Below are positions 1 through 64,000 of a stretch of DNA of 64,000 bases, piece after piece. Source of the DNA: Tropicibacter sp. Alg240-R139 (GTDB taxonomy: Bacteria; Pseudomonadota; Alphaproteobacteria; Rhodobacterales; Rhodobacteraceae); the NCBI RefSeq assembly GCF_900537075.1, contig NZ_UNRA01000010.1, positions 31 to 64,030 on the forward strand. The letters run 5' to 3'. The notes under the pieces were generated by a model. It saw only the letters and a list, made by a program, of their open reading frames with translations, had not been told where the DNA came from and searched no databases. Numbering within the stretch: the first letter of the stretch is position 1; each line of letters starts with the position of its first letter. Both the position numbers and the translations under genes were made by a program.

Positions 1-339
1 CATCATCCGGGCGAAGATGCCCTTTTATCGCTCCACCGCTTCCAACGGTTGTACAGCGTCTTGTGAGGGCCATAGGCGGCAGGTGCGTCACGCCATCGTA
101 AGCCATTGCGATTGGTGAAAATAATTCCACTTAATACACGACGGTCAACCCTCTCGGGACATCACTGCGTGATGCCCTGCCGGGCAGTGAACGCGTGGCT
201 TGCCGTGGGACTTTGGAAAAAAGGGTTCAAGACGCGCCATCTGGGCGTCGCTCAACCAGAAAAGATCAGACATATTCACCGCTCATTTTTGCAGCGGTGA
301 ATCATGCAGCCGGTGGAAATCAATGGGTCCTGACCCTAA
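1..339 (-). mobile_element. IS5-family element, 5' part, cut by window edge
   Basis: On the minus strand, translation from an ATG near 274 gives an IS5-family transposase N-terminus (MSDLFWLSDAQMARLEPFFP, then HGKPR, then NRNGLRWRDAPAAYGPHKTL). The usual two-frame arrangement is visible: near 25-30 the run AAAAGGG lets a -1 shift continue into GIFARMM, as in IS427-like members. The terminal inverted repeat GGGTCCTGACCCTAA lies at 325-339. The reading frame is broken between the V and DRRVLSG segments by a foreign 42-bp palindromic insertion (149-190), so this copy is dead. The rest of the element lies beyond the left edge. Confidence 0.85.
149..190 (+). repeat. 42-bp double-hairpin element, copy A
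   Basis: The insertion sits inside the IS5 transposase reading frame and is absent from the protein expected there. It begins CCCTCTCG and ends GGGCAGTGA. Stem 1 is CATCAC/GTGATG with a TGC loop; stem 2 is CTGCC/GGCAG. A second copy at 31414-31455 matches at 36 of 42 positions and lies in the opposite orientation relative to its host transposase gene. Nature unknown; it resembles REP or Rickettsia-palindromic-type miniature repeats in size and layout, which is an inference. Confidence 0.75.
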
Positions 340-419
340 TTCGCCTAGTGTTCTTGCCGTTTTAGGATTCGGATAGAGTGGTTGGAAGGAAGAGGGGTCA
401 CCTCAAACCTCAACAAAAA

Positions 420-445
420 AACGCTGCCGGTGTTCCGGCAGCGTT
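420..445 (-). terminator. Rho-independent terminator of the TRAP binding-protein operon
   Basis: An 11-bp perfect stem, AACGCTGCCGG with its complement, closes a four-base loop. Read on the minus strand it is followed by a run of seven T. It lies 31 bases beyond the stop of the TRAP binding-protein gene. Confidence 0.9.
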
Positions 446-476
446 CAAAAGCAATCTACATAAAATCTCTATACAG

Positions 477-1595
477 TTACATTCCGTAGCTTTCGAAATC
501 AACCTTGGACCAAATCTGCTTATTGATCTCGGCAACAATCGCCTCTGGATCGTTGTCCAAGTCATCACAGATCTCAGCCCACTTTTTGTAGAGTTCCTGT
601 AGTCGAGCGTGCTTGACCCCCGCATCGTCGATGCCATAAGTCTGCATCGCCAATGTGGCAGCCGTTTCTAGGTCTCGCACCGCAAAATCGGCAACAAAAC
701 TGGCAAACTCACTGTCAGGTTCTACAAATTCGATCCCGATTTCCTCGGCCTCTTTTTGCGCGGTCATCGACATTTCGTCCCAACGCTGTGTGAAGTCCAT
801 GTTTGCGCGCGTCGCCGCTCTAACAATCGCTTTCCGGTCCTCAATGCTCAGTGAACTCCAGACGTCGATCCCAACGGTGAAAGTCGACGAAGTCGGCTGA
901 GTGCCGAACGAGATGGTATTGACATGTTTCGCAACATCCATCAGGCGCTGCCCGATCAGATCGCTGATAGAGCCAATAGAGACATCAATCGTGCCTTGCG
1001 ACATAGATTCGAAAACGTCATTGGCCGACACAGTAACTGGAACCGCACCAAGCGCTTCTGTCAATCGTGCGAAAGGTCCAGAGGTTGCTCGAACCTTAAG
1101 ACCTTTTAGATCTTCGAGAGACCGAATGGGTTCACGCGATAGAAGGTTGTACGCACTGGTCGAACCGCTGGCCAGAAACACGCCGCCATAATCTGCCATC
1201 TCTCTTTGACATTCGTCGCAGGTGACGATGTATTCCGTAATAGCTGCCGTTACCGCGCTTGCATTGCGCCCCAACAAACTCATATTGGTCGTTAGAGTGA
1301 TTTCAGGGAAATCTGACGGGAAATAACTGGGTAGAAGCAGGCCAATATCGATCAAACCACCCTTCAATGCACTGCGCATCTCCTTCAACCCGACCACATC
1401 CATCCCATAGAGTTTGCCTGTCAACCTTCCGTCTGACTCTTCGGGCAGATAGCTCTCAAATGGAATATAGAGATGCGTCATTGCCGGGTGGCTCGGCGGC
1501 GAGGCCGAACCCAAGCGTAGGCTTCGCATGTCCTCCGCAGACGCAGGAAGCGTGAGGGCCAGCATTAAAAGCGCAGAGTTGAGTATCTTTTTCAT
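477..1595 (-). CDS. TRAP transporter solute-binding protein, DctP family
   Basis: Periplasmic binding protein of a tripartite ATP-independent transporter, which captures a carboxylate-type ligand for import. The 372 residues begin with a clear signal peptide (MKKILNSALLMLALTLPASA). DctP-like blocks follow, including SLEDLKGLKVRATSGP near residues 160-175 and the region around ALGAVPVTVSANDVFESMSQG. The start is supported by GAAGGAG just upstream. It is the second gene of a minus-strand pair with the extradiol dioxygenase and is followed by a strong terminator. No DctQ/DctM membrane subunits are nearby, so it is either an orphan or serves permeases elsewhere. The ligand is not evident; an aromatic acid is a guess from the neighbour. 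Confidence 0.85.
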   Translation of the reverse strand: MKKILNSALLMLALTLPASAEDMRSLRLGSASPPSHPAMTHLYIPFESYLPEESDGRLTGKLYGMDVVGLKEMRSALKGGLIDIGLLLPSYFPSDFPEITLTTNMSLLGRNASAVTAAITEYIVTCDECQREMADYGGVFLASGSTSAYNLLSREPIRSLEDLKGLKVRATSGPFARLTEALGAVPVTVSANDVFESMSQGTIDVSIGSISDLIGQRLMDVAKHVNTISFGTQPTSSTFTVGIDVWSSLSIEDRKAIVRAATRANMDFTQRWDEMSMTAQKEAEEIGIEFVEPDSEFASFVADFAVRDLETAATLAMQTYGIDDAGVKHARLQELYKKWAEICDDLDNDPEAIVAEINKQIWSKVDFESYGM

Positions 1596-1660
1596 CTAGT
1601 TTTCTCCTTCGGGTGAACAGTCGCGCGCCCTCAGCTTTCACCGTGAGCACTCAGAAATTT

Positions 1661-2659
1661 TCATTTCTGGTGTGCCTGTTGCCACCAAGCACAGTTGATT
1701 CCATTGTCGATGAAATTGTGATCGGCGACGTAGACTGGTTCCTGCACGCCGTCTGCAGCGGCGGCCATTCGCAATTCCTTGGCTTTTGCGCGACCTTCGT
1801 CGTCTAGCCAGGAGCGTTCGTGCCCCCACAGGCTTGGTCCAACCTTAAGCTCGAAAGGTTCCCAGGTGTTCACATCGATCAGCTTGCCGCCCCAGCCATA
1901 CTCCATCAGAAACTTAGACGGAGTGCGGGTGTAGAACGATGTCATGAAGTCGTTACTATGGCGGCCAAGCGTGGTCGCAATTTTCTCAGGGTCTTCGAGT
2001 GCAATGTCATATCCTTGGCCAACATCATCAAGTTGATAGAGTTCCATCATCATATGATGGACATCGGAGTTCGCCCCTTCAATCAGTGCTAAACTGTGGT
2101 GACGTGGATTGATGTGATAGAAATTTGCTCGAAACGGTGCGGTTACGTAGTCGCTTAGACCGAAGCCAAGAACATCAGTGTAAAACTTATGTGCGGTATC
2201 CAGATTATCTACGTAAATGGCGATATGCCCAAGGCCCAAAGGGCCGGTAACGAACCCTGATATTGCCCTTGATGGCACAAAGTCGTCGTCAGCAACCTCA
2301 GCCCCATAAAACACCTCTAGCCTGTTGCCTGCTGGGTCAAGAAAGTAAACTCCATCGGTGACGGCCCGCTGTGCGCACAGGGCACGAGGCATCTTAAAAA
2401 ACTCTGTCCCGGCCTTCTCGAGCCGATTGCAGATGGCGTCCAGCGCCCCGAGGTCCTCTGCCTCCCACCCGAAGAACGAAACCCCGCCGCCTGAGCCGGG
2501 TTCGATCAAAATACGCTGCTTGCGGTCGTCCATCCGAAAGGCGAGAGTGTCGCGAGTACTATCAACCATTTGGAGACCCAAAAGCTCGGTCCCATACTCC
2601 TTCCACCCGGGCAAATCAGAACTCCGACAACCGACGTAACCAAAAGAAGAAAGAGCCAT
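1661..2659 (-). CDS. Type I extradiol (catechol meta-cleavage) dioxygenase, BphC/HsaC-like
   Basis: Two-domain vicinal-oxygen-chelate enzyme that opens a catechol ring next to the hydroxyls using Fe(II) and O2. The C-terminal domain has the expected iron ligands: His in LGLGHIAIYV, His in NPRHHSLALIEG and Glu in FLMEYGWGG. The N-terminal VOC half is degenerate, as usual in this family. I chose the ATG at 2659 because the upstream in-frame ATG overlaps GGAGGT, which is an ideal ribosome binding site for it. It lies upstream of the TRAP binding protein on the same strand. The steroid, biphenyl or other catechol substrate cannot be decided from sequence. Confidence 0.88.
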   Translation of the reverse strand: MALSSFGYVGCRSSDLPGWKEYGTELLGLQMVDSTRDTLAFRMDDRKQRILIEPGSGGGVSFFGWEAEDLGALDAICNRLEKAGTEFFKMPRALCAQRAVTDGVYFLDPAGNRLEVFYGAEVADDDFVPSRAISGFVTGPLGLGHIAIYVDNLDTAHKFYTDVLGFGLSDYVTAPFRANFYHINPRHHSLALIEGANSDVHHMMMELYQLDDVGQGYDIALEDPEKIATTLGRHSNDFMTSFYTRTPSKFLMEYGWGGKLIDVNTWEPFELKVGPSLWGHERSWLDDEGRAKAKELRMAAAADGVQEPVYVADHNFIDNGINCAWWQQAHQK

Positions 2660-2770
2660 TACGACCTCCATATTTACATTCAGCGCATTCCCCTAGCCTG
2701 CTATTTTTTGAGCTAGACTGTTCCTTCAAGTTCTAGGCTCAAGGCTTCTAACAGTGAAGGAAGCATCCTG

Positions 2771-2793
2771 TCGCGTTCACCACGTAAACGCGA
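2771..2793. promoter_or_regulatory. Inverted repeat, candidate operator between divergent genes
   Basis: TCGCGTT, nine bases, AACGCGA: a perfect 7-bp inverted repeat in the 252-bp region between the divergent extradiol dioxygenase and aldehyde dehydrogenase genes. The size suits a dimeric repressor. No regulator gene is adjacent, so the cognate protein is unknown. Confidence 0.5.
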
Positions 2794-2911
2794 AACTTGC
2801 GGCATGTAACGCTTTTTAAATGCTTGTGTTAGCTGCTCGATAGCGAGATGTTTCTGAAACGCCAGTTTTGTCCAAACATCGTTTCAACCATTCAACCCAA
2901 ACGGTGGACTC

Positions 2912-4474
2912 ATGAAACCAACTGGAAGATTTTTTGTCGGGGATATCGAAAAAATTGGTGTCGGGGAACCTTTCAAGGGCGTCGACACACTGACGGGCGA
3001 GCACTTTGGTGTCGACTATTTCTCCTCGTCCGAAGAAGACATCTTTGCGGCCTGCAAATTGGCCGATGCTGCATTTGACGAGTTTCGCTCGACATCACCA
3101 TCAGTCAGGGCGAAGCTGCTGGAAAGCATCGCGAAAGAAATCGATGGTCTGGGCGATGCACTCGTTGAACTCGCGTCTAGGGAAACGGGGTTACCGGCTG
3201 CTCGTATCACAGGCGAACGCAACCGAACGACGGGACAATTGCGGATGTTCGCCAAGCTTCTTCTAAATGGCGGACCCATTGAAGCAAACATTGTTCCGGC
3301 AGACCTCGAACGGCGACCATTGCCGCGTCCAGACCTTCGCAGGCAGTTTATCGGGGTTGGCCCTGTGGCTGTGTTCGGTGCCAGCAACTTCCCTTTGGCG
3401 TTTTCGGTTGCGGGCGGCGATACTGCTTCAGCGCTTGCGGCCGGGTGCCCCGTCGTTGTCAAAGCCCATCCTGCCCATCCCGGTACGTCGGAACTTGTGG
3501 CGCGCGCGGTTCTTAAGGCTGTTCGAAGCATGAGTATGCATCAGGGCATCTTCTCAATGGTCGCTGGGTCCGACCATGACATTGGGAAGTGTCTCGTCGC
3601 TCATCCAGCAATTAAATCCGTGGGGTTCACCGGTTCTCAAAAAGGGGGCCTTGCATTGGTGACGATTGCACAAAACCGACCCGAACCAATTCCCGTTCAC
3701 GCCGAAATGGGGAGCGTTAACCCCGTCTTCCTGATGCCGGGGGCGCTATCATCTCGTCCCGTCCAAATTGCCAAAGAGTTCATTGCTTCACTGACCGCAA
3801 GCGCGGGCCAGTTCTGCACTAACCCAGGCCTAGTTGTTGCGGTAGATGGTCCGGACCTCGAACGTTTTTTGGATGAGGTACGGAAAGAAGTTTCTACGCA
3901 AGAGGCGCAACCCATGCTCACGACCGCAATTCATGGGAACTATGAAGCAGGTGTTGCCCGATCGAAGGAAAATGACTCAGTCGAAGTTATTGCACGAGGT
4001 GTCGAGAGTGACACGAGATACGGTTGCGTTCCAACGGTCCTTCGAGTTGAAGCGAACTCAGTAGAGGACAATGCAACTCTAGTTGAAGAGAATTTTGGCG
4101 CGTCTTCTGTTGTGATTGTGTGTCAAAACTCAAACGAAATGCTCGAGTTCGCTCGAAAGTTGGAAGGCCAGCTAACCGCGACCCTACACTTGGAACGCTC
4201 AGATTGGGACTCGTCCCGCAAGTTGATTCCGGTTCTCGAGAAAAAAGCCGGCAGGATTGTTTCAAACGGCTGGCCGACAGGGGTTGAGGTGAACACGGCA
4301 ATTATTCATGGCGGGCCTTACCCGTCGAGTTCTGACGGCCGGACTACATCAGTCGGTCCGTTGGCTATTCGGCGATTCTTGAGGCCAGTCTCATACCAGA
4401 ACTTCCCACAGGAACTTCTTCCGGAGGCTCTCCGGGACAGCAATCCGTGGAGCATTGCTCAAGAAAAGTCATGA
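2912..4474 (+). CDS. NADP-type aldehyde dehydrogenase, 2-oxoglutarate-semialdehyde dehydrogenase-like
   Basis: Oxidises an aldehyde to the acid with NAD(P)+. At 520 residues it is longer than ordinary ALDHs and fits the 2,5-dioxovalerate (alpha-ketoglutaric semialdehyde) dehydrogenase branch. Visible features are the substrate/cofactor segment GASNFPLAFSVAGGD (Asn159), general base Glu265 in HAEMGS and catalytic Cys302 in GQFCTNPG. It is transcribed divergently from the ring-cleavage gene across an inverted repeat, and GGTGGA precedes the start. The true substrate could be another dicarboxylic semialdehyde; the subfamily call is from overall length and motifs only. Confidence 0.85.
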   Translation: MKPTGRFFVGDIEKIGVGEPFKGVDTLTGEHFGVDYFSSSEEDIFAACKLADAAFDEFRSTSPSVRAKLLESIAKEIDGLGDALVELASRETGLPAARITGERNRTTGQLRMFAKLLLNGGPIEANIVPADLERRPLPRPDLRRQFIGVGPVAVFGASNFPLAFSVAGGDTASALAAGCPVVVKAHPAHPGTSELVARAVLKAVRSMSMHQGIFSMVAGSDHDIGKCLVAHPAIKSVGFTGSQKGGLALVTIAQNRPEPIPVHAEMGSVNPVFLMPGALSSRPVQIAKEFIASLTASAGQFCTNPGLVVAVDGPDLERFLDEVRKEVSTQEAQPMLTTAIHGNYEAGVARSKENDSVEVIARGVESDTRYGCVPTVLRVEANSVEDNATLVEENFGASSVVIVCQNSNEMLEFARKLEGQLTATLHLERSDWDSSRKLIPVLEKKAGRIVSNGWPTGVEVNTAIIHGGPYPSSSDGRTTSVGPLAIRRFLRPVSYQNFPQELLPEALRDSNPWSIAQEKS

Positions 4475-4963
4475 AACATCAAATGTTTAGCTTCAATCTC
4501 TAGGATTTCTGTTGCGATCTTGGCCACTGGACCGGCAAGTACCGAACAAGCCAAGTCACGTTTAGCAATTACCGGTCGTCCTATATTTCTCCCCGTGGAC
4601 GATCAATTGGCGGCATCGGATACTCCGGTGCCGCCTATTGGATTCGGGAGGACCTCATACGTGAACTGAATATCGGGTGAGATCTGGAGTCCCTGCTTGC
4701 CGAGGAGAAAATCAAGGCTAGATTCCCTCGTCTTTCCCATTCCGGTTGTTGCAGAAGTCAACAGCGCGCAAAAGATTTGGTCGGGTGGGTGTGGAGTCCC
4801 ATTCCTGAGAGCTCTCGATCCAATTTCCGTGTTCACCATGCAAACGCGTCTGGATAGAATGTGGGAGCGCGGAGGCCATGGCGCTAGCATAAAAGCGAAA
4901 GTATCTGAGAGCCGTAGCCCAAAAGCCGGCGTTCACAATCGACTGCCAGAAAGGGCTGACACG
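4475..4963. other. Gene-free spacer, probably decayed sequence
   Basis: Open frames exist on both strands (for example minus 4603-4890 and 4718-4981), but none has a convincing ribosome binding site or a recognisable motif. The plus-strand frame joined to the GST gene upstream of 4964 also lacks GST-like sequence. I see no terminator or repeat. Confidence 0.4.
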
Positions 4964-5782
4964 ATGGTCACATTGTATCACTATGCGGGAGCAACTTGCG
5001 CCACGAAGACACTTCTAACGCTATATGAGAAAGGAGTGGCATTCGACGAGGAAATCGTCACACCTCAGCGCCTCGATTCAGAGGAATACAGACGGCTCAA
5101 TCCCGACGGCGTTGTGCCAACGCTAGTCGATGGCGGGACTGTACTGAACGAATCGTCGGTAATAATGGTCTATATCGACGAAGCCTTCGAGGGCCCAGTG
5201 CTCACGCCACAGTCTCCTGCGTTGCGAGCGCGCATGAACTGGTGGCTCAAGACGGTTGATTCCGCCTTCGATGCACTGCGCGTCTTCTCATTTGCTATTT
5301 TTGTGCGGGACAAATTGGCGTCACTTGCACCCGATGTGCTAGAGAAAAAACTACAACAGATACCGTATTACGCTTGGCGGGAAGAGCGTAGGCGTCTCGT
5401 AGCCGACGGGCCCTATGCCGAAGACGCACTACCGGCAATCCAGCAGATAGTCGCGCTACAGGCGAAAGCAGAACGTGCCCTGCAAGACCAGGCCTATCTG
5501 GTTGGGGACTACACGCTCGCGGACGCTGCCCTTACTCCATTCATCAACCGGTTCGAGCGTCTCGGCGTCATGCTGAATGCGGACCAGGCTCCAAATCTTG
5601 CTGAATGGTGGAGCAGGATGAAGGAGCGGCCCTCCTACTCCGCGGCCATCGCGGACAGGACCACCCAAGCTTCGCTGGATGCCGCAAAGGCCGGTCGTGA
5701 GCGGTTCGAGGACAGAATCAATGAACTCCTCGAACATAAGGAGTGTCAGCGGGCACTTCGCGATTTCCAATCCCCGGAGTGA
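4964..5782 (+). CDS. Glutathione S-transferase family protein
   Basis: Cytosolic GST of 272 residues. The thioredoxin-like N-terminal domain starts MVTLYHYAGATCATKTLLTL, carries VVPTLVDGG (the cis-Pro loop) and ESSVIMVYIDEAF. An all-helical C-terminal domain follows, with LVGDYTLADAALTPFINR. The ORF stays open for 89 codons upstream, but the family N-terminus begins at this ATG, which has AAGGG before it. In catabolic islands such enzymes conjugate or isomerise ring-cleavage or halogenated products; here that is inference. Confidence 0.85.
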   Translation: MVTLYHYAGATCATKTLLTLYEKGVAFDEEIVTPQRLDSEEYRRLNPDGVVPTLVDGGTVLNESSVIMVYIDEAFEGPVLTPQSPALRARMNWWLKTVDSAFDALRVFSFAIFVRDKLASLAPDVLEKKLQQIPYYAWREERRRLVADGPYAEDALPAIQQIVALQAKAERALQDQAYLVGDYTLADAALTPFINRFERLGVMLNADQAPNLAEWWSRMKERPSYSAAIADRTTQASLDAAKAGRERFEDRINELLEHKECQRALRDFQSPE

Positions 5783-5854
5783 AATGCCGGGGTGCATATG
5801 GTCTGCAATAGTATTCCGAGTCACCGCTCAGTTCAATCAGAACAAGAGTAATAA

Positions 5855-6010
5855 ACGCCCATTTGCTGAACGTCGTATGATCAAAGTGTACACCGCGTTC
5901 AGCTAAAATCTCCTCAAAATTTTGTTCACCGAATACCGCAAGTAAAAGTAGGTAGCGTGCAAAAGGACATGTTTTGGGAAATGATTTCCCTTGAGCGAAA
6001 TCATGATGGG
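5855..6010 (-). mobile_element. IS6-family transposase remnant
   Basis: On the minus strand the translation contains KSFPKTCPFARYLLLLAVF followed by EEILAERGVHFDHTTFSKW. This matches the helix-turn-helix part of IS6/IS26-type transposases (consensus FPKDVIL, then EEIMAERGVxVDHxTIxRW). Nothing of the DDE catalytic domain remains, so it is a short dead fragment between the GST and OYE genes. Confidence 0.6.
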
Positions 6011-6155
6011 CGGCGCTTAATGGCTTTTGGTTTGGGCTACACACTATCCATTATGGATATTCAAAAATCCCAGTTGGCGATTCAAATTGATACTATCCGG
6101 TAAAGCACCTGTTGCCGCCTCTTTTGGCTGCATTATCACAAAGGACAATGACTGC

Positions 6156-7259
6156 ATGACCTCCCAACTCTTTTCATCCGCAAAGCTGCGCGGCTTAACG
6201 CTCAACAACCGGATCGTCGTTTCGCCCATGGCCCAATACCAGGCTAAGGATGGAAACGTGAATGACTGGCACCTGATGCACTATGGTTCGCTTTCTATGG
6301 GGGCGGCCGGTCTTGTCATCTCGGAAATGACGGACGTATCCGAGGTCGGTCGGGTCAGCTATGAATGCGCTGGCCTTTACAACGACGACAACGAGGCGGC
6401 CTGGAAGCGCATCGTCGATTTCGTCAAGGCTAAGGGAGTTGCCAAATTTGGCGTTCAGCTCGGACATGCCGGCCGCAAGGGTTCGACAGTGCCGCCCGCC
6501 AAAGACGGCCTCCCGCTGACAGAGGAACAGGGCGCGTGGGAAACCATCGCCCCGTCGGCGATTCCTTTCGCCGAAACCTGGCATACACCTCGTGAGGCGA
6601 CAACGGAGGATATGGCCGAAATCAAGCAGCAATTCGTCGACGCGGTGATCCGGGCCGATCGCGTTGGCTTTGATCTGGTCGAGCTACACGCAGGCCACGG
6701 CTACCTGATCAACCAGTTCCTTTCGCCAATTACTAACCGGCGCACCGACGAATATGGCGGCAGTCTGGAAAACCGCATGCGCTTCCCGCTGGAAGTGTTC
6801 GAGGCCATGCGCGCTGCCTGGCCCGAGGATAAACCGATGGGTGCCCGTGTGTCGGCGACCGACTGGGTCGAAGGCGAAGGGTTCACCCCAGAAGAAGCCA
6901 CGCAGTTGGCGCTGGAACTGAAAACGCGCGGAATTGAGTACGTCGATATCTCCGGTGGAGGTCTGGACCCGCGCCAGAAGCCGCCGTTTGGTGTTGCATA
7001 CCAAGCCTCCATGGCCGAACAGGTGCGAGCCGGTGCCGATATCACGACGATGACGGTTGGCTTGATTGCTGATCCGCATGTCGCCGAAGATCTGATCGCC
7101 AGCGGCAAGACGGACTTCGTCAAGATCGCACGCGAAGCGCTCTACAATCCCCGCTGGGCGTGGCATGCAGCCGTCGAACTGGGAGAAGAGACCCAGTACC
7201 CGGGCGGGTATTTTGCTGCTCAGCCAAAATTCCGGCCATGGGTTTTTCAAAAGAGCTAA
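6156..7259 (+). CDS. NADH:flavin oxidoreductase, old yellow enzyme family (YqjM-like)
   Basis: FMN-dependent ene-reductase that reduces activated C=C bonds of enones, or nitro groups, with NAD(P)H. The 367-residue TIM barrel shows RIVVSPMAQYQA at the N-terminus, VQLGHAGRKGS, the catalytic-loop motif VELHAGHGYLINQFLSP, and NRRTDEYGGSLENRMRF. These are typical of the thermophilic-like/YqjM class. I use the ATG at 6156; the 43 codons open upstream have no family similarity. The gene stands alone between an IS6 remnant and a long spacer. Confidence 0.9.
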   Translation: MTSQLFSSAKLRGLTLNNRIVVSPMAQYQAKDGNVNDWHLMHYGSLSMGAAGLVISEMTDVSEVGRVSYECAGLYNDDNEAAWKRIVDFVKAKGVAKFGVQLGHAGRKGSTVPPAKDGLPLTEEQGAWETIAPSAIPFAETWHTPREATTEDMAEIKQQFVDAVIRADRVGFDLVELHAGHGYLINQFLSPITNRRTDEYGGSLENRMRFPLEVFEAMRAAWPEDKPMGARVSATDWVEGEGFTPEEATQLALELKTRGIEYVDISGGGLDPRQKPPFGVAYQASMAEQVRAGADITTMTVGLIADPHVAEDLIASGKTDFVKIAREALYNPRWAWHAAVELGEETQYPGGYFAAQPKFRPWVFQKS

Positions 7260-7517
7260 ATAGGGCATTCGTTGCTTTCGGTTGCTCGATTGGTCTGAGC
7301 CGGGCCACTTGTGCGTGACAGGGTTTGGGTCTTGCGTCCCCCCAAATGTCATGGTGTCACCAAGTGCCCGGTTGGGACTTTTCGCACAACCGACTTGTCC
7401 AGCAACGTTCAAGGGTGTCCATGTTCGCCGTAGACCTCAATTGGCTACCTGGTCGACGTTGCATGTGATTTATTTCCGTAATGGGCATTAGATGCTGGCC
7501 TGTGAGGTGGATCGAGA

Positions 7518-7658
7518 ATGTCAAAAGTGGATATCTTTGATCGTAAAACCCAGCCTGCGGAAGATACTTGTACTTCCAAAGAGGAAACTGAACGAACAAT
7601 GCTGTCGCCAAACTATTACCCTCACCTTGATCATCGGGCCCGGTTGCGAAAGCGGTGA
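7518..7658 (+). CDS. Possible 46-residue small protein
   Basis: ATG-initiated ORF beginning MSKVDIFDRKTQPAED, charged, with no membrane segment or known motif. GAG lies just before the start but there is no full Shine-Dalgarno sequence. It ends 14 bases before a second tiny ORF that does have a perfect ribosome binding site. It could be the stump of a deleted gene. Confidence 0.25.
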   Translation: MSKVDIFDRKTQPAEDTCTSKEETERTMLSPNYYPHLDHRARLRKR

Positions 7659-7672
7659 ATGGAGGAAGTACG

Positions 7673-7747
7673 ATGTCGATCGAGCCTCATGGTCCGATTA
7701 CAACCGATTGGCTTGAAATTTCTTTGCTCGGCACCCGCCTTAAATAG
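7673..7747 (+). CDS. Possible 24-residue peptide or truncated gene start
   Basis: GGAGGA lies six bases before an ATG that opens a 24-codon frame (MSIEPHGPITTDWLEISLLG onwards) ended by TAG. The strong ribosome binding site suggests this was, or is, a translated start. No family is recognised. A truncated catabolic gene, or a leader upstream of the YciI gene 91 bases later, are both possible. Confidence 0.3.
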   Translation: MSIEPHGPITTDWLEISLLGTRLK

Positions 7748-7838
7748 CCGGTAAAGAGTTGTTTCACGCTGGCATTCCACCACGGCACTGCACACCAAAG
7801 TGCACTCACAAAAAATTCAATCTGAACGGGAGGACAGA

Positions 7839-8123
7839 ATGCTGTTTATTCGCTTATGCATCGATAGGCCTTACATGCGAGAATTACGAGAAGAAAATCG
7901 CACCGAACATCGGGCGTATCTTCAATCAAGCACGGTGGCCAAGCTGATCCAAGCTGGCCCTCTGCTGAACGACAATGGTTCGGGAGACAATATTGCCAGC
8001 TTCATGGTGATTGAGGCGGACAGTCTCGAAGCCGCGCAAAAGTACCATGATGACGATCCATTCACCAGGGCCGGCATCTATGAAAAGTCATACATCCACG
8101 AATGGGAAAAGCACTTTGGTTAA
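7839..8123 (+). CDS. YciI family protein
   Basis: A 94-residue ferredoxin-like fold protein. It keeps the family His in RTEHRAYLQ and the Asp in HDDDPFTRAGIYE, proposed catalytic or binding residues in YciI-like enzymes. GGGAGG stands five bases before the ATG, which fixes the start although the frame is open 13 codons upstream. It lies 33 bases before the alpha/beta hydrolase and is probably co-transcribed. YciI relatives in degradative operons have been linked to dehalogenation or muconolactone-type steps; which applies here is unknown. Confidence 0.85.
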   Translation: MLFIRLCIDRPYMRELREENRTEHRAYLQSSTVAKLIQAGPLLNDNGSGDNIASFMVIEADSLEAAQKYHDDDPFTRAGIYEKSYIHEWEKHFG

Positions 8124-8156
8124 CTGAAGTGCGATGTGAAAAGGAGGACACAACCA

Positions 8157-9158
8157 ATGATTGAAAGTATGCAGTACAGTGAAGTTCCGCAAAGGGCTCG
8201 CGAAATCCTAAAGGATTTTATGCCAGATGAGCAGAAGATCAAAGAGCGCGTTGGCTACTTTGAAAGTGTACAGCCTCGTCCCGAAGACCAGGATGGCGAT
8301 ACCGAAACTTTAGGTGGGGTAGAATATACACACCATATAGTCTGGGCAGATGGCGACTTCGAGCAAATCAAATGGCACTACGTCGAGGCTGGCCCGAAGG
8401 ATGGCGAGGTAGTAGTTTTTCTGCATGGTGTTCCTGACACATGGTTTATGTGGCACAATCAGATGTCTGCGTTGGCAGATCGCTATCGAGTTATTGGCGT
8501 TGATCTGAAAGGGTATGGACAGTCCAGCAAAGAAGTCGGCGACTATTCACACCAAGGTGCAGCACGTCAGCTGATGGCTATGCTTAGCAAGATCGGGATT
8601 GATAAGTTCAACCTTGTCACGCATGATCGGGGGTCAGTACAGGGCGACTACATAACGTCTGAGTTCCCCAATCGAGTTCTGCGCTACGGACGCGGCGAAC
8701 AGCACCTGTTCCACTTCCACCCCGATCTTGCCCCTCAAGGGCCGATCTTGGCAAATGCGCCGTGGAGCGGAAAGCTGGACGACGCGAAAAAATTTGCTAT
8801 CTGGCTTTATACATGGGTCACGAAGTTTCCGATTCCTGATGAAGATATGATCCGTGTGATTCAGGAATTCTCCTTCCCAGAAGCCAACAAAGCCATCACG
8901 CGCTATTTCAACACTATGTCGTTCCGCCAGGAGTGGATTGATCGCCGTCGACGCCTTTTAGGTTCGTGGACTTGTCCGGTTTTGATCATGCAAGGCTATG
9001 ACAGCAAAACGCAACCGCGCGAATTCTATGAAGACGCGCGCACGTACATCCCAAACGCTAAGGACGTTGGTGTTGAGTTTGTTCCTGGGGGTCACTTCTG
9101 GTCGCTTGAAAGCCCGAAGGAAACAACCGCAGCGATCGAGCGCCTGCTCAAAATGTGA
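8157..9158 (+). CDS. Alpha/beta hydrolase of the epoxide hydrolase / haloalkane dehalogenase type
   Basis: A 333-residue hydrolase with an Asp nucleophile, unlike Ser-type esterases. The oxyanion segment is FLHGVPDTWFMW, the nucleophile elbow is VTHDRGS (Asp157), an acid lies in LIMQGYDSKTQP and the catalytic His is in VPGGHFWSLE. The Asp nucleophile points to C-halogen, C-F or epoxide substrates. AGGAGG at 8141-8146 selects the ATG at 8157 over an upstream in-frame GTG. It follows the YciI gene closely and is followed by a GC-rich hairpin. Confidence 0.88.
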   Translation: MIESMQYSEVPQRAREILKDFMPDEQKIKERVGYFESVQPRPEDQDGDTETLGGVEYTHHIVWADGDFEQIKWHYVEAGPKDGEVVVFLHGVPDTWFMWHNQMSALADRYRVIGVDLKGYGQSSKEVGDYSHQGAARQLMAMLSKIGIDKFNLVTHDRGSVQGDYITSEFPNRVLRYGRGEQHLFHFHPDLAPQGPILANAPWSGKLDDAKKFAIWLYTWVTKFPIPDEDMIRVIQEFSFPEANKAITRYFNTMSFRQEWIDRRRRLLGSWTCPVLIMQGYDSKTQPREFYEDARTYIPNAKDVGVEFVPGGHFWSLESPKETTAAIERLLKM

Positions 9159-9163
9159 TCCAC

Positions 9164-9189
9164 TGGGGCGGAGTTGTTACCCCGCCCCA
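9164..9189 (+). terminator. Probable terminator after the alpha/beta hydrolase
   Basis: TGGGGCGG pairs with CCGCCCCA across a ten-base loop, starting five bases after the stop codon. The T-rich stretch that follows is weak (CTTCTTCGTCTCTTG), so efficiency is uncertain. Confidence 0.5.
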
Positions 9190-9310
9190 CTTCTTCGTCT
9201 CTTGAAAAGGGTAACGTGGTTATCCGGGCCGTGTGCGGGTTCGGCAGGCTGAACTGATCCAGTTTGCTTGGACCGGCTACAGAAAGGTGAACAGACATCT
9301 GAGAAGCAGA

Positions 9311-9545
9311 TCAGACGTATGATGCGGTTGATGACCCCCAAGCCAGTTTACCGGAAATCCAGCACGATCAAGGCGACCAAGAAACACAGCTGATTACCCA
9401 GCTACTGCTCGGGTTGCGACTGGATCAGCCCAATCATGTTTGGTGTGCCGATATCACCAATTTTCTGATGCTGCCCAGCATCCCTTATCTCTAGGCCATC
9501 ATGGGTTGGTACACAGGCGAGATTTCAGCGAACGGATTTACCCGA
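9311..9545 (+). mobile_element. IS3-family transposase (OrfB) remnant
   Basis: Translation shows LMTPKPVYRKSSTIKATKK and, in another frame, RLDQPNHVWCADITNFLMLP then AIMGWYTGEISA. These match the IS3 OrfB DDE core (RPNQVWCADITYI, then AIMDWYSR). Stop codons, a frameshift and loss of the Asp in MDWY show it is dead. Sequence from about 9546 to 9850 has no recognisable gene and may be further debris. Confidence 0.7.
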
Positions 9546-9853
9546 GGCCAAAACACGCGTGCGCCGATCCGTCCGCCTAGGAGACCGGATCAAAGGAAAA
9601 TCGGCGGTTGGACCCCTACCGTCACAAATACCCGCGCTCCTCACTTCGCAGTCAACCACCCGCAGGGAATTGTTGGCAGTAGAGAGAAACAACCATTCCT
9701 GGTCACAAGGGACGAAAATGGCAAAAATACGCAAATACCTGTCCAAGCATTGGAAAGTAGCTCAGATGGCAAGTCGAGCTGATAATGGTTTCAATGAGCA
9801 ATATATTGTAAAAGCGGCGAAAATTTCTAAATTTTGTAAATGGAGTACAGGCT

Positions 9854-10231
9854 ATGACCTTTGCTAAAATTGCCGCTGGTTTGTATGCGATTTGGGGGGT
9901 GCTACATTTAGTTTCCGCTTGGCAGGTGACTTCCCTCGGGCTCAGACTCGATGCGGATGAGGTCCAGGGTCGGCTCTATCAGACAGCGTTTTTCCTAGCC
10001 TTCTTTGCAGTGCTCGCCATCGCGACTGCGTGGTTCAGCTGGCGGAACGCGCCCACAGCTTATTGGATCAATGCCATCGGCACGTCGGCCACTGACATCC
10101 CGTTTCTCCTATTTCTGGTCGTACCAGGCCATGTCGGCCCGCCCGCCAGCTTTGTGGGACCGATCCTCTGGGTGTTTGCACTGATCTTCGCCACACTAGG
10201 CCGTCGGTCGGCTTTAGCCCTCCGGACCTAA
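9854..10231 (+). CDS. Small integral membrane protein
   Basis: A 125-residue hydrophobic protein with about four predicted transmembrane helices: around residues 5-25, 44-64, 70-90 and 98-118. GGAG precedes the ATG by about nine bases. It ends just before a strong bidirectional hairpin. The family is not recognised with certainty, and nothing in the neighbourhood assigns a role. Confidence 0.7.
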   Translation: MTFAKIAAGLYAIWGVLHLVSAWQVTSLGLRLDADEVQGRLYQTAFFLAFFAVLAIATAWFSWRNAPTAYWINAIGTSATDIPFLLFLVVPGHVGPPASFVGPILWVFALIFATLGRRSALALRT

Positions 10232-10307
10232 CAGCTTGATGCGTTCACAGATCAGATCAACCAGTGGTTGACTGAGGACATTCCAACAGGGTTCTTCCGA
10301 CAAACGA

Positions 10308-10331
10308 GACTTCCGGCCTCAGCCGGAAGTC
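10308..10331. terminator. Bidirectional-looking terminator hairpin
   Basis: GACTTCCGGC and GCCGGAAGTC form a perfect 10-bp stem with a CTCA loop. TTTCACTTT follows on the plus strand. It lies between the convergent membrane-protein and HXXEE genes and could serve both. Confidence 0.75.
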
Positions 10332-10375
10332 TTTCACTTTCTACACCCAGCTAACTTGGGAGTAGAAGCAGTTGA

Positions 10376-10939
10376 TTAAGCAGGTTTACTTGCCATTATC
10401 AAAACCCCAGCCTGAAGAAAGACCGCGATGATAAGCGAGACGGCATGCATCGTTAGCGTGGCCGGGATCGAAGAGAAAATCCAAACCGAACATGGGATGA
10501 ACAGTAGAATGGCTGTCCAAAGACCTGGATTTGGTTTCTTAAGCTTAACCAACCAAATGATGTGAAGGAGCGCATTGGTGATCATCAAATGGGCCGCAAA
10601 CACGCCCCAGCCAGTGAAGGCTGCTTCAATATAAAAAATTGCCAGGATCAAGAACCAAACAAAGATTACGTTGCCAACCCAGACCTTAAAGGGAGTAACG
10701 CCTTTTTTGTCCTCCCCCATCATACCCTTAATGAATTTGGAAAAGCGATTGTTATCATGTTCCTCAAATTGATGAGCCATGTACACAGGAAGAGACAGGT
10801 AAAGTGGAAGGGCAATCGTTGACCCAATAAACGGATAAAGACCGATGAGCAGCAACGCGATCGGTGGAGTGGCATAGACCCAGTTTTGAAAATGGCGGTT
10901 TAACATTCTGTCGCTTACCTCTGTCGTGCTTGTCTTCAA
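10376..10939 (-). CDS. HXXEE domain membrane protein
   Basis: A 187-residue polytopic membrane protein with about five hydrophobic helices. It carries the family signature His-x-x-Glu-Glu in YMAHQFEEHDNNRF, a metal-site-like motif of unknown function. It is the last gene of a minus-strand group with a small ORF and an OsmC-like gene and ends near a strong hairpin. Confidence 0.8.
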   Translation of the reverse strand: MKTSTTEVSDRMLNRHFQNWVYATPPIALLLIGLYPFIGSTIALPLYLSLPVYMAHQFEEHDNNRFSKFIKGMMGEDKKGVTPFKVWVGNVIFVWFLILAIFYIEAAFTGWGVFAAHLMITNALLHIIWLVKLKKPNPGLWTAILLFIPCSVWIFSSIPATLTMHAVSLIIAVFLQAGVLIMASKPA

Positions 10940-10950
10940 GCCAATATATA

Positions 10951-11154
10951 CTAGCTAAGACCCACCCTCGTGAGTTCCATTTTATCCATTTTCGATATTT
11001 CTTTTGAGGCCAAAACAAAGAGTGGTTGGCTAGCGCTTAACCTGCCCCGTGGCTCCCTTGTTTCACAACGAGAGTTAAGGGATTGGATCGCATATTCCTT
11101 GGCTTCGTTTAGGACAATCGCGCCGCGCGCGAAGCGCACAAATTTCTCAAGCAT
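10951..11154 (-). CDS. Small hypothetical protein
   Basis: A 67-residue ORF starting MLEKFVRFARGAIVLNEAKE. The perfect Shine-Dalgarno AAAAGGAGGCA directly before its ATG makes translation likely. Basic, no signal peptide or membrane helix, no family recognised. It fills the gap between the OsmC-like and HXXEE genes on the same strand; the N-terminal half looks like an amphipathic helix. Confidence 0.5.
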   Translation of the reverse strand: MLEKFVRFARGAIVLNEAKEYAIQSLNSRCETREPRGRLSASQPLFVLASKEISKMDKMELTRVGLS

Positions 11155-11229
11155 TGCCTCCTTTTCAGTTGTGCAGATCCCGCTGTTTAACATTGGGAAC
11201 GTCCTATTTCGACAACACGATATTGATAG

Positions 11230-11733
11230 TCAAAGAGAAGTCCATCCTCCTTCTCGTTTCAGTCGATGCTGAATTCTATTGGATTGCATCAAAGTTTGCT
11301 CAACAAAACAGCCTTTTTTGGCGGCATCAACGAGACGCAGTAAATCTCCCTCGGATGCATCGCTGTCGATATCCACATCTACCGAGAAGCCTTTAGGTTG
11401 GGTTTCGTATGGGTTGCGCCCAATCTGGCGACCCTTCCACTGAAGCTTTGCGTTAACTTTTACGTCGCGAATTGGGATTTGCATTCGTTTGGAAAAGGCT
11501 CTGATCTGTGTCATCAAACAACCGACTAAAGCGGCGCCAAAATAGGCGAGGGGAGGCGGAGCCGTGTTTTCACCGCCGTGAAAAACTCCTTCGTCGGTCG
11601 CCAAAGAGAAGGTCTCGCTGTCATTGCCGCGTTTCACCCAGGTTAGGTCAACTTTGTTGCGCATTCTTCCGACAGCAGTGCCTTTTGCTTCAAAGACGAC
11701 ATCAAACTCTGTAACTTTGAGACTCTCATTCAT
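11230..11733 (-). CDS. OsmC family protein
   Basis: A 167-residue OsmC/Ohr-type protein, a fold that reduces organic hydroperoxides with a Cys pair. The central helix contains APPPLAYFGAALVGCLMTQI, with one Cys, and the second Cys is in AKKGCFVEQTL. Both Cys are kept. It heads a minus-strand group with a small ORF and the HXXEE membrane gene. Whether it is a peroxidase or one of the YhfA-like members is not resolved. Confidence 0.85.
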   Translation of the reverse strand: MNESLKVTEFDVVFEAKGTAVGRMRNKVDLTWVKRGNDSETFSLATDEGVFHGGENTAPPPLAYFGAALVGCLMTQIRAFSKRMQIPIRDVKVNAKLQWKGRQIGRNPYETQPKGFSVDVDIDSDASEGDLLRLVDAAKKGCFVEQTLMQSNRIQHRLKREGGWTSL

Positions 11734-12542
11734 TGGTTTACTCCTCAGGCCTACTCTAGTTTAGGCCTTCCCATTCTGTGTCCCGTTCACATGAGGCGCA
11801 GGCATCTTCCGGAACGTTGTCCATTCCGGGTAGCGCGAAGCCGACATTGTGAGTGGAAAACTTACTGTAATGAACAATCCGCCAGATTTCGAAACAGCAA
11901 TCATTACTGGTTAGCCTAAATCTCGGTGACTGCCCGGAAGGTTTGGGGCCGTTACACTACGAAACTCGACCGGATAGAGATAGAAGAGATCAGTCATTGA
12001 GAACTCCAGTGGCTGGATTTTGGCCAGAAAACGTTTTGTCAGGCCGAGTAAGAATACATAATTTTGCTACAACTAGCATTAACAGGGCAAGTGGGGTCGC
12101 GTCGGCAAAGATATCCAACAAGGATATTTCATGGTCATGCAGGTTGTTCCGTAATGACTTAGCGGACGGCGTCAAAAGTGTGATGAGCAGGTCGATTTCA
12201 ACTGTAGTTATGGTACTTGGGGGGTGCAATAAACGGAGTCGCTGTAGCGTCAAGCCCACGCCATCCGGACTGGGTGGGGTTTAGATTTTTGTTCGGCAGT
12301 TTCATCTTGCAGTAAAATTAGTAAGAGCCCCAGGAATGCCGATCGCTCTCAAACCTTAGACCCAAGGCAATTTCAGGTCCGTACCCGTGAATGTTCCCCG
12401 TGGGAGTGATGGGCTCTTTGGGTAGCAATGAAGGGCCTTGATCACCCGCATCTGCCCGAGAGGCTTCGTTGGAAGATTTTTTGTTTGTTTGCAATGTCGG
12501 AAAACCTGCAGTCAGACAATCAAAAACCTGCCGGTCCAAGTT
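11734..12542. other. 809-bp spacer upstream of an IS element, probably decayed
   Basis: It contains no gene I can support. A minus-strand frame at 11990-12259 encodes a hydrophobic stretch (ADATPLALLMLVVAKLCIL) that may be a leftover of a membrane protein, but it has no ribosome binding site or complete fold. The OsmC promoter should lie near its left end. Confidence 0.4.
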
Positions 12543-13397
12543 TAGGTCATGTTGACAAAAGACGGAGCCAAAGGCGGATTGACGCAATGTCGATGAAGCC
12601 GAGGTAGCTCTCGGCAGTCTTGTCATAGCGCGTAGCGACGCGACGGGCGTTCTTGAGCTTGTTAAGACAGCGTTCGACTAGGTTGCGAAGGCGATACAGC
12701 GAGTGGTCCACACCGACACGTATCTTGCGGCACTTGCGCATGGGTATCTGAGTCAACACGTCCCGCGCTTCCATCTTTTCCCGAATGTGGTCAGCATCAC
12801 AGCCTCTGTCAGCCAACAGAACGCTCGGCTCGGGAAGGTTATTTTCCATGATCAGATCAAACGCCAGATAGTCGAATGTCTGATCCGGGGTGATTTCCGT
12901 TCTCGTTGGCAGGCCTGCGGCGTTGACGCGGAGGTGGATCTTGGTCGTGAAGCCACGTCTTGAGCGGCCGAAACCTTGTCGCGGAGTCCCCCTTTAGCGC
13001 CCGCTGCCTGATGATGTGCGCGAATTACAGTGCCGTCGATCATTTGCAGGGCGTCTGGCACCGCCCCGCTTTCGTTCAGGGCCTCCATTATGTCTTCCCA
13101 AAGCCCGGTCAACGTCCAACGTTGAAAATGGCGATACACGCTCGACCACTTTCCAAATTCATCCGGTAGGTCCCGCCACGACGCACCAGTTCGCGCAATC
13201 CAGAAAATCCCATCAAGAACAAGCCGATGGTTCGTGGGTTTGCGTCCATTCGGGGCGGGGACAGCCAGGATGAAGCACTCAAAGATCGCCTATTCCTCGT
13301 CCGACATCAGTTTTCGTGCCAAGCTGATTACCATTGCAGATACCAGCTTGAATCACTATCAGAGCGCCGTGTGAATCCCTTTTGTCAACACGACCTA
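12543..13397 (-). mobile_element. IS5-family (IS427-like) insertion sequence, nearly complete
   Basis: The 855-bp element has terminal inverted repeats TAGGTCATGTTGACAAAAG (12543-12561) and the complement of TAGGTCGTGTTGACAAAAG (13379-13397), 18 of 19 identical. Flanking TA is consistent with the short target duplication of this group. It contains one transposase gene split into two frames. A nonsense codon near the N-terminus makes it unable to make its own transposase. Confidence 0.88.
12547..13307 (-). pseudogene. IS5-family transposase with nonsense codon and -1 frameshift site
   Basis: The gene starts MSDEE, then codon 6 is TAG (13290-13292) where relatives have Trp. After it the frame continues AIFECFIL to DGTVIRAHHQAAGAKGG. 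At AAAGGGGGA a -1 shift leads into TPRQGFGRSRRGFTTKIHLR and on to LADRGCDADHIREKMEA and RCLNKLKNARRVATRYDKTA. The frameshift is normal for IS427-like elements; the TAG is not. Catalytic DDE residues (IDGT, ADRG, and the Glu in NLVERC) are present. Confidence 0.85.
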
Positions 13398-13569
13398 GGC
13401 CTTTTGCTTCGAGCAGTGTAACGTAACTAATGCTTGGCAATAGCAATTTATTTTGGGGAATCCGAACGACAATACCGATATCTTTTTGCGCGCATTCCAG
13501 TTCACCAAAGCGAAGTAATGACGGTGTCGGCGATCTGGGTCATCCTTGGTTCGTAGTTTTAGGTTGTTG

Positions 13570-13743
13570 TTAGTCGCCATTCCAATTGGGGAACACAAGC
13601 TTCCCAGAAAGTGCATGCTCAGGACGCTTTGGAGCCATAGCCAAACAACGCTGAATTTGTTCAGCGGAATTCACCGGTCTCGAGAAGAGTGCAAAACTGG
13701 TGGCAACGATCAATGCACTCATCAGCGTGGTTACGAATTTCAC
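13570..13743 (-). CDS. Possible short secreted protein or truncated export gene
   Basis: A GTG-initiated 57-codon ORF with a convincing signal peptide (MKFVTTLMSALIVATSFALF, cleavage about NSA) followed by only about 30 residues containing one Cys. AAGG lies upstream. It lies downstream of the winged-helix/binding-protein regulator on the same strand. It could be a real small periplasmic protein or the beheaded start of a lost binding-protein gene. Confidence 0.35.
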   Translation of the reverse strand: MKFVTTLMSALIVATSFALFSRPVNSAEQIQRCLAMAPKRPEHALSGKLVFPNWNGD

Positions 13744-13921
13744 ACAAACACCTTCTTCATGGTTTAGCCAAACAAGCACAAAAAGTCAGAGTCCAGCTTG
13801 AAGTTCACCTCCGCTTCAGGATACGCGGAGGAAAAGGCAACGGTGTCGATAGATTTATCCGTAGTGGATTTTCCCGCTTACAGTTTTTTAGATTAAGTTC
13901 TGAAAATTACCGCTTTCCGAG

Positions 13922-15670
13922 TTAGTAATGCCCAGCCCGCCGCATGACTTGATCCGCATCTGCTTGCGCAAGAGCAAGAGCTTCATCCACGGTCAATTCG
14001 CCTGAAAGCGCGGAGTGAATACGATTTCCTAGTACAAACTCAATCTCGCGATACTCAGGTATTGGGGGGCGTTGCCAAGTACATAACAAGTCTCGTTTTG
14101 CGAGTGAATCTACAAATCGGACAATTGGGGAAGAGGCATTCACTTCAGGATCCGCCGCCACACTGAAACGCGGAGCAACTGGCAGACCATTGGTGACATG
14201 CTGCTTCATTGCTTCAGGCGACACCATCCAGGAAATTGCTTCGAATGCCAGTTTTGCTCGAGCATCGGAAATGCTGGATGGGATGCACAAAAGGAAGCCG
14301 CCTACAGGGTTACCACTCATACCAAAAGCACTTTTGGGTTGGGGTATGAACTGGGTTCTGCGCTTCACCATTGAGCCGACGTCTTGGCCAAACCGCGATG
14401 CCCGCATTGACCAACAATAGGCCATGGCCACTTCACCGTTCAGGAATGCGCTCACACGCCTGTTCCACCCCATTTCAAGAATGTCAGGTGGTGAGATTTC
14501 CACAAGGCGGCGCATGTAATCAAGAACAATGCGGGCTTCTTCGCAGTCAATATTCGGACGCAGCTGCTCTGGTGTGAGGCTGGCCCATTGGTAGTATCTT
14601 CGTGCTTTCGGAAGGTTTAGTATAGGTGCGCCGCAGCACCCCATCAGAATCATAAAGCTGGACGCGATCGGCATCCCTCGTGCGCCGTTCCAGGCCACGC
14701 CGTAGAACTCGTTTTCTGGCTCGTGAAACTGCCGACCAATTTCGATGACCTGTTCAAAGGTGCGCGGCGCCTCCAGACCGCGGCCCTCAAGTAGGTCCCG
14801 ACGGATTGCGAGGCTCTCAACCGTCAGGTATATGGGAATGCCATATTGACGGTCAGCCCACTGTCCGGCAGACCACACCGCGGGGTGGAAGTCCATCGGA
14901 CGGATGTTCTCCTTGGTTATGAATTCATCGAGTGGTCGAAGCTGGCCTGTTATGGCAAATTCTCCCAGCCAAGGCATATTGAGAGCTACAACATCGAAAG
15001 GAGAACCCGAAGATTCAAAAAGGGTCTTCAACTCCGAGTGAAGGTCGGGAAGTCGCTTTAGGATGAAGCTGCGACGAGATCCCAGACTATTACGATAGTC
15101 CGCCCACATGTTGCGCATGGCACTGAAATAGTTGTCATCATGGAGCAGGAACTTCAGTTCTTCATCGGTTTCGGCCAACTTACTTTGTAACGGCGCAGGA
15201 GGCATGATTTCACGCGCAAAATCGGCGCCGCCTAGATAGAATTCATCAACATTGTCCTGACTTCTAGCACCTACCGTACGAGCAAGAGCAGATTTCACCT
15301 GGGTGACAAACTTTGTGAAGTCGGAATAAAGCTCGGGGCTAGGTTGTAAAAAATAGGACTTTCTTGAAGAACTGCGGTAAACCTTATCGATCTGACCCGC
15401 ATCAATCATAGTATGAATACGCCTCTGCGCCGTGCCATAGGGAATACCAGAAGCTTCAATCAATGTACTGACAGATACTGGTCGTCCTACCAAGTAGTTT
15501 TCGATCAAAAAAAGAACGATGTTCCAGTTGGGGTCAGGTTGGCTTGCCGAAACGTGAGCGTCAAAAGGCGTTCTTGTTTTTTGAAGAAACCGCAATATTC
15601 GTAGTATTTCGACTTCGCTAACATTGCCTAAGTTTCGGCCGTCATCTGCGTTTTGTTTACCTTGCTCCAT
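13922..15670 (-). CDS. Transcriptional regulator with winged helix fused to an ABC sugar-binding-protein domain
   Basis: A 582-residue protein without a signal peptide. Residues about 40-110 form a winged helix-turn-helix (NIVLFLIENYLVGRPVSVST, then GIPYGTAQRRIHTMIDAGQI). Residues about 150-580 are a family 1 extracellular solute-binding protein: PFDVVALNMPWLGEFA, IRPMDFHPAVWSAGQW, YGIPIYLTVESLAIRRD, and NGEVAMAYCWS. This implies a one-component sensor that binds an imported solute in the cytoplasm. GAGAGG just before the ATG at 15670 decides the start. It is divergent from the 16.5-kb catabolic genes across IS debris and probably regulates them. The domain reading is from sequence; the ligand is unknown. 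Confidence 0.85.
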   Translation of the reverse strand: MEQGKQNADDGRNLGNVSEVEILRILRFLQKTRTPFDAHVSASQPDPNWNIVLFLIENYLVGRPVSVSTLIEASGIPYGTAQRRIHTMIDAGQIDKVYRSSSRKSYFLQPSPELYSDFTKFVTQVKSALARTVGARSQDNVDEFYLGGADFAREIMPPAPLQSKLAETDEELKFLLHDDNYFSAMRNMWADYRNSLGSRRSFILKRLPDLHSELKTLFESSGSPFDVVALNMPWLGEFAITGQLRPLDEFITKENIRPMDFHPAVWSAGQWADRQYGIPIYLTVESLAIRRDLLEGRGLEAPRTFEQVIEIGRQFHEPENEFYGVAWNGARGMPIASSFMILMGCCGAPILNLPKARRYYQWASLTPEQLRPNIDCEEARIVLDYMRRLVEISPPDILEMGWNRRVSAFLNGEVAMAYCWSMRASRFGQDVGSMVKRRTQFIPQPKSAFGMSGNPVGGFLLCIPSSISDARAKLAFEAISWMVSPEAMKQHVTNGLPVAPRFSVAADPEVNASSPIVRFVDSLAKRDLLCTWQRPPIPEYREIEFVLGNRIHSALSGELTVDEALALAQADADQVMRRAGHY

Positions 15671-15915
15671 TGCGCCTCTCAAGCAATTTGACTCCCGAGT
15701 CCGTTACTCCGTCCACGTCTAAGATCGACGACTTGCGGGGCCGCATTTTATACATAGTAAGTCAAGAGTACCCCAAATCCAAAAGGATGTCCAAATTGGA
15801 TATCTTGAATATCCGGATGCAATGGCGTGGTGAGTTCCGGAGTTCCCCAGATCAAATAGGACACTGAAGCGATTTGGACGTACGATGAAGTGATCCCAGA
15901 AAGTCGGCCAGTCGA

Positions 15916-16025
15916 CTAGGTTCAAGACCCACAGCCAGAATATGACCGCAACTATGAGAGCGATAGTCGAAGAGAACACCGTGGGGCATCCGTCGTAGCA
16001 GGTTGCTGCAACTCCAATCACTCAA
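15916..16025 (-). mobile_element. IS5-family 3' end remnant
   Basis: On the minus strand a DW, then after a one-base shift GVAATCYDGCPTVFSSTIAL and VAVIFWL, give the C-terminus of an IS5 transposase (consensus RVATRYDRCPTVFFSAIALAA). The terminal repeat CTAGGTTCAAGACCC is at 15916-15930. It abuts, back to back, another IS5 remnant on the opposite strand. Confidence 0.7.
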
Positions 16026-16029
16026 GTGG

Positions 16030-16256
16030 CCAAGTATGATGTCGATACGGTCGCGGCGTTTGTATCGACGTCGTCATAATTTGCCTCCCTTAACGCGCAA
16101 ATCTTGCCTGGAATGCAGGGCGGTATACCCTTGCCAGCAAGGATTTCGCAATCCTCTTGCAAAACTAAAATACCAACAGCGCATCGCAACACTTTATGAC
16201 AAATGCGCCCACAAATACCGCTCTGCCATCGCTCTCGCAGCAACAATCATCTTCTA
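16030..16256 (+). mobile_element. IS5-family transposase 3' remnant with an in-frame palindromic insertion
   Basis: The plus-strand frame reads RRLYRRRHN, then about 29 unexpected codons, then KLKYQQRIATLYDKCAHKYR and SAIALAATIIF-stop. The normal sequence at this point is RRRNRIEIMFGRLKDW. The extra DNA contains two adjoining hairpins, CCTTGC-CA-GCAAGG (16129-16142) and AGGATT-TCGC-AATCCT (16140-16155), and leaves the frame open. It occupies nearly the same codon position as the 42-bp element in the 31.4-kb copy. Confidence 0.65.
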
Positions 16257-16468
16257 GATGTAAGGCCGGACCCTAGCCTCCACTTGAGTTTCTGGGAAAA
16301 TGTCGAAAATGGATAACATTGGCCGAATGGGGCGGGTTTTGGCGGATATCTATTGATTTGTAGAGAAATCAAAACACACATCGCCGTCGCCTGCCTGCTG
16401 TCCACTCGTAGAAACAAGGCTCAATTCAACTGGTATGGTTGCAACGGCGCTAATTGGAGGAAGCGCCA

Positions 16469-17827
16469 ATGGCAATCGAAACCTATGGGACAATGGCGGT
16501 TGATTGGGAGAACCGGATCAACTTTGATCGGTTGAGAAATGAGCGTCTGGAGCGGGTTAAGTCAAAGCTCGAAAAATCCGAAATAGGTGCACTTTTGTGC
16601 TTCGACATGACCAATGTTCGCTACATCACGAACACTCACATTGGCACTTGGGCGCAAGACAAAGTTTCACGTTGGACGTTGTTGCCCCAAGGAGGCGAGC
16701 CCATACTTTGGGATTTCGGTTCTGCTGCGAAGCATCATGCTCTGCACTCTCCCTGGATGGGCGGCGACGAGCGCTCTCGTCCTGGTATTCCACTCTTGCG
16801 TGGCGCGATGACGCCAGACATGGGGCGAGCTCAGGAAACCGCAAAGAAAATTTATCGCGAGCTGGAAAAGCACGGGCTTCAAAACGAGCCGGTTGGCGTG
16901 GATATTGTAGAGCCACCAATCTTGTTCGCGCTGCAGGAACTGGGTTTGAAAATCGTAGATGGCCAGGCACTGATGCAGGATGCACGGGTGATCAAGACCC
17001 GTGACGAAATTAGCCTTTTGACCCATGCTTCCGCAATGGTGGATTTCGCTTACGAAGAACTGTACCGCGCGATCCGTCCAGGTGTTCGTGAAAACGAGCT
17101 TGTCGGATTGACGAGTAACTTCCTCTACAGCAATGGATCAGAGTATGTAGAGGGCGTGAATGCTATCTCTGGTGAACGCTGCAGCCCTCACCCTCACGTA
17201 TTCTCAGACCGAGCGCTCCGCCCCGGTGATCCGGCGTATTTCGACATTTTGCACAGCTATATGGGATACCGAACCTGTTACTACCGTACCTTTGCAGTTG
17301 GTAGCGCCAGTCAGGAGATGCAGGATGCCTATAAGCGGTGTCGTGACTATCTGGACCAAGCTATCGCAATGATCAAGCCAGGTGTCACGACCGGCGAAGT
17401 GGCTCAGGTATGGCCTAAGGCGGAAGAGTTCGGCTTTCCAAATGAAGAAGCTGCGTTTGGTTTGCAATATGGCCACGGTTTGGGTCTCGGTATCTGGGAA
17501 CGCCCAGTTATCAGTCGCTTAGTGTCGATTGATCACCCAGAAGTCATTCAGGAGGGAATGGTCTTCGCGCTGGAAACCTTCTGGCCGGCCAAAGGCAGCC
17601 ATCATGCTGCCCGCATTGAAGAAGAGATGGTCGTTACAAAGGATGGTGTTGAGATCATTTCTAAGTTCCCTGCGGAAGATTTGTTGGTTTGCGGCCGTCA
17701 ATACTGGTCCGGTCATGATCTCTTGCCTGGTATCCGTCATAGTGAATCTCACTACAACAATCGCCGGGTTTTCCCGGATGGCGTTGATACGAAGCAACCG
17801 AAGTTCGGGAACACTTGGGACGAATAA
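16469..17827 (+). CDS. M24 (creatinase/aminopeptidase P fold) family protein with incomplete metal site
   Basis: A 452-residue pita-bread-fold protein with a creatinase-like N-terminal domain (FDMTNVRYITNTHI) and a C-terminal catalytic domain. Expected ligands Asp (AYFDIL), His (YGHGLGLGIWERP), Glu (FALETFW) and Glu (ARIEEEMVV) are present. The second Asp of the usual SDxTRT motif is replaced: the segment reads RTCYYRTF. A dinuclear peptidase centre is therefore doubtful and a C-N hydrolase or lyase is more plausible. GGAGGA before the ATG at 16469 fixes the start. It heads a collinear set extending to the SDR at 27.4 kb. Confidence 0.82.
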   Translation: MAIETYGTMAVDWENRINFDRLRNERLERVKSKLEKSEIGALLCFDMTNVRYITNTHIGTWAQDKVSRWTLLPQGGEPILWDFGSAAKHHALHSPWMGGDERSRPGIPLLRGAMTPDMGRAQETAKKIYRELEKHGLQNEPVGVDIVEPPILFALQELGLKIVDGQALMQDARVIKTRDEISLLTHASAMVDFAYEELYRAIRPGVRENELVGLTSNFLYSNGSEYVEGVNAISGERCSPHPHVFSDRALRPGDPAYFDILHSYMGYRTCYYRTFAVGSASQEMQDAYKRCRDYLDQAIAMIKPGVTTGEVAQVWPKAEEFGFPNEEAAFGLQYGHGLGLGIWERPVISRLVSIDHPEVIQEGMVFALETFWPAKGSHHAARIEEEMVVTKDGVEIISKFPAEDLLVCGRQYWSGHDLLPGIRHSESHYNNRRVFPDGVDTKQPKFGNTWDE

Positions 17828-17883
17828 TCTCACAAGAATAGTCGCTCGCTCTGCGGGCGCCAGAATGGAGAGTGGGTAACGCG

Positions 17884-18765
17884 ATGCGAATTGGATGGAT
17901 TGGGCTAGGCAAAATGGGCGAGCCTATGGCTATGAATATTCTTCGAGCTGGTCACGACTTGACGGTCTGGAATAGAAGCCCGGAAAAATGCAAAAACTTG
18001 CGCGCCGCTGGTGCGCAGGTCGCCCGTGACATGAAGAGCCTTGCCGCCAACGTAGACATTCTATTTGTCATGTTGTCCGACGATGCGGCCCTGCAAGAGG
18101 TCGTTTTAGGTGCCAATGGCGTACTGGCCTATTTGCCCGCGGGAAGCGTGCTTGTTGAAATGAGCACGGTGTCGGTTGCGGTTTCCGCCGCGATCTCGGA
18201 AGTGGCGAAGGCGAAGAAAATTCAATATTTGAGTGCGCCGGTCTCAGGCTCCGTCGCCTTGGCAGCAGCAGGTGAACTGACCATTCTTGCTTCGGGAAAT
18301 CACGATACCTACCAGTCCTTGCAGCCGGTTCTGTTGGCGATTAGCGCTGCTCAATTCTATGTTGGAGAGGCTGATCACGCCCGTGTCCTGAAACTGGCGA
18401 TCAACATGATGGTGGGCTTTTCAGCCGCGATGATGGGAGAAGCATTGTCGCTCGGTCTAAAAAACGGTCTGGACCGTACGACTATGTTGGAGGTGATGGG
18501 TGCCAGCGTCATAGCCTCTCCACTCATCGGGTACAAACTCGAGGCACTAAAGGCGTGTGACTATTCGCCGATGTTTGACGTGTCGCAGATGGCGAAAGAC
18601 TTTGACCTAGCACTTGAAGCAGGTCGCGACTCCGATACGCCGATGCCGTTAGCTGCGCTGGTGCGCGAAGGCTGGAGTGCGCTTATCGCCTCAGGCGACG
18701 GCAAAGAAGATTTCTTCAAATACGTGGAAATGGCGGCCCGATCGGCTGGCCTGCACAACGAGTGA
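17884..18765 (+). CDS. NAD(P)-dependent beta-hydroxyacid dehydrogenase (3-hydroxyisobutyrate dehydrogenase family)
   Basis: A 293-residue enzyme that oxidises a 3-hydroxy acid or reduces the matching semialdehyde. The Rossmann motif is GWIGLGKMGEPMA, the substrate loop is LSAPVSGSVALAAAGELTIL, and the catalytic Lys is in VLKLAINMMVG. I use the ATG at 17884 rather than the GTG four codons earlier. It sits 56 bases after the M24 gene and 15 bases before the aldehyde dehydrogenase, consistent with consecutive steps. Confidence 0.88.
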   Translation: MRIGWIGLGKMGEPMAMNILRAGHDLTVWNRSPEKCKNLRAAGAQVARDMKSLAANVDILFVMLSDDAALQEVVLGANGVLAYLPAGSVLVEMSTVSVAVSAAISEVAKAKKIQYLSAPVSGSVALAAAGELTILASGNHDTYQSLQPVLLAISAAQFYVGEADHARVLKLAINMMVGFSAAMMGEALSLGLKNGLDRTTMLEVMGASVIASPLIGYKLEALKACDYSPMFDVSQMAKDFDLALEAGRDSDTPMPLAALVREGWSALIASGDGKEDFFKYVEMAARSAGLHNE

Positions 18766-18780
18766 GAATTGAGGGCCGCT

Positions 18781-20238
18781 ATGAAATTGAATGAAGAACT
18801 TCTGCGTCAAGCCTGCCTAATCAACGGTGAGTGGCTTGATGTTGAATCCACAGAAGCCGTGATTGAAGTAACAAACCCGTCGGATCTCAGCATCGTTGGT
18901 AGGGTTCCAAACATGGGTGCACAGGAAACACACAATGCAATCGAAGCGGCCCATAAGGCGCTGCCGTCATGGCGCGCCAAAACCGCAAAGGAACGAGCGA
19001 AAATTCTGCGCAGGTGGTACGAGTTGATCTTGGAAAACCAAGAAGATCTGGCCGCTATAATGACCGCCGAACAGGGTAAACCGCTGGCGGAATCGCAGGG
19101 CGAAGTACTGTATGGTGCCAGCTTTATCGAATGGTTCGCTGAAGAGGGCAAGCGAATCTATGGCGATGTCATTCCGAGCCCGTGGGAAGACCGGCGAATT
19201 GTTGTCATCAAACAATCAGTCGGTGTTGTTGCCGCTATTACACCGTGGAATTTTCCGATTGCGATGATCACCCGCAAGATCGGTCCTGCGCTTGCAGCTG
19301 GGTGCACTTCAGTTGTCAAGCCCGCCTCGGCTACTCCTTTTTCTGCCCTGGCGATTGCATTCCTGGCCGAACAGGCCGGCGTGCCCGCGGGCGTAATCAA
19401 CGTAGTGACAGGTTCGGCGCGAGCCATAGGTGGAGAACTGACATCGAATCAGTTGGTGCAAAAGGTCACCTTTACTGGCTCAACTGAAATCGGCAAAGTG
19501 TTGATGCGCAAGTCCGCTGACACGGTCAAAAAGGTCTCGATGGAACTAGGTGGCAACGCGCCATTCATAGTGTTCGACGACGCTGATATCGATGCTGCCG
19601 TCGAAGGTTTGATTGCCTCAAAATACCGCAATACCGGTCAGACTTGTGTCTGCACTAACCGCGTTCTGGTGCAGAGCGGAGTTCATGATGACTTTGTTAA
19701 ACGGCTCGCCGAACGTGTGGGCGAACTGGTCGTGGCCGATGGCTTTGTCGACGGCGCGCAGCAGGGCCCCCTGATTGATATGGCTGCGATCAAGAAAGTC
19801 GAAGAACACATCTCCGATGCTCTTGGTAAGGGCGCCCAGGTTGCCGCAGGTGGCTCACGGCACGATCTTGGCGGGACGTTCTTCCAGCCGACCGTGTTGA
19901 CGGGCGTCACCACTGACATGGCGGTTGCCCGCGAGGAAACTTTCGGGCCGTTGGCACCGGTATTCCGGTTCGAAACAGAAGAAGAAGCCATCAGGATGGC
20001 CAACGACACCGAATTCGGGTTGGCGGCCTATTTCTACAGCAGGGATATCGGTCGAGTTTGGCGGGTTGGCGAGGCGCTTGAATACGGCATGGTTGGCATT
20101 AACGAGGGTATCATTTCGACCGAAGTGGCACCTTTCGGCGGCATCAAGGAATCCGGCATTGGCCGCGAAGGCTCGAGGTATGGAATCGAGGAATTCGTTG
20201 AGACGAAGTACATGTGCATGGGCGGTTTGAACCGCTGA
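18781..20238 (+). CDS. Succinate-semialdehyde-type aldehyde dehydrogenase
   Basis: A 485-residue NAD(P)+ aldehyde dehydrogenase closest in motif pattern to GabD-type enzymes: TPWNFPIAMITRKIGPALAAG, FTGSTEIGK, Glu255 in SMELGGNAP, and Cys289 in NTGQTCVCTNR. C-terminal INEGIISTEVAPFGGIKESG is also GabD-like. GAGGG precedes the ATG at 18781. In this operon it may oxidise the semialdehyde made by the upstream dehydrogenase; whether that is succinate, malonate or another semialdehyde is open. Confidence 0.87.
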   Translation: MKLNEELLRQACLINGEWLDVESTEAVIEVTNPSDLSIVGRVPNMGAQETHNAIEAAHKALPSWRAKTAKERAKILRRWYELILENQEDLAAIMTAEQGKPLAESQGEVLYGASFIEWFAEEGKRIYGDVIPSPWEDRRIVVIKQSVGVVAAITPWNFPIAMITRKIGPALAAGCTSVVKPASATPFSALAIAFLAEQAGVPAGVINVVTGSARAIGGELTSNQLVQKVTFTGSTEIGKVLMRKSADTVKKVSMELGGNAPFIVFDDADIDAAVEGLIASKYRNTGQTCVCTNRVLVQSGVHDDFVKRLAERVGELVVADGFVDGAQQGPLIDMAAIKKVEEHISDALGKGAQVAAGGSRHDLGGTFFQPTVLTGVTTDMAVAREETFGPLAPVFRFETEEEAIRMANDTEFGLAAYFYSRDIGRVWRVGEALEYGMVGINEGIISTEVAPFGGIKESGIGREGSRYGIEEFVETKYMCMGGLNR

Positions 20239-20288
20239 TGCCGCCATAATAATGCCGGGATCGGTGTTTTTGGATAGACGAGGATAAC

Positions 20289-22484
20289 ATGGTTAAGACC
20301 AAGAAAATTACTCCTATGGCCGACTGGATCGAAATCAAATCGACCGAGGCTGATTGGGTAAAGCTCGGCATGGACGAAGCTCTAAAGATGCACAACCATC
20401 TTCATATCGTCCGAGCATTTGAAGAAATGGTCCTTGAAATGGACGGCCAGGGCTTGATCCATGGCCCGGCGCACAGTTCCATCGGTCAGGAAGGTGGGGC
20501 AATTGGCTCGATCTCTCCTCTGCTTGTTGGTGATCAGGTGACCGGATCTCACCGCGGCCACCACCAGTTTCTAGCGAAAGGGCTGAACTACCTTGATCTC
20601 GGATACGAAGACCCGCTGACTACCGAGCTAAACGATAACATTATGCAACTGTTGCAGAAGTCATTGGCCGAAATACTGGGACTTGCTCAGGGATACTGTA
20701 AAGGCCGAGGTGGTTCGATGCACCTGCGCTGGGGCGAAGCTGGTGCGCTAGGAACCAATGCGATTGTGGGCGGTGGTGTACCATTTGCTACGGGTGCGGC
20801 GTGGTCAAAAAAACGCGAAGGCACACATGACACCGTTTTCTCTTATGTAGGCGAGGGTGGAGTTCATATCGGTTCCGTACCCGAAGCAATGAATTTGGCC
20901 GCACTTTGGGACCTGCCAATATGCTTCTTTATTGAGAATAATGGCTTCGCCGTTGCTACTGCCGTTGAAGAACAGACACGTGAAACCAGAGTTTCTGCGC
21001 GCGGTCTTGCCTTCGGAATTCCTTCGTTCCGTGTTGATGGAATGGATCCAGTGGCAGTCCGTGTTGCGACTGAGCGTGCGCTTGAAATCATGCGCTCTGG
21101 TAAGGGTCCAACGATCATCGAGGCCATTCTCTATCGGTATTTCCATCACGGTGGTGGCATCCCCGCCAGTGCGTTCGGGTACCGCAGTAAGGCGGACGAA
21201 GCGACGTGGCGAGAACGCGATCCGTTGCGAGTGATGCTTGAAGGTTTGAAGGCTCAAAAGTGGATTGACGAAGACGGTGACGCAAAAATTGCGGCGCGCG
21301 CTAAGGCCGCAATGGAAGTTGTCGCCGATGCCCTGACACAGAAAGCCGGCAACCAGCGAACGATCATTGAAAGCTTGTGGCCAGAAACAGCAATGCGCGA
21401 CTTCGGTCTGCGCGGTGATCTTTCGGAACTGCAGGGCCTGCGTTTCGAGGAAGAGGAAACCCACTCAGGTGATCTCGTAGAAATGAAATATGTGGACGCC
21501 GTGGCCGAGGTAATGGATTGCCGTATGGCTGAAGATGACCGCATCTTCAGCATGGGCGAGGATATTCATCGCTTAAAAGGTGGTACAAATGGCGCAACCA
21601 AGGGATTAGTCGAAAAGTACCCGGATCGGATTATCCCGACGCCGATCGCTGAGGCTGGCTTTAGCGGATTGGCCGGGGGAGTGGCCAGTATGGGCAAGTT
21701 TCGTCCGGTGGTCGAGCTGATGTATCCCGATTTCGGCCTCGTAGCTGCTGACCAACTGTTCAACCAGATTGGCAAAGCCCGGCACATGTTCGGTGGCGAC
21801 ACCGCTATGCCGATCGTGTTCCGTACTAAAATTGCCATCGGTACCGGCTATGGATCGCAGCACTCCATGGACCCAGCCGGCTTGTTCTCCCAGTGGCCAG
21901 GTTGGCGGATCGTCGCGCCTTCAACTCCCTTCGACTATGTCGGATTGATGAACAGTGCTCTTCAATGCGAGGACCCAGTCTTAGTAATAGAACATGCATC
22001 GCTTTATACTACTAAAGGGCAGGGTCCAGCTGAGGACTACAACTATTTCATCCCACTGGGCAAAGCCAAAGTAGTGCGTATGGGCTCACGGATGACCATT
22101 CTGACCTATTCGGCGATGGTCGAGGAATCGCGCAAGGCGGTCGAAGCGCTTGGACTCGATGCTGAGATCATCGATCTGAGATCATTGGACCGAGCAGGGA
22201 TTGATTGGGACACCATTGGCGAAAGTATCCGAAAGACCAACAATGTCGTTGTTGTTGAGCAAAGCCCCCTGACCGTATCCTATGGAGCGATGCTAACGGA
22301 CGAAATCCAACGCAGATTCTTCGATTATTTGGATCAACCGGTGAAACGCGTTCATGGCGGTGAGAGCTCGCCTAGCGTCTCGAAGGTACTGGAACGTGCC
22401 GCTTTCGTTATGAGCCCGGAAATCGAAACCGAACTGCGTCAAATGATGGTCGATGTAGGACAAGGCGCACTAGTCGTTTCTTGA
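20289..22484 (+). CDS. Fused E1 alpha-beta component of a 2-oxoacid dehydrogenase-like complex
   Basis: A 731-residue thiamine-diphosphate enzyme. Residues 1 to about 370 are E1-alpha (HRGHHQFLAKG, CKGRGGSMHL, GTNAIVGGGVPFATGAAWS), and residues about 400-731 are E1-beta (MGEDIHRLKGGTNGATKGL, FSGLAGGVASMGKFRPVVEL, VVVEQSPLTVSYGAMLTDEI). The ThDP motif, normally GDGxxN...NN, reads GEGGVHIG and ends IENN, so both usual magnesium ligands are changed. With the downstream E2 and E3 it should decarboxylate a 2-oxo acid or cleave an acetoin-like diketone precursor to acyl-CoA. The substrate is unknown. Confidence 0.87.
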   Translation: MVKTKKITPMADWIEIKSTEADWVKLGMDEALKMHNHLHIVRAFEEMVLEMDGQGLIHGPAHSSIGQEGGAIGSISPLLVGDQVTGSHRGHHQFLAKGLNYLDLGYEDPLTTELNDNIMQLLQKSLAEILGLAQGYCKGRGGSMHLRWGEAGALGTNAIVGGGVPFATGAAWSKKREGTHDTVFSYVGEGGVHIGSVPEAMNLAALWDLPICFFIENNGFAVATAVEEQTRETRVSARGLAFGIPSFRVDGMDPVAVRVATERALEIMRSGKGPTIIEAILYRYFHHGGGIPASAFGYRSKADEATWRERDPLRVMLEGLKAQKWIDEDGDAKIAARAKAAMEVVADALTQKAGNQRTIIESLWPETAMRDFGLRGDLSELQGLRFEEEETHSGDLVEMKYVDAVAEVMDCRMAEDDRIFSMGEDIHRLKGGTNGATKGLVEKYPDRIIPTPIAEAGFSGLAGGVASMGKFRPVVELMYPDFGLVAADQLFNQIGKARHMFGGDTAMPIVFRTKIAIGTGYGSQHSMDPAGLFSQWPGWRIVAPSTPFDYVGLMNSALQCEDPVLVIEHASLYTTKGQGPAEDYNYFIPLGKAKVVRMGSRMTILTYSAMVEESRKAVEALGLDAEIIDLRSLDRAGIDWDTIGESIRKTNNVVVVEQSPLTVSYGAMLTDEIQRRFFDYLDQPVKRVHGGESSPSVSKVLERAAFVMSPEIETELRQMMVDVGQGALVVS

Positions 22485-22498
22485 GTGGAGTAGATTCG

Positions 22499-23035
22499 AT
22501 GGTGAAAGCACAAATGCCGGGTTTGCGAGGCGTCGAACATGTTGGGTTTACGGTTCCAGACTTGGAGCAAGCTACCCGCTTTTTTGTAGATGTCGTCGGT
22601 TGCGAGCAATTCTATGATCTTGGGCCGTTTGAGTTCGAAGATGACTGGATGGCGCGCCAGCTAAACGTTCATCCCCGAACGGTGATGAGAAGACTAAGAT
22701 TCTTTCGCTGCGGACACGGTCCGAATTTCGAGGTTTTTGAGTACGAAGCGCCAGAGCAACAGTTGGACCAACCGAGAAACAGTGATGTAGGGGGCCACCA
22801 CCTGGCCTTCTATACGGACAACTTCGACGCCTCTTTGCAATGGTTGAAAGATCACGATGTCGAACTCTTAGGTGAACCCGTAGTGCGCCATGAAGGCCCG
22901 AGTGCTGGGCAGAGATGGGTTTATTTCCTGACACCCTGGGGAATGCAGCTGGAGCTTGTGAGTTTCCCAGCTGGAAAGGGCTATGAAACTGAAACTGACC
23001 GCCGACTTTGGAGTCCGGTCTACCCAAGCAAATAG
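22499..23035 (+). CDS. VOC (glyoxalase/dioxygenase fold) family protein
   Basis: A 178-residue vicinal-oxygen-chelate protein with the expected metal ligands: His in VEHVGFTVPD, His in GGHHLAFYTDN and Glu in MQLELVSFP. The ATG at 22499 follows GGAG; the frame overlaps the end of the E1 gene, which suggests translational coupling. Lying between the E1 and E2 genes, it probably acts on the substrate of the complex, for example as an isomerase, lyase or dioxygenase. Family membership does not say which. Confidence 0.82.
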   Translation: MVKAQMPGLRGVEHVGFTVPDLEQATRFFVDVVGCEQFYDLGPFEFEDDWMARQLNVHPRTVMRRLRFFRCGHGPNFEVFEYEAPEQQLDQPRNSDVGGHHLAFYTDNFDASLQWLKDHDVELLGEPVVRHEGPSAGQRWVYFLTPWGMQLELVSFPAGKGYETETDRRLWSPVYPSK

Positions 23036-23046
23036 ACGGAAATGCC

Positions 23047-24330
23047 ATGCCAATTACACTTACGATGCCAGCTTTGTCCCCGACCATGGAAGAAGGCACA
23101 CTTGCGTCTTGGTTGGTTGCCGAAGGAGACCGGATTGAGGCTGGCGACGTCATCGCCGAAATCGAGACGGACAAGGCGACGATGGAATATGAAGCACCCA
23201 CAGCAGGTGTGCTTGCCCGGATTATAGTATCGGCTGGCAGCGAAAATATTGCCGTCAATACTGTGATCGCACTCATGGCCGAGGAAGGCGAGGATCCGGG
23301 TACAGTTTTGGCGGCAGAACCCGCAGAGCCGAGCAAGGGCACCTCTCCCCAGCCCGAACTAGCAGCTTCCGGCACTTCTGCCGCCGCATCCCTGCCTACT
23401 GGCAAGCAAGAGGATGACCGGTTAAAGGCGTCACCTCTGGCGCGACGGATCGCGGCAGAGGCAGGGGTGAAACTTGCGTCGGTTTCCGGAACCGGCCCCA
23501 ACGGTCGAATCGTGCGTGTCGACGTCGAAGCCAAGATTGCTTCTGGAGAAACCTTGAATCGTGCAGCCACTGTAGTGCCAACCGCTCCCTTAGCGGCTGC
23601 GAATGTGTCAGGGCTCTATCCCGATGGGAGCTATGAAGTTGTCAAGCTGGACACGATGCGAAAGACCATCGCTCGCCGGTTGACTGAATCCAAACAGAAC
23701 GTTCCACATTTTTACCTTCGTGCCGATGTCGAACTAGATGCGCTTCTGACGTTCCGAAGCCAGCTTAACGCTGCTGCCCCGACTGATGGAGCGGGCGCTA
23801 TAGCTTACAAGATTTCGGTTAACGATATGGTAATCAAAGCACTTGCTGGTGCATTGCGCGAGGTTCCTAGCGCTAATGTCACTTGGGCTGATGGTAGCAT
23901 GCTGCTTCACAAGAATGTTGATGTTGCCGTGGCCGTTGCAATCGAGGGAGGCTTGATTACGCCTGTCGTTCGGGATGCTGACACCAAGAGCCTGTCGGCC
24001 ATTGCCTCTGAAATGAAAGATCTAGCGGCCCGGGCGCGGGCGAGAAAACTGGCTCCAGAAGACTTCCAAGGCGGCACAACGTCGGTGTCCAACTTAGGTA
24101 TGTTCGGAGTGTCGTCATTCGACGCCGTGATCAACCCGCCCCATGGTACGATCCTTGCAGTGGGCGCAGGTGAAAAACGCCCAATTGTCCGAGGTGACGA
24201 CGTCGCGGTGGCTACGATTATGACCGTTACACTTTCTGTGGATCATCGGACTGTCGACGGTGCACTTGGTGCCGAACTTCTTGCAGCATTCAAACGGCTC
24301 ATCGAAAACCCAATTGCGCTTGTTGCTTGA
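23047..24330 (+). CDS. Dihydrolipoamide acyltransferase (E2) of the 2-oxoacid dehydrogenase-like complex
   Basis: A 427-residue E2 core. The lipoyl domain has Lys43 in EIETDKATMEYEAP, a peripheral-subunit-binding domain lies near residues 130-165 (ASPLARRIAAEAG, GTGPNGRIVRVDV), linkers are Ala/Pro rich, and the catalytic domain ends with His400 in SVDHRTVDG. It moves the acyl group from E1 to CoA. Start chosen at MPITLTMPALSP, the normal lipoyl-domain beginning. It lies between the VOC and DsbA-like genes. Confidence 0.92.
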   Translation: MPITLTMPALSPTMEEGTLASWLVAEGDRIEAGDVIAEIETDKATMEYEAPTAGVLARIIVSAGSENIAVNTVIALMAEEGEDPGTVLAAEPAEPSKGTSPQPELAASGTSAAASLPTGKQEDDRLKASPLARRIAAEAGVKLASVSGTGPNGRIVRVDVEAKIASGETLNRAATVVPTAPLAAANVSGLYPDGSYEVVKLDTMRKTIARRLTESKQNVPHFYLRADVELDALLTFRSQLNAAAPTDGAGAIAYKISVNDMVIKALAGALREVPSANVTWADGSMLLHKNVDVAVAVAIEGGLITPVVRDADTKSLSAIASEMKDLAARARARKLAPEDFQGGTTSVSNLGMFGVSSFDAVINPPHGTILAVGAGEKRPIVRGDDVAVATIMTVTLSVDHRTVDGALGAELLAAFKRLIENPIALVA

Positions 24331-24373
24331 TGTTTCCTCGCAACAACTTTGCGTTCTGAAGAAGGTATAGAAC

Positions 24374-25021
24374 ATGTCCGCTACAGGCCTGGAGCTCATC
24401 TACATCGGTGATCCAATGTGCTCTTGGTGCTATGGGTTTTCGCCGGTCATCCAGTCGCTCAAATCCAACTTCAGGGACAATTTTAAGATGTCCCTATGCA
24501 TGGGCGGTCTGCATCCCGGCCCCGACTATGTTGTTGATCAAGAATATCGCGACTTCTTAACGGAACATTGGAAAGAGGTTGAACGGCGAACAGGTCAGGT
24601 ATTCTCATTTGGGAATCTGAAGGAACTGGGCTGGGTCTATGATACCGAGAAAGCTTGCCGTGCTGTGGTCGTGTTCCGAAAACTCCAACCAAAAGCTGAC
24701 TTTGCCTTTTTTGCTGAAATTCAGGACGGCTTCTACCGACACGACAAAGATCCCAATGAACCACTAACCTTTGCTCGAGCAGCCGAAAAATTCGGAGTAA
24801 GCCCTGAGACCTTTCTTAAGCTCTATAATGATCCGATCAGCAGTCGCGAAACCTGGAACGAATTTGCTTGGGCTCGCTCACTCGGTGTCAGCGGTTTCCC
24901 AACGGTCTTGGTGCGTTACGGAACCACGTATGCCGTGTTGAACAGGGGCTTCCAACCTATGTCCCAACTTGAAGCGCGTCTCGATGAATGGCTCACGAGA
25001 GCATCTTTGAACACAGCTTGA
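24374..25021 (+). CDS. DsbA family (FrnE-like) thiol oxidoreductase
   Basis: A 215-residue thioredoxin-fold protein with an inserted helical domain. The active site is CSWCYGF (Cys16, Cys19) in GDPMCSWCYGFSPVI, and the cis-Pro loop is GVSGFPTVLVRYG. There is no signal peptide, so it is cytoplasmic like FrnE. AAGAAGG precedes the ATG. Its place between the E2 and E3 genes suggests a role in the same pathway, but the substrate is unknown. Confidence 0.82.
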   Translation: MSATGLELIYIGDPMCSWCYGFSPVIQSLKSNFRDNFKMSLCMGGLHPGPDYVVDQEYRDFLTEHWKEVERRTGQVFSFGNLKELGWVYDTEKACRAVVVFRKLQPKADFAFFAEIQDGFYRHDKDPNEPLTFARAAEKFGVSPETFLKLYNDPISSRETWNEFAWARSLGVSGFPTVLVRYGTTYAVLNRGFQPMSQLEARLDEWLTRASLNTA

Positions 25022-25040
25022 ATTGAACAGGAGTCAACCA

Positions 25041-25121
25041 GTGAAATCGTTGGAATGTCCCAAAGGAATGAAGGCGCAAATGCGAGACGCAATTCGGGCC
25101 AATTTGAGAAGGGGTTGTTAA
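25041..25121 (+). other. Vestigial GTG-started mini-ORF before the E3 gene
   Basis: ACAGGAG precedes a GTG opening 26 codons (MKSLECPKGMKAQMRDAIR onwards) that end in TAA two bases before the E3 gene's TTG. It reads like the start of a lost gene left at a recombination junction, or a coupling leader. No family is recognisable. Confidence 0.35.
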
Positions 25122-25122
25122 A

Positions 25123-26514
25123 TTGTCGAAAAACTTCGATATGATCGTGATTGGTGCAGGCCCGGGTGGGTATGTTGCGGCGATCCGTGGGGCGCAGTTG
25201 GGGCTGAAGGTGGCTATTGTCGAGCGCGAGCATCTGGGCGGCATCTGTTTGAACTGGGGCTGTATCCCGACCAAGGCACTGCTGCGCAGCTCCGAGGTGT
25301 TCCACCTGATGGAGCGCGCCGGTGAGTTCGGTCTGAAAGCCGACAACATCAGCTATGACCTCGATGCCGTGGTCAAACGCTCGCGCGGGGTGGCCAAGCA
25401 ACTCTCGGGCGGCATTGGTCACCTGATGAAAAAGAACAAAATCACCGTGTTCATGGGGGAAGCGACGCTGCCCTCCAAGGGCAAGGTCAGCATCAAGACT
25501 GACAAGGGCACCGAAGAGTTGACCGCCAAGAACATTGTGCTGGCCACCGGTGCGCGGGCGCGCGAATTGCCGGGGCTTGAAGCGGATGGCGATCTGGTCT
25601 GGACGTACAAACATGCGCTGCAACCACCGCGGATGCCCAAAAAGCTATTGGTCATCGGGTCGGGCGCCATCGGCATTGAATTTGCCAGCTTTTACAACAC
25701 GTTGGGTGCGGATACGACCGTGGTCGAAGTGATGGACCGCGTGCTGCCGGTTGAGGATGCCGAGATCTCGGGCTTTGCCAAGAAACAGTTTGTAAAGCAG
25801 GGCATGACCATCATGGAAAAAGCCATGGTCAAGCAGCTGGACCGTGGCAAGGGCAATGTCACCGCGCATATTGAGGTCAAAGGAAGGGTCGAAAAACACA
25901 ACTTTGACACCGTGATTTCCGCTGTTGGTATTGTTGGCAATGTCGAGGGGCTGGGGCTCGAGGGGTTGGGCGTCAAGGTTGACCGGACACATGTGGTCAC
26001 GGATGCCTATTGCCGCACCGGCGTCGACGGTCTTTATGCCATCGGTGACATCGCAGGTGCCCCGTGGCTGGCACATAAGGCAAGCCATGAGGGCGTGATG
26101 GTTGCCGAACTGATCGCGGGCGGCAAACCGCACGCCGTGAAACCCGAAAACATCGCGGGCTGCACCTATTGCCACCCGCAGGTGGCCTCGGTCGGCTATT
26201 CCGAGGCCAAAGCCAAAGAGTTGGGCTATGACGTCAAGGTGGGCCGCTTCCCCTCTATCGGCAACGGCAAAGCGATTGCACTGGGCGAGGCTGAGGGCCT
26301 TGTAAAAACCGTGTTCGACGCCAAGACGGGTGAGCTGTTGGGCGCGCACATGGTTGGGGCAGAAGTGACCGAGATGATCCAGGGTTACGTTGTGGGGCGT
26401 CAGCTGGAGACCACTGAAGAAGACCTGATGAACTCGGTATTCCCACATCCGACTTTGAGCGAAATGATGCACGAAAGTGTGTTGGATGCCTATGGTCGTG
26501 TCATTCATATGTAG
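25123..26514 (+). CDS. lpdA: Dihydrolipoamide dehydrogenase (E3)
   Basis: A 463-residue flavoprotein that reoxidises the lipoyl groups of E2 with NAD+. Present are the FAD motif IVIGAGPGGYVAAIRG, the redox disulfide GGICLNWGCIPTK (Cys42, Cys47), the NAD motif VIGSGAIGIEFA, GLYAIGDIAGAPWLAHKA, and the C-terminal HPTLSE active-site His. The start is a TTG behind AGAAGGGG. Codons end in G or C much more often than in the flanking genes, and the protein is very close to housekeeping alphaproteobacterial E3. I infer a recent copy of the core-genome gene recruited to this operon. Confidence 0.93.
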   Translation: MSKNFDMIVIGAGPGGYVAAIRGAQLGLKVAIVEREHLGGICLNWGCIPTKALLRSSEVFHLMERAGEFGLKADNISYDLDAVVKRSRGVAKQLSGGIGHLMKKNKITVFMGEATLPSKGKVSIKTDKGTEELTAKNIVLATGARARELPGLEADGDLVWTYKHALQPPRMPKKLLVIGSGAIGIEFASFYNTLGADTTVVEVMDRVLPVEDAEISGFAKKQFVKQGMTIMEKAMVKQLDRGKGNVTAHIEVKGRVEKHNFDTVISAVGIVGNVEGLGLEGLGVKVDRTHVVTDAYCRTGVDGLYAIGDIAGAPWLAHKASHEGVMVAELIAGGKPHAVKPENIAGCTYCHPQVASVGYSEAKAKELGYDVKVGRFPSIGNGKAIALGEAEGLVKTVFDAKTGELLGAHMVGAEVTEMIQGYVVGRQLETTEEDLMNSVFPHPTLSEMMHESVLDAYGRVIHM

Positions 26515-26627
26515 CGCTGACACGGCTGCTGGATTCCGAGGACCTTGGCTGCGCTCAGACTATGACTTTGTGTTGGTTTCAGAAGAAACCGCATAGCCCT
26601 TTCAAACTCCAAAAAGGGGAACTAACA

Positions 26628-27446
26628 GTGAACTACTTCAAGAGAAAAGTTGCCATTGTGACTGGAGCTGCATCCGGTATCGGGAAGGCAGTGGCAATAG
26701 AGCTTTGCAAACGGGGCGCGCACGTCATCTTCACTGATCGATCGGAGGACCAGGTGAAGGAAGCTTGTGAAACTGCGATCAAGAATGGTGGGCACGCTGA
26801 AGCGATTGTTCTGGATGTGACGGATTATGAAGCAACCAGACAAGTCATCGATAACGCAGTCTCAGTTCACGGGAAAATCGACTTTATGTTCAACAACGCT
26901 GGGATCGCTATAGCGGGCGAATTCCGGGACGTGGACTTAGAAGGTTGGCATCGGCTTTTTGAGATCAATTTGTTCGGCGTCGTCAATGGCATGAAAGCCG
27001 TTTACCCAGTCATGATAGAACAGGGATCGGGGCATATTATCAACACTTCTGCCTTGGCTGGTTTAATCCCTTTGCCGGGCAATTCGGTTTATGTGGCTGC
27101 CAAACATGCATTGGTCGGTTTATCCAGCACTGTTCGCATTGAAGGAAAAGATTTGGGAGTAAAGGTATCTGTTGTCTGCCCGGGACACATAAAGACGCCA
27201 ATTTTCGAAAACGCAGACATGATCCGACTGGATAAGAAGAAAGCCACGGAAGGTATCACGCAGATCCCCGGTATCACTGCAGAGCAATGTGCCAGGATTG
27301 TCCTGAAGGGTGTCGAAAAAAACAAGCACATCATAGTTGTCACCAGGTTTGCGAAGATGATGGCCTTGTTTCAGCGCATCAATACCGGATTGGTACATGC
27401 GATAATGGGCAAAGTCATGCGTGACTTCAGAGAAAACAGAAAATGA
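26628..27446 (+). CDS. Short-chain dehydrogenase/reductase
   Basis: A 272-residue classical SDR with TGAASGIGKA, the NNAGIA motif, Ser in NTSALAG and YVAAK as catalytic Tyr/Lys. A GTG start with AAAAGGGGAAC upstream is preferred over the longer frame. It closes the collinear set that began with the M24 gene, 113 bases after the E3 gene. It probably interconverts an alcohol and a ketone of the pathway. Confidence 0.85.
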   Translation: MNYFKRKVAIVTGAASGIGKAVAIELCKRGAHVIFTDRSEDQVKEACETAIKNGGHAEAIVLDVTDYEATRQVIDNAVSVHGKIDFMFNNAGIAIAGEFRDVDLEGWHRLFEINLFGVVNGMKAVYPVMIEQGSGHIINTSALAGLIPLPGNSVYVAAKHALVGLSSTVRIEGKDLGVKVSVVCPGHIKTPIFENADMIRLDKKKATEGITQIPGITAEQCARIVLKGVEKNKHIIVVTRFAKMMALFQRINTGLVHAIMGKVMRDFRENRK

Positions 27447-27814
27447 AGGATGCGCGCAAATCGTCCAATGATCTTTCCAGAAAACCCCGAACTTCTTTTG
27501 TCACAAAATGTATCAATTGGCCTGACCATGTTGGCCCTCCGATGCTGGAAGCTTCGTGTGACCGGCCCGCCCTACAATCTCTCACCGCTATGCTTAACGC
27601 CGCCTCTCGTTGGCGCGGCCATTGCCCGTGCAGTACATTTTCGGGAATACAACATTTTCGCCGTCGTATTGCAGCAATGCCGCCAAAGCGGCCATTAATC
27701 CCGTTAAGAGGTGCATAGTCCAACACTGCCATTGGGCTGTGTTCAACGACAGTTACGCCGAATAGTCAGTTATTAATGAATTTGAGGAGCTATGACCTTT
27801 CAAACCCGATGAAT
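27447..27814. other. 368-bp spacer between convergent genes
   Basis: Only overlapping, unsupported frames are present. No clear terminator hairpin or repeat was seen between the convergent SDR and TetR genes. Confidence 0.45.
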
Positions 27815-28426
27815 TCACGAAACCTCAGCGAAGCATGCAGAAAGGGCACTCGTGATTTCTTGGGAACTAGGACGTCCCTGAAAGACTGTTTCATAGATGG
27901 GGTCTGACGCTACTAACGCCAAGCCAGCCGTTTGGGCGGTCAGTTGCAGAAAGACTGCGCGGGTAGGCTCGTCACTTCGCCAACCCTCCGCTTGAGCCTT
28001 TGCAATCGTTTGCTCATGCAGCCGAGCGTAAGCGTTGAGCTGATCTCGAAGAGATTCATCGGCATGACGCATCACATCCTGATTACGAACAAGCATATGA
28101 TGCACAGGGTTTAACGTTGCCCAGGTCACATATCCCTTCGCCATTTCCCGCAACTTCTCCAGATTGGTCAAATCGCTGCGACCTACATGCTTTGAAGCTG
28201 AGCCCAGTAGAGCGTCAACGCCGTGCTGAGCGATGGCTGACAGAAGCGCGGATCGTGAAGGAAAGTGCCTCATAGGGGCACTATGGCTGACCCCTATTTC
28301 CCGGGCCAACCCTCGTAGGCTGAGCGCTTCAACGCCTGTTCTCTCGATGGTGGCGATTGCTTCTTTGATCAACTCTTCTCGCAAGTCTCCATGGTGGTAA
28401 GTTGAAGATTTTCGTTTGCCGTTCAT
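27815..28426 (-). CDS. TetR/AcrR family transcriptional regulator
   Basis: A 203-residue regulator. The N-terminal HTH reads TIERTGVEALSLRGLAREIG and continues VSHSAPMRHFPSRSALLSAI, the TetR helix pattern. The C-terminal half is a ligand-binding helical bundle. The frame runs 18 codons further upstream, but that stretch contains the likely operator palindrome, so I start at the ATG at 28426 (MNGKRKSSTYHHG). It is divergent from the PhlG-like hydrolase and probably represses it. Confidence 0.85.
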   Translation of the reverse strand: MNGKRKSSTYHHGDLREELIKEAIATIERTGVEALSLRGLAREIGVSHSAPMRHFPSRSALLSAIAQHGVDALLGSASKHVGRSDLTNLEKLREMAKGYVTWATLNPVHHMLVRNQDVMRHADESLRDQLNAYARLHEQTIAKAQAEGWRSDEPTRAVFLQLTAQTAGLALVASDPIYETVFQGRPSSQEITSALSACFAEVS

Positions 28427-28449
28427 GTTGACGCCGTCCACACTAAATT

Positions 28450-28472
28450 CTATGTTGTCAATGCAAACATAG
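28450..28472. promoter_or_regulatory. Candidate TetR operator
   Basis: CTATGTT, nine bases, AACATAG is a perfect 7-9-7 inverted repeat. It lies 24 bases upstream of the TetR start and 70 bases before the divergent hydrolase. Size and position are typical of TetR operators. Confidence 0.6.
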
Positions 28473-28541
28473 TTCAGCAAATCTTCAGTGTCTATCTGAG
28501 CTGAAGCCAGTCGTAAGCACAGACAAAAGAAAGTTAGTCAC

Positions 28542-29393
28542 ATGACCTCAATGCAAATGCCCTTGGCACGTGAATTTGGCTGGGATCTAAAACCAACTTC
28601 TTCGTCCGCGTTTGAGATTCACAAGCGTGACAATGGACAGTTCTGTGTTGTTCTAAATCACTCACTCTTAAGGGGCGTTCGCGCAGAGATGGTCCACTGG
28701 TGGTTCTTGAACTTTCCTAATTTGCGCGTGCGGTTGCGCGACATCCCAGCATACGAAGACAAAGTCGTACCAGCATATCATCTATGGCATCCCATTGATC
28801 ATCTCAGTGCAACGCTAACCGGCAATCTGGGGCCGGGCCAAACCGCAAGAACAGGGTGCTCGATACATATTCAAGAGGCTATGCAGTACGATGCTTACGG
28901 TTGGAAGTACCCCGTGGATAAACAGCTCAAAGTTTTTTACGTAGGCGATGACGGCTGGGCCATGGGCCAAGTGTTGCCGTTTGTTGGCCCGATTACGATG
29001 TTGCGGGTACACTACAAGGATGTTTTTGAAGGAGCAGAGCATCTGGGCGTTCACTATCATTATGAAGTTGTGATCGGAGCAGGCGGTCATGGGCTTGCTT
29101 CCAAACTCATAAACAAAAAAATATCCAAAGTGGCCGGACCGGATTTTTTTAGCGCGTGGCAAAGGCACAATGTTATCGAAGTTGGAACGTTCGAGAATTT
29201 CCTACCAGTACTCTATGCCCAGAAAGAAAACCTACAAAATTTAGAGTACGCCAAAGACATGAATCCGATGGCCAACATCACGACTTCACAAAAAGCCTTT
29301 GATAACGAATTGTTCAATCAGCGGCTTGAAGGTTACAGACAAGCTGATCGGTCAAGCAGTTATCAACAGTTCGACGAAGCGAGTTTTATTTGA
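28542..29393 (+). CDS. 2,4-diacetylphloroglucinol hydrolase (PhlG) family C-C hydrolase
   Basis: A 283-residue protein of the DAPG hydrolase family, Zn enzymes that cleave the carbon-carbon bond between an acyl group and a ring. Motifs are HWWFLNFPNL, YHLWHPIDH (His83/His87), Glu112 in IHIQEAM, VHYHYEVVIGAGGHG, and His209/Glu213 in QRHNVIEVGTFENF. These fit the His/Glu/His/Glu zinc site known for PhlG. The gene is divergent from a TetR regulator with an operator between them and is followed by an IS30 element. An acylated phenol or cyclic beta-diketone is the likely substrate; the exact compound is not known. Confidence 0.82.
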   Translation: MTSMQMPLAREFGWDLKPTSSSAFEIHKRDNGQFCVVLNHSLLRGVRAEMVHWWFLNFPNLRVRLRDIPAYEDKVVPAYHLWHPIDHLSATLTGNLGPGQTARTGCSIHIQEAMQYDAYGWKYPVDKQLKVFYVGDDGWAMGQVLPFVGPITMLRVHYKDVFEGAEHLGVHYHYEVVIGAGGHGLASKLINKKISKVAGPDFFSAWQRHNVIEVGTFENFLPVLYAQKENLQNLEYAKDMNPMANITTSQKAFDNELFNQRLEGYRQADRSSSYQQFDEASFI

Positions 29394-29437
29394 CTTGGGT
29401 TCGAATGCTTCCGGCCAGATTAGGGATTCTGTTGGAA

Positions 29438-30503
29438 TCTCAAGGGTCGTTGCGACGGCGTCCACTATCTTAGTTTCATCAGCTCTTCCCTGAAGGCTTC
29501 AGTTGGTGTTCGCCATTCCAGGCACTTTCTTGGCGTGCCATTCAAGCGGTCGCAAATCGACTTCATTTCTCGATTTGAGAGTGCGGCCACAGGCGCATCA
29601 CGTGGCAAATATCGACGTGCACGCTTGTTCAGATTCTCGACAGAACCCTTTTGCCAGGGTGCCTGAGGATCGCAAAACCACGCTTCTGTTCCTATCTCTG
29701 GTTTGAGTTTGCGCCAATTGCGGAACTCAATGCCGCGATCAAACGTGATGGATTTGCGGGCTGGTTGGGGCAGGGGTCCATCACGTCCAACAGCCGATTC
29801 ATCAGATGCGTTGTGCTTCGGTCGTTGTTGCGGAACAGAACGGCGAAGCGCGTCTTGCGTTCGACTAGGGAAGCGACGTTTGTCTTGCCCTGAGCCCGCT
29901 CAAAAATCATCAGGTCGCCCTCCCATTTGCCAAAAGTCTCACGGGTTTTGACGTAGTCAGGGCGTTCATGGATCGACCGATCCGGTGGAAACACAAGGCC
30001 ACGCGGTGTGCGCCGCCGTCTTGGCTGCCGCTTCTTGCGACGATGCGGAAGATAGCGCGCCAGACCTTCAGACTGACCATCTGGACCGTAAACATAGGCA
30101 TAGATTGTCTCGTGACTCACGCGCAAAGCCTGGCCATCGTGTTGCAAGCGACCTGCGATCTGTTCGGGCGACCATCCTATCTCCAGCTGCTTAATCACGT
30201 GCTGTCTCAGATCCTCGAACCTCACCAGTTTACGTCGACGTGCCGCAGATCTCTGCGTAGTCATGCCATAGTAGCCGTTCAGATTAGGCAGCTCGTCATC
30301 GCAGTATCGGTTCCGTTTGATCTCACGATGCACCGTTGAACGATGCCTGCCGATCTCGGTTGCGATCTCGCTCACGGGTACTTGCGCGTTCAACATGTCT
30401 TCAATCGCGCGGCGTTCACGCAAACTTAGCTCGGTGTGGGCCATCTTCCATTCTCCTTGCTTTCCAGCAAGATAGGGGATTTGTCGCAACGGAGTTTAGA
30501 ATA
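29438..30503 (-). mobile_element. IS30-family insertion sequence, inactivated
   Basis: An element of about 1.07 kb. The imperfect ends share CGTTGCGAC: the left end reads CTCAAGGGTCGTTGCGAC (29440-29457) and the right end, complemented, TCTAAACTCCGTTGCGAC (30483-30500). It contains one transposase gene on the minus strand with a frameshift. It is inserted just beyond the PhlG-like gene. Confidence 0.8.
29465..30444 (-). pseudogene. IS30 transposase, frameshifted
   Basis: Starts MAHTELSLRERRAIEDMLNA with GGAGAATGGAAG before it. The IS30 HTH is IATEIGRHRSTVHREIKRNR and the first catalytic Asp is in FGKWEGDLMIF. Near 29778 a one-base shift breaks the frame; the other frame continues ARKSITFDRGIEFRNW with the second Asp and WQKGSVENLNKRARRYLPRD with the Glu, ending EELMKLR at 29465. 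All three DDE residues survive, so the damage looks recent. Confidence 0.85.
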
Positions 30504-30816
30504 CGCCCGGCTACAATTTGAAGTGCGCGTAATCCGCATTATGCTAAATTAACTGACGCAGCATACGCCCTGGGCACAGAAATGTAACACCTGCCGATGC
30601 GACATTGAACTCTCTGGCGATACTCATCGAGTACGATCTAGTCTAACCCGTGTGCGGATCGTCTTTCGTCTGCGACTGCTTGTGTGTAGAGGTGTCGGAG
30701 CTCAAGGCAGAAATCCCAGAACAGGCATTTGAATTGCCGCTTCCCCAAAAACATGATTGGAAGCTACACCAGAGGCTGCCCCCCAGATCGCAACAACCGA
30801 TGTAGGTGTATTGCGT
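30504..30816. other. 313-bp spacer
   Basis: It holds no gene I can support. CGCGTAATCCGCATTATGC near 30525-30543 is partly palindromic (ATAATGCGGATTA when complemented) and may be a recombination or transposon end, but I cannot identify it. Confidence 0.35.
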
Positions 30817-31133
30817 TTATATCGTGTCGCTGTCCAAATAGCTCAGGTACCATTGAGACACTTCATTCGCACGCTCAGCACGGCTGGTTTTGGGACAACC
30901 TCCAAACCAGATGTGGATCGGTCGCAGCCGTTCGGGCAAGGGCAGGAACCCGGCTTTGCGCAAGATTCTATAATTAGGTGACCATGGGTATGCCCAAGCG
31001 AGCGCAATCTCTGCGCCGTTGGCTGCCAAGCGACCAAGTTCTGACAGGAGAAGCGGCTCAATCTCCTCTTGTCCAAAAGCCTCCATGATATAGGCAATGT
31101 GCCCTCCGTGTTTCTTGGCTTCACGGGTTGCCA
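30817..31133 (-). pseudogene. GNAT-like acetyltransferase, C-terminal stump cut by an IS5 element
   Basis: The minus-strand frame reads KKHGGHIAYIMEAFGQEE, then NGAEIALAWAYPWSPNYRIL, RKAGFLPLPERLRPIHIWFG and ends WYLSYLDSDTI. This has the shape of the last part of a GNAT/FemAB-type acetyltransferase. The N-terminal two thirds are missing and the frame runs directly into IS5 sequence at about 31134. The family call is moderate; the truncation is clear. Confidence 0.6.
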
Positions 31134-31588
31134 CAAGAGCGGGATGAACACGAAACTGCACGCGATCTGCGACAGTTACGGCCGTCCGCTAAATCTGTTC
31201 GTGACCGCCGGTCAGGTCAGCGACTACATCGGTGCAAGGGCGCTGCTGAGCGGTTTGTCAGATGTCGAATGGTTGCTCGGTGATCGAGGTTATGATGCTG
31301 ATTGGTTCAGAGAAGCGTTGAACGACAAAGGGATACGCGCCTGCATCCCAGGCCGAAAGCGACGAAAGACGGCCACCCGATACGACAAGCGTCGTTACAA
31401 ACGACGCAACCGCCCCTCTCGTGACATTGCTGCGCAATGCACTGCCGGGCAGTGATGCGAGATCATGTTCGGTAGGCTGAAGGATTGGCAGCGCGTGGCA
31501 ACACGATACGACCGCTGTCCTAAGGTCTTCCTCTCAGAAATCGCTCTCGCTGCACTCGTCATTTATTGGTTATGAGTCCTGAGCCTAA
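31134..31588 (+). mobile_element. IS5-family element, 3' part, with 42-bp insertion
   Basis: Translation gives SGMNTKLHAICDSYGRPLNL through WLLGDRGYDADWFREAL, PGRKRRKTATRYDKRRYKRR and, after an interruption, EIMFGRLKDWQRVATRYDRC and AALVIYWL-stop. The right terminal repeat GAGTCCTGAGCCTAA is at 31574-31588. The 5' third is absent. The frame is broken after KRRNR by the 42-bp element (31414-31455). It belongs to the same IS type as the fragment at the left edge of the window. Confidence 0.82.
31414..31455 (+). repeat. 42-bp double-hairpin element, copy B
   Basis: Matches copy A (149-190) at 36 of 42 positions. Stem 1 is CATTGC/GCAATG with loop TGC, so relative to copy A both arms changed at two paired positions (C-G to T-A and A-T to G-C). 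Stem 2 is CACTGCC/GGCAGTG. Inserted in an IS5 transposase frame after codons for KRRNR. Confidence 0.75.
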
Positions 31589-31591
31589 CTC

Positions 31592-33241
31592 TTAAGCCTC
31601 ATGCACAACCTTTCCCTTCCAAACGGTCGTTCGCGGGCAAACTGTTGCGATTTCATGCGGCGGGATTTTCGTGAGGTCCTTGCTTAATACAATAAAATCG
31701 GCCCATTTGCCGACACTCAATGATCCTGTCTCGGCCTCCATACCCATCGAGCGAGCGCCATTGACCGTAAAGATAGGCAAAGCATTCTGTAGCGATATAG
31801 CCTGCTCCGGCGCTAAGTCACCAGGATAGGTCGGGTCGGCGTTGCGACGGGTCAGCATACCGGACAGTCCGGTCCAGGGATTGGCGTCCGGGGCAGCGGC
31901 GGGCCAATCCGAGCCATAGATCAACTCGGCTTTGGCGGCAACGAGGTCACCAATGCGCTGGTTTTTCTGCACACGGTCCCGTCCAAGCAGCGCCTTCTGG
32001 ACGGCCGTGCCGGGATTGGGGAACCACATTTTGGGCGATAATTCGGATACCGCTCCAAGAGCCGAAAATCGGGTCAGATCAGCATCCGACACATAGTTTG
32101 AATGGGCAATTTCATGCCTTCGACCGCTTTGTCCGTTAGCTGCTCGTGCCGCAGCGATCCCATCAAGGCCTTTGCGGATTGCGTTGTCCCCGACAGCGTG
32201 CATCTTGACGGTATAGCCGCGTCGATCCAGCTGGATCAGCATCTCGTTCAGGTCCGATGGTGGGATGAGCAGCGTGGCGTCGGGGTCATGAGAGGCGACG
32301 TCGTATCCGCTTGCTGCAAGGTAGGGTTCGATAAAAGAGGCCGTAAACCCTGGTGCGACACCATCGAGAAACAGCTTTGCGAAATCGAGACGCAAGTTTT
32401 TACTGGTAAAGGTGCGGCGGAGTAGGTCCATCGTCTCATAAGGCACAATGTCGCCGCCAAGTGGGCTGGAATGCACGATATGCGCAGCCAAATGCATAGT
32501 GAGGTCGCCACGCGCATCAGCGGCGTGATAAGTGCGCAACTCTTCTTTGAACGCCATTGGTTCCTTGAAACCAGTAAAGCCGAGACTGGTAAAGTAGCGC
32601 ACGGCTTCTCGCAAGGCTTCGTCTAGCTGCGCTTCGGTACGCTGAACAAGGGCACGGGCCGGGGCGCTGGCGGTTTCGGCAAGAATACCGTTTGGTGCGC
32701 CGGACGCCGGGTCGCGTTCGATGATCCCACCACGAATGTCGGCGGTTCCGGCGTCGATACCTGCGAGGCTAAGCGCGCGGGAATTGCACCAGAGGATATG
32801 CTGGCTGGCGTCGTGCAAAACGATGACATGGTCGGTCGATATCGCATCGAGCAAAGCTCGCGGGTTTGCCCCCATGTCGGCGCGCATGACTGGTCGCCAT
32901 GGGCCGCCAAAGACGGTCTGCCCGGGTTCCGTCTTGTTGCAACGTGCGCGCACTGCGTCCAGCAATTCAGGCAAGCTGGCATCAAATCCGACATAGACAT
33001 CGTACAACGTCCTGCACGCGCCCCAAAGCGCATGCGTGTGGCTTTCGACCAGACCCGGCATCACGAATTGCCCGTGCAATTGGTGTACTCTGGTGCCGGG
33101 GCCTTGCAGGTTCCACACATCCTCGTCTTTGCCGACAGCGAGAAGTCGACCATCTTTGATGGCCAGTGCTTGGGCCCTCGGATTGGAGGGGTCCATCGTC
33201 ATGATTGAACCACCAGCCCAGATTTCATCCGCCTGAGTCAT
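31592..33241 (-). CDS. Amidohydrolase family protein (YtcJ-like)
   Basis: A 549-residue metal-dependent hydrolase of the amidohydrolase-3 group. Visible are the HxH motif in PGLVESHTHALWG, the likely carbamylated Lys in FAKLFLDGVAPG, metal His in VKMHAVGDNAIRK and EIAHSNYVSD, and the Asp in YGSDWPAAAPDANPW. GGAGGAAG precedes the start. It is the last gene of the minus-strand TRAP/sulfatase set. Relatives cleave amides, carbamates or similar bonds; here it may process the imported compound after desulfation. Confidence 0.87.
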   Translation of the reverse strand: MTQADEIWAGGSIMTMDPSNPRAQALAIKDGRLLAVGKDEDVWNLQGPGTRVHQLHGQFVMPGLVESHTHALWGACRTLYDVYVGFDASLPELLDAVRARCNKTEPGQTVFGGPWRPVMRADMGANPRALLDAISTDHVIVLHDASQHILWCNSRALSLAGIDAGTADIRGGIIERDPASGAPNGILAETASAPARALVQRTEAQLDEALREAVRYFTSLGFTGFKEPMAFKEELRTYHAADARGDLTMHLAAHIVHSSPLGGDIVPYETMDLLRRTFTSKNLRLDFAKLFLDGVAPGFTASFIEPYLAASGYDVASHDPDATLLIPPSDLNEMLIQLDRRGYTVKMHAVGDNAIRKGLDGIAAARAANGQSGRRHEIAHSNYVSDADLTRFSALGAVSELSPKMWFPNPGTAVQKALLGRDRVQKNQRIGDLVAAKAELIYGSDWPAAAPDANPWTGLSGMLTRRNADPTYPGDLAPEQAISLQNALPIFTVNGARSMGMEAETGSLSVGKWADFIVLSKDLTKIPPHEIATVCPRTTVWKGKVVHEA

Positions 33242-33347
33242 CGCTTCCTCCGTTGTCCACTGCCTTTGAAACGATCAGGAAACCGCGTCTATAGGTCGCC
33301 CGCGGGCATTCAAAAGTCTTCCTGTGCCCGGCCTTTTCAACCGTACA

Positions 33348-34916
33348 TCATGCAAGCCGGTCTGCCTGAGGACTGTCGTCCATTTGCGCGATCAGGTGAT
33401 GGACCAGCCGTTCCGACAACTGCGCCCGGATCTGTTGATGGGCACTGCTGTCCCAGAGGTTTTCGGTTTCCTCCGGGTCATTGACCAGATCATAAAGCTC
33501 ACCCCATGTTTGGTCGCGGTATACAGTGTAGCGCCACTCGGCCGAGACAAGGGAGCGAACCCGGGCCGGTTCTTCAAAGCCGAGGCGGTTGCCGCCATCA
33601 TTGTATTCGATCAGGGCGTCGCTTCGCGGGCCTTTTGCACCCTGTGTAGCGGACAAGAAGCTTTGTCCCTGATTTCCGTTGAAGGGTTCCAAGCCTACGC
33701 GATCCAGAATGGTTGCCGCAAGATCGACAGTGGAACACAGCGCATCAGAACTGGCTTCGGTTCGGTAGTTGGGGTCGGACCAGATAAAGGGCACGCGGGT
33801 GATGCTTCGGAAAGGCAATGCGCCTTTCAGCAGCATGTTGAAATCACCCAGGTAATCTCCGTGATCCGCATTGTAGCAGATCACGGTATCCTCCATCAGC
33901 CCGTTCTCTTCGAGCGATGCGAGGATATCGCCGACGGCGTCATCGATAAAGGACATCATTCCAGCAGAAAGCGCCATGGCTTCCTTGAGCTGCTGGTCGT
34001 CCAACATCATAGCGGTTTGAGGAGTCGCCTGACCGCCTTGGCCCACCCCTTTCCACTGGTCATGAAGCCATTTCATGGGCGGTGTCGGGTTCTTGTGCGC
34101 GTCATACCTCAGAGGCACGTCAAAATCGTCGGGGCTGTACATGTCCCAATACTTGCCAGGTGGATTAAACGGGTGGTGCGGATCGGGAAAACTGACGAAT
34201 GCGAAGAAAGGCGCGTTTTCGCCAGCCTGCGCGGTGATGTAGTCAATCGCCCGGTCGCGGATGTATCCAGTAGAATAAAGGTCTTCGGGGATGGGGGTGC
34301 GATAGGCTTGTGGGCAAGAGTAGTTGTGTGGAAGCTCGTTTTCAGGATCGTGCAACGCTTCCCAGTTTGGGGCCGTCTCGCGGAACCACTGCTGATAATG
34401 CCCACCACAGCGATCGCCGTGCGAGGTCACCATGTCCACGTGCTGGTATCCGTAATATGGGGTTTTGATTTCATAGCGACCGTCGCCCTGATATTGCGCC
34501 GGCTCTTCTTCGTAGTCCTGAGCCCTGTCGATCTTCCATGCTTCCGGGGTCGCGGCGATGTCATCAGCAGTCTTTCCCATCGGCGGCACGGCCGTAAAAG
34601 GTTGTAAATGGCTCTTGCCGATGGCTGCAGTGTGATAACCGGATCGCGCCAACACATCGACAAAGGTGTTGGCGTTCTCTGGCAAGATGCAGCCGTTGTA
34701 ACGCAACCCATGCAGGCTGGGGTAGCGCCCGGTCAAAAGGGACGCACGGTTCGGCATGCAAACAGGCGATGCGGTGTGAAAGTTGTCGAACCGAGTGCCA
34801 CGCGCAGCAATAGAATCGATGTGGGGCGTTTTCAGCACCGGATGTCCGTAACATCCAAGCCAGTCTGCGCGCTGTTGATCGGTGATCAGGTACAGGAAAT
34901 TGGGGCGTTTGGTCAT
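33348..34916 (-). CDS. Cytoplasmic sulfatase family protein (type I, Cys-type active site)
   Basis: A 522-residue sulfatase or phosphonate-monoester-hydrolase-like enzyme. The formylglycine motif is CMPNRASLLTG (Cys53), metal residues include Asp13 of ITDQQRADWLGCYG, and the Asp-His pair is in CYNADHGDYLGD. No signal peptide, so the substrate must enter the cell first. I start at MTKRPNFLYLITDQQ; the 31 upstream codons overlap the permease gene and are not sulfatase-like. It starts 19 bases after the TRAP permease stop, in the same transcription unit. Confidence 0.88.
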   Translation of the reverse strand: MTKRPNFLYLITDQQRADWLGCYGHPVLKTPHIDSIAARGTRFDNFHTASPVCMPNRASLLTGRYPSLHGLRYNGCILPENANTFVDVLARSGYHTAAIGKSHLQPFTAVPPMGKTADDIAATPEAWKIDRAQDYEEEPAQYQGDGRYEIKTPYYGYQHVDMVTSHGDRCGGHYQQWFRETAPNWEALHDPENELPHNYSCPQAYRTPIPEDLYSTGYIRDRAIDYITAQAGENAPFFAFVSFPDPHHPFNPPGKYWDMYSPDDFDVPLRYDAHKNPTPPMKWLHDQWKGVGQGGQATPQTAMMLDDQQLKEAMALSAGMMSFIDDAVGDILASLEENGLMEDTVICYNADHGDYLGDFNMLLKGALPFRSITRVPFIWSDPNYRTEASSDALCSTVDLAATILDRVGLEPFNGNQGQSFLSATQGAKGPRSDALIEYNDGGNRLGFEEPARVRSLVSAEWRYTVYRDQTWGELYDLVNDPEETENLWDSSAHQQIRAQLSERLVHHLIAQMDDSPQADRLA

Positions 34917-34935
34917 GGGAAATTTGCGTCTTCCG

Positions 34936-37272
34936 TTATGCGGGTTTGGCTCGGCCTGCGCCAAAGTGGTGCCAGGCCAGAAAGGCTGCGGCAAAACCGA
35001 TTGCCGCAACTTGGATGACCTCGGGACGCATCAGGATTGCAACTGCGGTTGCAAGGCGGATGGCAATCCATCCCGCGTTGAGAGGCCGGGCATCATGCGT
35101 GGCCAGAGCACTGGCCACGAGATAGAGCGCCAAAACAAGGCGGGCCAGAAGCCACAAGAGCGCCCCGAGTTGAACGCCATTCTCATAGCCGGGCAATGGC
35201 TCACCTGAAGGGCTGGAAGGATCGACCAAAGCCTGATCCACCAGCAGAATCTCGGGATAAAAGGCAAAGACAAAGGGAATGGCAAACATCACAATGCCAG
35301 ACCGTACCGCGCTAAAACCAGTCGCCATCGGTTCCGCTTTGGTGATCGTCGAGGCCGCAAAAGCCGCCAGCGCGACAGGCGGTGTGATAGCGGATGCAAT
35401 GGCGAAATAGAAGATGAACATATGCGCCGTGAAAGTGGCGATACCAAGCCCCGCCAGCAACGGTCCCATCAATAGCGCGACGTTGATATAGGCCGGCACT
35501 GCGGGCATCCCCATTCCCAAGAGCACGGCCAACAGCATGGTGATCGCCAGTGCGATAAACTGGAACATCACCGAGCCTTCGCCACCCAGGTCCAGAGACA
35601 ACAGGAAGCGCAGCACGTCGATGGCTACGAACTTGGACAGACCCGTGAAGTTCAGACAGACGTCAATCACCGTCACCGCCAGCAGCATAAGGTAGAGCGT
35701 TGAGATCGTGATCCCAGATTCGGCAAGCGCATCCAGAACCTTTCGAGGCTGGGCACGGAATTCCTTGTCAAGAAACAGCAGGACCATAACCAGCGCCGCG
35801 GCCCACCAGCCGGTTGCCCCGGCATCCCCCGCCGCGTTCTGGAAAATTTGCAGGACCCAAGGCAGCGACACGACAACACAGCGATCATTCTGGAAGGTCG
35901 CATCGGCCCCCAGCAGCGGAGCCATGAAACCGCAGCCCACCATGTCTTTTGGCGTTAGCAGCAGGACTAGGATCAAAAGGATCGGCAAGAATATCTGCAT
36001 CAGATGGAGGATGTCTTCGCGGTCGATCCGCATATCCTCTGTCAGCTCACCAAAGGCTTCGATGCCCTGCTTGCGGGACTGGAACGAGGCGCTGAGAAAC
36101 AGGCAGGCAAAGTAGGCCACAGCGGGCAAAGCCGCCGCAATGATAACATCCCGATATGGCACACCAGTCATGGCGGCCAGAATAAAGGCGGCAACCCCCA
36201 TAACAGGAGGCATGATCGACCCACCGGAAGAGGCTGCAGCCTCGACGCCCCCGGCAAAAACCTTGGAGAACCCCCGCTTGATCATCATAGGGATGGTGAG
36301 AACACCGGTCGAAAGTACATTGACAACAGGACCACCGGAGATCGTGCCAAACATTGCCGAACTGACAATGGCCGCATGAGCAGGCCCACCGCGCAGATGG
36401 CGTGTCCAGCGAAACGCCAGTTTGATGAGTGTCTGTCCGCCGGCAGATTGCCCGAAGAGCGCGCCAAGAATGATATAAGGGAACACCATGTTCATGATCA
36501 CGTTCATGAAGCGCCCCAGAATTCCCGACGCGTTGTTTACCAGCGCGTCATGCACGTTGGGCACCCCGTCAAGGAAGGTGCGCGGTTCACCCCCAAGCTT
36601 TGTCATCAGGTATTTGTTTATGTCATCGGGGCCGTGGAAATACCAAACCAGAACGGTTCCAAAAGTGTAAAGCGCAATCAGGATCGCAACGGCGACCAGC
36701 GGCAACCCCCAAACCTTGATGTTGTAGCCCAGGAAAATCAGCATGGATGCACCAACGATGGCCACCAGCCAAACGCCGGTCGTGTTGACGCATTTGGGGT
36801 CTTCGACAGTGTCTGGCGCTGGCAGCCCCATGGTTTCTGCAAACTCGATTTCCGCTTGCAATGTCTCTGCCATGATCCGCGCGCGATCCCCATTTACCGC
36901 ATCAATGAGACAAACGCTGTCAATTTCGATAAGGTAGGTAAAGGAAATGGTGGCTGCTGACACCACAAGCGCGATGTCCATAAATGCCCCAAACCAGGCA
37001 CGTGATGTACCGCGCCATGCCCGCCACATTGAATGCTTAAGCGCCACGACCAACATCATCACAAAGAATACAATAGGGTAGAACCATTCGGTCGAAAAAC
37101 TGCGAACCTTCAGGTTCTCATTTCCCGCGAACGCCTGCCACATCTCGCTCCAACCGGGAATGACCGGCGTGCTGTTTACAATGCCCATGGCAACAAAAAT
37201 CAGTGACAGGATGTAAACGGCCCCGTTGGGAAAGAGCACTTTGTTCAAGGATCGGTTCGTTGTATCTGCCAC
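34936..37272 (-). CDS. TRAP transporter fused permease (4TM/12TM)
   Basis: A 778-residue inner-membrane protein combining the small (DctQ-like) and large (DctM-like) TRAP subunits, as in TAXI systems. The large-subunit signature is seen in SSAMFGTISGGPVVNVLSTG and GGVEAAASSGGSIMPPVMGV, and a second repeat is AVLLGMGMPAVPAYINVALL. GTG start with GAGAAG upstream. Together with the adjacent TAXI binding protein it forms a complete secondary importer. The sulfatase genes on both sides suggest an organosulfate or related anion as cargo. Confidence 0.92.
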   Translation of the reverse strand: MADTTNRSLNKVLFPNGAVYILSLIFVAMGIVNSTPVIPGWSEMWQAFAGNENLKVRSFSTEWFYPIVFFVMMLVVALKHSMWRAWRGTSRAWFGAFMDIALVVSAATISFTYLIEIDSVCLIDAVNGDRARIMAETLQAEIEFAETMGLPAPDTVEDPKCVNTTGVWLVAIVGASMLIFLGYNIKVWGLPLVAVAILIALYTFGTVLVWYFHGPDDINKYLMTKLGGEPRTFLDGVPNVHDALVNNASGILGRFMNVIMNMVFPYIILGALFGQSAGGQTLIKLAFRWTRHLRGGPAHAAIVSSAMFGTISGGPVVNVLSTGVLTIPMMIKRGFSKVFAGGVEAAASSGGSIMPPVMGVAAFILAAMTGVPYRDVIIAAALPAVAYFACLFLSASFQSRKQGIEAFGELTEDMRIDREDILHLMQIFLPILLILVLLLTPKDMVGCGFMAPLLGADATFQNDRCVVVSLPWVLQIFQNAAGDAGATGWWAAALVMVLLFLDKEFRAQPRKVLDALAESGITISTLYLMLLAVTVIDVCLNFTGLSKFVAIDVLRFLLSLDLGGEGSVMFQFIALAITMLLAVLLGMGMPAVPAYINVALLMGPLLAGLGIATFTAHMFIFYFAIASAITPPVALAAFAASTITKAEPMATGFSAVRSGIVMFAIPFVFAFYPEILLVDQALVDPSSPSGEPLPGYENGVQLGALLWLLARLVLALYLVASALATHDARPLNAGWIAIRLATAVAILMRPEVIQVAAIGFAAAFLAWHHFGAGRAKPA

Positions 37273-37352
37273 TGTCTTCTCAATTCCTGGAATTGCCCGA
37301 TTGGGCGCCGCCAGTTCTGGCGACGCGCGTGTTTCTTCAGACCAGCGGGGGG

Positions 37353-38399
37353 TTATTGTGCGACAGCACAGTCATCAAGCTCGTAACCGGCCTCGCGCCA
37401 GGCGCGCGCTGCGGCTGGGTGATACTGGATCGGGTTTGCGCCACACATCCCCTGCATTGGAAAATCGAAGCCAACTGTTTTGCCGTACGGGGCCTTGCTC
37501 ATCAGGTCGGAGAGTGAGGCGATGTAGATATTGACCAGATCGTAAACCAGCGCGTCGTCCATATCTTTGTTCACGACGTTTCCGCCAATCGTTGCAAATG
37601 CGCGGAACGTGTCGTCTTCGGACACGAAGGACCAATCGTCGCCCATCACGGCCTCGATATTTGCTACAGGGCTGGTCCAGGGCGCGCTTCCCGGTGCTTT
37701 CATGTATTTCTGCATCGCGTCGCCTTCATATGCCTCAATAGGCATCGACCAACCCGTCATTTTGCCGGCAGCACTGGGGATCGTCAGACGGGGGCTTGGA
37801 AACAGCTCAGGCAGGACCACGGCATCTGGTTCACCGCTGCTGATCAGCGTGGCACCCTGACCCCAGTTGATTTGCATGCCTTCATAGTCTTCACCATCTT
37901 TCAGGCCGGCGACGATCTGAATCATACTGCGGGCGTTGGTCAACGCGCCACCGCGGGGCGGGCCGTTGTAGATTTTGCGACCCTTCAGGTCATCCCAACC
38001 GGCAAGGCCTTTTGAATCATAGGAAAACAGAAAGAAGATTCCGAGCACAAAGGGGTTGATTGCCCGGAGGTTACCCGCAAGCTCTGCGCCCTTTTCTTTG
38101 CCCAGCGATCCATAGGGGCCGACGCCGCGGCTCATCAGGAATGGTAGAATGTAGGGTGTGCCGGCGATATCTGTCTTACCTTCCGCAACGTTCTGGATCG
38201 AGTTGGTTAAAGTCTGACCATCTGCAAGCTGAATATTGGCGACACCACTGGTGCCTGAGACTTCGGTCAAATGCGCCAGTGAAAGGTGCGTGGCGCCGCC
38301 CGGGCTCGCTGTTTCGGCTGTCAGGTTGGTCTGTGCAAAGGCACCAGACGCCATCGTCAGTGTTGCGACCGCTGCGGCGATCAATTTCTTAGGTTTCAT
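37353..38399 (-). CDS. TAXI family TRAP solute-binding protein
   Basis: A 348-residue periplasmic protein with signal peptide (MKPKKLIAAAVATLTMASGAF, cut after FAQ). TAXI-like blocks include the early TASPGGATHLSLAHL, LKGRKIYNGPPRGGALTNA and the C-terminal YHPAAARAWREAG. GGGAGG stands ahead of the ATG. It lies 80 bases upstream of the fused permease gene and 87 bases downstream of the MarR gene, all on the minus strand. Confidence 0.9.
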   Translation of the reverse strand: MKPKKLIAAAVATLTMASGAFAQTNLTAETASPGGATHLSLAHLTEVSGTSGVANIQLADGQTLTNSIQNVAEGKTDIAGTPYILPFLMSRGVGPYGSLGKEKGAELAGNLRAINPFVLGIFFLFSYDSKGLAGWDDLKGRKIYNGPPRGGALTNARSMIQIVAGLKDGEDYEGMQINWGQGATLISSGEPDAVVLPELFPSPRLTIPSAAGKMTGWSMPIEAYEGDAMQKYMKAPGSAPWTSPVANIEAVMGDDWSFVSEDDTFRAFATIGGNVVNKDMDDALVYDLVNIYIASLSDLMSKAPYGKTVGFDFPMQGMCGANPIQYHPAAARAWREAGYELDDCAVAQ

Positions 38400-38486
38400 A
38401 GTTTCCTCCCTGAATTGAAACTCTGTTTTTTCCTGTCGCGCCCGTTCACTGGCGGTATTCGGTTTGGAAACGACTCCACCCGATCA

Positions 38487-39011
38487 TCACGCCTGAGCTG
38501 CAACTTCTCCCATTTCGATTGGTGTGTGGTCGTGCTGGCCTTGCGTCGCGCCAGTGACGGGCGCAAGGCCAACGCCACCATTGAGCAAGTCCAGCAGCCG
38601 CTTGAATTCGGCGAAATCATCTGGGTTTAACCTGTCGGTCAGATGCGATGTAACCTGTCGCGCTTTTGGCCAGATCCGCTCAAATGTTTCGACACCAAGT
38701 GGCGTAAGTGACATCAATTTGCGGCGTTTGTTTCCCGCGTCTTCGCTGCGTGCAATCAAGCCCTTCTTTTCAAGCGCGCTTGCGGCACGGCTGCCATGGG
38801 CCGGATCAATAGAGGTGTGTTTGGTGACGAAGGCTACGTGACAGCTTCCGAACCGCGCAATCGAAAACAACAGCTGCCACTCGAGGACCGCCAGATTTTC
38901 TGTCTGCAAGACATCATGCGTCAACGATCGCCGGACGGAACTGGTGAACCTCCGAGCTCGCAGAATGATGAAATCGTCTATTTGCTCTGGCGGAATCAGT
39001 GCCCCATGCAA
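38487..39011 (-). CDS. MarR family transcriptional regulator
   Basis: A 174-residue winged-helix dimeric regulator. The recognition region reads LEWQLLFSIARFGSCHVAFV, TKHTSIDPAHGSRAASALEK, KGLIARSEDAGNKRRKLMSL, which is the MarR helix and wing. It is the first gene of the TAXI-TRAP-sulfatase-amidohydrolase unit and divergent from the GMC oxidase. A tandem repeat in the gap between is a candidate binding site. Confidence 0.88.
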   Translation of the reverse strand: MHGALIPPEQIDDFIILRARRFTSSVRRSLTHDVLQTENLAVLEWQLLFSIARFGSCHVAFVTKHTSIDPAHGSRAASALEKKGLIARSEDAGNKRRKLMSLTPLGVETFERIWPKARQVTSHLTDRLNPDDFAEFKRLLDLLNGGVGLAPVTGATQGQHDHTPIEMGEVAAQA

Positions 39012-39054
39012 CGCGTCTCTCCCACATAATAACTTGACTTGTTAATCACTATAT

Positions 39055-39086
39055 TGGCAAATGCAATATATGGCAAGTGCAACATA
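39055..39086. repeat. Tandem 16-bp repeat in the divergent promoter region
   Basis: Two abutting copies, TGGCAAATGCAATATA and TGGCAAGTGCAACATA (14 of 16 identical), lie between the MarR and GMC genes. Each unit contains TGCAA next to GGCAA. They could be two operator half-sets for the MarR protein. Confidence 0.55.
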
Positions 39087-39170
39087 ACCTGCCACGCCGG
39101 ATCCGCGAAACGCTATAGTGACCTCGGATCGCTGGATCGAAACCAGTAAGAAAGCGGGATTGGATTCTGT

Positions 39171-40775
39171 ATGAGAACCGTTGCTTTTGATTACGTGATC
39201 GTCGGAGGGGGTGCGGCGGGCTGCGTTCTTGCCGCAAGGCTCGCGATTGAGAGCAACCGGTCCGTTGTTCTGCTGGAACGTGGTCGACAAGACATCAATC
39301 GATGGATCCACATTCCGGCGACGTTCTTCAAGGCAATCGAAAGCCAGGACGCAGATGTCGTGGTTTCTGATCCGGATCGCTCGCTAGGTGGCAGACCCTT
39401 TCCGGTTCCGCAGGGAAACGTGTTGGGGGGTGGGTCTTCGGTCAACGGCATGATCTACATGCGCGGACAGCACCAGGACTACGACGACTGGGCTGATTTG
39501 CATGGCTGCACAGGCTGGCGATTTGACGACGTTTTGCCTGTGTTTAAGCGACAAGAGGCCAACACCCGCCTGACAGACCCTTATCATGGCAAGGCCGGGA
39601 AACTGATTGTTGCAGATCCCTCAGCACCACACCCGTTAACAGCCACAATCGTCGAGGCAGCGCAGTCGGCTGGCTTGCCGGAAACAGATGACTTCAACGG
39701 CGAGCGGCAGGACGGTGCAGGTTGGTATCAGGTCACCGCGTCAGAAGGGCAACGGCAATCTTCCGCAACCTGCTTTCTACGACCGGAATTGGATCGGGAA
39801 AACCTGACGGTGCTGACCAACCACTTGGCTTGCCGCATCCGTATCGAGAACCGGCGCGCCGTAGCCGTCGAAGCCCTGGACGAAGCAGGCTTGGAAGTAC
39901 TGATTGAGGCCCGTTGCGAGATCGTTTTGACCGCAGGCAGTTTTCACAGCCCCAAGCTGCTCATGTTGTCCGGAATTGGACCGCGTGATGAATTGCAAAG
40001 ACACGGCATCGAAATTGTTCACGAAGCTGATGAGGTTGGGCGCAACCTTCAGGATCACGTAGGTGCGCCAGTAACACGTCGGTTGATCGGGGCAAAAGGG
40101 CTGCATGGAGCGGATCGTGGGTTTTCTGCAGTAAGGCATGGGATTGACTTTTTCGGCTTTCGACGGGGGCTTTTGACCTCGAACCTTCTGGAAGCCGGAG
40201 CATGCGTCGACACCCAAGGGTCAGGACGGCCGGACGTGCAGTTCAATTTCGCCCCTTTCGCCCCGGACAGGCCGGGCAAACCGCCGCTTCCGTTTCATGC
40301 CGTGCAGATTCACCCGACGACCATGCGGCCAAAGTCGCACGGACGGCTGGGTCTAAAGTCACGCGATGCTGCTGACGCTCCGAAGTTCTCGTCACGCGTA
40401 CTATCGGAGGAGAACGACCTAGATACATTGCGCCGGGGAGTTCGTATGGCCCGAGAGATTTTTGATCAGTCCCAGTTGCGTGCCATTGTCGGTGAGGAAA
40501 TATGGCCGGGCCCGATGGTTCAATCCGCTATCGGTTCAAACACGCTCGACGACGCCATTCGCGAGCAGGCAAGAACCATCTTTCACCCTGCCGGAACATG
40601 CAGAATGGGACCTTCAGAATCCTCGGTTGTCGATCCATATCTCCGCGTGAACGGGGTCGACGGGCTGCGGGTTTCCGACTGTTCCGTGATGCCAGCACTT
40701 GTGTCCGGCAACACGAACGCGCCAACGATGATGATTGCCGACCGCGCTGCGGACTTCATTCTAAATGAAAGGTAG
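39171..40775 (+). CDS. GMC family oxidoreductase (choline/alcohol dehydrogenase-like)
   Basis: A 534-residue FAD enzyme that oxidises an alcohol to an aldehyde. The FAD motif is DYVIVGGGAAGCVLAARL with ERGRQD after it. GMC signature 1 is GNVLGGGSSVNGMIYMRG, signature 2 is GSFHSPKLLMLSGIG, and the C-terminal catalytic region is IFHPAGTCRMG with VSDCSVMPALVSGNTNAP. It is followed 49 bases later by the second sulfatase, so the two are probably an operon acting on the alcohol released by desulfation. Confidence 0.92.
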   Translation: MRTVAFDYVIVGGGAAGCVLAARLAIESNRSVVLLERGRQDINRWIHIPATFFKAIESQDADVVVSDPDRSLGGRPFPVPQGNVLGGGSSVNGMIYMRGQHQDYDDWADLHGCTGWRFDDVLPVFKRQEANTRLTDPYHGKAGKLIVADPSAPHPLTATIVEAAQSAGLPETDDFNGERQDGAGWYQVTASEGQRQSSATCFLRPELDRENLTVLTNHLACRIRIENRRAVAVEALDEAGLEVLIEARCEIVLTAGSFHSPKLLMLSGIGPRDELQRHGIEIVHEADEVGRNLQDHVGAPVTRRLIGAKGLHGADRGFSAVRHGIDFFGFRRGLLTSNLLEAGACVDTQGSGRPDVQFNFAPFAPDRPGKPPLPFHAVQIHPTTMRPKSHGRLGLKSRDAADAPKFSSRVLSEENDLDTLRRGVRMAREIFDQSQLRAIVGEEIWPGPMVQSAIGSNTLDDAIREQARTIFHPAGTCRMGPSESSVVDPYLRVNGVDGLRVSDCSVMPALVSGNTNAPTMMIADRAADFILNER

Positions 40776-40824
40776 TGGCCAGAAATGACCCTTTTCGAGC
40801 CTTCAGACAGATCGGAGAAAGCCC

Positions 40825-42294
40825 ATTAAACGCCCTAACATTATCCTGTTCATGTCCGACAATCAGCCGGCGGACTTGCTTGGCTGCTATGGCAATGATG
40901 AAGTCCAAACCCCGCATCTTGACCATTTAGCGGTTCGCGGGGTCAAGTTTCAGAACGCCTATTGTGTGAACGCGATGTGTTCACCTTGTCGGGCTTCGGT
41001 TCTGACCGGCTTGATGCCCAGCCAGCACGGCATTCACAATTGGTTGGATGACCGTCTGATCGATCACTGGCCGCATAACTGGTCGGCGATTGGCGAGTTC
41101 AACAACCTGCCCACGATTATCAAACAGGCCGGATACGCGACTGCGTTGATCGGCAAGTTTCACCTGGGCGTTCCTTTCGTGCCGCAACTGGCCTTTGATC
41201 ATTGGATCACCTTCCCGCATGGGCACACAACCAGTTTTTACGGCAACGACGTGATTGATCAGGAAGAGCGTTATCGCTTCGAGGGCCATACCGTTGATTT
41301 CTTTACCACCAAAACCATTGAGTATCTGGAACATCGCGCAGGTGAAGACGATCCGTTCTTCGCCTTTGTTCCCTACAACGGGCCCTATGGGCATTGGCCT
41401 GCTATCAAGGGGCGTCCAGATATGCCGTTTGCCGATCTCTATGACGACGCCGACATGCATTCGATCCCCAGAGAGGGCCTGTCTGGTAACGTATTGGATC
41501 GGTTTGGCCTGCGTGTTGCCGAAGGTGGCGTGCGCGAGCAATTCAAGGGCCCTCTTCTGTTGCCGAACAATGTCGAATCTCTCCGGAATTACTTTGCCCA
41601 GGTCAGCCTGATTGACCACGGTGTTGGACGGGTACAGGCCGCTTTGGAACGGCTGGGTCTGGATGAGAACACCATCGTGATATACACCTCGGATCATGGG
41701 TTCTCTTTGGGTCACAATGGTGTTTGGGGCCACGGGGCCGCCGCTTTTCCGGCAAGCGCACACCGTACCTCTTACAACATCCCGCTGATCGTGAGCGGCG
41801 GGCCAATTACGCACAGCGGTGTGTCTGACGATCTCGTCAGCCAGATCGATTTGTTTCCAACCTTGGCGGCGCTGGTAGGCAACCCCAACGCACGCCCAAG
41901 CCTTCCCAGCAGCGCACGGGATCTTGGCCCGACGCTAAGGGGCGAAGATCTGGAACACGCAGATGCGATCTTTTATGAACAAGAAGAAACGCGGGCGATC
42001 CGGACAAACGAATGGCTTTTTGCCATGCGTTTTCAGGGTGCAGAGTCTTTTCCGATGCAAGATGAACTCTATCACCTGACCAACGATCCGTTGGAGAAGG
42101 TAAACCTGATCGACCGTCCAGAGTTCATCGGAGTCATTGCCGAGTTGCGCCACAAGGTTTCCTCGTTCTTTGAGAGTTACGCAGCGCCTGACTATGACCT
42201 CTGGCAGCGTGGTCGTGCAAAATCCAACGTGACCTACGAAAAACTTTGGCAGGACGCGTGGGGCAGTGATTGGTCCCCGGAGTTTTCGTCTTAA
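40825..42294 (+). CDS. Cytoplasmic sulfatase family protein with probable ATT start
   Basis: About 489 residues. Formylglycine motif CSPCRASVLTG (Cys52 counting from ATT), metal pair Asp12-Asn13 in FMSDNQPADLLGCYG, and YTSDHGFSLGHNGVWGHG near residue 285. The first ATG (40852) would remove the strand KRPNIILF that precedes the metal Asp in all relatives. In frame, an ATT at 40825 follows GGAGAAA with ideal spacing; no ATG, GTG or TTG exists between it and the upstream stop. A 14-codon ORF (40785-40829) ends in TAA overlapping this ATT, suggesting coupling. No signal peptide. Confidence 0.85.
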   Translation: MKRPNIILFMSDNQPADLLGCYGNDEVQTPHLDHLAVRGVKFQNAYCVNAMCSPCRASVLTGLMPSQHGIHNWLDDRLIDHWPHNWSAIGEFNNLPTIIKQAGYATALIGKFHLGVPFVPQLAFDHWITFPHGHTTSFYGNDVIDQEERYRFEGHTVDFFTTKTIEYLEHRAGEDDPFFAFVPYNGPYGHWPAIKGRPDMPFADLYDDADMHSIPREGLSGNVLDRFGLRVAEGGVREQFKGPLLLPNNVESLRNYFAQVSLIDHGVGRVQAALERLGLDENTIVIYTSDHGFSLGHNGVWGHGAAAFPASAHRTSYNIPLIVSGGPITHSGVSDDLVSQIDLFPTLAALVGNPNARPSLPSSARDLGPTLRGEDLEHADAIFYEQEETRAIRTNEWLFAMRFQGAESFPMQDELYHLTNDPLEKVNLIDRPEFIGVIAELRHKVSSFFESYAAPDYDLWQRGRAKSNVTYEKLWQDAWGSDWSPEFSS

Positions 42295-43025
42295 CTGTGA
42301 GTTACAGCAAAGCTACGGTCTGGAATGCGAGAACGTGCACCTCTGTCGGCTCGACGTCGCAATCTTCCACAGTTCTCTGAACACAAGGATCTCCGGGATG
42401 GCACCGAAACTTGTTTGTTGGGATTATCAACTTGATTCCGCTTACCCAAGCGGTCGCAGAGCTTACTCGTCTCAGGCAGCGACACTCTTTCGTTCCAGTG
42501 ATCAAATGTATCGGCTCGATCTGGCGACAATAAAAAGCGGTCGATCTGTGGCGGCGCGGTCGGATCCTTTCACAGCTGCCTGTGATGCCTCGCTCTGCCA
42601 AATGCGCGCGACAATGGGTTCCTCCAGCGAGGGGACAGCCTCGGGCGTCCCGGATGCCTTGGGTTTGGGCGCAAGGTCACCGACTGAAAGTCCCCGAGCC
42701 GCACATGCGCGGCACTACAAAACGGGGCGTTGGTCTTGTGCTGACACAGCGTCGCCTGGGCGCTTTTTTCAGCGGTAATGTTGACGGCGACGATATCCGA
42801 TCCTCTGCGCGATCCGTCACAGAACGGCTGGCTGGCAGATCGCCAGCACCGACATCACGCATATTTCTTACCCTCGTCCATGTCGACCGCTGCGGATGTT
42901 TTTGCCACAATTATGGTGCGTCCGTCTTATCATCTCCTCTATCAAGATTTCCGTTTCATCGCATGGCACCGAAACACCCCGTGATCTCAATTCACCCTTG
43001 AGTCAGACTTTCTTACGATTGTTTT
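42295..43025. other. 731-bp gene-free region with a nested hairpin
   Basis: No frame here has a credible start and a recognisable product. At 42692-42727 an outer stem CCCCG/CGGGG encloses GCCGC/GCGGC, following a G+C-rich stretch. It may be decayed sequence between the sulfatase module and the sigma-factor regulon. Confidence 0.4.
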
Positions 43026-43053
43026 TGATCCAACTTAACGAAACCCACGTATT
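43026..43053 (+). promoter_or_regulatory. RpoE-type promoter of the sigma/anti-sigma operon
   Basis: TGATCC (43026-43031), 16 bases, CGTATT (43048-43053). The same arrangement occurs three more times in front of the neighbouring units. It implies autoregulation of the sigma factor. The predicted transcription start coincides with the ATG at 43060. Confidence 0.75.
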
Positions 43054-43059
43054 TAGGCT

Positions 43060-43692
43060 ATGATATCTCTTAGTGTTGAATATACGCGCACTCGATCGCT
43101 GCAGTTCGAGATGTCCCGAAGTGAAAGCAAACCGTTGCCGCCAAAGAACACGGAACTCTCAGACCAAACGATCTGGATGCTTGCGGTTCGGGATGAACGG
43201 GACAAGGCCGCTTTTGCAGAGCTGTTTGACTTCTTCGCTCCGCGACTGAAGGGCTTCATAATGCGTTCGGGCACGTCATCGGCGCAAGCCGAAGAGATCG
43301 TTCAGGATGTGATGCTGACAGTGTGGCGCAAGGCGCCGATGTTCGATCCGCACCGCGCTCAGGTGTCGGCTTGGATCTATCAAATCGCCCGCAACCGGCA
43401 CATCGACATCAGACGAAAAGAAAACCGACCAGTTCCAGAAGAATTGATCGAAGATCCGGGAACCGAACCGGACGCGAGCCAGATCATGGCTATGCAACAG
43501 GAAGCCGGTCAACTCAAACAGGCGCTGGCGCAGCTGAACACCAAGCAGCGCGAAATGATCGAGAAAGCCTATCTTGGCGATCTGACACACCAGCAAATCA
43601 GTGAACAGACAGGTCTTCCTCTCGGCACAATCAAATCACGAATACGTCTTGGGCTGGAACGCCTGAGGCGCGAACTGAAGGGACTGCGATAA
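43060..43692 (+). CDS. rpoE: ECF sigma factor, RpoE of the ChrR-associated group
   Basis: Region 2 reads DKAAFAELFDFFAPRLKGFI, QAEEIVQDVMLTVWRKAPMF and SAWIYQIARNRHIDIRRKEN; region 4 reads KQREMIEKAYLGDLTHQQIS and GLPLGTIKSRIRLGLERLRR. The next gene is a ChrR-like zinc anti-sigma, as in Rhodobacter, where this pair answers singlet oxygen. Start choice is open. The ATG at 43060 (210 residues) lies six bases after the -10 and would be leaderless. The ATG at 43111 (193 residues) has only a weak ribosome binding site. Controls the genes up to about 52 kb, inferred from shared promoters. Confidence 0.92.
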   Translation: MISLSVEYTRTRSLQFEMSRSESKPLPPKNTELSDQTIWMLAVRDERDKAAFAELFDFFAPRLKGFIMRSGTSSAQAEEIVQDVMLTVWRKAPMFDPHRAQVSAWIYQIARNRHIDIRRKENRPVPEELIEDPGTEPDASQIMAMQQEAGQLKQALAQLNTKQREMIEKAYLGDLTHQQISEQTGLPLGTIKSRIRLGLERLRRELKGLR

Positions 43693-44328
43693 ATGTCCGC
43701 AATCACCCACCATATCCCCGATGCCATGCTGGCCGCTTATGCCGCCGGTACTCTCCCACATGCATTTTCAGTTGTCGTCGCAAGTCACATTTCTTTGTGT
43801 GATCAGTGCCGCACGGCACTCGGCGCCCATCAGGCCGTCGGAGGCCTGGTTCTTGAAGGTGCCGATTCCGTTGGCGTGTCCGGCAATCTCAAAACCGATA
43901 TCCTGGCGCAGCTGGATGATCCCTATACGCCAGAGCCGATGTATGACCGTCTCGGGATCTATCCGGGGCCGGTTACGAAAGTTTTGAAGGGGGGAGAGCC
44001 GCGTTGGAAAACCCTGGGTATGGGTGTGCGTCAAGACATCCTGTCTGCCAGCCGCGAAGGGTCAGTGCGGTTACTTTACATCCCCCCCGGACAAGCCGTC
44101 CCGGATCACAGCCATAACGGTTTGGAACTGACCTTGGTGCTGCAAGGCAGTTTCAGTGATGAAACCGGCCGATTTGGCGTCGGAGATCTAGAGATTGGGG
44201 ACGAAAGCCTGCACCACACGCCCACCGCGGACGCCGGTGATCCCTGTATCTGTCTTGCCGCGACAGACGCGCCGCTTCGGTTCAACGCGTTCATGCCACG
44301 CCTGTTGCAGCCCTTGTTCAAAATTTAG
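43693..44328 (+). CDS. chrR: ChrR-type zinc-binding anti-sigma factor with cupin domain
   Basis: A 211-residue cytoplasmic protein. The N-terminal zinc anti-sigma domain has His6/7, His32, Cys36 and Cys39 (SHISLCDQC), matching the ChrR ligand set. The C-terminal cupin-like domain has His139, His141, Glu145 (PDHSHNGLELT) and His174/175, the second metal site needed for the singlet-oxygen response in Rhodobacter. It starts at the base after the rpoE stop and is followed by a strong terminator. Holds RpoE inactive until oxidative damage. Confidence 0.92.
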   Translation: MSAITHHIPDAMLAAYAAGTLPHAFSVVVASHISLCDQCRTALGAHQAVGGLVLEGADSVGVSGNLKTDILAQLDDPYTPEPMYDRLGIYPGPVTKVLKGGEPRWKTLGMGVRQDILSASREGSVRLLYIPPGQAVPDHSHNGLELTLVLQGSFSDETGRFGVGDLEIGDESLHHTPTADAGDPCICLAATDAPLRFNAFMPRLLQPLFKI

Positions 44329-44352
44329 TGCAACCCCGCTTTCATGGTCAAA

Positions 44353-44383
44353 AAAGGAACTGCTAAATCTCGGCAGTTCCTTT
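44353..44383 (+). terminator. Rho-independent terminator of the rpoE-chrR operon
   Basis: AAAGGAACTGC and GCAGTTCCTTT form an 11-bp perfect stem with a nine-base loop and run into a T-rich tail, 24 bases after the chrR stop. Confidence 0.92.
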
Positions 44384-44432
44384 TTATTTTCAAACGCTTG
44401 CATTACCTCACCATAACAAATCCGTGAGGTCA

Positions 44433-44460
44433 TGAACCAAAACTCCGAACCGTCCGTATC
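44433..44460 (+). promoter_or_regulatory. RpoE-type promoter of the fasciclin gene
   Basis: TGAACC (one mismatch to TGATCC), 16 bases, CGTATC, ending 59 bases before the fasciclin ATG. Same spacing as the rpoE promoter. Confidence 0.65.
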
Positions 44461-44519
44461 CTTTGTACGAACATGAGTTCGGAACCGGGCTCCATGCCCG
44501 ACACCTTCGGAGAACCACT

Positions 44520-45035
44520 ATGAACAATTCTTTTAAAGCCGCAGCCGCTGTCCTCGCTCTGTCCCTGACTAACGGAGCAGCGTCCGCAAACTCAATTGTT
44601 GACATCGCTGTCGGCGATGAACGCTTTTCAACCCTTGTGGCAGCCGTCAGCGCTGCTGGCCTCGTAGAGGCATTGTCAGGCCCCGGTCCCTTTACGGTCT
44701 ACGCACCTGTAAATGACGCCTTCGCCGCATTGCCAGAAGGCACGGTGGAAACGTTGCTGAAGCCCGAGAACAAAGACCAATTAACCAATGTGCTGCTGTA
44801 CCATGTTGATGACAGAAAGCTCTCTTCTGACATGATCCCCGCCGGTTCCAACTATTTCAAACCGATGCTGGACAGCGCGCGCCTGTGCATCACCGCAGGC
44901 AGTAATGGGGTGAAGATTGCCGATGGAACTGGCGAAATGGCCACCGTTGTCATCGCTGACATCGAGGCAGACAACGGCGTGATCCACGTTGTGGACAAGG
45001 TCTTGCTGCCAGGAACGCGCCCGGCGTGCCACTGA
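44520..45035 (+). CDS. Secreted fasciclin domain protein
   Basis: A 171-residue exported protein. The signal peptide is MNNSFKAAAAVLALSLTNGA with SAN cleavage. A single FAS1 domain contains FSTLVAAVSAAGLVEALSGP, FTVYAPVNDAFAALPEG, the conserved LLYHVDDRKLSS and DNGVIHVVDKVLLP. Two Cys could form a disulfide. GGAGAACC precedes the ATG at 44520. It has its own RpoE-type promoter, so it is probably an envelope protein made under photo-oxidative stress. Confidence 0.88.
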   Translation: MNNSFKAAAAVLALSLTNGAASANSIVDIAVGDERFSTLVAAVSAAGLVEALSGPGPFTVYAPVNDAFAALPEGTVETLLKPENKDQLTNVLLYHVDDRKLSSDMIPAGSNYFKPMLDSARLCITAGSNGVKIADGTGEMATVVIADIEADNGVIHVVDKVLLPGTRPACH

Positions 45036-45147
45036 TGCAATCACCCAATCATCTTCGGTGTTTTGGCACCCAGTATGGTCGACGCCAACAGGGATACCTG
45101 TGGCGTCGGTTCAACTTCTTTGGTTTCCCTTGGGACTTCATTCGGCA

Positions 45148-45654
45148 ATGACCACGCGAAATCCAATCAATGTTTCCGATCGCATGCAGACGGGCTATGT
45201 CTATTCTCTCTCAGCCGCTGAAGGGCAAGAATTCGCTAAGGAGTTCAAGCCACATTTCTGTCCGGCAGAGATGCTGGAGCTGGGTGTATTCGAGGGCTGC
45301 TATCTGAACGATTGTCGGGGTGAGTTTCCAGAAAGTTGGTTTGAGACCGCCAAAACCAGTTCCAAGCCTGATCCATCGACCAACTACTTTGGCATAAAAA
45401 GCCGCCAACCGCTGAGTGTGTGGCGCGACAAAGGTTGGATTTACGGACCTGATCCACGTGGCTGGTTTCAATGGTACTGCCGCTACTACATGGGGCGCCG
45501 ACTGCCGGAAATTGACCCTATCCAGATCGCGCGCTGGCGGGGGTTTGCACGTCATGCCGGGCAAATTCGGGCGAACTGTTACCCCAACGACCTGTTTTGC
45601 CGTCCACGGCAGCGCCAGGCGTTGCTGCAATGGGCCCATGATCCCTTCATTTGA
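45148..45654 (+). CDS. Conserved hypothetical protein
   Basis: A 168-residue soluble protein rich in Trp, Tyr, Cys and Arg: LELGVFEGCYLNDCRGEFPE, SRQPLSVWRDKGWIYGPDPR, GWFQWYCRYYMGRRLPEID and a C-terminal RPRQRQALLQWAHDP. I recognise it as a conserved protein but not as a named family. It lies in the RpoE cluster, without an obvious TGATCC promoter of its own, 112 bases after the fasciclin gene. An alternative start is the Met 12 codons later (MQTGYVYSLS). Confidence 0.7.
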   Translation: MTTRNPINVSDRMQTGYVYSLSAAEGQEFAKEFKPHFCPAEMLELGVFEGCYLNDCRGEFPESWFETAKTSSKPDPSTNYFGIKSRQPLSVWRDKGWIYGPDPRGWFQWYCRYYMGRRLPEIDPIQIARWRGFARHAGQIRANCYPNDLFCRPRQRQALLQWAHDPFI

Positions 45655-45665
45655 GAACCGGGGCT

Positions 45666-46391
45666 TCAGGCTCCGCGATAGACGACCCAGTCGGGCAAAA
45701 CGCCATAAAGCTTCAGGGCCCATGAGAAAGGTGCTGGAAAGTCAGTTCTGAACCGACGTGACTGCATCGCCTTGATCGTCCGGGCGGCTGCATCCTCTGG
45801 TTCCATGATCATCGGCATTTTAAACTCGTTTTTACTGGTCAGCCGGGTTTTGATGAAACCGGGGTTCACCAGACGTACGACGATGCCGCTTCCCTTAAGG
45901 TCGTGGCGCATGGTTTCCGCCAAACTGATCAGCGCCGACTTGCTGGCTCCATATCCGACCGCGGCCGGCAAGCCGCGATATCCGGCGAGCGAACCGATCA
46001 GAGTGATATCCCCACTGCCCCGTTCCAGAAAACCGGGTAGTACTTCACCCACAACCCTGAGCGCACCATTGAAATTGACATCAACCATGGTCAGCGCCGA
46101 TCGCGTGCTCCAGGACGTCGACTCAACGGGATCATAGACCCCGGCGTTATAGATCAACCCGTCAATTGGCCCGACGCTCGCAGCGGCTTTGTGAACGGAC
46201 ACAGCGTCGCTGACATCCATCGGAAGGGCCCGCGCATCCGGCAACAGCTCGCAAAGCGCGTCAAGTCGCTCGGTATTTCGCGCAGACAGGATCAGTCTGG
46301 CACCCGCGTCACTCAAACCCTTGGCAAGTTCGCGTCCCAGCCCTTCGCTCGCCCCAGCGAGCCAGTAGGTCTTGCCTAGAAAAGCGGTCAC
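45666..46391 (-). CDS. Short-chain dehydrogenase/reductase of the RpoE regulon
   Basis: A 241-residue SDR: AGASEGLGRELAKGL for the cofactor, YNAGVYDP in place of NNAG, Ser in LIGSLAGYRG and YGASK as Tyr/Lys. Its GTG start overlaps the TGA of the DUF1365 gene (GTGA), so translation is coupled. The two are transcribed leftward from an RpoE-type promoter at 47165-47192. A lipid or fatty-acid oxidoreduction role is inferred from the cluster. Confidence 0.85.
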   Translation of the reverse strand: MTAFLGKTYWLAGASEGLGRELAKGLSDAGARLILSARNTERLDALCELLPDARALPMDVSDAVSVHKAAASVGPIDGLIYNAGVYDPVESTSWSTRSALTMVDVNFNGALRVVGEVLPGFLERGSGDITLIGSLAGYRGLPAAVGYGASKSALISLAETMRHDLKGSGIVVRLVNPGFIKTRLTSKNEFKMPMIMEPEDAAARTIKAMQSRRFRTDFPAPFSWALKLYGVLPDWVVYRGA

Positions 46392-47158
46392 AACCGTTCT
46401 TCTCGATAGGCCGGGCTTTCTGACATTGCCAACTTTGGCGGTGCTGGTGTTTTCATGAATGGTGCGCGCTTCAGGAACAGGATTGCGGCCTGCACATGTA
46501 TCAAGGCCAGCACGCGGGCTGCACCTGCAGGTCGCCGTAGCGCGGCCCACACAAGAGACGCGCTGGTTGCTGGCCTCCTTGAACCGGTCAATGTGGCCAC
46601 AACACCCTGATCGCCATTTTCGTAAGTAATGCGGATCTTGATCGCCAATTTCGAATAGAGGAAGCGAAAGCTGTACTCCCCCTGAACTTGTTGAAACGGG
46701 GATACGTGCATCAGCTTTTTGGCCGTGAGTGTTTCCATACCGCTGATAGGCCGGAAATCGTCATGAGCACAGAAATAGCAATGCCGATGTCCAAAGGTGT
46801 TGTTGACCTCCGCCACAAATGCACAGGGTTCGTCGTCTATCAGCGCGATCCAGAAACTAACTGGGTTAAAGTGAAACCACAAGAAACTGGGCTGGGTCAG
46901 AAGAACCAATTTTGCCCGCTCCAGCGGAAAGCCTCGCCTGTGCAATTCGTCCCGGAACCATTGAACGCCGCGCCCGGTCCCGCGCGCCCCCCCGTGCTGG
47001 CGGTCCCATAGCGACCACAGGTTGAACCGGTTTCGTGAAACCGGCCACGGTCGTGCCTCCGTCAAATCGGTCAGCAAAAAGTCGACGCCATATCGAAAGG
47101 CGTTTTTCAGTTTGCCGCGTCGGGCATGAGTTGTCTGCGCTTGTATGTGTTCCAGCAT
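46388..47158 (-). CDS. DUF1365 domain protein
   Basis: A 256-residue protein beginning MLEHIQAQTTHARRGKLKNA, with FRYGVDFLLTDL and the family segments FLWFHFNPVSFWIALIDDEP and AEVNNTFGHRHCYF. DUF1365 genes regularly stand beside an FAD amine-oxidase-like gene and a CFA-synthase-like gene, as here (divergent). The ATG lies six bases from the -10 element of its promoter, so the message may be leaderless. A role in modifying unsaturated membrane fatty acids is likely but not proven by sequence. Confidence 0.87.
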   Translation of the reverse strand: MLEHIQAQTTHARRGKLKNAFRYGVDFLLTDLTEARPWPVSRNRFNLWSLWDRQHGGARGTGRGVQWFRDELHRRGFPLERAKLVLLTQPSFLWFHFNPVSFWIALIDDEPCAFVAEVNNTFGHRHCYFCAHDDFRPISGMETLTAKKLMHVSPFQQVQGEYSFRFLYSKLAIKIRITYENGDQGVVATLTGSRRPATSASLVWAALRRPAGAARVLALIHVQAAILFLKRAPFMKTPAPPKLAMSESPAYREERL

Positions 47159-47164
47159 ATTCTG

Positions 47165-47192
47165 TGTACGGGCCGAAAACCCATCTGGATCA
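47165..47192 (-). promoter_or_regulatory. RpoE-type promoter, leftward, for DUF1365-SDR
   Basis: On the minus strand TGATCC (47192-47187), 16 bases, CGTACA (47170-47165). The start codon begins at 47158, the expected transcription start. Confidence 0.7.
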
Positions 47193-47218
47193 CTTAAACG
47201 ACTAAATCCGATTGAAAT

Positions 47219-47246
47219 TGATCCAACCGCTCCGGCGCGGCGTATC
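47219..47246 (+). promoter_or_regulatory. RpoE-type promoter, rightward, for the lipid-modification operon
   Basis: TGATCC (47219-47224), 16 bases, CGTATC (47241-47246), back to back with the leftward promoter and 33 bases before the amine oxidase ATG. Confidence 0.75.
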
Positions 47247-47279
47247 CATTTCTAAAAGCACGCTTAAAAAGAGGTTTTG

Positions 47280-48623
47280 ATGCTGGATCAGTCACACGGC
47301 GCCCGAAAAAGGATTGCCATTGTTGGTGGGGGTATCTCCGGCCTGTCCGCAGCCTACTACCTGTCCGCCCAGCACGACGTCACGGTGTTCGAAGCTGAAC
47401 CCCGCCTCGGGGGACATGCGCGAACGGTGCTGGCTGGCAAGAACGGAGATCAGCCGGTCGATACAGGGTTCATCGTCTTTAACTATGTCACCTATCCACA
47501 CTTGACCCGTCTGTTTCGCGACCTCGGCGTGCCAGTCATCAAAAGCCACATGAGCTTTGGAGCGAGCATCAACAATGGCGCTCTGGAATACGGCTTGAAT
47601 ACTTTTCAAGCCATCACTGCCCAGAAACGCAACCTTTTCCGACCGCAATACTACAAGATGATCGCCGACATCCTACGGTTTGGGAAACGCGCTGAAGCCG
47701 CCGCAAAATGCGATACCAAGACAATTGGCGAGTTGGTCGACGAGCTTCGATTGGGAACCTGGTTTCGCGACAACTACCTCATGCCGATGTGTGGTGCGAT
47801 CTGGTCTACCCCAGTGGACGACGTTGACGGGTTCCCGGCAAAATCGCTGGTGCAGTTCTTTCGCAATCACGCCCTGCTTGCAGGGATGAAGGAACATCAG
47901 TGGTGGACGGTCCAGGGCGGCAGTATCGAATATGTGCGGCGCTTGGAGGCGTCGCTTGTGGCCCGGGGATGCAGCTTGCACAAGGGCACGCCCATCGCAG
48001 GCATCTGCCGGACCCGAGACAACGTTGTGGTGTCCGATACCAAGGGTAACTGGGCACAGTTCGACGACGTCATTTTAGCCTGCCATTCGGATCAAGCACT
48101 GCGCATTCTCGGACCTGGTGCGACCCCGGCCGAGGCCAAAGCTCTGGGTAGCATCCGGTATCAGCCAAATATAGCCGTACTGCATTGTGACACCGACCAG
48201 ATGCCCAAACGGCGGGCGTGCTGGTCCAGCTGGGCATATCGCTCGCAGGATGGCGCAATCGGTGTGACCTACTGGATGAACAAACTTCAAGGCATTCCCG
48301 AAGATGATCCGCTCTTTGTAACTCTGAACCCCTCTGCGGAAATCCCCGAAGACAAGATCTATGACCGAGCAGAGTTTGCTCACCCCGTTTTTGACAAGGC
48401 CGCGCTTGAAGCTCAAGCGCAGATCAGGGCGATGCAGGGGCAGAACCGGACTTGGTTTGCCGGAGCTTACAACCGCCATGGCTTTCACGAAGACGGAATA
48501 GCCAGCGCCATGCGCATCGTCCGCATGATGAACCAGCCACTCGAGATGACCAGAGGACACGATGCGTTTGACAAGCAAAACCCTGAAATCGAAATTCCTG
48601 TCGACCTGCGCGCAACTGCGTGA
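47280..48623 (+). CDS. FAD-dependent amine-oxidase-like oxidoreductase
   Basis: A 447-residue flavoprotein: IAIVGGGISGLSAAYYLS, FEAEPRLGGHARTV, the segment SFGASINNGALEYG, PMCGAIWSTP, and C-terminal TWFAGAYNRHGFHEDGIASA. This is the amine-oxidase-like family found with DUF1365 and CFA-type genes, not a classical monoamine oxidase. First gene of a tightly packed five-gene operon driven by an RpoE-type promoter. In Rhodobacter relatives of such genes belong to the singlet-oxygen regulon and take part in furan fatty acid formation; the transfer of that role here is inference. Confidence 0.87.
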   Translation: MLDQSHGARKRIAIVGGGISGLSAAYYLSAQHDVTVFEAEPRLGGHARTVLAGKNGDQPVDTGFIVFNYVTYPHLTRLFRDLGVPVIKSHMSFGASINNGALEYGLNTFQAITAQKRNLFRPQYYKMIADILRFGKRAEAAAKCDTKTIGELVDELRLGTWFRDNYLMPMCGAIWSTPVDDVDGFPAKSLVQFFRNHALLAGMKEHQWWTVQGGSIEYVRRLEASLVARGCSLHKGTPIAGICRTRDNVVVSDTKGNWAQFDDVILACHSDQALRILGPGATPAEAKALGSIRYQPNIAVLHCDTDQMPKRRACWSSWAYRSQDGAIGVTYWMNKLQGIPEDDPLFVTLNPSAEIPEDKIYDRAEFAHPVFDKAALEAQAQIRAMQGQNRTWFAGAYNRHGFHEDGIASAMRIVRMMNQPLEMTRGHDAFDKQNPEIEIPVDLRATA

Positions 48624-49719
48624 AGGGCGACTGACGCTCAGAACCCCGGAAGGGGAACGTTACGAATTTGGAACGGCCGGTCCGGAAGCAGAAATGGTGA
48701 TCCGCGACTGGTCGGCCGTATCAGCGATGGCCGCTCATGGGCAGGTTGGTCTGGGCGAAGCTTATGTGCAGGGACTTTGGGATACGCCATCGGTCGAAGG
48801 GTTGATGAATCTTGCCATGCGCAACCGAGAACACTTTGGCAGCTATGATCGGGCCAACCCGCTCAACCAACTGAAATTCAGGTTGGTCGACACCATCCTT
48901 CGGGACAACTCCCGCAGTGGATCGCGCAAGAATATCCGGTCTCACTATGACGTCGGGAACGAGTTCTACCAACTATGGCTAGACGACGGGATGACCTATT
49001 CTTCGGGTCTCTTTCAACCGGGCTGCGATGATCTGGCACAGGCACAGGCACGAAAGAACGCACGAGCTCTATCAAGACTCAGTGATGGAGGGCAGGTTCT
49101 GGAAATAGGCTGCGGCTGGGGCGGGTTTGCCGAACACGCGGCCCGCGATGGGCGGGACGTGACTGGTGTGACCATCTCGCGCAATCAACACAGCTACGCC
49201 GAATGTCGACTGGACGGGGCCGCAGACATCCAGTTGCGCGACTATCGCGACATCCGCGGCAAGTACGACAACATCGTGTCCATCGAAATGGTCGAGGCCG
49301 TCGGCGAGCGCTACTGGCCAAGCTTTTTTGCGACCCTCAAGCAAAACCTGGCCGACGGTGGTCGGGTCCTGTTGCAGGCGATTACCGTCCAAGACAGCTT
49401 CTTTGAATCATACAGAACCTCGTCGGATTACATCCGACAATATGTGTTTCCCGGCGGAATGCTTTTGTCGGACAAGGTGATTGCGACTCAGGCCAGCAAT
49501 GCACATCTGCAGGTGCGCGACAGCTTCACCTTTGGGCAGGACTACGCCAGAACCTGTCAGATCTGGGCCTCTCGACTGGCAGCTCAAAAGCACCGTATCC
49601 AGGAGCAGGGCTACAACGAGGCGTTTTTCCGCAACTGGCAATACTATCTCGAAATCTGCGCGGCGTCCTTTGCCGTGGGGCACACAAATGTGGTTCAGGT
49701 GGAACTGGCCCATGCGTAG
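48562..49719 (+). CDS. Cyclopropane-fatty-acid-synthase-like SAM methyltransferase
   Basis: A 385-residue enzyme that methylates unsaturated phospholipid acyl chains. SAM motif VLEIGCGWGGFAEHAARDG, substrate-region NIRSHYDVGNEFYQLWLDD and MTYSSGLF, SIEMVEAVGERYWPSFF, and YIRQYVFPGGMLLS. The start overlaps the upstream gene by 62 bases; AGAGGA just before the ATG supports it. It could form a cyclopropane ring, or a methyl branch as in furan fatty acid synthesis. Confidence 0.9.
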   Translation: MRLTSKTLKSKFLSTCAQLREGRLTLRTPEGERYEFGTAGPEAEMVIRDWSAVSAMAAHGQVGLGEAYVQGLWDTPSVEGLMNLAMRNREHFGSYDRANPLNQLKFRLVDTILRDNSRSGSRKNIRSHYDVGNEFYQLWLDDGMTYSSGLFQPGCDDLAQAQARKNARALSRLSDGGQVLEIGCGWGGFAEHAARDGRDVTGVTISRNQHSYAECRLDGAADIQLRDYRDIRGKYDNIVSIEMVEAVGERYWPSFFATLKQNLADGGRVLLQAITVQDSFFESYRTSSDYIRQYVFPGGMLLSDKVIATQASNAHLQVRDSFTFGQDYARTCQIWASRLAAQKHRIQEQGYNEAFFRNWQYYLEICAASFAVGHTNVVQVELAHA

Positions 49720-50206
49720 AATACCGCTCATCCTGGCGCTGCTTTTCGGCCCGATGCTGGCACAGGCCTCGGTCATCGACTCCGCCTTATCCGAAGCAGA
49801 GCTACGCGGTAAAGCGATCTTCCGCTTCGTTGGCCTGCCGATCTATGAGGCCCGGTTGTTTACGATCGACGGTGCCCCTCTGGACTGGTCCCGGGATTTC
49901 GGGATTGAGCTGGAATACCTGCGCAAGGTGGGCAAGAAGGATCTCGTCGGAAGCACGATGGATGAATTCGCGCGCAATGGCCCGCCGCCGCCGGTACAGG
50001 ATCAGCTTGCCCGGTGTTTTGACGATGTGAGCAAAGGGGATCGCTATCTTGCGATCACTCAGGGGCGAAACCAGGTCGGTTTCTGGCGCAATGGTGTGCC
50101 GGTGTGCACCTTGCGTCATCCGCAGATTTCGCAACGGTTTATGTCGATCTTCGTCGGCAACAACACCCGCTCGGCGTCGTTTACCCGGCGGTTGAAAGGC
50201 GAGTGA
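49712..50206 (+). CDS. Chalcone isomerase-like periplasmic protein
   Basis: A 164-residue protein with a signal peptide (MRRIPLILALLFGPMLAQAS) followed by RGKAIFRFVGLPIYEARLFT, the chalcone-isomerase-like opening that is common in bacterial fatty-acid-binding relatives, and QRFMSIFVGNNTRSASFTRR at the end. It overlaps the CFA gene by eight bases and the next gene by one base, so it is part of the lipid operon. Probably a lipid-binding, not a flavonoid, protein. Confidence 0.8.
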   Translation: MRRIPLILALLFGPMLAQASVIDSALSEAELRGKAIFRFVGLPIYEARLFTIDGAPLDWSRDFGIELEYLRKVGKKDLVGSTMDEFARNGPPPPVQDQLARCFDDVSKGDRYLAITQGRNQVGFWRNGVPVCTLRHPQISQRFMSIFVGNNTRSASFTRRLKGE

Positions 50207-51432
50207 TGGTCTACCCCAAGGTCAGCCTCTATTCTCTGATGTTGGCGGCAGCTGGCATCCCGCTTTATATACATCTGCCGCGCTTTGCCTCGGTCAATCT
50301 TGGTGTTGGGTTGGGTGTCGTCGGGGCGGTGCTTCTGGCGATACGGCTGATTGATCTGGTGCAGGATCCCCTAATCGGCTGGGCCATCGACCGCTGGCCA
50401 AGTCGTCAGCTAACCTTTGGAATACTCGCCGCCGCCGGGCTTGCTGTGGGTTTTCCGCTTCTGTTTTTTCTTCAGGCCGGACCATATGTTGTTTTTGAAC
50501 TCATGGGTGTCCTGATCCTGCTCTTTTCAGCGTACAGCCTCGGGACGATACTGCTTTATGGGCGCAGCGCCACGCTGGCCCAAAGCCCGCAAACAAGCGA
50601 TCTCATGACCCTGGCCTGCTGGCGCGAGGTTGGCATGCTCGCTGGGGTGATCCTGGCTGCTCTGATGCCCACCCTGTTTGAATCTGCTGGCGCTTCGGAT
50701 GGGGGTTATGGTGCCTTTGGGATTGCATTGGGGGCAATCGCTATCGTAACAGCCGTCCTCACCCGCTCAATCTGGAAAAGATCGCCAGTTTTGGGAGACA
50801 GCATTTCATTTTCCGGCATGGCAAATGCCGGTGCCTTGCGGTTGCTACTGCTCGCCCTTATCAACAGCCTGCCCGTCGCCATCACCTCGACGCTCTTTCT
50901 ATTTTTTGTCGAGGACCGGCTGCAACTCGCGGGCAAAGCTGGGTTGCTGCTCATCGTTTTTTTCCTGAGCGCTGGCTTGAGTGTTCCTTTCTGGACTCGT
51001 CTGAGCCACCACTTTGGGCGACGGAACACATTGCTGATCGCCATGCCGCTTTCGATCCTCGGCTTCGTCGGTGCCGCCTTTCTAGCCCCCGGAAATCTGG
51101 CGGGTTTCGTCGCGATCTGTATCGCCTCTGGTGCCGCACTCGGAGCGGATATGGTCCTGCTGCCTGCGATGTTCTCCATCGCGCTCACAGGTGCCGGGCT
51201 GAACGCATCCGCCGCTTTCGGGCTCTGGTCCTTTGCCGGAAAACTCGGACTGGCGCTCGCGGCGTTCACCGTTCTGCCGGTCCTTGAATGGAACGGATTC
51301 AAGCCCGGTCAAACCAACACCGCGCAGGCGCTGTCGGCACTGAACCTAAGCTATGCCGTCATCCCCTGCATTCTGAAACTCGTCGCCTTGGGTTTTGTAC
51401 TGTCACTCGCCCCAGAGGAAAGAACACAATGA
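50206..51432 (+). CDS. MFS transporter (GPH cation symporter-like)
   Basis: A 408-residue membrane protein with about 12 hydrophobic helices. The loop after helix 2 reads RLIDLVQDPLIGWAIDRWPS, typical of the glycoside-pentoside-hexuronide symporter branch, and FWTRLSHHFGRRNTLL is the corresponding second-half loop. The ATG overlaps the previous stop (TGATG). In this operon it may move a lipid or envelope component; a sugar substrate is not implied. Confidence 0.85.
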   Translation: MVYPKVSLYSLMLAAAGIPLYIHLPRFASVNLGVGLGVVGAVLLAIRLIDLVQDPLIGWAIDRWPSRQLTFGILAAAGLAVGFPLLFFLQAGPYVVFELMGVLILLFSAYSLGTILLYGRSATLAQSPQTSDLMTLACWREVGMLAGVILAALMPTLFESAGASDGGYGAFGIALGAIAIVTAVLTRSIWKRSPVLGDSISFSGMANAGALRLLLLALINSLPVAITSTLFLFFVEDRLQLAGKAGLLLIVFFLSAGLSVPFWTRLSHHFGRRNTLLIAMPLSILGFVGAAFLAPGNLAGFVAICIASGAALGADMVLLPAMFSIALTGAGLNASAAFGLWSFAGKLGLALAAFTVLPVLEWNGFKPGQTNTAQALSALNLSYAVIPCILKLVALGFVLSLAPEERTQ

Positions 51433-51989
51433 AGATCCTGACCACTTTGCTGCTCGTTGTCGTGCTGGCCGTCTTGGCAAAGTCACTCTTTCTCAGTTTT
51501 CGGGCGCAATCGCCCAAGACCTATTCAGGCACTGGCCCGGCTTTCGATCTCAGGAGGCACCTGTCCGGTCAGATCCTGTCCGAAGGATTGATTTATGGGC
51601 CGGCCGGCAAAATGACCAACAGCTTCGTCGCCAAGATGGTCGGCGAGTGGGACGGCGACGCCGGCACGCTGTCGGAACATTTCACCTATTCCAACGGCAC
51701 TGTGCAGAACCGGAAATGGCATCTGAAGATTGGCCCGGGCAATACGTTTACGGCAACGGCAGATGACATCGTCGGAGAAGCCGTGGGCGAAATCTCTGGC
51801 TCGACCGCAAGGTTGAGCTACAAGATTATCCTTCCCGAGGACGCTGGCGGACATGTCCTGAATGTTACCGACTGGATGTACCTGACCGGCAACGGAACGA
51901 TCATGAACAAGTCCGAGATGCGCAAATTTGGACTGAAGGTCGCCGAACTTGTGGCAACTATGCGCCAAGACCCAGCAGCGCGGAACTAA
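51429..51989 (+). CDS. DUF3833 family protein
   Basis: A 186-residue protein with an N-terminal membrane anchor or signal (MKILTTLLLVVVLAVLAKSL) and a beta-rich domain: GIxYGPAGKM-like segment GLIYGPAGKMTNSFVAKM, EHFTYSNGTVQNRKWHLK, ADDIVGEAVGEISGSTARLS, VTDWMYLTGNGTIMNKSEMR. The start overlaps the MFS stop (ATGA). Last gene of the RpoE-driven lipid operon; no catalytic motif is evident. Confidence 0.82.
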   Translation: MKILTTLLLVVVLAVLAKSLFLSFRAQSPKTYSGTGPAFDLRRHLSGQILSEGLIYGPAGKMTNSFVAKMVGEWDGDAGTLSEHFTYSNGTVQNRKWHLKIGPGNTFTATADDIVGEAVGEISGSTARLSYKIILPEDAGGHVLNVTDWMYLTGNGTIMNKSEMRKFGLKVAELVATMRQDPAARN

Positions 51990-52393
51990 TACCGCCTTAG
52001 CTACGCAAGTTCACCAGTTCCTGAACTGCGTTTCTTTCCAATCTGCAGAAACAGCATGAGACGGCCGATAGCGGTACTGGTGATTGCTTATTGCTCGGAG
52101 TGTTCGGGAAAACCAAGCCTAGATGAACCCGCCCTACCCAACCTCGCTGTGTCGTCGACATCAATGGTAGATTCGATGCCGTCAACTCATGCTAATCGAA
52201 GAAAAGCGCGGGGAAACGGTCAACTCGAGCTACAAGATGGATCTACCCGTAAAGCAAGGAACATGCGCGTAGAGTTCGATGACTGGATGTAGCCGATGGT
52301 GGATTGCTAAACCGGGCTTCTGTCTCGCGCCTTGGTATCCGAGTCAGTGAGGTCGTCATCTGTTTGGGAAGAACTAGGCAGTTGCCGCCAGCG
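51990..52393. other. 404-bp spacer between convergent operons
   Basis: Short frames only, without ribosome binding sites or motifs. No strong terminator was found by eye. Confidence 0.4.
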
Positions 52394-53194
52394 TCACGCA
52401 CCTGAAAACGCCACGCCTCCGTCAACAATCAAAACCTGCCCGGTTATCATCTGGCTTAAGTCTGATGCCAGAAACAACGCACTTCCGACAATATCATCTG
52501 GTACAATCGGCGATGGAATGCATTGACGCCTGAGCTGCTCCTGCACGCCCTCAGGCGTCAACCACAGCTCCTGCTGTCGCGGTGTGATCACCATCCCCGG
52601 AGCAATGGTGTTCACGCGAATGCCGTACTCTCCAAGCTCACGGGCGAAGCCTCGCGACAAGGACGTAATCGCCGCATTCGAAGCCGTGTAGATCGGAAAC
52701 CCACCCAGCCCCATCATGTAAGCAACCGAAGAAAAGTTGATGATGGACCCCTGCCTGGCCGCACGCATTTCCGACATGACTGCCTGACAGGCAAAGAAAT
52801 ACGATTTCAGGTTGATGTCACTCGACCACTTCCAAAATTCCTCATCCACGTCCTCTGTGGCATGACGTGTGTCATCGGCGGCGTTGTTGATCAGCACTTC
52901 AATTTCGCCATGCGCCTCAACGGCCTCGGCCATGGCCTTGCGAAGCGCATTCGTGTCCGTGATATCACAGGCAATAAACAGTGGGCGAGCGCCATGTTTA
53001 CTGGCCATATCTTCAACAAACGGCGCAGCGTCCGATCGCTGAACAAATGCAACCCGGGCGCCCTGCCGAATGAACCCTTCGGTCAGGGCGGCCCCGATGC
53101 CCGAGCCACCTCCCGTGATAAACACCGACTTTCCGTTCAGATCCGGAAACTTCACCGACACCTCAGGTCGTTCGCTGCCTCCCCGATCCTGCAT
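52394..53194 (-). CDS. SDR family oxidoreductase with Asn in place of the catalytic Lys
   Basis: A 266-residue SDR: ITGGGSGIGAALTEGF, ACDITDTNALR, INNAADDTRHATED, Ser in NFSSVAYMMG, C-terminal VDGGVAFSG. The usual YxxxK is YTASN, so the Lys is Asn, although the Tyr and Ser are kept. It overlaps the upstream Gfo/Idh gene (TGATG) and is last in the minus-strand sugar operon. The family resembles sugar 1-dehydrogenases; activity needs testing because of the Lys loss. Confidence 0.82.
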   Translation of the reverse strand: MQDRGGSERPEVSVKFPDLNGKSVFITGGGSGIGAALTEGFIRQGARVAFVQRSDAAPFVEDMASKHGARPLFIACDITDTNALRKAMAEAVEAHGEIEVLINNAADDTRHATEDVDEEFWKWSSDINLKSYFFACQAVMSEMRAARQGSIINFSSVAYMMGLGGFPIYTASNAAITSLSRGFARELGEYGIRVNTIAPGMVITPRQQELWLTPEGVQEQLRRQCIPSPIVPDDIVGSALFLASDLSQMITGQVLIVDGGVAFSGA

Positions 53195-54315
53195 CAGTCG
53201 AATTTGACCCACGTGCCATTCCGCTTGGATGACGTGACACAGGCGTTGACAAACTGCATGCCCTGAAGACCTTCGGTAATTCCAGGCAAATCCTTGCCGT
53301 CAGCGGTGCCGCGTATCAGCGCAGCAGCATCGGTATAAATGTTGGCGAACCCTTCAAGATAGCCTTCGGGATGACCACCCGGAGTGCGGGTCAGATGCGC
53401 AACGCTGTCAGACATGCCGGCCCCGCCGCGCGTGATCAGCTGGGTTGGTTCACCAAAGGGTGTGTATGCCATGACATTGGGATTTTCCTGCGCCCACTCC
53501 AAACCGCCCTTGTTGCCGTAGATCCGCACGCGAAGACCATTTTCATTACCCGGCGCGACTTGGCTACACCACAGCATGCCGCGTGCGCCGCCCTGAAACC
53601 GCAGCATCACGTGGGCGTTGTCATCCAGCGCCCTGCCAGGCACAAATGATTGCAAGTCCGCTGCAAGGCTGTCCGGCGAAAGCTGTGTAATAAAGCAAAC
53701 AAGATTGAACGCGTGTGTGCCAATATCGCCGGTCGAGCCCCCTGCGCCTGATCGCGCCGGATCGGTCCGCCACGCGGCTTGTTTGTTGTCGTCATCTGCA
53801 GCCTCGGTCAGCCAGTCTTGCGGATACTCTACCTGTACCACGCGAATATCTCCCAGAGCGCCCGATGCCACCATCTCGCGCGCTTGCCGCACAAGCGGAT
53901 AGCCGGTGTAATTGTGCGTCAAGATGAATTTGGCTTTGGACTTTTCCACCGCTGCCGCGAATTTACGCGCGTCTGACATGGTCGATGTCAGCGGCTTGTC
54001 GCATATCACATGGATACCGCGCTTCAGAAATTCGCGCGCGGCTGAGTAATGCACGTGGTTCGGAGTCACAATAGAGACAGCCTCGATCCCGTCCTTTAAC
54101 CGCGCCTCGCGGATGGCCATCGCCTTGAAGTCATCATAAGTCCGGTCCGCTGCCAGCCCCAGAGTCGCGCCAGAGGCCTGTGCCTTTTGAGGCGTTGATG
54201 ACAAAGCCCCCGCCACCAGTTGATATTCTCCGTCAATCCGCGCCGCGATGCGATGCACCGCGCCAATAAAGGCGCCGTCGCCTCCGCCAACCATTCCCAA
54301 CCTGATCGGTGCCAT
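53194..54315 (-). CDS. Gfo/Idh/MocA family oxidoreductase
   Basis: A 373-residue NAD(P)-dependent sugar or polyol oxidoreductase. N-terminal GMVGGGDGAFIGAVHRIA, SIVTPNHVHYSAAREFLKRG, and the family CDKPLTSTMSDARK carrying the EKP-like Lys. C-terminal domain holds GGSTGDIGTHAFNLVCFIT with the usual Asp/His catalytic pair. Translationally coupled to the SDR downstream; about 100 bases separate it from the sugar isomerase upstream. Confidence 0.9.
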   Translation of the reverse strand: MAPIRLGMVGGGDGAFIGAVHRIAARIDGEYQLVAGALSSTPQKAQASGATLGLAADRTYDDFKAMAIREARLKDGIEAVSIVTPNHVHYSAAREFLKRGIHVICDKPLTSTMSDARKFAAAVEKSKAKFILTHNYTGYPLVRQAREMVASGALGDIRVVQVEYPQDWLTEAADDDNKQAAWRTDPARSGAGGSTGDIGTHAFNLVCFITQLSPDSLAADLQSFVPGRALDDNAHVMLRFQGGARGMLWCSQVAPGNENGLRVRIYGNKGGLEWAQENPNVMAYTPFGEPTQLITRGGAGMSDSVAHLTRTPGGHPEGYLEGFANIYTDAAALIRGTADGKDLPGITEGLQGMQFVNACVTSSKRNGTWVKFD

Positions 54316-54414
54316 GTTGTTATCCTCCTACAAGGGCCCCTCGCCCCATATTTTGTGCTAATACTCTCTGCTTGGTGCGCGTCTGCGACCACCTTTTGCA
54401 CCCCGGCAAGCCAA

Positions 54415-55470
54415 TCAGCTTATGCCCAGCATACTGCGGTTGGCCGCCTCGTCAGTGCCGCCATCCGCAAAGTCGTCAAATGCACGCTCTGTTACACGGA
54501 TGATATGATCACTGACAAACTGCGCGCCTTCACGCGCGCCGTCTTCTGGATGCTTCAGGCAACATTCCCATTCGACAACAGCCCAACCCGCAAAGTCATT
54601 CGCCGCCATCTTCGAGAACACAGCCGCGAAATCGACCTGCCCGTCCCCCAGCGAGCGAAACCGGCCCGCGCGATCAACCCAGGGCTGATAGCCAGAATAA
54701 ACCCCCTGGCGCCCCGTCGGATTAAACTCGGCATCCTTGACGTGGAACATTTTGATCCGGTCTTTGTAGGTGTCGATATTGTCAATATAATCAAGGCATT
54801 GAAGTACGTAGTGGCTGGGGTCATAAAGCATATTGCAGCGCGCGTGCCCGTCCAGTCGGTCCAGGAACATCTCAAACGTCACGCCGTCGTGCAAATCCTC
54901 GCCCGGGTGAATCTCGTAACAAACATCGACCCCCATATCTTCGGCGTAGTCTAGGATCGGCCGCCAGCGGTTCGCCAGTTCGTCAAACGCAGTCTCGATC
55001 AACCCCGCAGGGCGCTGTGGCCAAGGGTACACAAACGGCCACGCCAGCGCGCCCGAGAACGTTGCATGTTCGGTGATCCCAAGGTTTCTGGACGCGGTCA
55101 ACGCCATTTTGACCTGCTCTACGGCCCATGCCTGACGTGCCGCCGGATTGCCGCGTACCTCTTCAGCAGCAAATCCATCGAAGGCCTCGTCATACGCTGG
55201 GTGCACGGCCACCAGCTGGCCCTGCAGATGGGTCGACAATTCCGTGACTTCGACGCCGTTGTCCTTTGCGATCCCCATAATTTCGTCGCAATAGACAGCT
55301 GAACTCGCCGCCTTTTTCAAGTCGAACAGACGTCCGTCCCAACTTGGGATCTGAACCCCCTTATAGCCGCAGTCAGCCGCCCATTTCGTTATACACTCCC
55401 ACGAATTGAACGGAGCCTCGTCCCCCGCAAACTGCGCCAGAAACAGCGCCGGTCCCTTGATCGTTTTCAT
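54415..55470 (-). CDS. Sugar phosphate isomerase/epimerase family protein (xylose isomerase-like TIM barrel) I
   Basis: A 351-residue TIM barrel. Metal-site segments: GVDVCYEIHPGEDLHDG with a Glu-x-His pattern, CNMLYDPSHYVLQCLDY, IKMFHVKDAEFNP and VVEWECCLKHPEDGAREG. It belongs to the xylose-isomerase-like barrel family, which isomerises or epimerises sugars or dehydrates inositols. It lies 21 bases after the second barrel gene in the same minus-strand unit. Confidence 0.85.
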   Translation of the reverse strand: MKTIKGPALFLAQFAGDEAPFNSWECITKWAADCGYKGVQIPSWDGRLFDLKKAASSAVYCDEIMGIAKDNGVEVTELSTHLQGQLVAVHPAYDEAFDGFAAEEVRGNPAARQAWAVEQVKMALTASRNLGITEHATFSGALAWPFVYPWPQRPAGLIETAFDELANRWRPILDYAEDMGVDVCYEIHPGEDLHDGVTFEMFLDRLDGHARCNMLYDPSHYVLQCLDYIDNIDTYKDRIKMFHVKDAEFNPTGRQGVYSGYQPWVDRAGRFRSLGDGQVDFAAVFSKMAANDFAGWAVVEWECCLKHPEDGAREGAQFVSDHIIRVTERAFDDFADGGTDEAANRSMLGIS

Positions 55471-55491
55471 CTCACTCTCCCATTTAAGTTC

Positions 55492-56349
55492 TTAATCCAG
55501 CCCAACCGCATCCAACGACGTGCGGATATGTTGAAAACCCTCGCGATAAACGGCTTCTGGACTTTCTGCGAAATCGCGCCACACCTTGGTTGCGGCCGCA
55601 AGATCGGGCAGCCCGCGCCCGAAACTCTCGATGGTCAGCCAGCCATCATAGCCAATGTCGCGGATCGCACCAAAGGTTTCGCGCCATCGAATGTTTCCAC
55701 GTCCGGGCACTCCCCGGTCATTTTCAGATACGTGGATATGTGAGACATGTCCCGCATTGCGCCTTAGCGCAGCAATCGGGTCGGTTTCTTCGATGTTGGC
55801 GTGAAACGTATCGTACATCGCCCTGATGTTCGGGTGATTTATTTCTTCCAGATGGACACAAAGCGCATCCATTGTGTTCACGAGATAGCACTCAAACCGA
55901 TTCAGCGCCTCAAGGCCGACTGTGACCCCCAAAGAGGCCGCGTGATCTCCGATCTCGCGTTGGCATTCGACCGAGCGCGCGAACTCAGCCTTTGTGGGGC
56001 CTTCTCCCGAGAACTGCCCAAGTGTTGAATGCAGGGGCCCGCTGACCTGTGTCGCCCCAAGTGCCGCAGTGCAATCCAGCGCCCATTTCATGTAATCAAC
56101 ACCGGCTCGCCGCGCGTTGTCATGATCGGAAACAAGGTTCATCGCCGGATCGCCGATCGCGGTCACGGCGGTGCGCTCAAGCCCGATGTCATCCAGCAGA
56201 TTTGCCAATTCCGCATAGTCGCGTGCTTCCCCCTCAAACACCGGTATCTCAACCCCATCAAAGCCCGTGTCACGGATGTCAGTAAGAAGCTCTGCAAATG
56301 TCTGGTCGACCTTTGTAGCCCATAGAAACATGCACATCCCGATTTTCAA
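55492..56349 (-). CDS. Sugar phosphate isomerase/epimerase family protein II (ketose 3-epimerase-like)
   Basis: A 285-residue TIM barrel close in layout to D-tagatose/D-psicose 3-epimerases: TVGLEALNRFECYLVNTMD with the first metal Glu, MYDTFHANIEE with Asp/His, SHIHVSENDRGVPGRG, and TIESFGRGLPDL with the last Glu. I place the start at a TTG (56349) because GGAGGAGG sits just before it; the frame upstream has no ribosome binding site and crosses the operator region. First gene of the minus-strand sugar operon. Confidence 0.85.
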   Translation of the reverse strand: MKIGMCMFLWATKVDQTFAELLTDIRDTGFDGVEIPVFEGEARDYAELANLLDDIGLERTAVTAIGDPAMNLVSDHDNARRAGVDYMKWALDCTAALGATQVSGPLHSTLGQFSGEGPTKAEFARSVECQREIGDHAASLGVTVGLEALNRFECYLVNTMDALCVHLEEINHPNIRAMYDTFHANIEETDPIAALRRNAGHVSHIHVSENDRGVPGRGNIRWRETFGAIRDIGYDGWLTIESFGRGLPDLAAATKVWRDFAESPEAVYREGFQHIRTSLDAVGLD

Positions 56350-56391
56350 CGGATCCCTCCTCCGATAGTAATTTCCCAAAAAATCGCAAAC

Positions 56392-56402
56392 TGGTACTAC
56401 CA
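56392..56402. promoter_or_regulatory. Probable GntR/FCD-family operator
   Basis: TGGTACTACCA is a perfect palindrome about a central C and fits the TGGTnnnACCA consensus of FadR/FCD regulators. It lies between the divergent sugar operons, 42 bases from one start codon and 235 from the other. The regulator encoded at 58757 is of this type. Confidence 0.7.
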
Positions 56403-56637
56403 ATACTTAACATTATTTTCTCACGACGTCACGAAGAACTACTTTCTCACCCGAATTCGGTGCGCCTACACCGGTCGATATATCTTGAAACATTGGGTTT
56501 ATTGTGACTACTGCGAATTTCAGATGGAGGCTTGACCCTTGTCCAAGTTCCGTTCAATCTGGTCTAACCAGTTTGATGACGGATTCGCATCCTGAGACGG
56601 GCAGGATTTCGTCAGTTTGTATGCCGAGGAGGGGCAC

Positions 56638-57525
56638 ATGCATCTTTCAACCCACAACTGGATGCGGGCAGAGCCGTTGGAAACAACCGTGCGCCGGATC
56701 AAGCAATATGGATACGAAAGTATCGAGATTTCGGGCGAACCCGAACAGTATGATGTCGCGGAAACGCGTGCCCTGCTAAGGGACACCGGCATGCGGTGCT
56801 GGGGGGCCGTGACGCTGATGCTGGAAGAGCGCAATCTGGCCGCACGTGACGAAGGTCAGCGCGCCGCGTCAATCCAGTACGTCAAGGACGTCATCACAAT
56901 GGTTTCCGACCTTGATGGCGAGCTGATCACGCTTGTCCCCGCAACCGTGGGCAAAGTGGTGCCTGATGGAACGCCCGAAGAAGAATGGGAATGGATGGTC
57001 GAAGCCACCAAGGAGTGCTTCGATCACGCATGGGCCAAAGGCGTGAAAATCGCAATCGAGCCGTTGAACCGATTTGAAACCTATTTCTTTAACCGATGCG
57101 CGCAGGCGCTGGCTCTGGCGGACGCGGTATCTCCGCATTGCGGTGTGTGCCTGGATGCCTTCCACCTCAATATCGAAGAAGAAAACATGTATGATGCGAT
57201 CCGTCTTGCAGGCGATCGCCTGTTTGACTTCCATGTCGCTGACAACAATCGATTTGCGGCGGGGCTTGGCGCTTTGGACTGGCCCAAAATTGTCGAGACC
57301 TTGAAAGAAGTGGGATACGATGGCGCGTTGACCAACGAATTTGTGGCCCCTGTGGACAGAACACCCGCAGCCCCCTACCCGGATATGGTCGAGACCAACC
57401 CCGTCGACATTTCACCTGAACAGCTCAAGTTCATCGAAGACCATGGATCCAGTGTGCTCTCCGAGGAATTCTATGCCGATCAGATGCGGATCACTGCAGA
57501 AACACTTTTGCCGTTGATCAAGTAA
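56638..57525 (+). CDS. Sugar phosphate isomerase/epimerase family protein III
   Basis: A 295-residue TIM barrel: VKIAIEPLNRFETYFFNRCA with metal Glu, GVCLDAFHLNIEEENMYD with Asp and His, FDFHVADNNRFAAGLGALDW, and LTNEFVAPVD with the last Glu. GAGGAGG stands just before the ATG at 56638, excluding the seven upstream codons. First gene of the plus-strand unit with the enolase, GntR and hydroxyacid dehydrogenase genes. Overall pattern is again epimerase-like. Confidence 0.85.
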   Translation: MHLSTHNWMRAEPLETTVRRIKQYGYESIEISGEPEQYDVAETRALLRDTGMRCWGAVTLMLEERNLAARDEGQRAASIQYVKDVITMVSDLDGELITLVPATVGKVVPDGTPEEEWEWMVEATKECFDHAWAKGVKIAIEPLNRFETYFFNRCAQALALADAVSPHCGVCLDAFHLNIEEENMYDAIRLAGDRLFDFHVADNNRFAAGLGALDWPKIVETLKEVGYDGALTNEFVAPVDRTPAAPYPDMVETNPVDISPEQLKFIEDHGSSVLSEEFYADQMRITAETLLPLIK

Positions 57526-57547
57526 CGCTTTTTCATCGGTCAACGAG

Positions 57548-57577
57548 CCCTGGCGCACACTCCCAATGGTGCCAGGG
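57548..57577 (+). other. Intercistronic hairpin
   Basis: CCCTGGC and GCCAGGG flank 16 bases between the epimerase and enolase-family genes, immediately before the latter's ribosome binding site. No T run follows, so an mRNA-stabilising or partial attenuation role is likelier than full termination. Confidence 0.45.
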
Positions 57578-57590
57578 CGAAAGGAATAAG

Positions 57591-58760
57591 ATGCGTGTCA
57601 AATCCGTTCAGGCCTGGTGGGTCCAGTTTCCCATTGAATCTCAGCGTCAACATGTCAGCGACTTTGGTCGATTGACGACATTTGACGCAGCTATAGTCCG
57701 GGTCGAAACCGACGATGGGCTGATTGGCTGGGGTGAGGGTAAGAATGCGGCTGGCAGTGCTGGGTTTTATGGCACGCTGGTCCACATGATCAACACAGAG
57801 TTTGGTCCAAAAGTTGTCGACCGAGACCCGGCAGACGTGACCTACATCTGGGAAGACCTGTACAACGGTGTTCGGGCAGAAAAAGCCCGCAGCCACGGGC
57901 ACTCCATGCCTGATCTCGCGCGACGTGGATTGAGTGTCGCGGCGATCAGCGCAATTGATATCGCTCTTTGGGACATTCTTGGGAAATCACAAGGTGTCCC
58001 AGTCTGGAAACTGTTGGGCGGCCGCAAAGCGGACCGGCTTCCGGCCTATGCGTCCGGCGGTTGGGAAAATCCAGAACGCATCGGCGAGCAACTGACATCA
58101 TACATTGATTATGGCGGTTTCAACGCTGTCAAAATGCGGGTCGGCGCGATGGATGCTAGCCCACACGCATCCGCGGAACGGGTCAGGGCCGCAAGACGTG
58201 CAATTGGACCGGACGTGGAACTGATGGTCGATGCACACGGGACATTCACCGTTGGCACGGCCCGGCGTTTTGCCGAGATGGTCCGTGATTGCGATCTGGC
58301 CTGGTTCGAAGAACCTATCAGCGGTGACGACAAACAAGGCATGGCGGAGCTCAGGGCGTCGATCCCAATTCCGATTGCTGCCGGAGAATCCGAGGCAACC
58401 CGGTTCGACTTTCGCGAACTTGCAACACTGCGCGCCGTCGACATCTTCCAGCCCGACCCCGGTTATGCCGGCGGCATCACCGAATGCATGCGAATTGGAA
58501 CGCTTGCCAGCACGTTCAACCTTGGACTGGCGCCCCATCTATGGGCCGGAGCGCCGTGTTTCTTCGCCGGTCTGCATATCTGTGCCGCCAGCCCGGCCAG
58601 CTTCACGGTCGAGTTCTCACTGGGCGCCAACCCGATGATTCACGATCTTGCCAAGGAAACGGTTGCGGTAAGTGACGGAATGATCCAAATACCGGACACT
58701 CCCGGTCTGGGTTTAAACATCAGTGACAAAACCATAAGGGACTTTGCTGTTCAGGGATGA
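57591..58760 (+). CDS. Enolase superfamily (mandelate racemase/muconate lactonizing enzyme) protein
   Basis: A 389-residue barrel that abstracts a proton alpha to a carboxylate; members dehydrate sugar acids. Catalytic Lys181 in NAVKMRVG, metal ligands Asp214 (MVDAHG), Glu240 (WFEEP) and Glu266 (AGES), and a second acid/base pair Asp289 (FQPDPG) with His316 (APHLWAG), as in the mandelate racemase branch. GAAAGGAATAAG precedes the start. With the neighbouring epimerases it probably acts on an aldonic or uronic acid. Confidence 0.9.
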   Translation: MRVKSVQAWWVQFPIESQRQHVSDFGRLTTFDAAIVRVETDDGLIGWGEGKNAAGSAGFYGTLVHMINTEFGPKVVDRDPADVTYIWEDLYNGVRAEKARSHGHSMPDLARRGLSVAAISAIDIALWDILGKSQGVPVWKLLGGRKADRLPAYASGGWENPERIGEQLTSYIDYGGFNAVKMRVGAMDASPHASAERVRAARRAIGPDVELMVDAHGTFTVGTARRFAEMVRDCDLAWFEEPISGDDKQGMAELRASIPIPIAAGESEATRFDFRELATLRAVDIFQPDPGYAGGITECMRIGTLASTFNLGLAPHLWAGAPCFFAGLHICAASPASFTVEFSLGANPMIHDLAKETVAVSDGMIQIPDTPGLGLNISDKTIRDFAVQG

Positions 58761-59455
58761 CTCTTCAGGAAAAAACATTTCTTCCAGAACTTGCCGTCTA
58801 CTTGTTTTCCGCGGCCAAGGAAGCCGGCGGAAAGGCCCCTTCCGAGCGTGAGCTCGCCGAACATTTTTCGGTCAGCCGCGGGCAAGTGCGCGAGGCGCTT
58901 GCGATCCTTGAGGCAATGCAGGTCATCGAACGACGCGCCAAGTCGGGTATCTACCTGCAGCCCGAAAACTGGGGCCTTGAGACCATGGCGTTCTACGCCC
59001 GCGCCGGAATCGCCCTGGAACCAAAACAAATTTTCGAGGCGGTCGAAGTCCGGCGCATACACGAAACCTCTGCTGCCGAAATGGCCGCCGAGCGAGCGAC
59101 CAAAGAAAATCTTGATCGAATTCGCAACATCCTTGACAGGTCCGAAGCAAGTATCGCTGCCGGCCTTGGTCTGGCTGAACTGGACCACGAGTTTCACCTC
59201 GAAATCGTCCGGGCCACTCAGAACTCAGTATTCCTAAAGATCTGCACGTCGTTTTATGCGCTAAGCGAGCAGCGTTTGAAGCTTTATTTCAACACGCCTG
59301 AGCGCAGCCGGAAATCACATATGGATCACTGCCAGATCTTTGACGCTCTCGTCGCGCGTGATGCCCGGCTTTCCAAAGCACTGATGAACAGCCATTTACG
59401 CGGCACTGCAAGTTATTGGAGCGAGATTCTTGGAAACTCGCACGAAAAGGCCTGA
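58757..59455 (+). CDS. GntR family regulator, FCD (FadR-like) domain
   Basis: A 232-residue regulator. Winged helix GKAPSERELAEHFSVSRGQV followed by REALAILEAMQVIERRAKSG; C-terminal FCD domain with the metal-site pattern in VEVRRIHETSAAEMAAE, LDHEFHLEIVRATQN and HMDHCQIFDAL. Start overlaps the enolase-family stop (ATGA). A matching palindrome lies between the two divergent sugar operons, so it likely controls both in response to a sugar acid. Confidence 0.9.
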   Translation: MTLQEKTFLPELAVYLFSAAKEAGGKAPSERELAEHFSVSRGQVREALAILEAMQVIERRAKSGIYLQPENWGLETMAFYARAGIALEPKQIFEAVEVRRIHETSAAEMAAERATKENLDRIRNILDRSEASIAAGLGLAELDHEFHLEIVRATQNSVFLKICTSFYALSEQRLKLYFNTPERSRKSHMDHCQIFDALVARDARLSKALMNSHLRGTASYWSEILGNSHEKA

Positions 59456-59458
59456 GGG

Positions 59459-60427
59459 ATGCGCATCTTCTCCACTCACCCTCTCGACCCGGATGTGACG
59501 CGTGAATTGTGTAAGCTGGGCGATTATCACGTCGCTGCAACCCCCTCCCCCCAGGACATTCTGCGAGACAGCTTAGGGGCGGAAATCATCGTTGTGCGCG
59601 CGCCAATCGACCCCCAAATCATTCGGCGCGAGACCGGCCTTCGTGCGCTGGTCCGCCACGGAGCTGGGCTCGACATGATCCCGATTGACGTCGCCACGCA
59701 GGTCGGCGCACTGGTTGCCAACGTTCCTGGGGCCAATGCCGTAACGGTGGCGGAGCATGTGGTCTGGTCAGCTTTATCCCTGCTCAGGCGCAATCCAGAG
59801 GTCACGCATGACTTGCAGCGAAATGGGTGGGAAGCTGGTCGGCAGCATTCCGTGTCCGGACGTGAAATGAGTGGCAAGACATTGGGGATCATCGGGTTTG
59901 GCAACATAGGAAGCCAGATCGAGAAAATCGCTACACGCGGTTTCGGCATGAAGATCGTTGCGACAACACGCACCCCGTCACGTCTCCCCGAAACCGTCCA
60001 GGCACTCACGCTGACGGAATTGCTCAAAACCGCAGACATTGTGGCCCTGACCTGCCCACTAAACGAAGAGACCCGCGGTCTGATCGACGCATCGGCCTTG
60101 CAGAATATGAAACCACGCAGTGTACTTGTGAACGTATCTCGCGGTCCGGTCATCGAAGAAACGGCCCTGATCGACGCTCTGAAATCAGGTCATCTAAGCG
60201 GTGCGGCACTGGACGTGTTTTCCTCGCAACCATTGCCATCTGATCATCCGCTTATGGTGCTCAACAATGTCATTCTGACACCGCACATGGCTGGCATTAC
60301 CGAAGAGAGTATGCGCCGTATGGGCGAGGGCGTCGTCAAAGAAGCCCGCCTGATACTCTCGGGCGAACTTCCTGATAACTTCTGCAATCCCGCGGTCGAA
60401 AGCGCCTATCGGGAAAAGTTCGGCTAA
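59459..60427 (+). CDS. D-2-hydroxyacid dehydrogenase family protein
   Basis: A 322-residue NAD-dependent enzyme. LRALVRHGAGLDMIPID carries the substrate-binding region, GIIGFGNIGSQIEKIA the dinucleotide motif, RSVLVNVSRGPVIEETALID the catalytic Arg, and ILTPHMAGITEESM the catalytic His. It follows the GntR gene by three bases. It could interconvert a 2-keto and 2-hydroxy acid made from the sugar. Its last four bases overlap the convergent ABC ATPase gene. Confidence 0.9.
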   Translation: MRIFSTHPLDPDVTRELCKLGDYHVAATPSPQDILRDSLGAEIIVVRAPIDPQIIRRETGLRALVRHGAGLDMIPIDVATQVGALVANVPGANAVTVAEHVVWSALSLLRRNPEVTHDLQRNGWEAGRQHSVSGREMSGKTLGIIGFGNIGSQIEKIATRGFGMKIVATTRTPSRLPETVQALTLTELLKTADIVALTCPLNEETRGLIDASALQNMKPRSVLVNVSRGPVIEETALIDALKSGHLSGAALDVFSSQPLPSDHPLMVLNNVILTPHMAGITEESMRRMGEGVVKEARLILSGELPDNFCNPAVESAYREKFG

Positions 60428-61497
60428 GCCGACGCTGCGAGGTTCACACCAGTTCCTCGATCAAACATCAGCACTTTTTCCGGCTTCCATCCAAAACGGA
60501 CGCTGTCGTCCAGTTTCACCGACATTTGCGCCGGAACAGTCGCGTGCAACCGGTTCTGCCCCACCTCCAGCGTCAGGATTTTGATCACACCATGGTCTTC
60601 GATGTCAAAGACACGCCCCTCAACCGGCGCACCGGATTCCAGTGTCACATCCTCGGGTCGAACACCAAATGTCAGATCCCTGCCATCTACCCCGCCGTTT
60701 GCAGCAACCGGCAGGCTGAAAGCACCCGCGCCGATACTCGCGCTGCCAGCAGACAATTGACCATCTATTAGGTTCATCGGCGGCGATCCAACGGCGCGGG
60801 CCACAAATGTATTCACCGGGTTCGAGTAAACCTCAGCAGGCGTGCCGACCTGCACTAACCGCCCCTTGTTTAGCACCCCGATCTTGTCGCCCATCGACAT
60901 CGCCTCGACCTGATCATGCGTCACAAACAGGAAAGTAGCGCCTAGTTCATTGTGCAGCTTTTTCAGCTCCACCCGCAACACTTCGCGCAGCTTGGCATCA
61001 AGTGCTGACAACGGCTCGTCCATCAAAAAGACACGCGGTTCCCGAACAATCGCCCGACCAATCGAAACACGCTGCATTTCACCGCCCGAAAGACGCTCGA
61101 CCTTGCGGTCCAGCAACGGCGTAATGTGCAATGTTTCTGCGGCCTGCTCGACCCTTCTTTTAATCTGGTTCTCGTTCAAACCCCTGATCTTGGACCTTAG
61201 CGGGAACTCCAGATTTCCCCGAACGGTCAAACGCGGATAAAGCGAATATTGCTGAAGCACCAACGCCACATCCCGCTCTGCCGCATTCCAGTCGGCCACA
61301 TCCTGACCGTCAATCAGCACCTTTCCATCATCCGGCCTCTCAAGCCCGGCTATGATGCGCAGCGAAGTTGTCTTGCCCGCCCCCGTCTGACCCAACAGCA
61401 CGAAAAACTCGCCATCCTCAATCGTCAGATCAAGTCCGCGCAGTGCCTTATTCACACCGAAGGTTTTCGAGATGTTTTGAAGCTTGATCTGTGACAT
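60424..61497 (-). CDS. Sugar ABC transporter ATP-binding protein (MalK/UgpC type) 1
   Basis: A 357-residue ATPase: Walker A GQTGAGKTTS, Q-loop LQQYSLYPRL, signature LSGGEMQRVSIGRA, Walker B VFLMDEPLSALDAKLRE, switch His in VTHDQVEAMSMGD, and a C-terminal OB-fold regulatory domain. The start overlaps the stop of the second ATPase gene by one base. Two different ATPases in one operon suggest a heterodimeric motor. Confidence 0.92.
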   Translation of the reverse strand: MSQIKLQNISKTFGVNKALRGLDLTIEDGEFFVLLGQTGAGKTTSLRIIAGLERPDDGKVLIDGQDVADWNAAERDVALVLQQYSLYPRLTVRGNLEFPLRSKIRGLNENQIKRRVEQAAETLHITPLLDRKVERLSGGEMQRVSIGRAIVREPRVFLMDEPLSALDAKLREVLRVELKKLHNELGATFLFVTHDQVEAMSMGDKIGVLNKGRLVQVGTPAEVYSNPVNTFVARAVGSPPMNLIDGQLSAGSASIGAGAFSLPVAANGGVDGRDLTFGVRPEDVTLESGAPVEGRVFDIEDHGVIKILTLEVGQNRLHATVPAQMSVKLDDSVRFGWKPEKVLMFDRGTGVNLAASA

Positions 61498-62591
61498 CAG
61501 TTTGCCCCTCTAAGTGCCTGTCCGCTGTCGCGATCAAAGAAATGTGCTTGTAACGGATCAAGTCCCACCCATACTTTTTGCCCTTCACCACTGACAAAGC
61601 CGGCCTCGGTCCGTGACCGCAGAACAGTCTCGCCTACGCGGACATCAACAATGTCGTGGCTCCCCAACGGTTCGACGTTCGTGGTCTCCACTTCGATCGC
61701 ACCATGCGCAGCATCATGGCTCAACAGAACCGCCTCGGGCCTGATGCCCAGCGACAGCGGTGCACCGTTCAGATGGCCGACAACCTGCCCCGGAAAATGG
61801 AACCCCTGTTTGTCGCCGCCGATCATGACGCTGGCTCCGCCATCGCCCCCTTCCAGCGCGACGTCAGTGACATTCATGACGGGGCTGCCGACGAATTGCG
61901 CTACAAACAGGTTAGCTGGGCGCAGATACACTTCCTCCGGTGCGCCGATCTGCTGCAGTATCCCGTCATTCATAATGACGATCCGATCCGCAAGCGACAT
62001 CGCTTCGATCTGGTCATGGGTAACGTAGACCGACGTGGACCCCCGTGAAATGTGGAGGCGCTTGATCTCCGCCCGCATTTGCTCGCGCAGCGTTGCATCC
62101 AGCGCACCGATGGGCTCGTCCATCAAAAGTGCCTTGGGCCGACGCACCAGCGCCCGCCCAATCGCGACACGCTGCATATCCCCGCCCGAAAGCGCCGAAG
62201 GCTTGCGGTTCAAAAGCGGCTCGATCCGCAAGATCTCCGCCACCTCTTTAACCGCTGCCTGGCGATCACTGGCGTTCATGCGGACCGCGCGTAGCGGAAA
62301 CGCAATGTTCTCATAGACCGTCATATGCGGATAAAGCGAGAAGCTTTGGAACACGAACGCAATGTCACGCTCCGACGCTTTTTTGTCCTGTACCTCTTCG
62401 CCGTCGATCAAGATTTTCCCAGATGTGACGCTCTCCAGCCCGGCGATCGCCCGCAGGGTCGTGGTCTTGCCACAACCGGATTCCCCCAGCATGACCACGA
62501 ACTCGCCATCCGCGATTGTCATGCTGACGTCCTTCAGTACCTCAACCGGGCCAAAGAACTTGCCAATGTTGCGTATCTCGATTTCAGCCAT
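61497..62591 (-). CDS. Sugar ABC transporter ATP-binding protein (MalK/UgpC type) 2
   Basis: A 364-residue ATPase: Walker A GESGCGKTTT, Q-loop FQSFSLYPHMTV, signature LSGGDMQRVAIGRA, Walker B LLMDEPIGALDATLREQ, switch VTHDQIEAMSLAD, and C-terminal regulatory domain with GIRPEAVLLSHD. Similar to its neighbour but clearly a separate paralogue. Overlaps genes on both sides, so it is translated as part of one message. Confidence 0.92.
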   Translation of the reverse strand: MAEIEIRNIGKFFGPVEVLKDVSMTIADGEFVVMLGESGCGKTTTLRAIAGLESVTSGKILIDGEEVQDKKASERDIAFVFQSFSLYPHMTVYENIAFPLRAVRMNASDRQAAVKEVAEILRIEPLLNRKPSALSGGDMQRVAIGRALVRRPKALLMDEPIGALDATLREQMRAEIKRLHISRGSTSVYVTHDQIEAMSLADRIVIMNDGILQQIGAPEEVYLRPANLFVAQFVGSPVMNVTDVALEGGDGGASVMIGGDKQGFHFPGQVVGHLNGAPLSLGIRPEAVLLSHDAAHGAIEVETTNVEPLGSHDIVDVRVGETVLRSRTEAGFVSGEGQKVWVGLDPLQAHFFDRDSGQALRGAN

Positions 62592-62803
62592 CAGACCAAA
62601 TCCTCTTGTTCGTCCTCTGCCACCTCTGGTTCAGGCGGGATCTTGGATGTGATCATGAACGAGACAAGGCCCGTCAGGGTCAGTATCAAACCGTTGTTGT
62701 GAAGCCAGAAACTCCAGGGTTGGCAGAGGGCGATAATTCCAAAGATCATCAGACCCTGCGCGCCCGGTTCGAAGTACTTTTTGTTGAGTTGCTTAAAGGT
62801 CAT
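62591..62803 (-). CDS. Small membrane protein of the ABC transporter operon
   Basis: A 70-residue protein with two hydrophobic helices (GLMIFGIIALCQPWSFWL and LILTLTGLVSFMI) and an acidic tail (EVAEDEQEDLV). It overlaps the permease gene upstream and the ATPase gene downstream, so it is certainly translated in the operon. Similar small proteins lie in some polyol and glycerol ABC operons of this bacterial group; role unknown. Confidence 0.75.
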   Translation of the reverse strand: MTFKQLNKKYFEPGAQGLMIFGIIALCQPWSFWLHNNGLILTLTGLVSFMITSKIPPEPEVAEDEQEDLV

Positions 62804-63762
62804 TTGCGGATCGCTCCGAAGGACATGCCACGCAGGAGATGGTTTCTAAGTAGGAATGTGAAGATCGCCACCGGCAACAGGAACAGGAATGTGCCTGCGG
62901 CAATCACAGTCCAATCAGGAAGGCCCGACCCGACCTGGCTAGGGATGAAGGGCGGTGCCGTCTGCGCCTTGCGATTGGTCATGATCAACGCAAAGGCATA
63001 TTCATTCCATGCGGTGATGAAACAAAAGACAGCCGTCGCCGCGATACCCGTCATGGCCTCAGGCAGCACAATTTTGAAGAACGCCTGAATACGGGTATAG
63101 CCATCAACAAGCGCGGCCTCTTCATACTCGCGCGGGATCTCGTCGATAAACCCCTTCATGATCCAGACTGAGAACGACAGGTTGAACGCCGTATATAGGA
63201 TTATCAGTCCCAGATGGGTGTCATTCAAACCCACCGTTCGATACATCAGGAACATTGGGATCGCGACCACAACTGGGGGCAACATCCTTGTAGACAGGAT
63301 GAAGAACAACAGATCGTCTTCCCCCTTCACCCGGAACCTCGAGAACCCATAGGCCGTCAGCGTACCCATCGAAACCGCGAGAATGGTCGAGATGATCGAG
63401 ACAATCAGAGAGTTGGTGAACCGCTTGCCATAGCCCGAAGACCTAACCTCGCCGGTTCTGCCCCTGCGCACCACCTTTTCACCGCCATCAAGCACCATCT
63501 GCTCCCACCAGGGGGCGGCGTCATAGACTTCTTCGGACACGGGTTCGCGCAGCTGGCTGCGCTTGACGAACAGCTTCACGAAAGGCGCAATTGTCGGCTC
63601 AAAAACAACCGTAGGCGGCACCGTCGTGGCGAGGTTGCGGGGTTTGAAGGCGGTCGATGTGATCCAGTAGATCGGCGCCAGCATGACGACGAGGGCGACC
63701 AGAACTGCCAAGATAGCGGCGCGATTGGTCCAAACCTCGCGTTGGGAACGAACAGCGGCCAT
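62800..63762 (-). CDS. Sugar ABC transporter permease (MalG type)
   Basis: A 320-residue inner-membrane protein with about six helices. The cytoplasmic EAA loop, which contacts the ATPases, is EYEEAALVDGYTRIQAFFKIVLPEA-like (Glu-Ala-Ala then Gly, ending LPEA). A long extracytoplasmic segment around residues 55-105 is charged. It overlaps the small membrane protein gene and follows the first permease by one base. Confidence 0.9.
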   Translation of the reverse strand: MAAVRSQREVWTNRAAILAVLVALVVMLAPIYWITSTAFKPRNLATTVPPTVVFEPTIAPFVKLFVKRSQLREPVSEEVYDAAPWWEQMVLDGGEKVVRRGRTGEVRSSGYGKRFTNSLIVSIISTILAVSMGTLTAYGFSRFRVKGEDDLLFFILSTRMLPPVVVAIPMFLMYRTVGLNDTHLGLIILYTAFNLSFSVWIMKGFIDEIPREYEEAALVDGYTRIQAFFKIVLPEAMTGIAATAVFCFITAWNEYAFALIMTNRKAQTAPPFIPSQVGSGLPDWTVIAAGTFLFLLPVAIFTFLLRNHLLRGMSFGAIRK

Positions 63763-63763
63763 C

Positions 63764-64000
63764 TCAGCGCTCCTTCACTTTGTTGAGGTATTTTACGTAG
63801 ATCATGGTAATGCCCACGACCATGACGAGCACGATATAGGCGAAAGCCGACGACAGGCCGGTCTGCCACTCAAGGAAGGCCATCTTATAAAGACGAATCG
63901 CAATCAACTCAGTGGTTGGCTGGCTCGACAGAATATAGGCCAGATCGAACGTCTTGAAGGCTTCCATCGTGCGAAAGATAATCGCGATCATCAGGATCGG
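63764..64000 (-). CDS. Sugar ABC transporter permease (MalF type), C-terminal part
   Basis: The frame is open to the right window edge, so only the last 78 residues are seen: PILMIAIIFRTMEAFKTFDL, AYILSSQPTTELIAIRLYKM and a final helix AFAYIVLVMVVGITMIYVKY ending NKVKER. TFDLAYILS and the position before a MalG-type gene identify a MalF-like permease. A binding-protein gene would be expected further right. Confidence 0.85.
   Translation of the reverse strand, partial: PILMIAIIFRTMEAFKTFDLAYILSSQPTTELIAIRLYKMAFLEWQTGLSSAFAYIVLVMVVGITMIYVKYLNKVKER

Follow-up and report, generated by a model that had tools for sequence, protein, structure and literature searches.

A 41-bp hairpin repeat of Rhodobacteraceae with the appearance of a miniature transposon parasite

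Comparison of sequences within and between genomes leads us to conclude that a 41-bp palindromic unit, present twice in a stretch of DNA from Tropicibacter sp. Alg240-R139, is a member of a repeat family that is centred on Rhodobacteraceae, inserts without duplicating its target and maintains a hairpin. The reading towards which we lean, though not heavily, is that of a mobile but non-autonomous hairpin, mobilised in trans in single-stranded form. The stretch (hereafter the window) comprises 64,000 nucleotides of contig NZ_UNRA01000010.1. Both copies interrupt insertion sequences (IS) of the IS5 type, as follows.

1..344, minus strand: IS5 start fragment, truncated by the contig start and carrying element copy 1 (by reading)
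149..189, plus strand: element copy 1, of the GGG/CCC, CATCAC/GTGATG type, antisense to the interrupted IS5 transposase; covariance model 70.1 bits
31134..31590, plus strand: right part of a second IS5 copy, 5'-truncated and carrying element copy 2 (by reading)
31414..31454, plus strand: element copy 2, of the GTG/CAC, CATTGC/GCAATG type, sense to the interrupted IS5 transposase; covariance model 71 bits

In the start fragment, a terminal repeat near 321-344 and a transposase start codon at 273-271 were recognised by reading; IS5 similarity at contig coordinates C10:11-143, that is, as far as position 113 of the window, backs this fragment. In the second copy the transposase stop (31573-31575) is, again by reading, followed immediately by the terminal repeat. 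Element copy 2 directly precedes codons for IEIMFGRLKDW-like residues of the IS5 transposase, and contig coordinates C10:31164-31439 match an IS5 copy on contig C1 of the same genome at 99%.

The earlier note on this DNA had described positions 149-190 and 31414-31455 as two copies of a 42-bp element, matching at 36 of 42 bases and breaking the frames of IS5 transposases at different codons and in opposite orientation. These observations stand, as does the independence of the two insertions: one further IS5 copy in the source genome has both insertion sites occupied, while another has the first site occupied and the second vacant. The repeat unit is real, but its length requires revision. Comparison with empty sites most often gives a net insertion of 41 bp, and the covariance model match stops one base sooner; we accordingly read base 42 as target. 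Similarly, the two compensating base pairs reported in stem 1 (CATCAC/GTGATG versus CATTGC/GCAATG) exist, but all six differences between the copies, rather than four, compensate, the third pair being GGG/CCC versus GTG/CAC. A search of the window with the covariance model recovered the two copies with E values of 6.5e-20 and 1.2e-19, the third-ranked match having an E value of 0.064; a search of the window against Rfam gave no match at gathering scores.

The two copies belong to a much larger set. A pattern search allowing up to three mismatches detected eight copies in the source genome and at least one copy in 44 of 295 Rhodobacteraceae genomes (source genome included), with no matches to the reversed pattern in either search; the carriers yielded 121 matches in 107 distinct contexts. 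Seventy-five copies were aligned and used to build a covariance model, with copies counted at an E value of 0.01 or less. This gave 16 copies in the source genome, 43 in G067, 36 in G262, 21 in G075 and 14 in G002, a total of 130 matches in five genomes. A search across the class, using stricter filters (E 1e-5), found matches in eight of 289 genomes: three Rhodobacteraceae, plus five other genomes in which the copies number between one and three. The exact pattern occurs in 106 stretches of a species-genome collection. Among the matches listed (80 of the 106 titles), nearly all are, from their names, what we take to be Rhodobacterales, for example Leisingera, Phaeobacter, Sagittula, Jannaschia, Salipiger and Ruegeria; the other names among them are two contigs labelled Enemella evansiae (a label that looks wrong) and one Maritalea mobilis. 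The element is also present in 42 plasmid records, those listed bearing roseobacter names throughout, and in two stretches of viral contigs from IMG/VR (L346:9494-9534 and L345:880-920). One genome from another family of the class (G409) contains 38-nt hairpins with similar ends (L194:1501-1538 and L199:1501-1538); these were set apart as uncertain members, and no adjoining transposase was recognised by reading. A literature search of titles and abstract starts of open-licence PMC papers returned no paper describing the element, and words from its sequence returned none.

The element runs from a left end, CCCTCTC, through a hairpin to a right end, CTGCCGGGCAGTG. The hairpin mostly contains a bulged A and, in the main type, is closed by a 3-base loop. 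In distant members the sequence of the hairpin, the length of its stem and the length of its loop all vary; both ends are constant. Across the 75 aligned copies, six of the nine pairs of stem 1 show double changes, with 64 cells altered on both sides compared to 14.0 in shuffles. In total, 96.3% of stem 1 cells are paired, compared to 27-52% when the two arms are slid against one another, and the bulged base is A in 73 of the 75 copies. Hairpin 2 gave no covariation signal, and fold predictions indicate that the 5' CCC could alternatively pair with GGG of the right end, so that the outer structure is ambiguous. Eight single copies folded as DNA had only a modest advantage over shuffles, with z between -1.2 and -2.5. 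The earlier note had taken the compensating changes to mean that the folded form is under selection. The fold is indeed maintained by such changes, but covariation alone cannot tell selection from templated correction of the palindrome. Of the 675 cells in stem 1, 645 are Watson-Crick pairs, 25 are unpaired and just five are wobble pairs; the near absence of the latter suggests that the conserved fold is a hairpin of DNA.

In order to define the ends of the element, joined flanks were compared with the collected loci. Of 474 unique contexts, 157 have a homologue that lacks the element; homologous IS copies without it therefore exist, as an earlier proposal to look for empty sites had envisaged, and they define a unit of 41 bp. 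Among 156 measured alignments the net insertion is exactly 41 bp in 69 cases, between 36 and 44 bp in 125 and outside this range in 31, which we read as split alignments or wrong element calls. Clear empty-site cases show neither target duplication nor base loss. In one, a plasmid gene compared with an empty homologue in Roseovarius indicus, 43 bp to the left and 26 bp to the right are identical and 41 bp have been added.

The target motif is weak, C^GAYR, with 58% C, 77% G, 58% A, 77% pyrimidine and 75% purine at 212 sites, gathered with a regular-expression finder that lets in some false matches and misses diverged elements found by the model. With the element removed on paper, 92 of the 212 sites are crossed by a reading frame of at least 200 amino acids, to which the element is sense in 47 and antisense in 45. 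This random orientation makes it less likely that the element is taken out of the host mRNA and, together with the rarity of wobble pairs (5 of 675), counts against the RNA-like nature that the earlier note had entertained as an option. The idea that the variable stem acts as a guide matched to the target was examined in two ways. No position pair exceeded the shuffled 95% level (the top value was 0.214, against 0.254). Words shared between stem and own flank at 103 sites numbered 453 at k=4 versus 397 in shuffles (0/1000), with 14/1000 at k=5 and 51/1000 at k=6; after thinning of similar sites to 75, the corresponding values were 340 versus 304 (29/2000), 299/2000 and 610/2000, and with 51 sites the value at k=4 was 12/2000. 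Since word sharing fades on thinning and no position pair stands above the shuffled level, we make no claim of stem-guided targeting.

All 59 model matches in the source genome and G067 (16 + 43; 55 distinct flanks) were read as lying in or beside insertion sequences. The context of 56 was assigned by reading translated flanks and that of the remaining three via annotated plasmids, which gave IS110, IS481 and IS3 (the last on one flank only). A Pfam search of 142 flank peptides listed 25 families, mainly transposase, integrase-core or helix-turn-helix, a result that supports the IS context in bulk, not site by site; outside these groups are RNase H, QueC, the gene for which adjoins a transposase remnant, and some weak hits. 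Single checks in other genomes identified Transposase_mut (IS256 type), DDE_3 (IS630 type), Transposase_20 (IS110), IS66, Y2_Tnp (IS91) and DDE_Tnp_1; an integrase core at one further site was read as IS481, and plasmid comparison at other sites pointed to IS110, IS21 and IS3. The range of hosts, the names of which derive partly from reading, thus encompasses IS3, IS5/IS4, IS21, IS66, IS91, IS110, IS256, IS481 and IS630. Among the contexts read, the only clear insertion outside an insertion sequence lies at the very end of a DUF3768 gene found on roseobacter plasmids, within its last codons, where two genomes carry elements with slightly different loops at the same site (L101:1336-1376 and L105:1316-1356).

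A measure of clustering that makes no use of annotation agrees with this reading of context: in 80 loci (561,558 bases), 29 of 39 extra elements fall within 1 kb of the anchor, compared to an expectation of 9.0; none of 2000 random placements gave more than 19. The weak target motif does not account for confinement to insertion sequences.

Two views of this confinement deserve consideration. It is possible, though on balance we think it improbable, that insertion occurs anywhere and that copies survive only in dispensable, horizontally moving DNA, in which case the preference for insertion sequences is a matter of survivorship. The short target motif, the truncated or decayed state of some host IS copies, and the fact that the sole clear insertion elsewhere lies in mobile DNA, apparently harmlessly at the end of the DUF3768 gene, are all consistent with such a history. 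Under it, however, neutral intergenic DNA should carry copies, whereas each of the 59 copies examined was read as lying within or next to an insertion sequence (these being counts, not densities per base), and extra elements crowd within 1 kb of the anchor. A slightly more doubtful proposition is that of a dedicated hyperparasite or anti-transposon element, the machinery of which finds transposon DNA, for example transposition intermediates, such that all classes of insertion sequence are tagged and disabled. The survivorship view needs intergenic copies, none of which were seen, and the targeting view needs a mechanism.

As regards the enzyme that would move the element, Y1_Tnp was found in 6 of 35 genomes tested (five of the 21 carriers, one of the 14 non-carriers) and was not found in the source genome, G262, G067, G002, G075 or G250. 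Y2_Tnp is present in 8 of the 44 carriers and a reverse transcriptase in 14 of 44 (11 above the cut-off). G262, with 36 copies, has no Y1_Tnp, no Y2_Tnp and no reverse transcriptase. None of the three is general among carriers, and each was rejected as the resident driver. A longer, gene-carrying version of the element was found in none of 20 places where right ends lie outside model matches (eight genomes); roughly half of these places proved to be complete elements whose hairpins differ, and the remainder are chance matches in ordinary genes. With neither a general resident driver nor a gene-carrying version found, the element would have to be moved in trans by a donor, or only episodically, or by an enzyme outside those considered. 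A Y1 transposase of the past, or of a donor cell, is a possible mover.

These data bear directly on the notion that the unit belongs to the REP type and has a RAYT (an IS200/IS605-like tyrosine transposase) as its mover, a link for which the earlier note had suggested looking. Size, bulged hairpin and lack of target duplication are as would be expected of such an element, but it bears no GTAG tag and sits in genes rather than between them. Furthermore, Y1_Tnp is missing from the source genome and from the five other genomes named above, and among the Y1 loci (L106-L117) only L107 has element ends nearby, which were assigned to an element in an IS110 copy. The counts for carriers and non-carriers do not bear out the link, and we regard this explanation as quite unlikely.

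Comparison with known systems shows resemblances to several. GTAG REPs have a bulged stem, and it is this small bulged hairpin that the element shares with the REP/RAYT system. GTAG REPs are described as hairpins of 20-40 bp, with movement in trans attributed to an enzyme of the IS200/IS605 type (PMC3733652). In contrast, the element has no GTAG at either end in the 75-copy alignment and lacks a resident RAYT in most carriers tested; moreover, REPs are mostly extragenic, whereas the element is found inside transposase genes (59 of 59 in or beside IS genes). CGTC repeats (including dRS3, RPE-4 and RPE-6) are, in the same account, mainly alphaproteobacterial and without an associated transposase, with A-T pairs at the start of the stem and a loop of 4-5; most have a CCA tail, and many are arranged as head-to-head dimers (PMC3733652). 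The element resembles them in being alphaproteobacterial, in having a similar stem length and in having no known transposase, but differs in its bulged A, its 3-base loop (main type) and its CCCTCTC and CTGCCGGGCAGTG ends. Compared by published description, the CGTC tag and the other features of CGTC repeats are absent from its consensus, and an RTC-like flank on the other strand is target. RUP of pneumococcus is reported as a 107-bp repeat with terminal inverted repeats like those of IS630-Spn1, once proposed to prefer IS elements and to limit transposases, with the IS preference given there as unsupported (PMC3049150). Both are small repeats for which an IS preference has come into consideration (in RUP, as once proposed), but at 41 bp the element is much the shorter, and RUP has terminal inverted repeats. 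Like MITEs the element is short and non-autonomous; unlike MITEs its two ends are not inverted repeats of one another, and it causes no target site duplication (modal net length 41, and a clean plasmid case).

Single-strand elements of the IS200/IS605 kind insert without duplication, carry a bulged hairpin and enter beside a short target motif. The element has all three features; 16 of 21 carriers tested have no resident copy of an IS200/IS605-like Y1 gene. Group II introns that live in insertion sequences, such as RmInt1, insert cleanly and repeatedly at the same site, a habit that the element resembles; it differs from them in its length of 41 bp, its occurrence in both orientations and its lack of their known features. 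Rickettsia palindromic elements are about 100-150 bp in length and lie in-frame in proteins. They differ from the element on sight in size and frame.

The history of individual insertions is informative. In G134, three IS5 copies that are 84-90% identical around the site contain identical elements (0/41 differences). The same is true (0/41) of two IS5 copies in the source genome that are 79-81% identical inside the IS, with differences beginning within a few bases of the junction. Sixteen copies at one IS5 site show 0 to 7 differences in 41. Co-inheritance would predict several differences between elements, and so, as far as the alignments allow, it seems that the same site was entered repeatedly, unless short-patch conversion moved the element; co-inheritance or local conversion may explain a part of the same-site elements. 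Stacking within a single IS also occurs. Four copies of one IS3 in G075 (L058, L059, L060 and L061) each carry 3 to 5 different elements, and a 227-bp query from this IS3 found only these four copies, all element-bearing. Three of the four reach both ends, one of these with an internal deletion. Either element-bearing copies multiplied or all copies were struck alike. In G067 (contig C43; L077 = L167), seven model matches with different hairpin types occupy approximately 1 kb of an IS3 region.

The range of unrelated transposases struck, and the presence of several elements per IS copy, could be construed as the work of a host or plasmid defence that plants hairpins in transposase genes in order to disable insertion sequences. 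We consider this quite improbable: no candidate machinery is apparent, a plasmid gene has also been hit, and element-bearing IS copies are present several times per genome. Smaller still is the probability we attach to a very small intron, or to an element bypassed in translation, the loss of which from RNA or protein would keep the transposase active. Insertion is clean, frames of at least 200 amino acids cross 92 of 212 sites (counted only with the element removed), and the IS3 of G075 yielded no copy free of elements with the 227-bp query. Recent insertion explains the open frames equally well, however, and both the balance of orientations (47 sense, 45 antisense) and the almost complete lack of wobble pairs speak against this view. 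That the element is simply a normal part of these insertion sequences, as the same filled site in several IS copies might imply, is refuted by element-free homologues for 157 of 474 contexts and by a source-genome IS5 with an empty second site, and we attach next to no weight to it.

We return to the reading of a non-autonomous hairpin that is mobilised in trans as a single strand. The earlier view, of a palindromic element of miniature size that is mobile and makes its home in transposons, is sustained by the many copies and by the existence of IS homologues without the element; single-strand movement is our reading of the comparisons, not a direct observation. The element would move as a folded single strand of DNA, the hairpin and ends of which would be recognised by a recombinase, of the HUH type or another that leaves no duplication, cutting and joining in trans. 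Insertion sequences would be both refuge and vehicle, tolerating the element and carrying it between replicons and genera, and every insertion would presumably disable the transposase copy that it hits.

Most small palindromic repeats occupy intergenic DNA, and they are linked either to a tyrosine transposase of their own or to no known transposase. The family described here is an abundant test case, with precise, duplication-free insertions, empty sites open to comparison, a location almost restricted to transposons and a DNA fold maintained by compensating changes. It makes testable the question of how REP-like elements that lack a RAYT move and that of whether insertion sequences are held in check by elements of this size, as was proposed for RUP but, according to the account cited, not confirmed there (PMC3049150). 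In the Rhodobacteraceae that carry it, the element has the look of a small parasite living on transposons.
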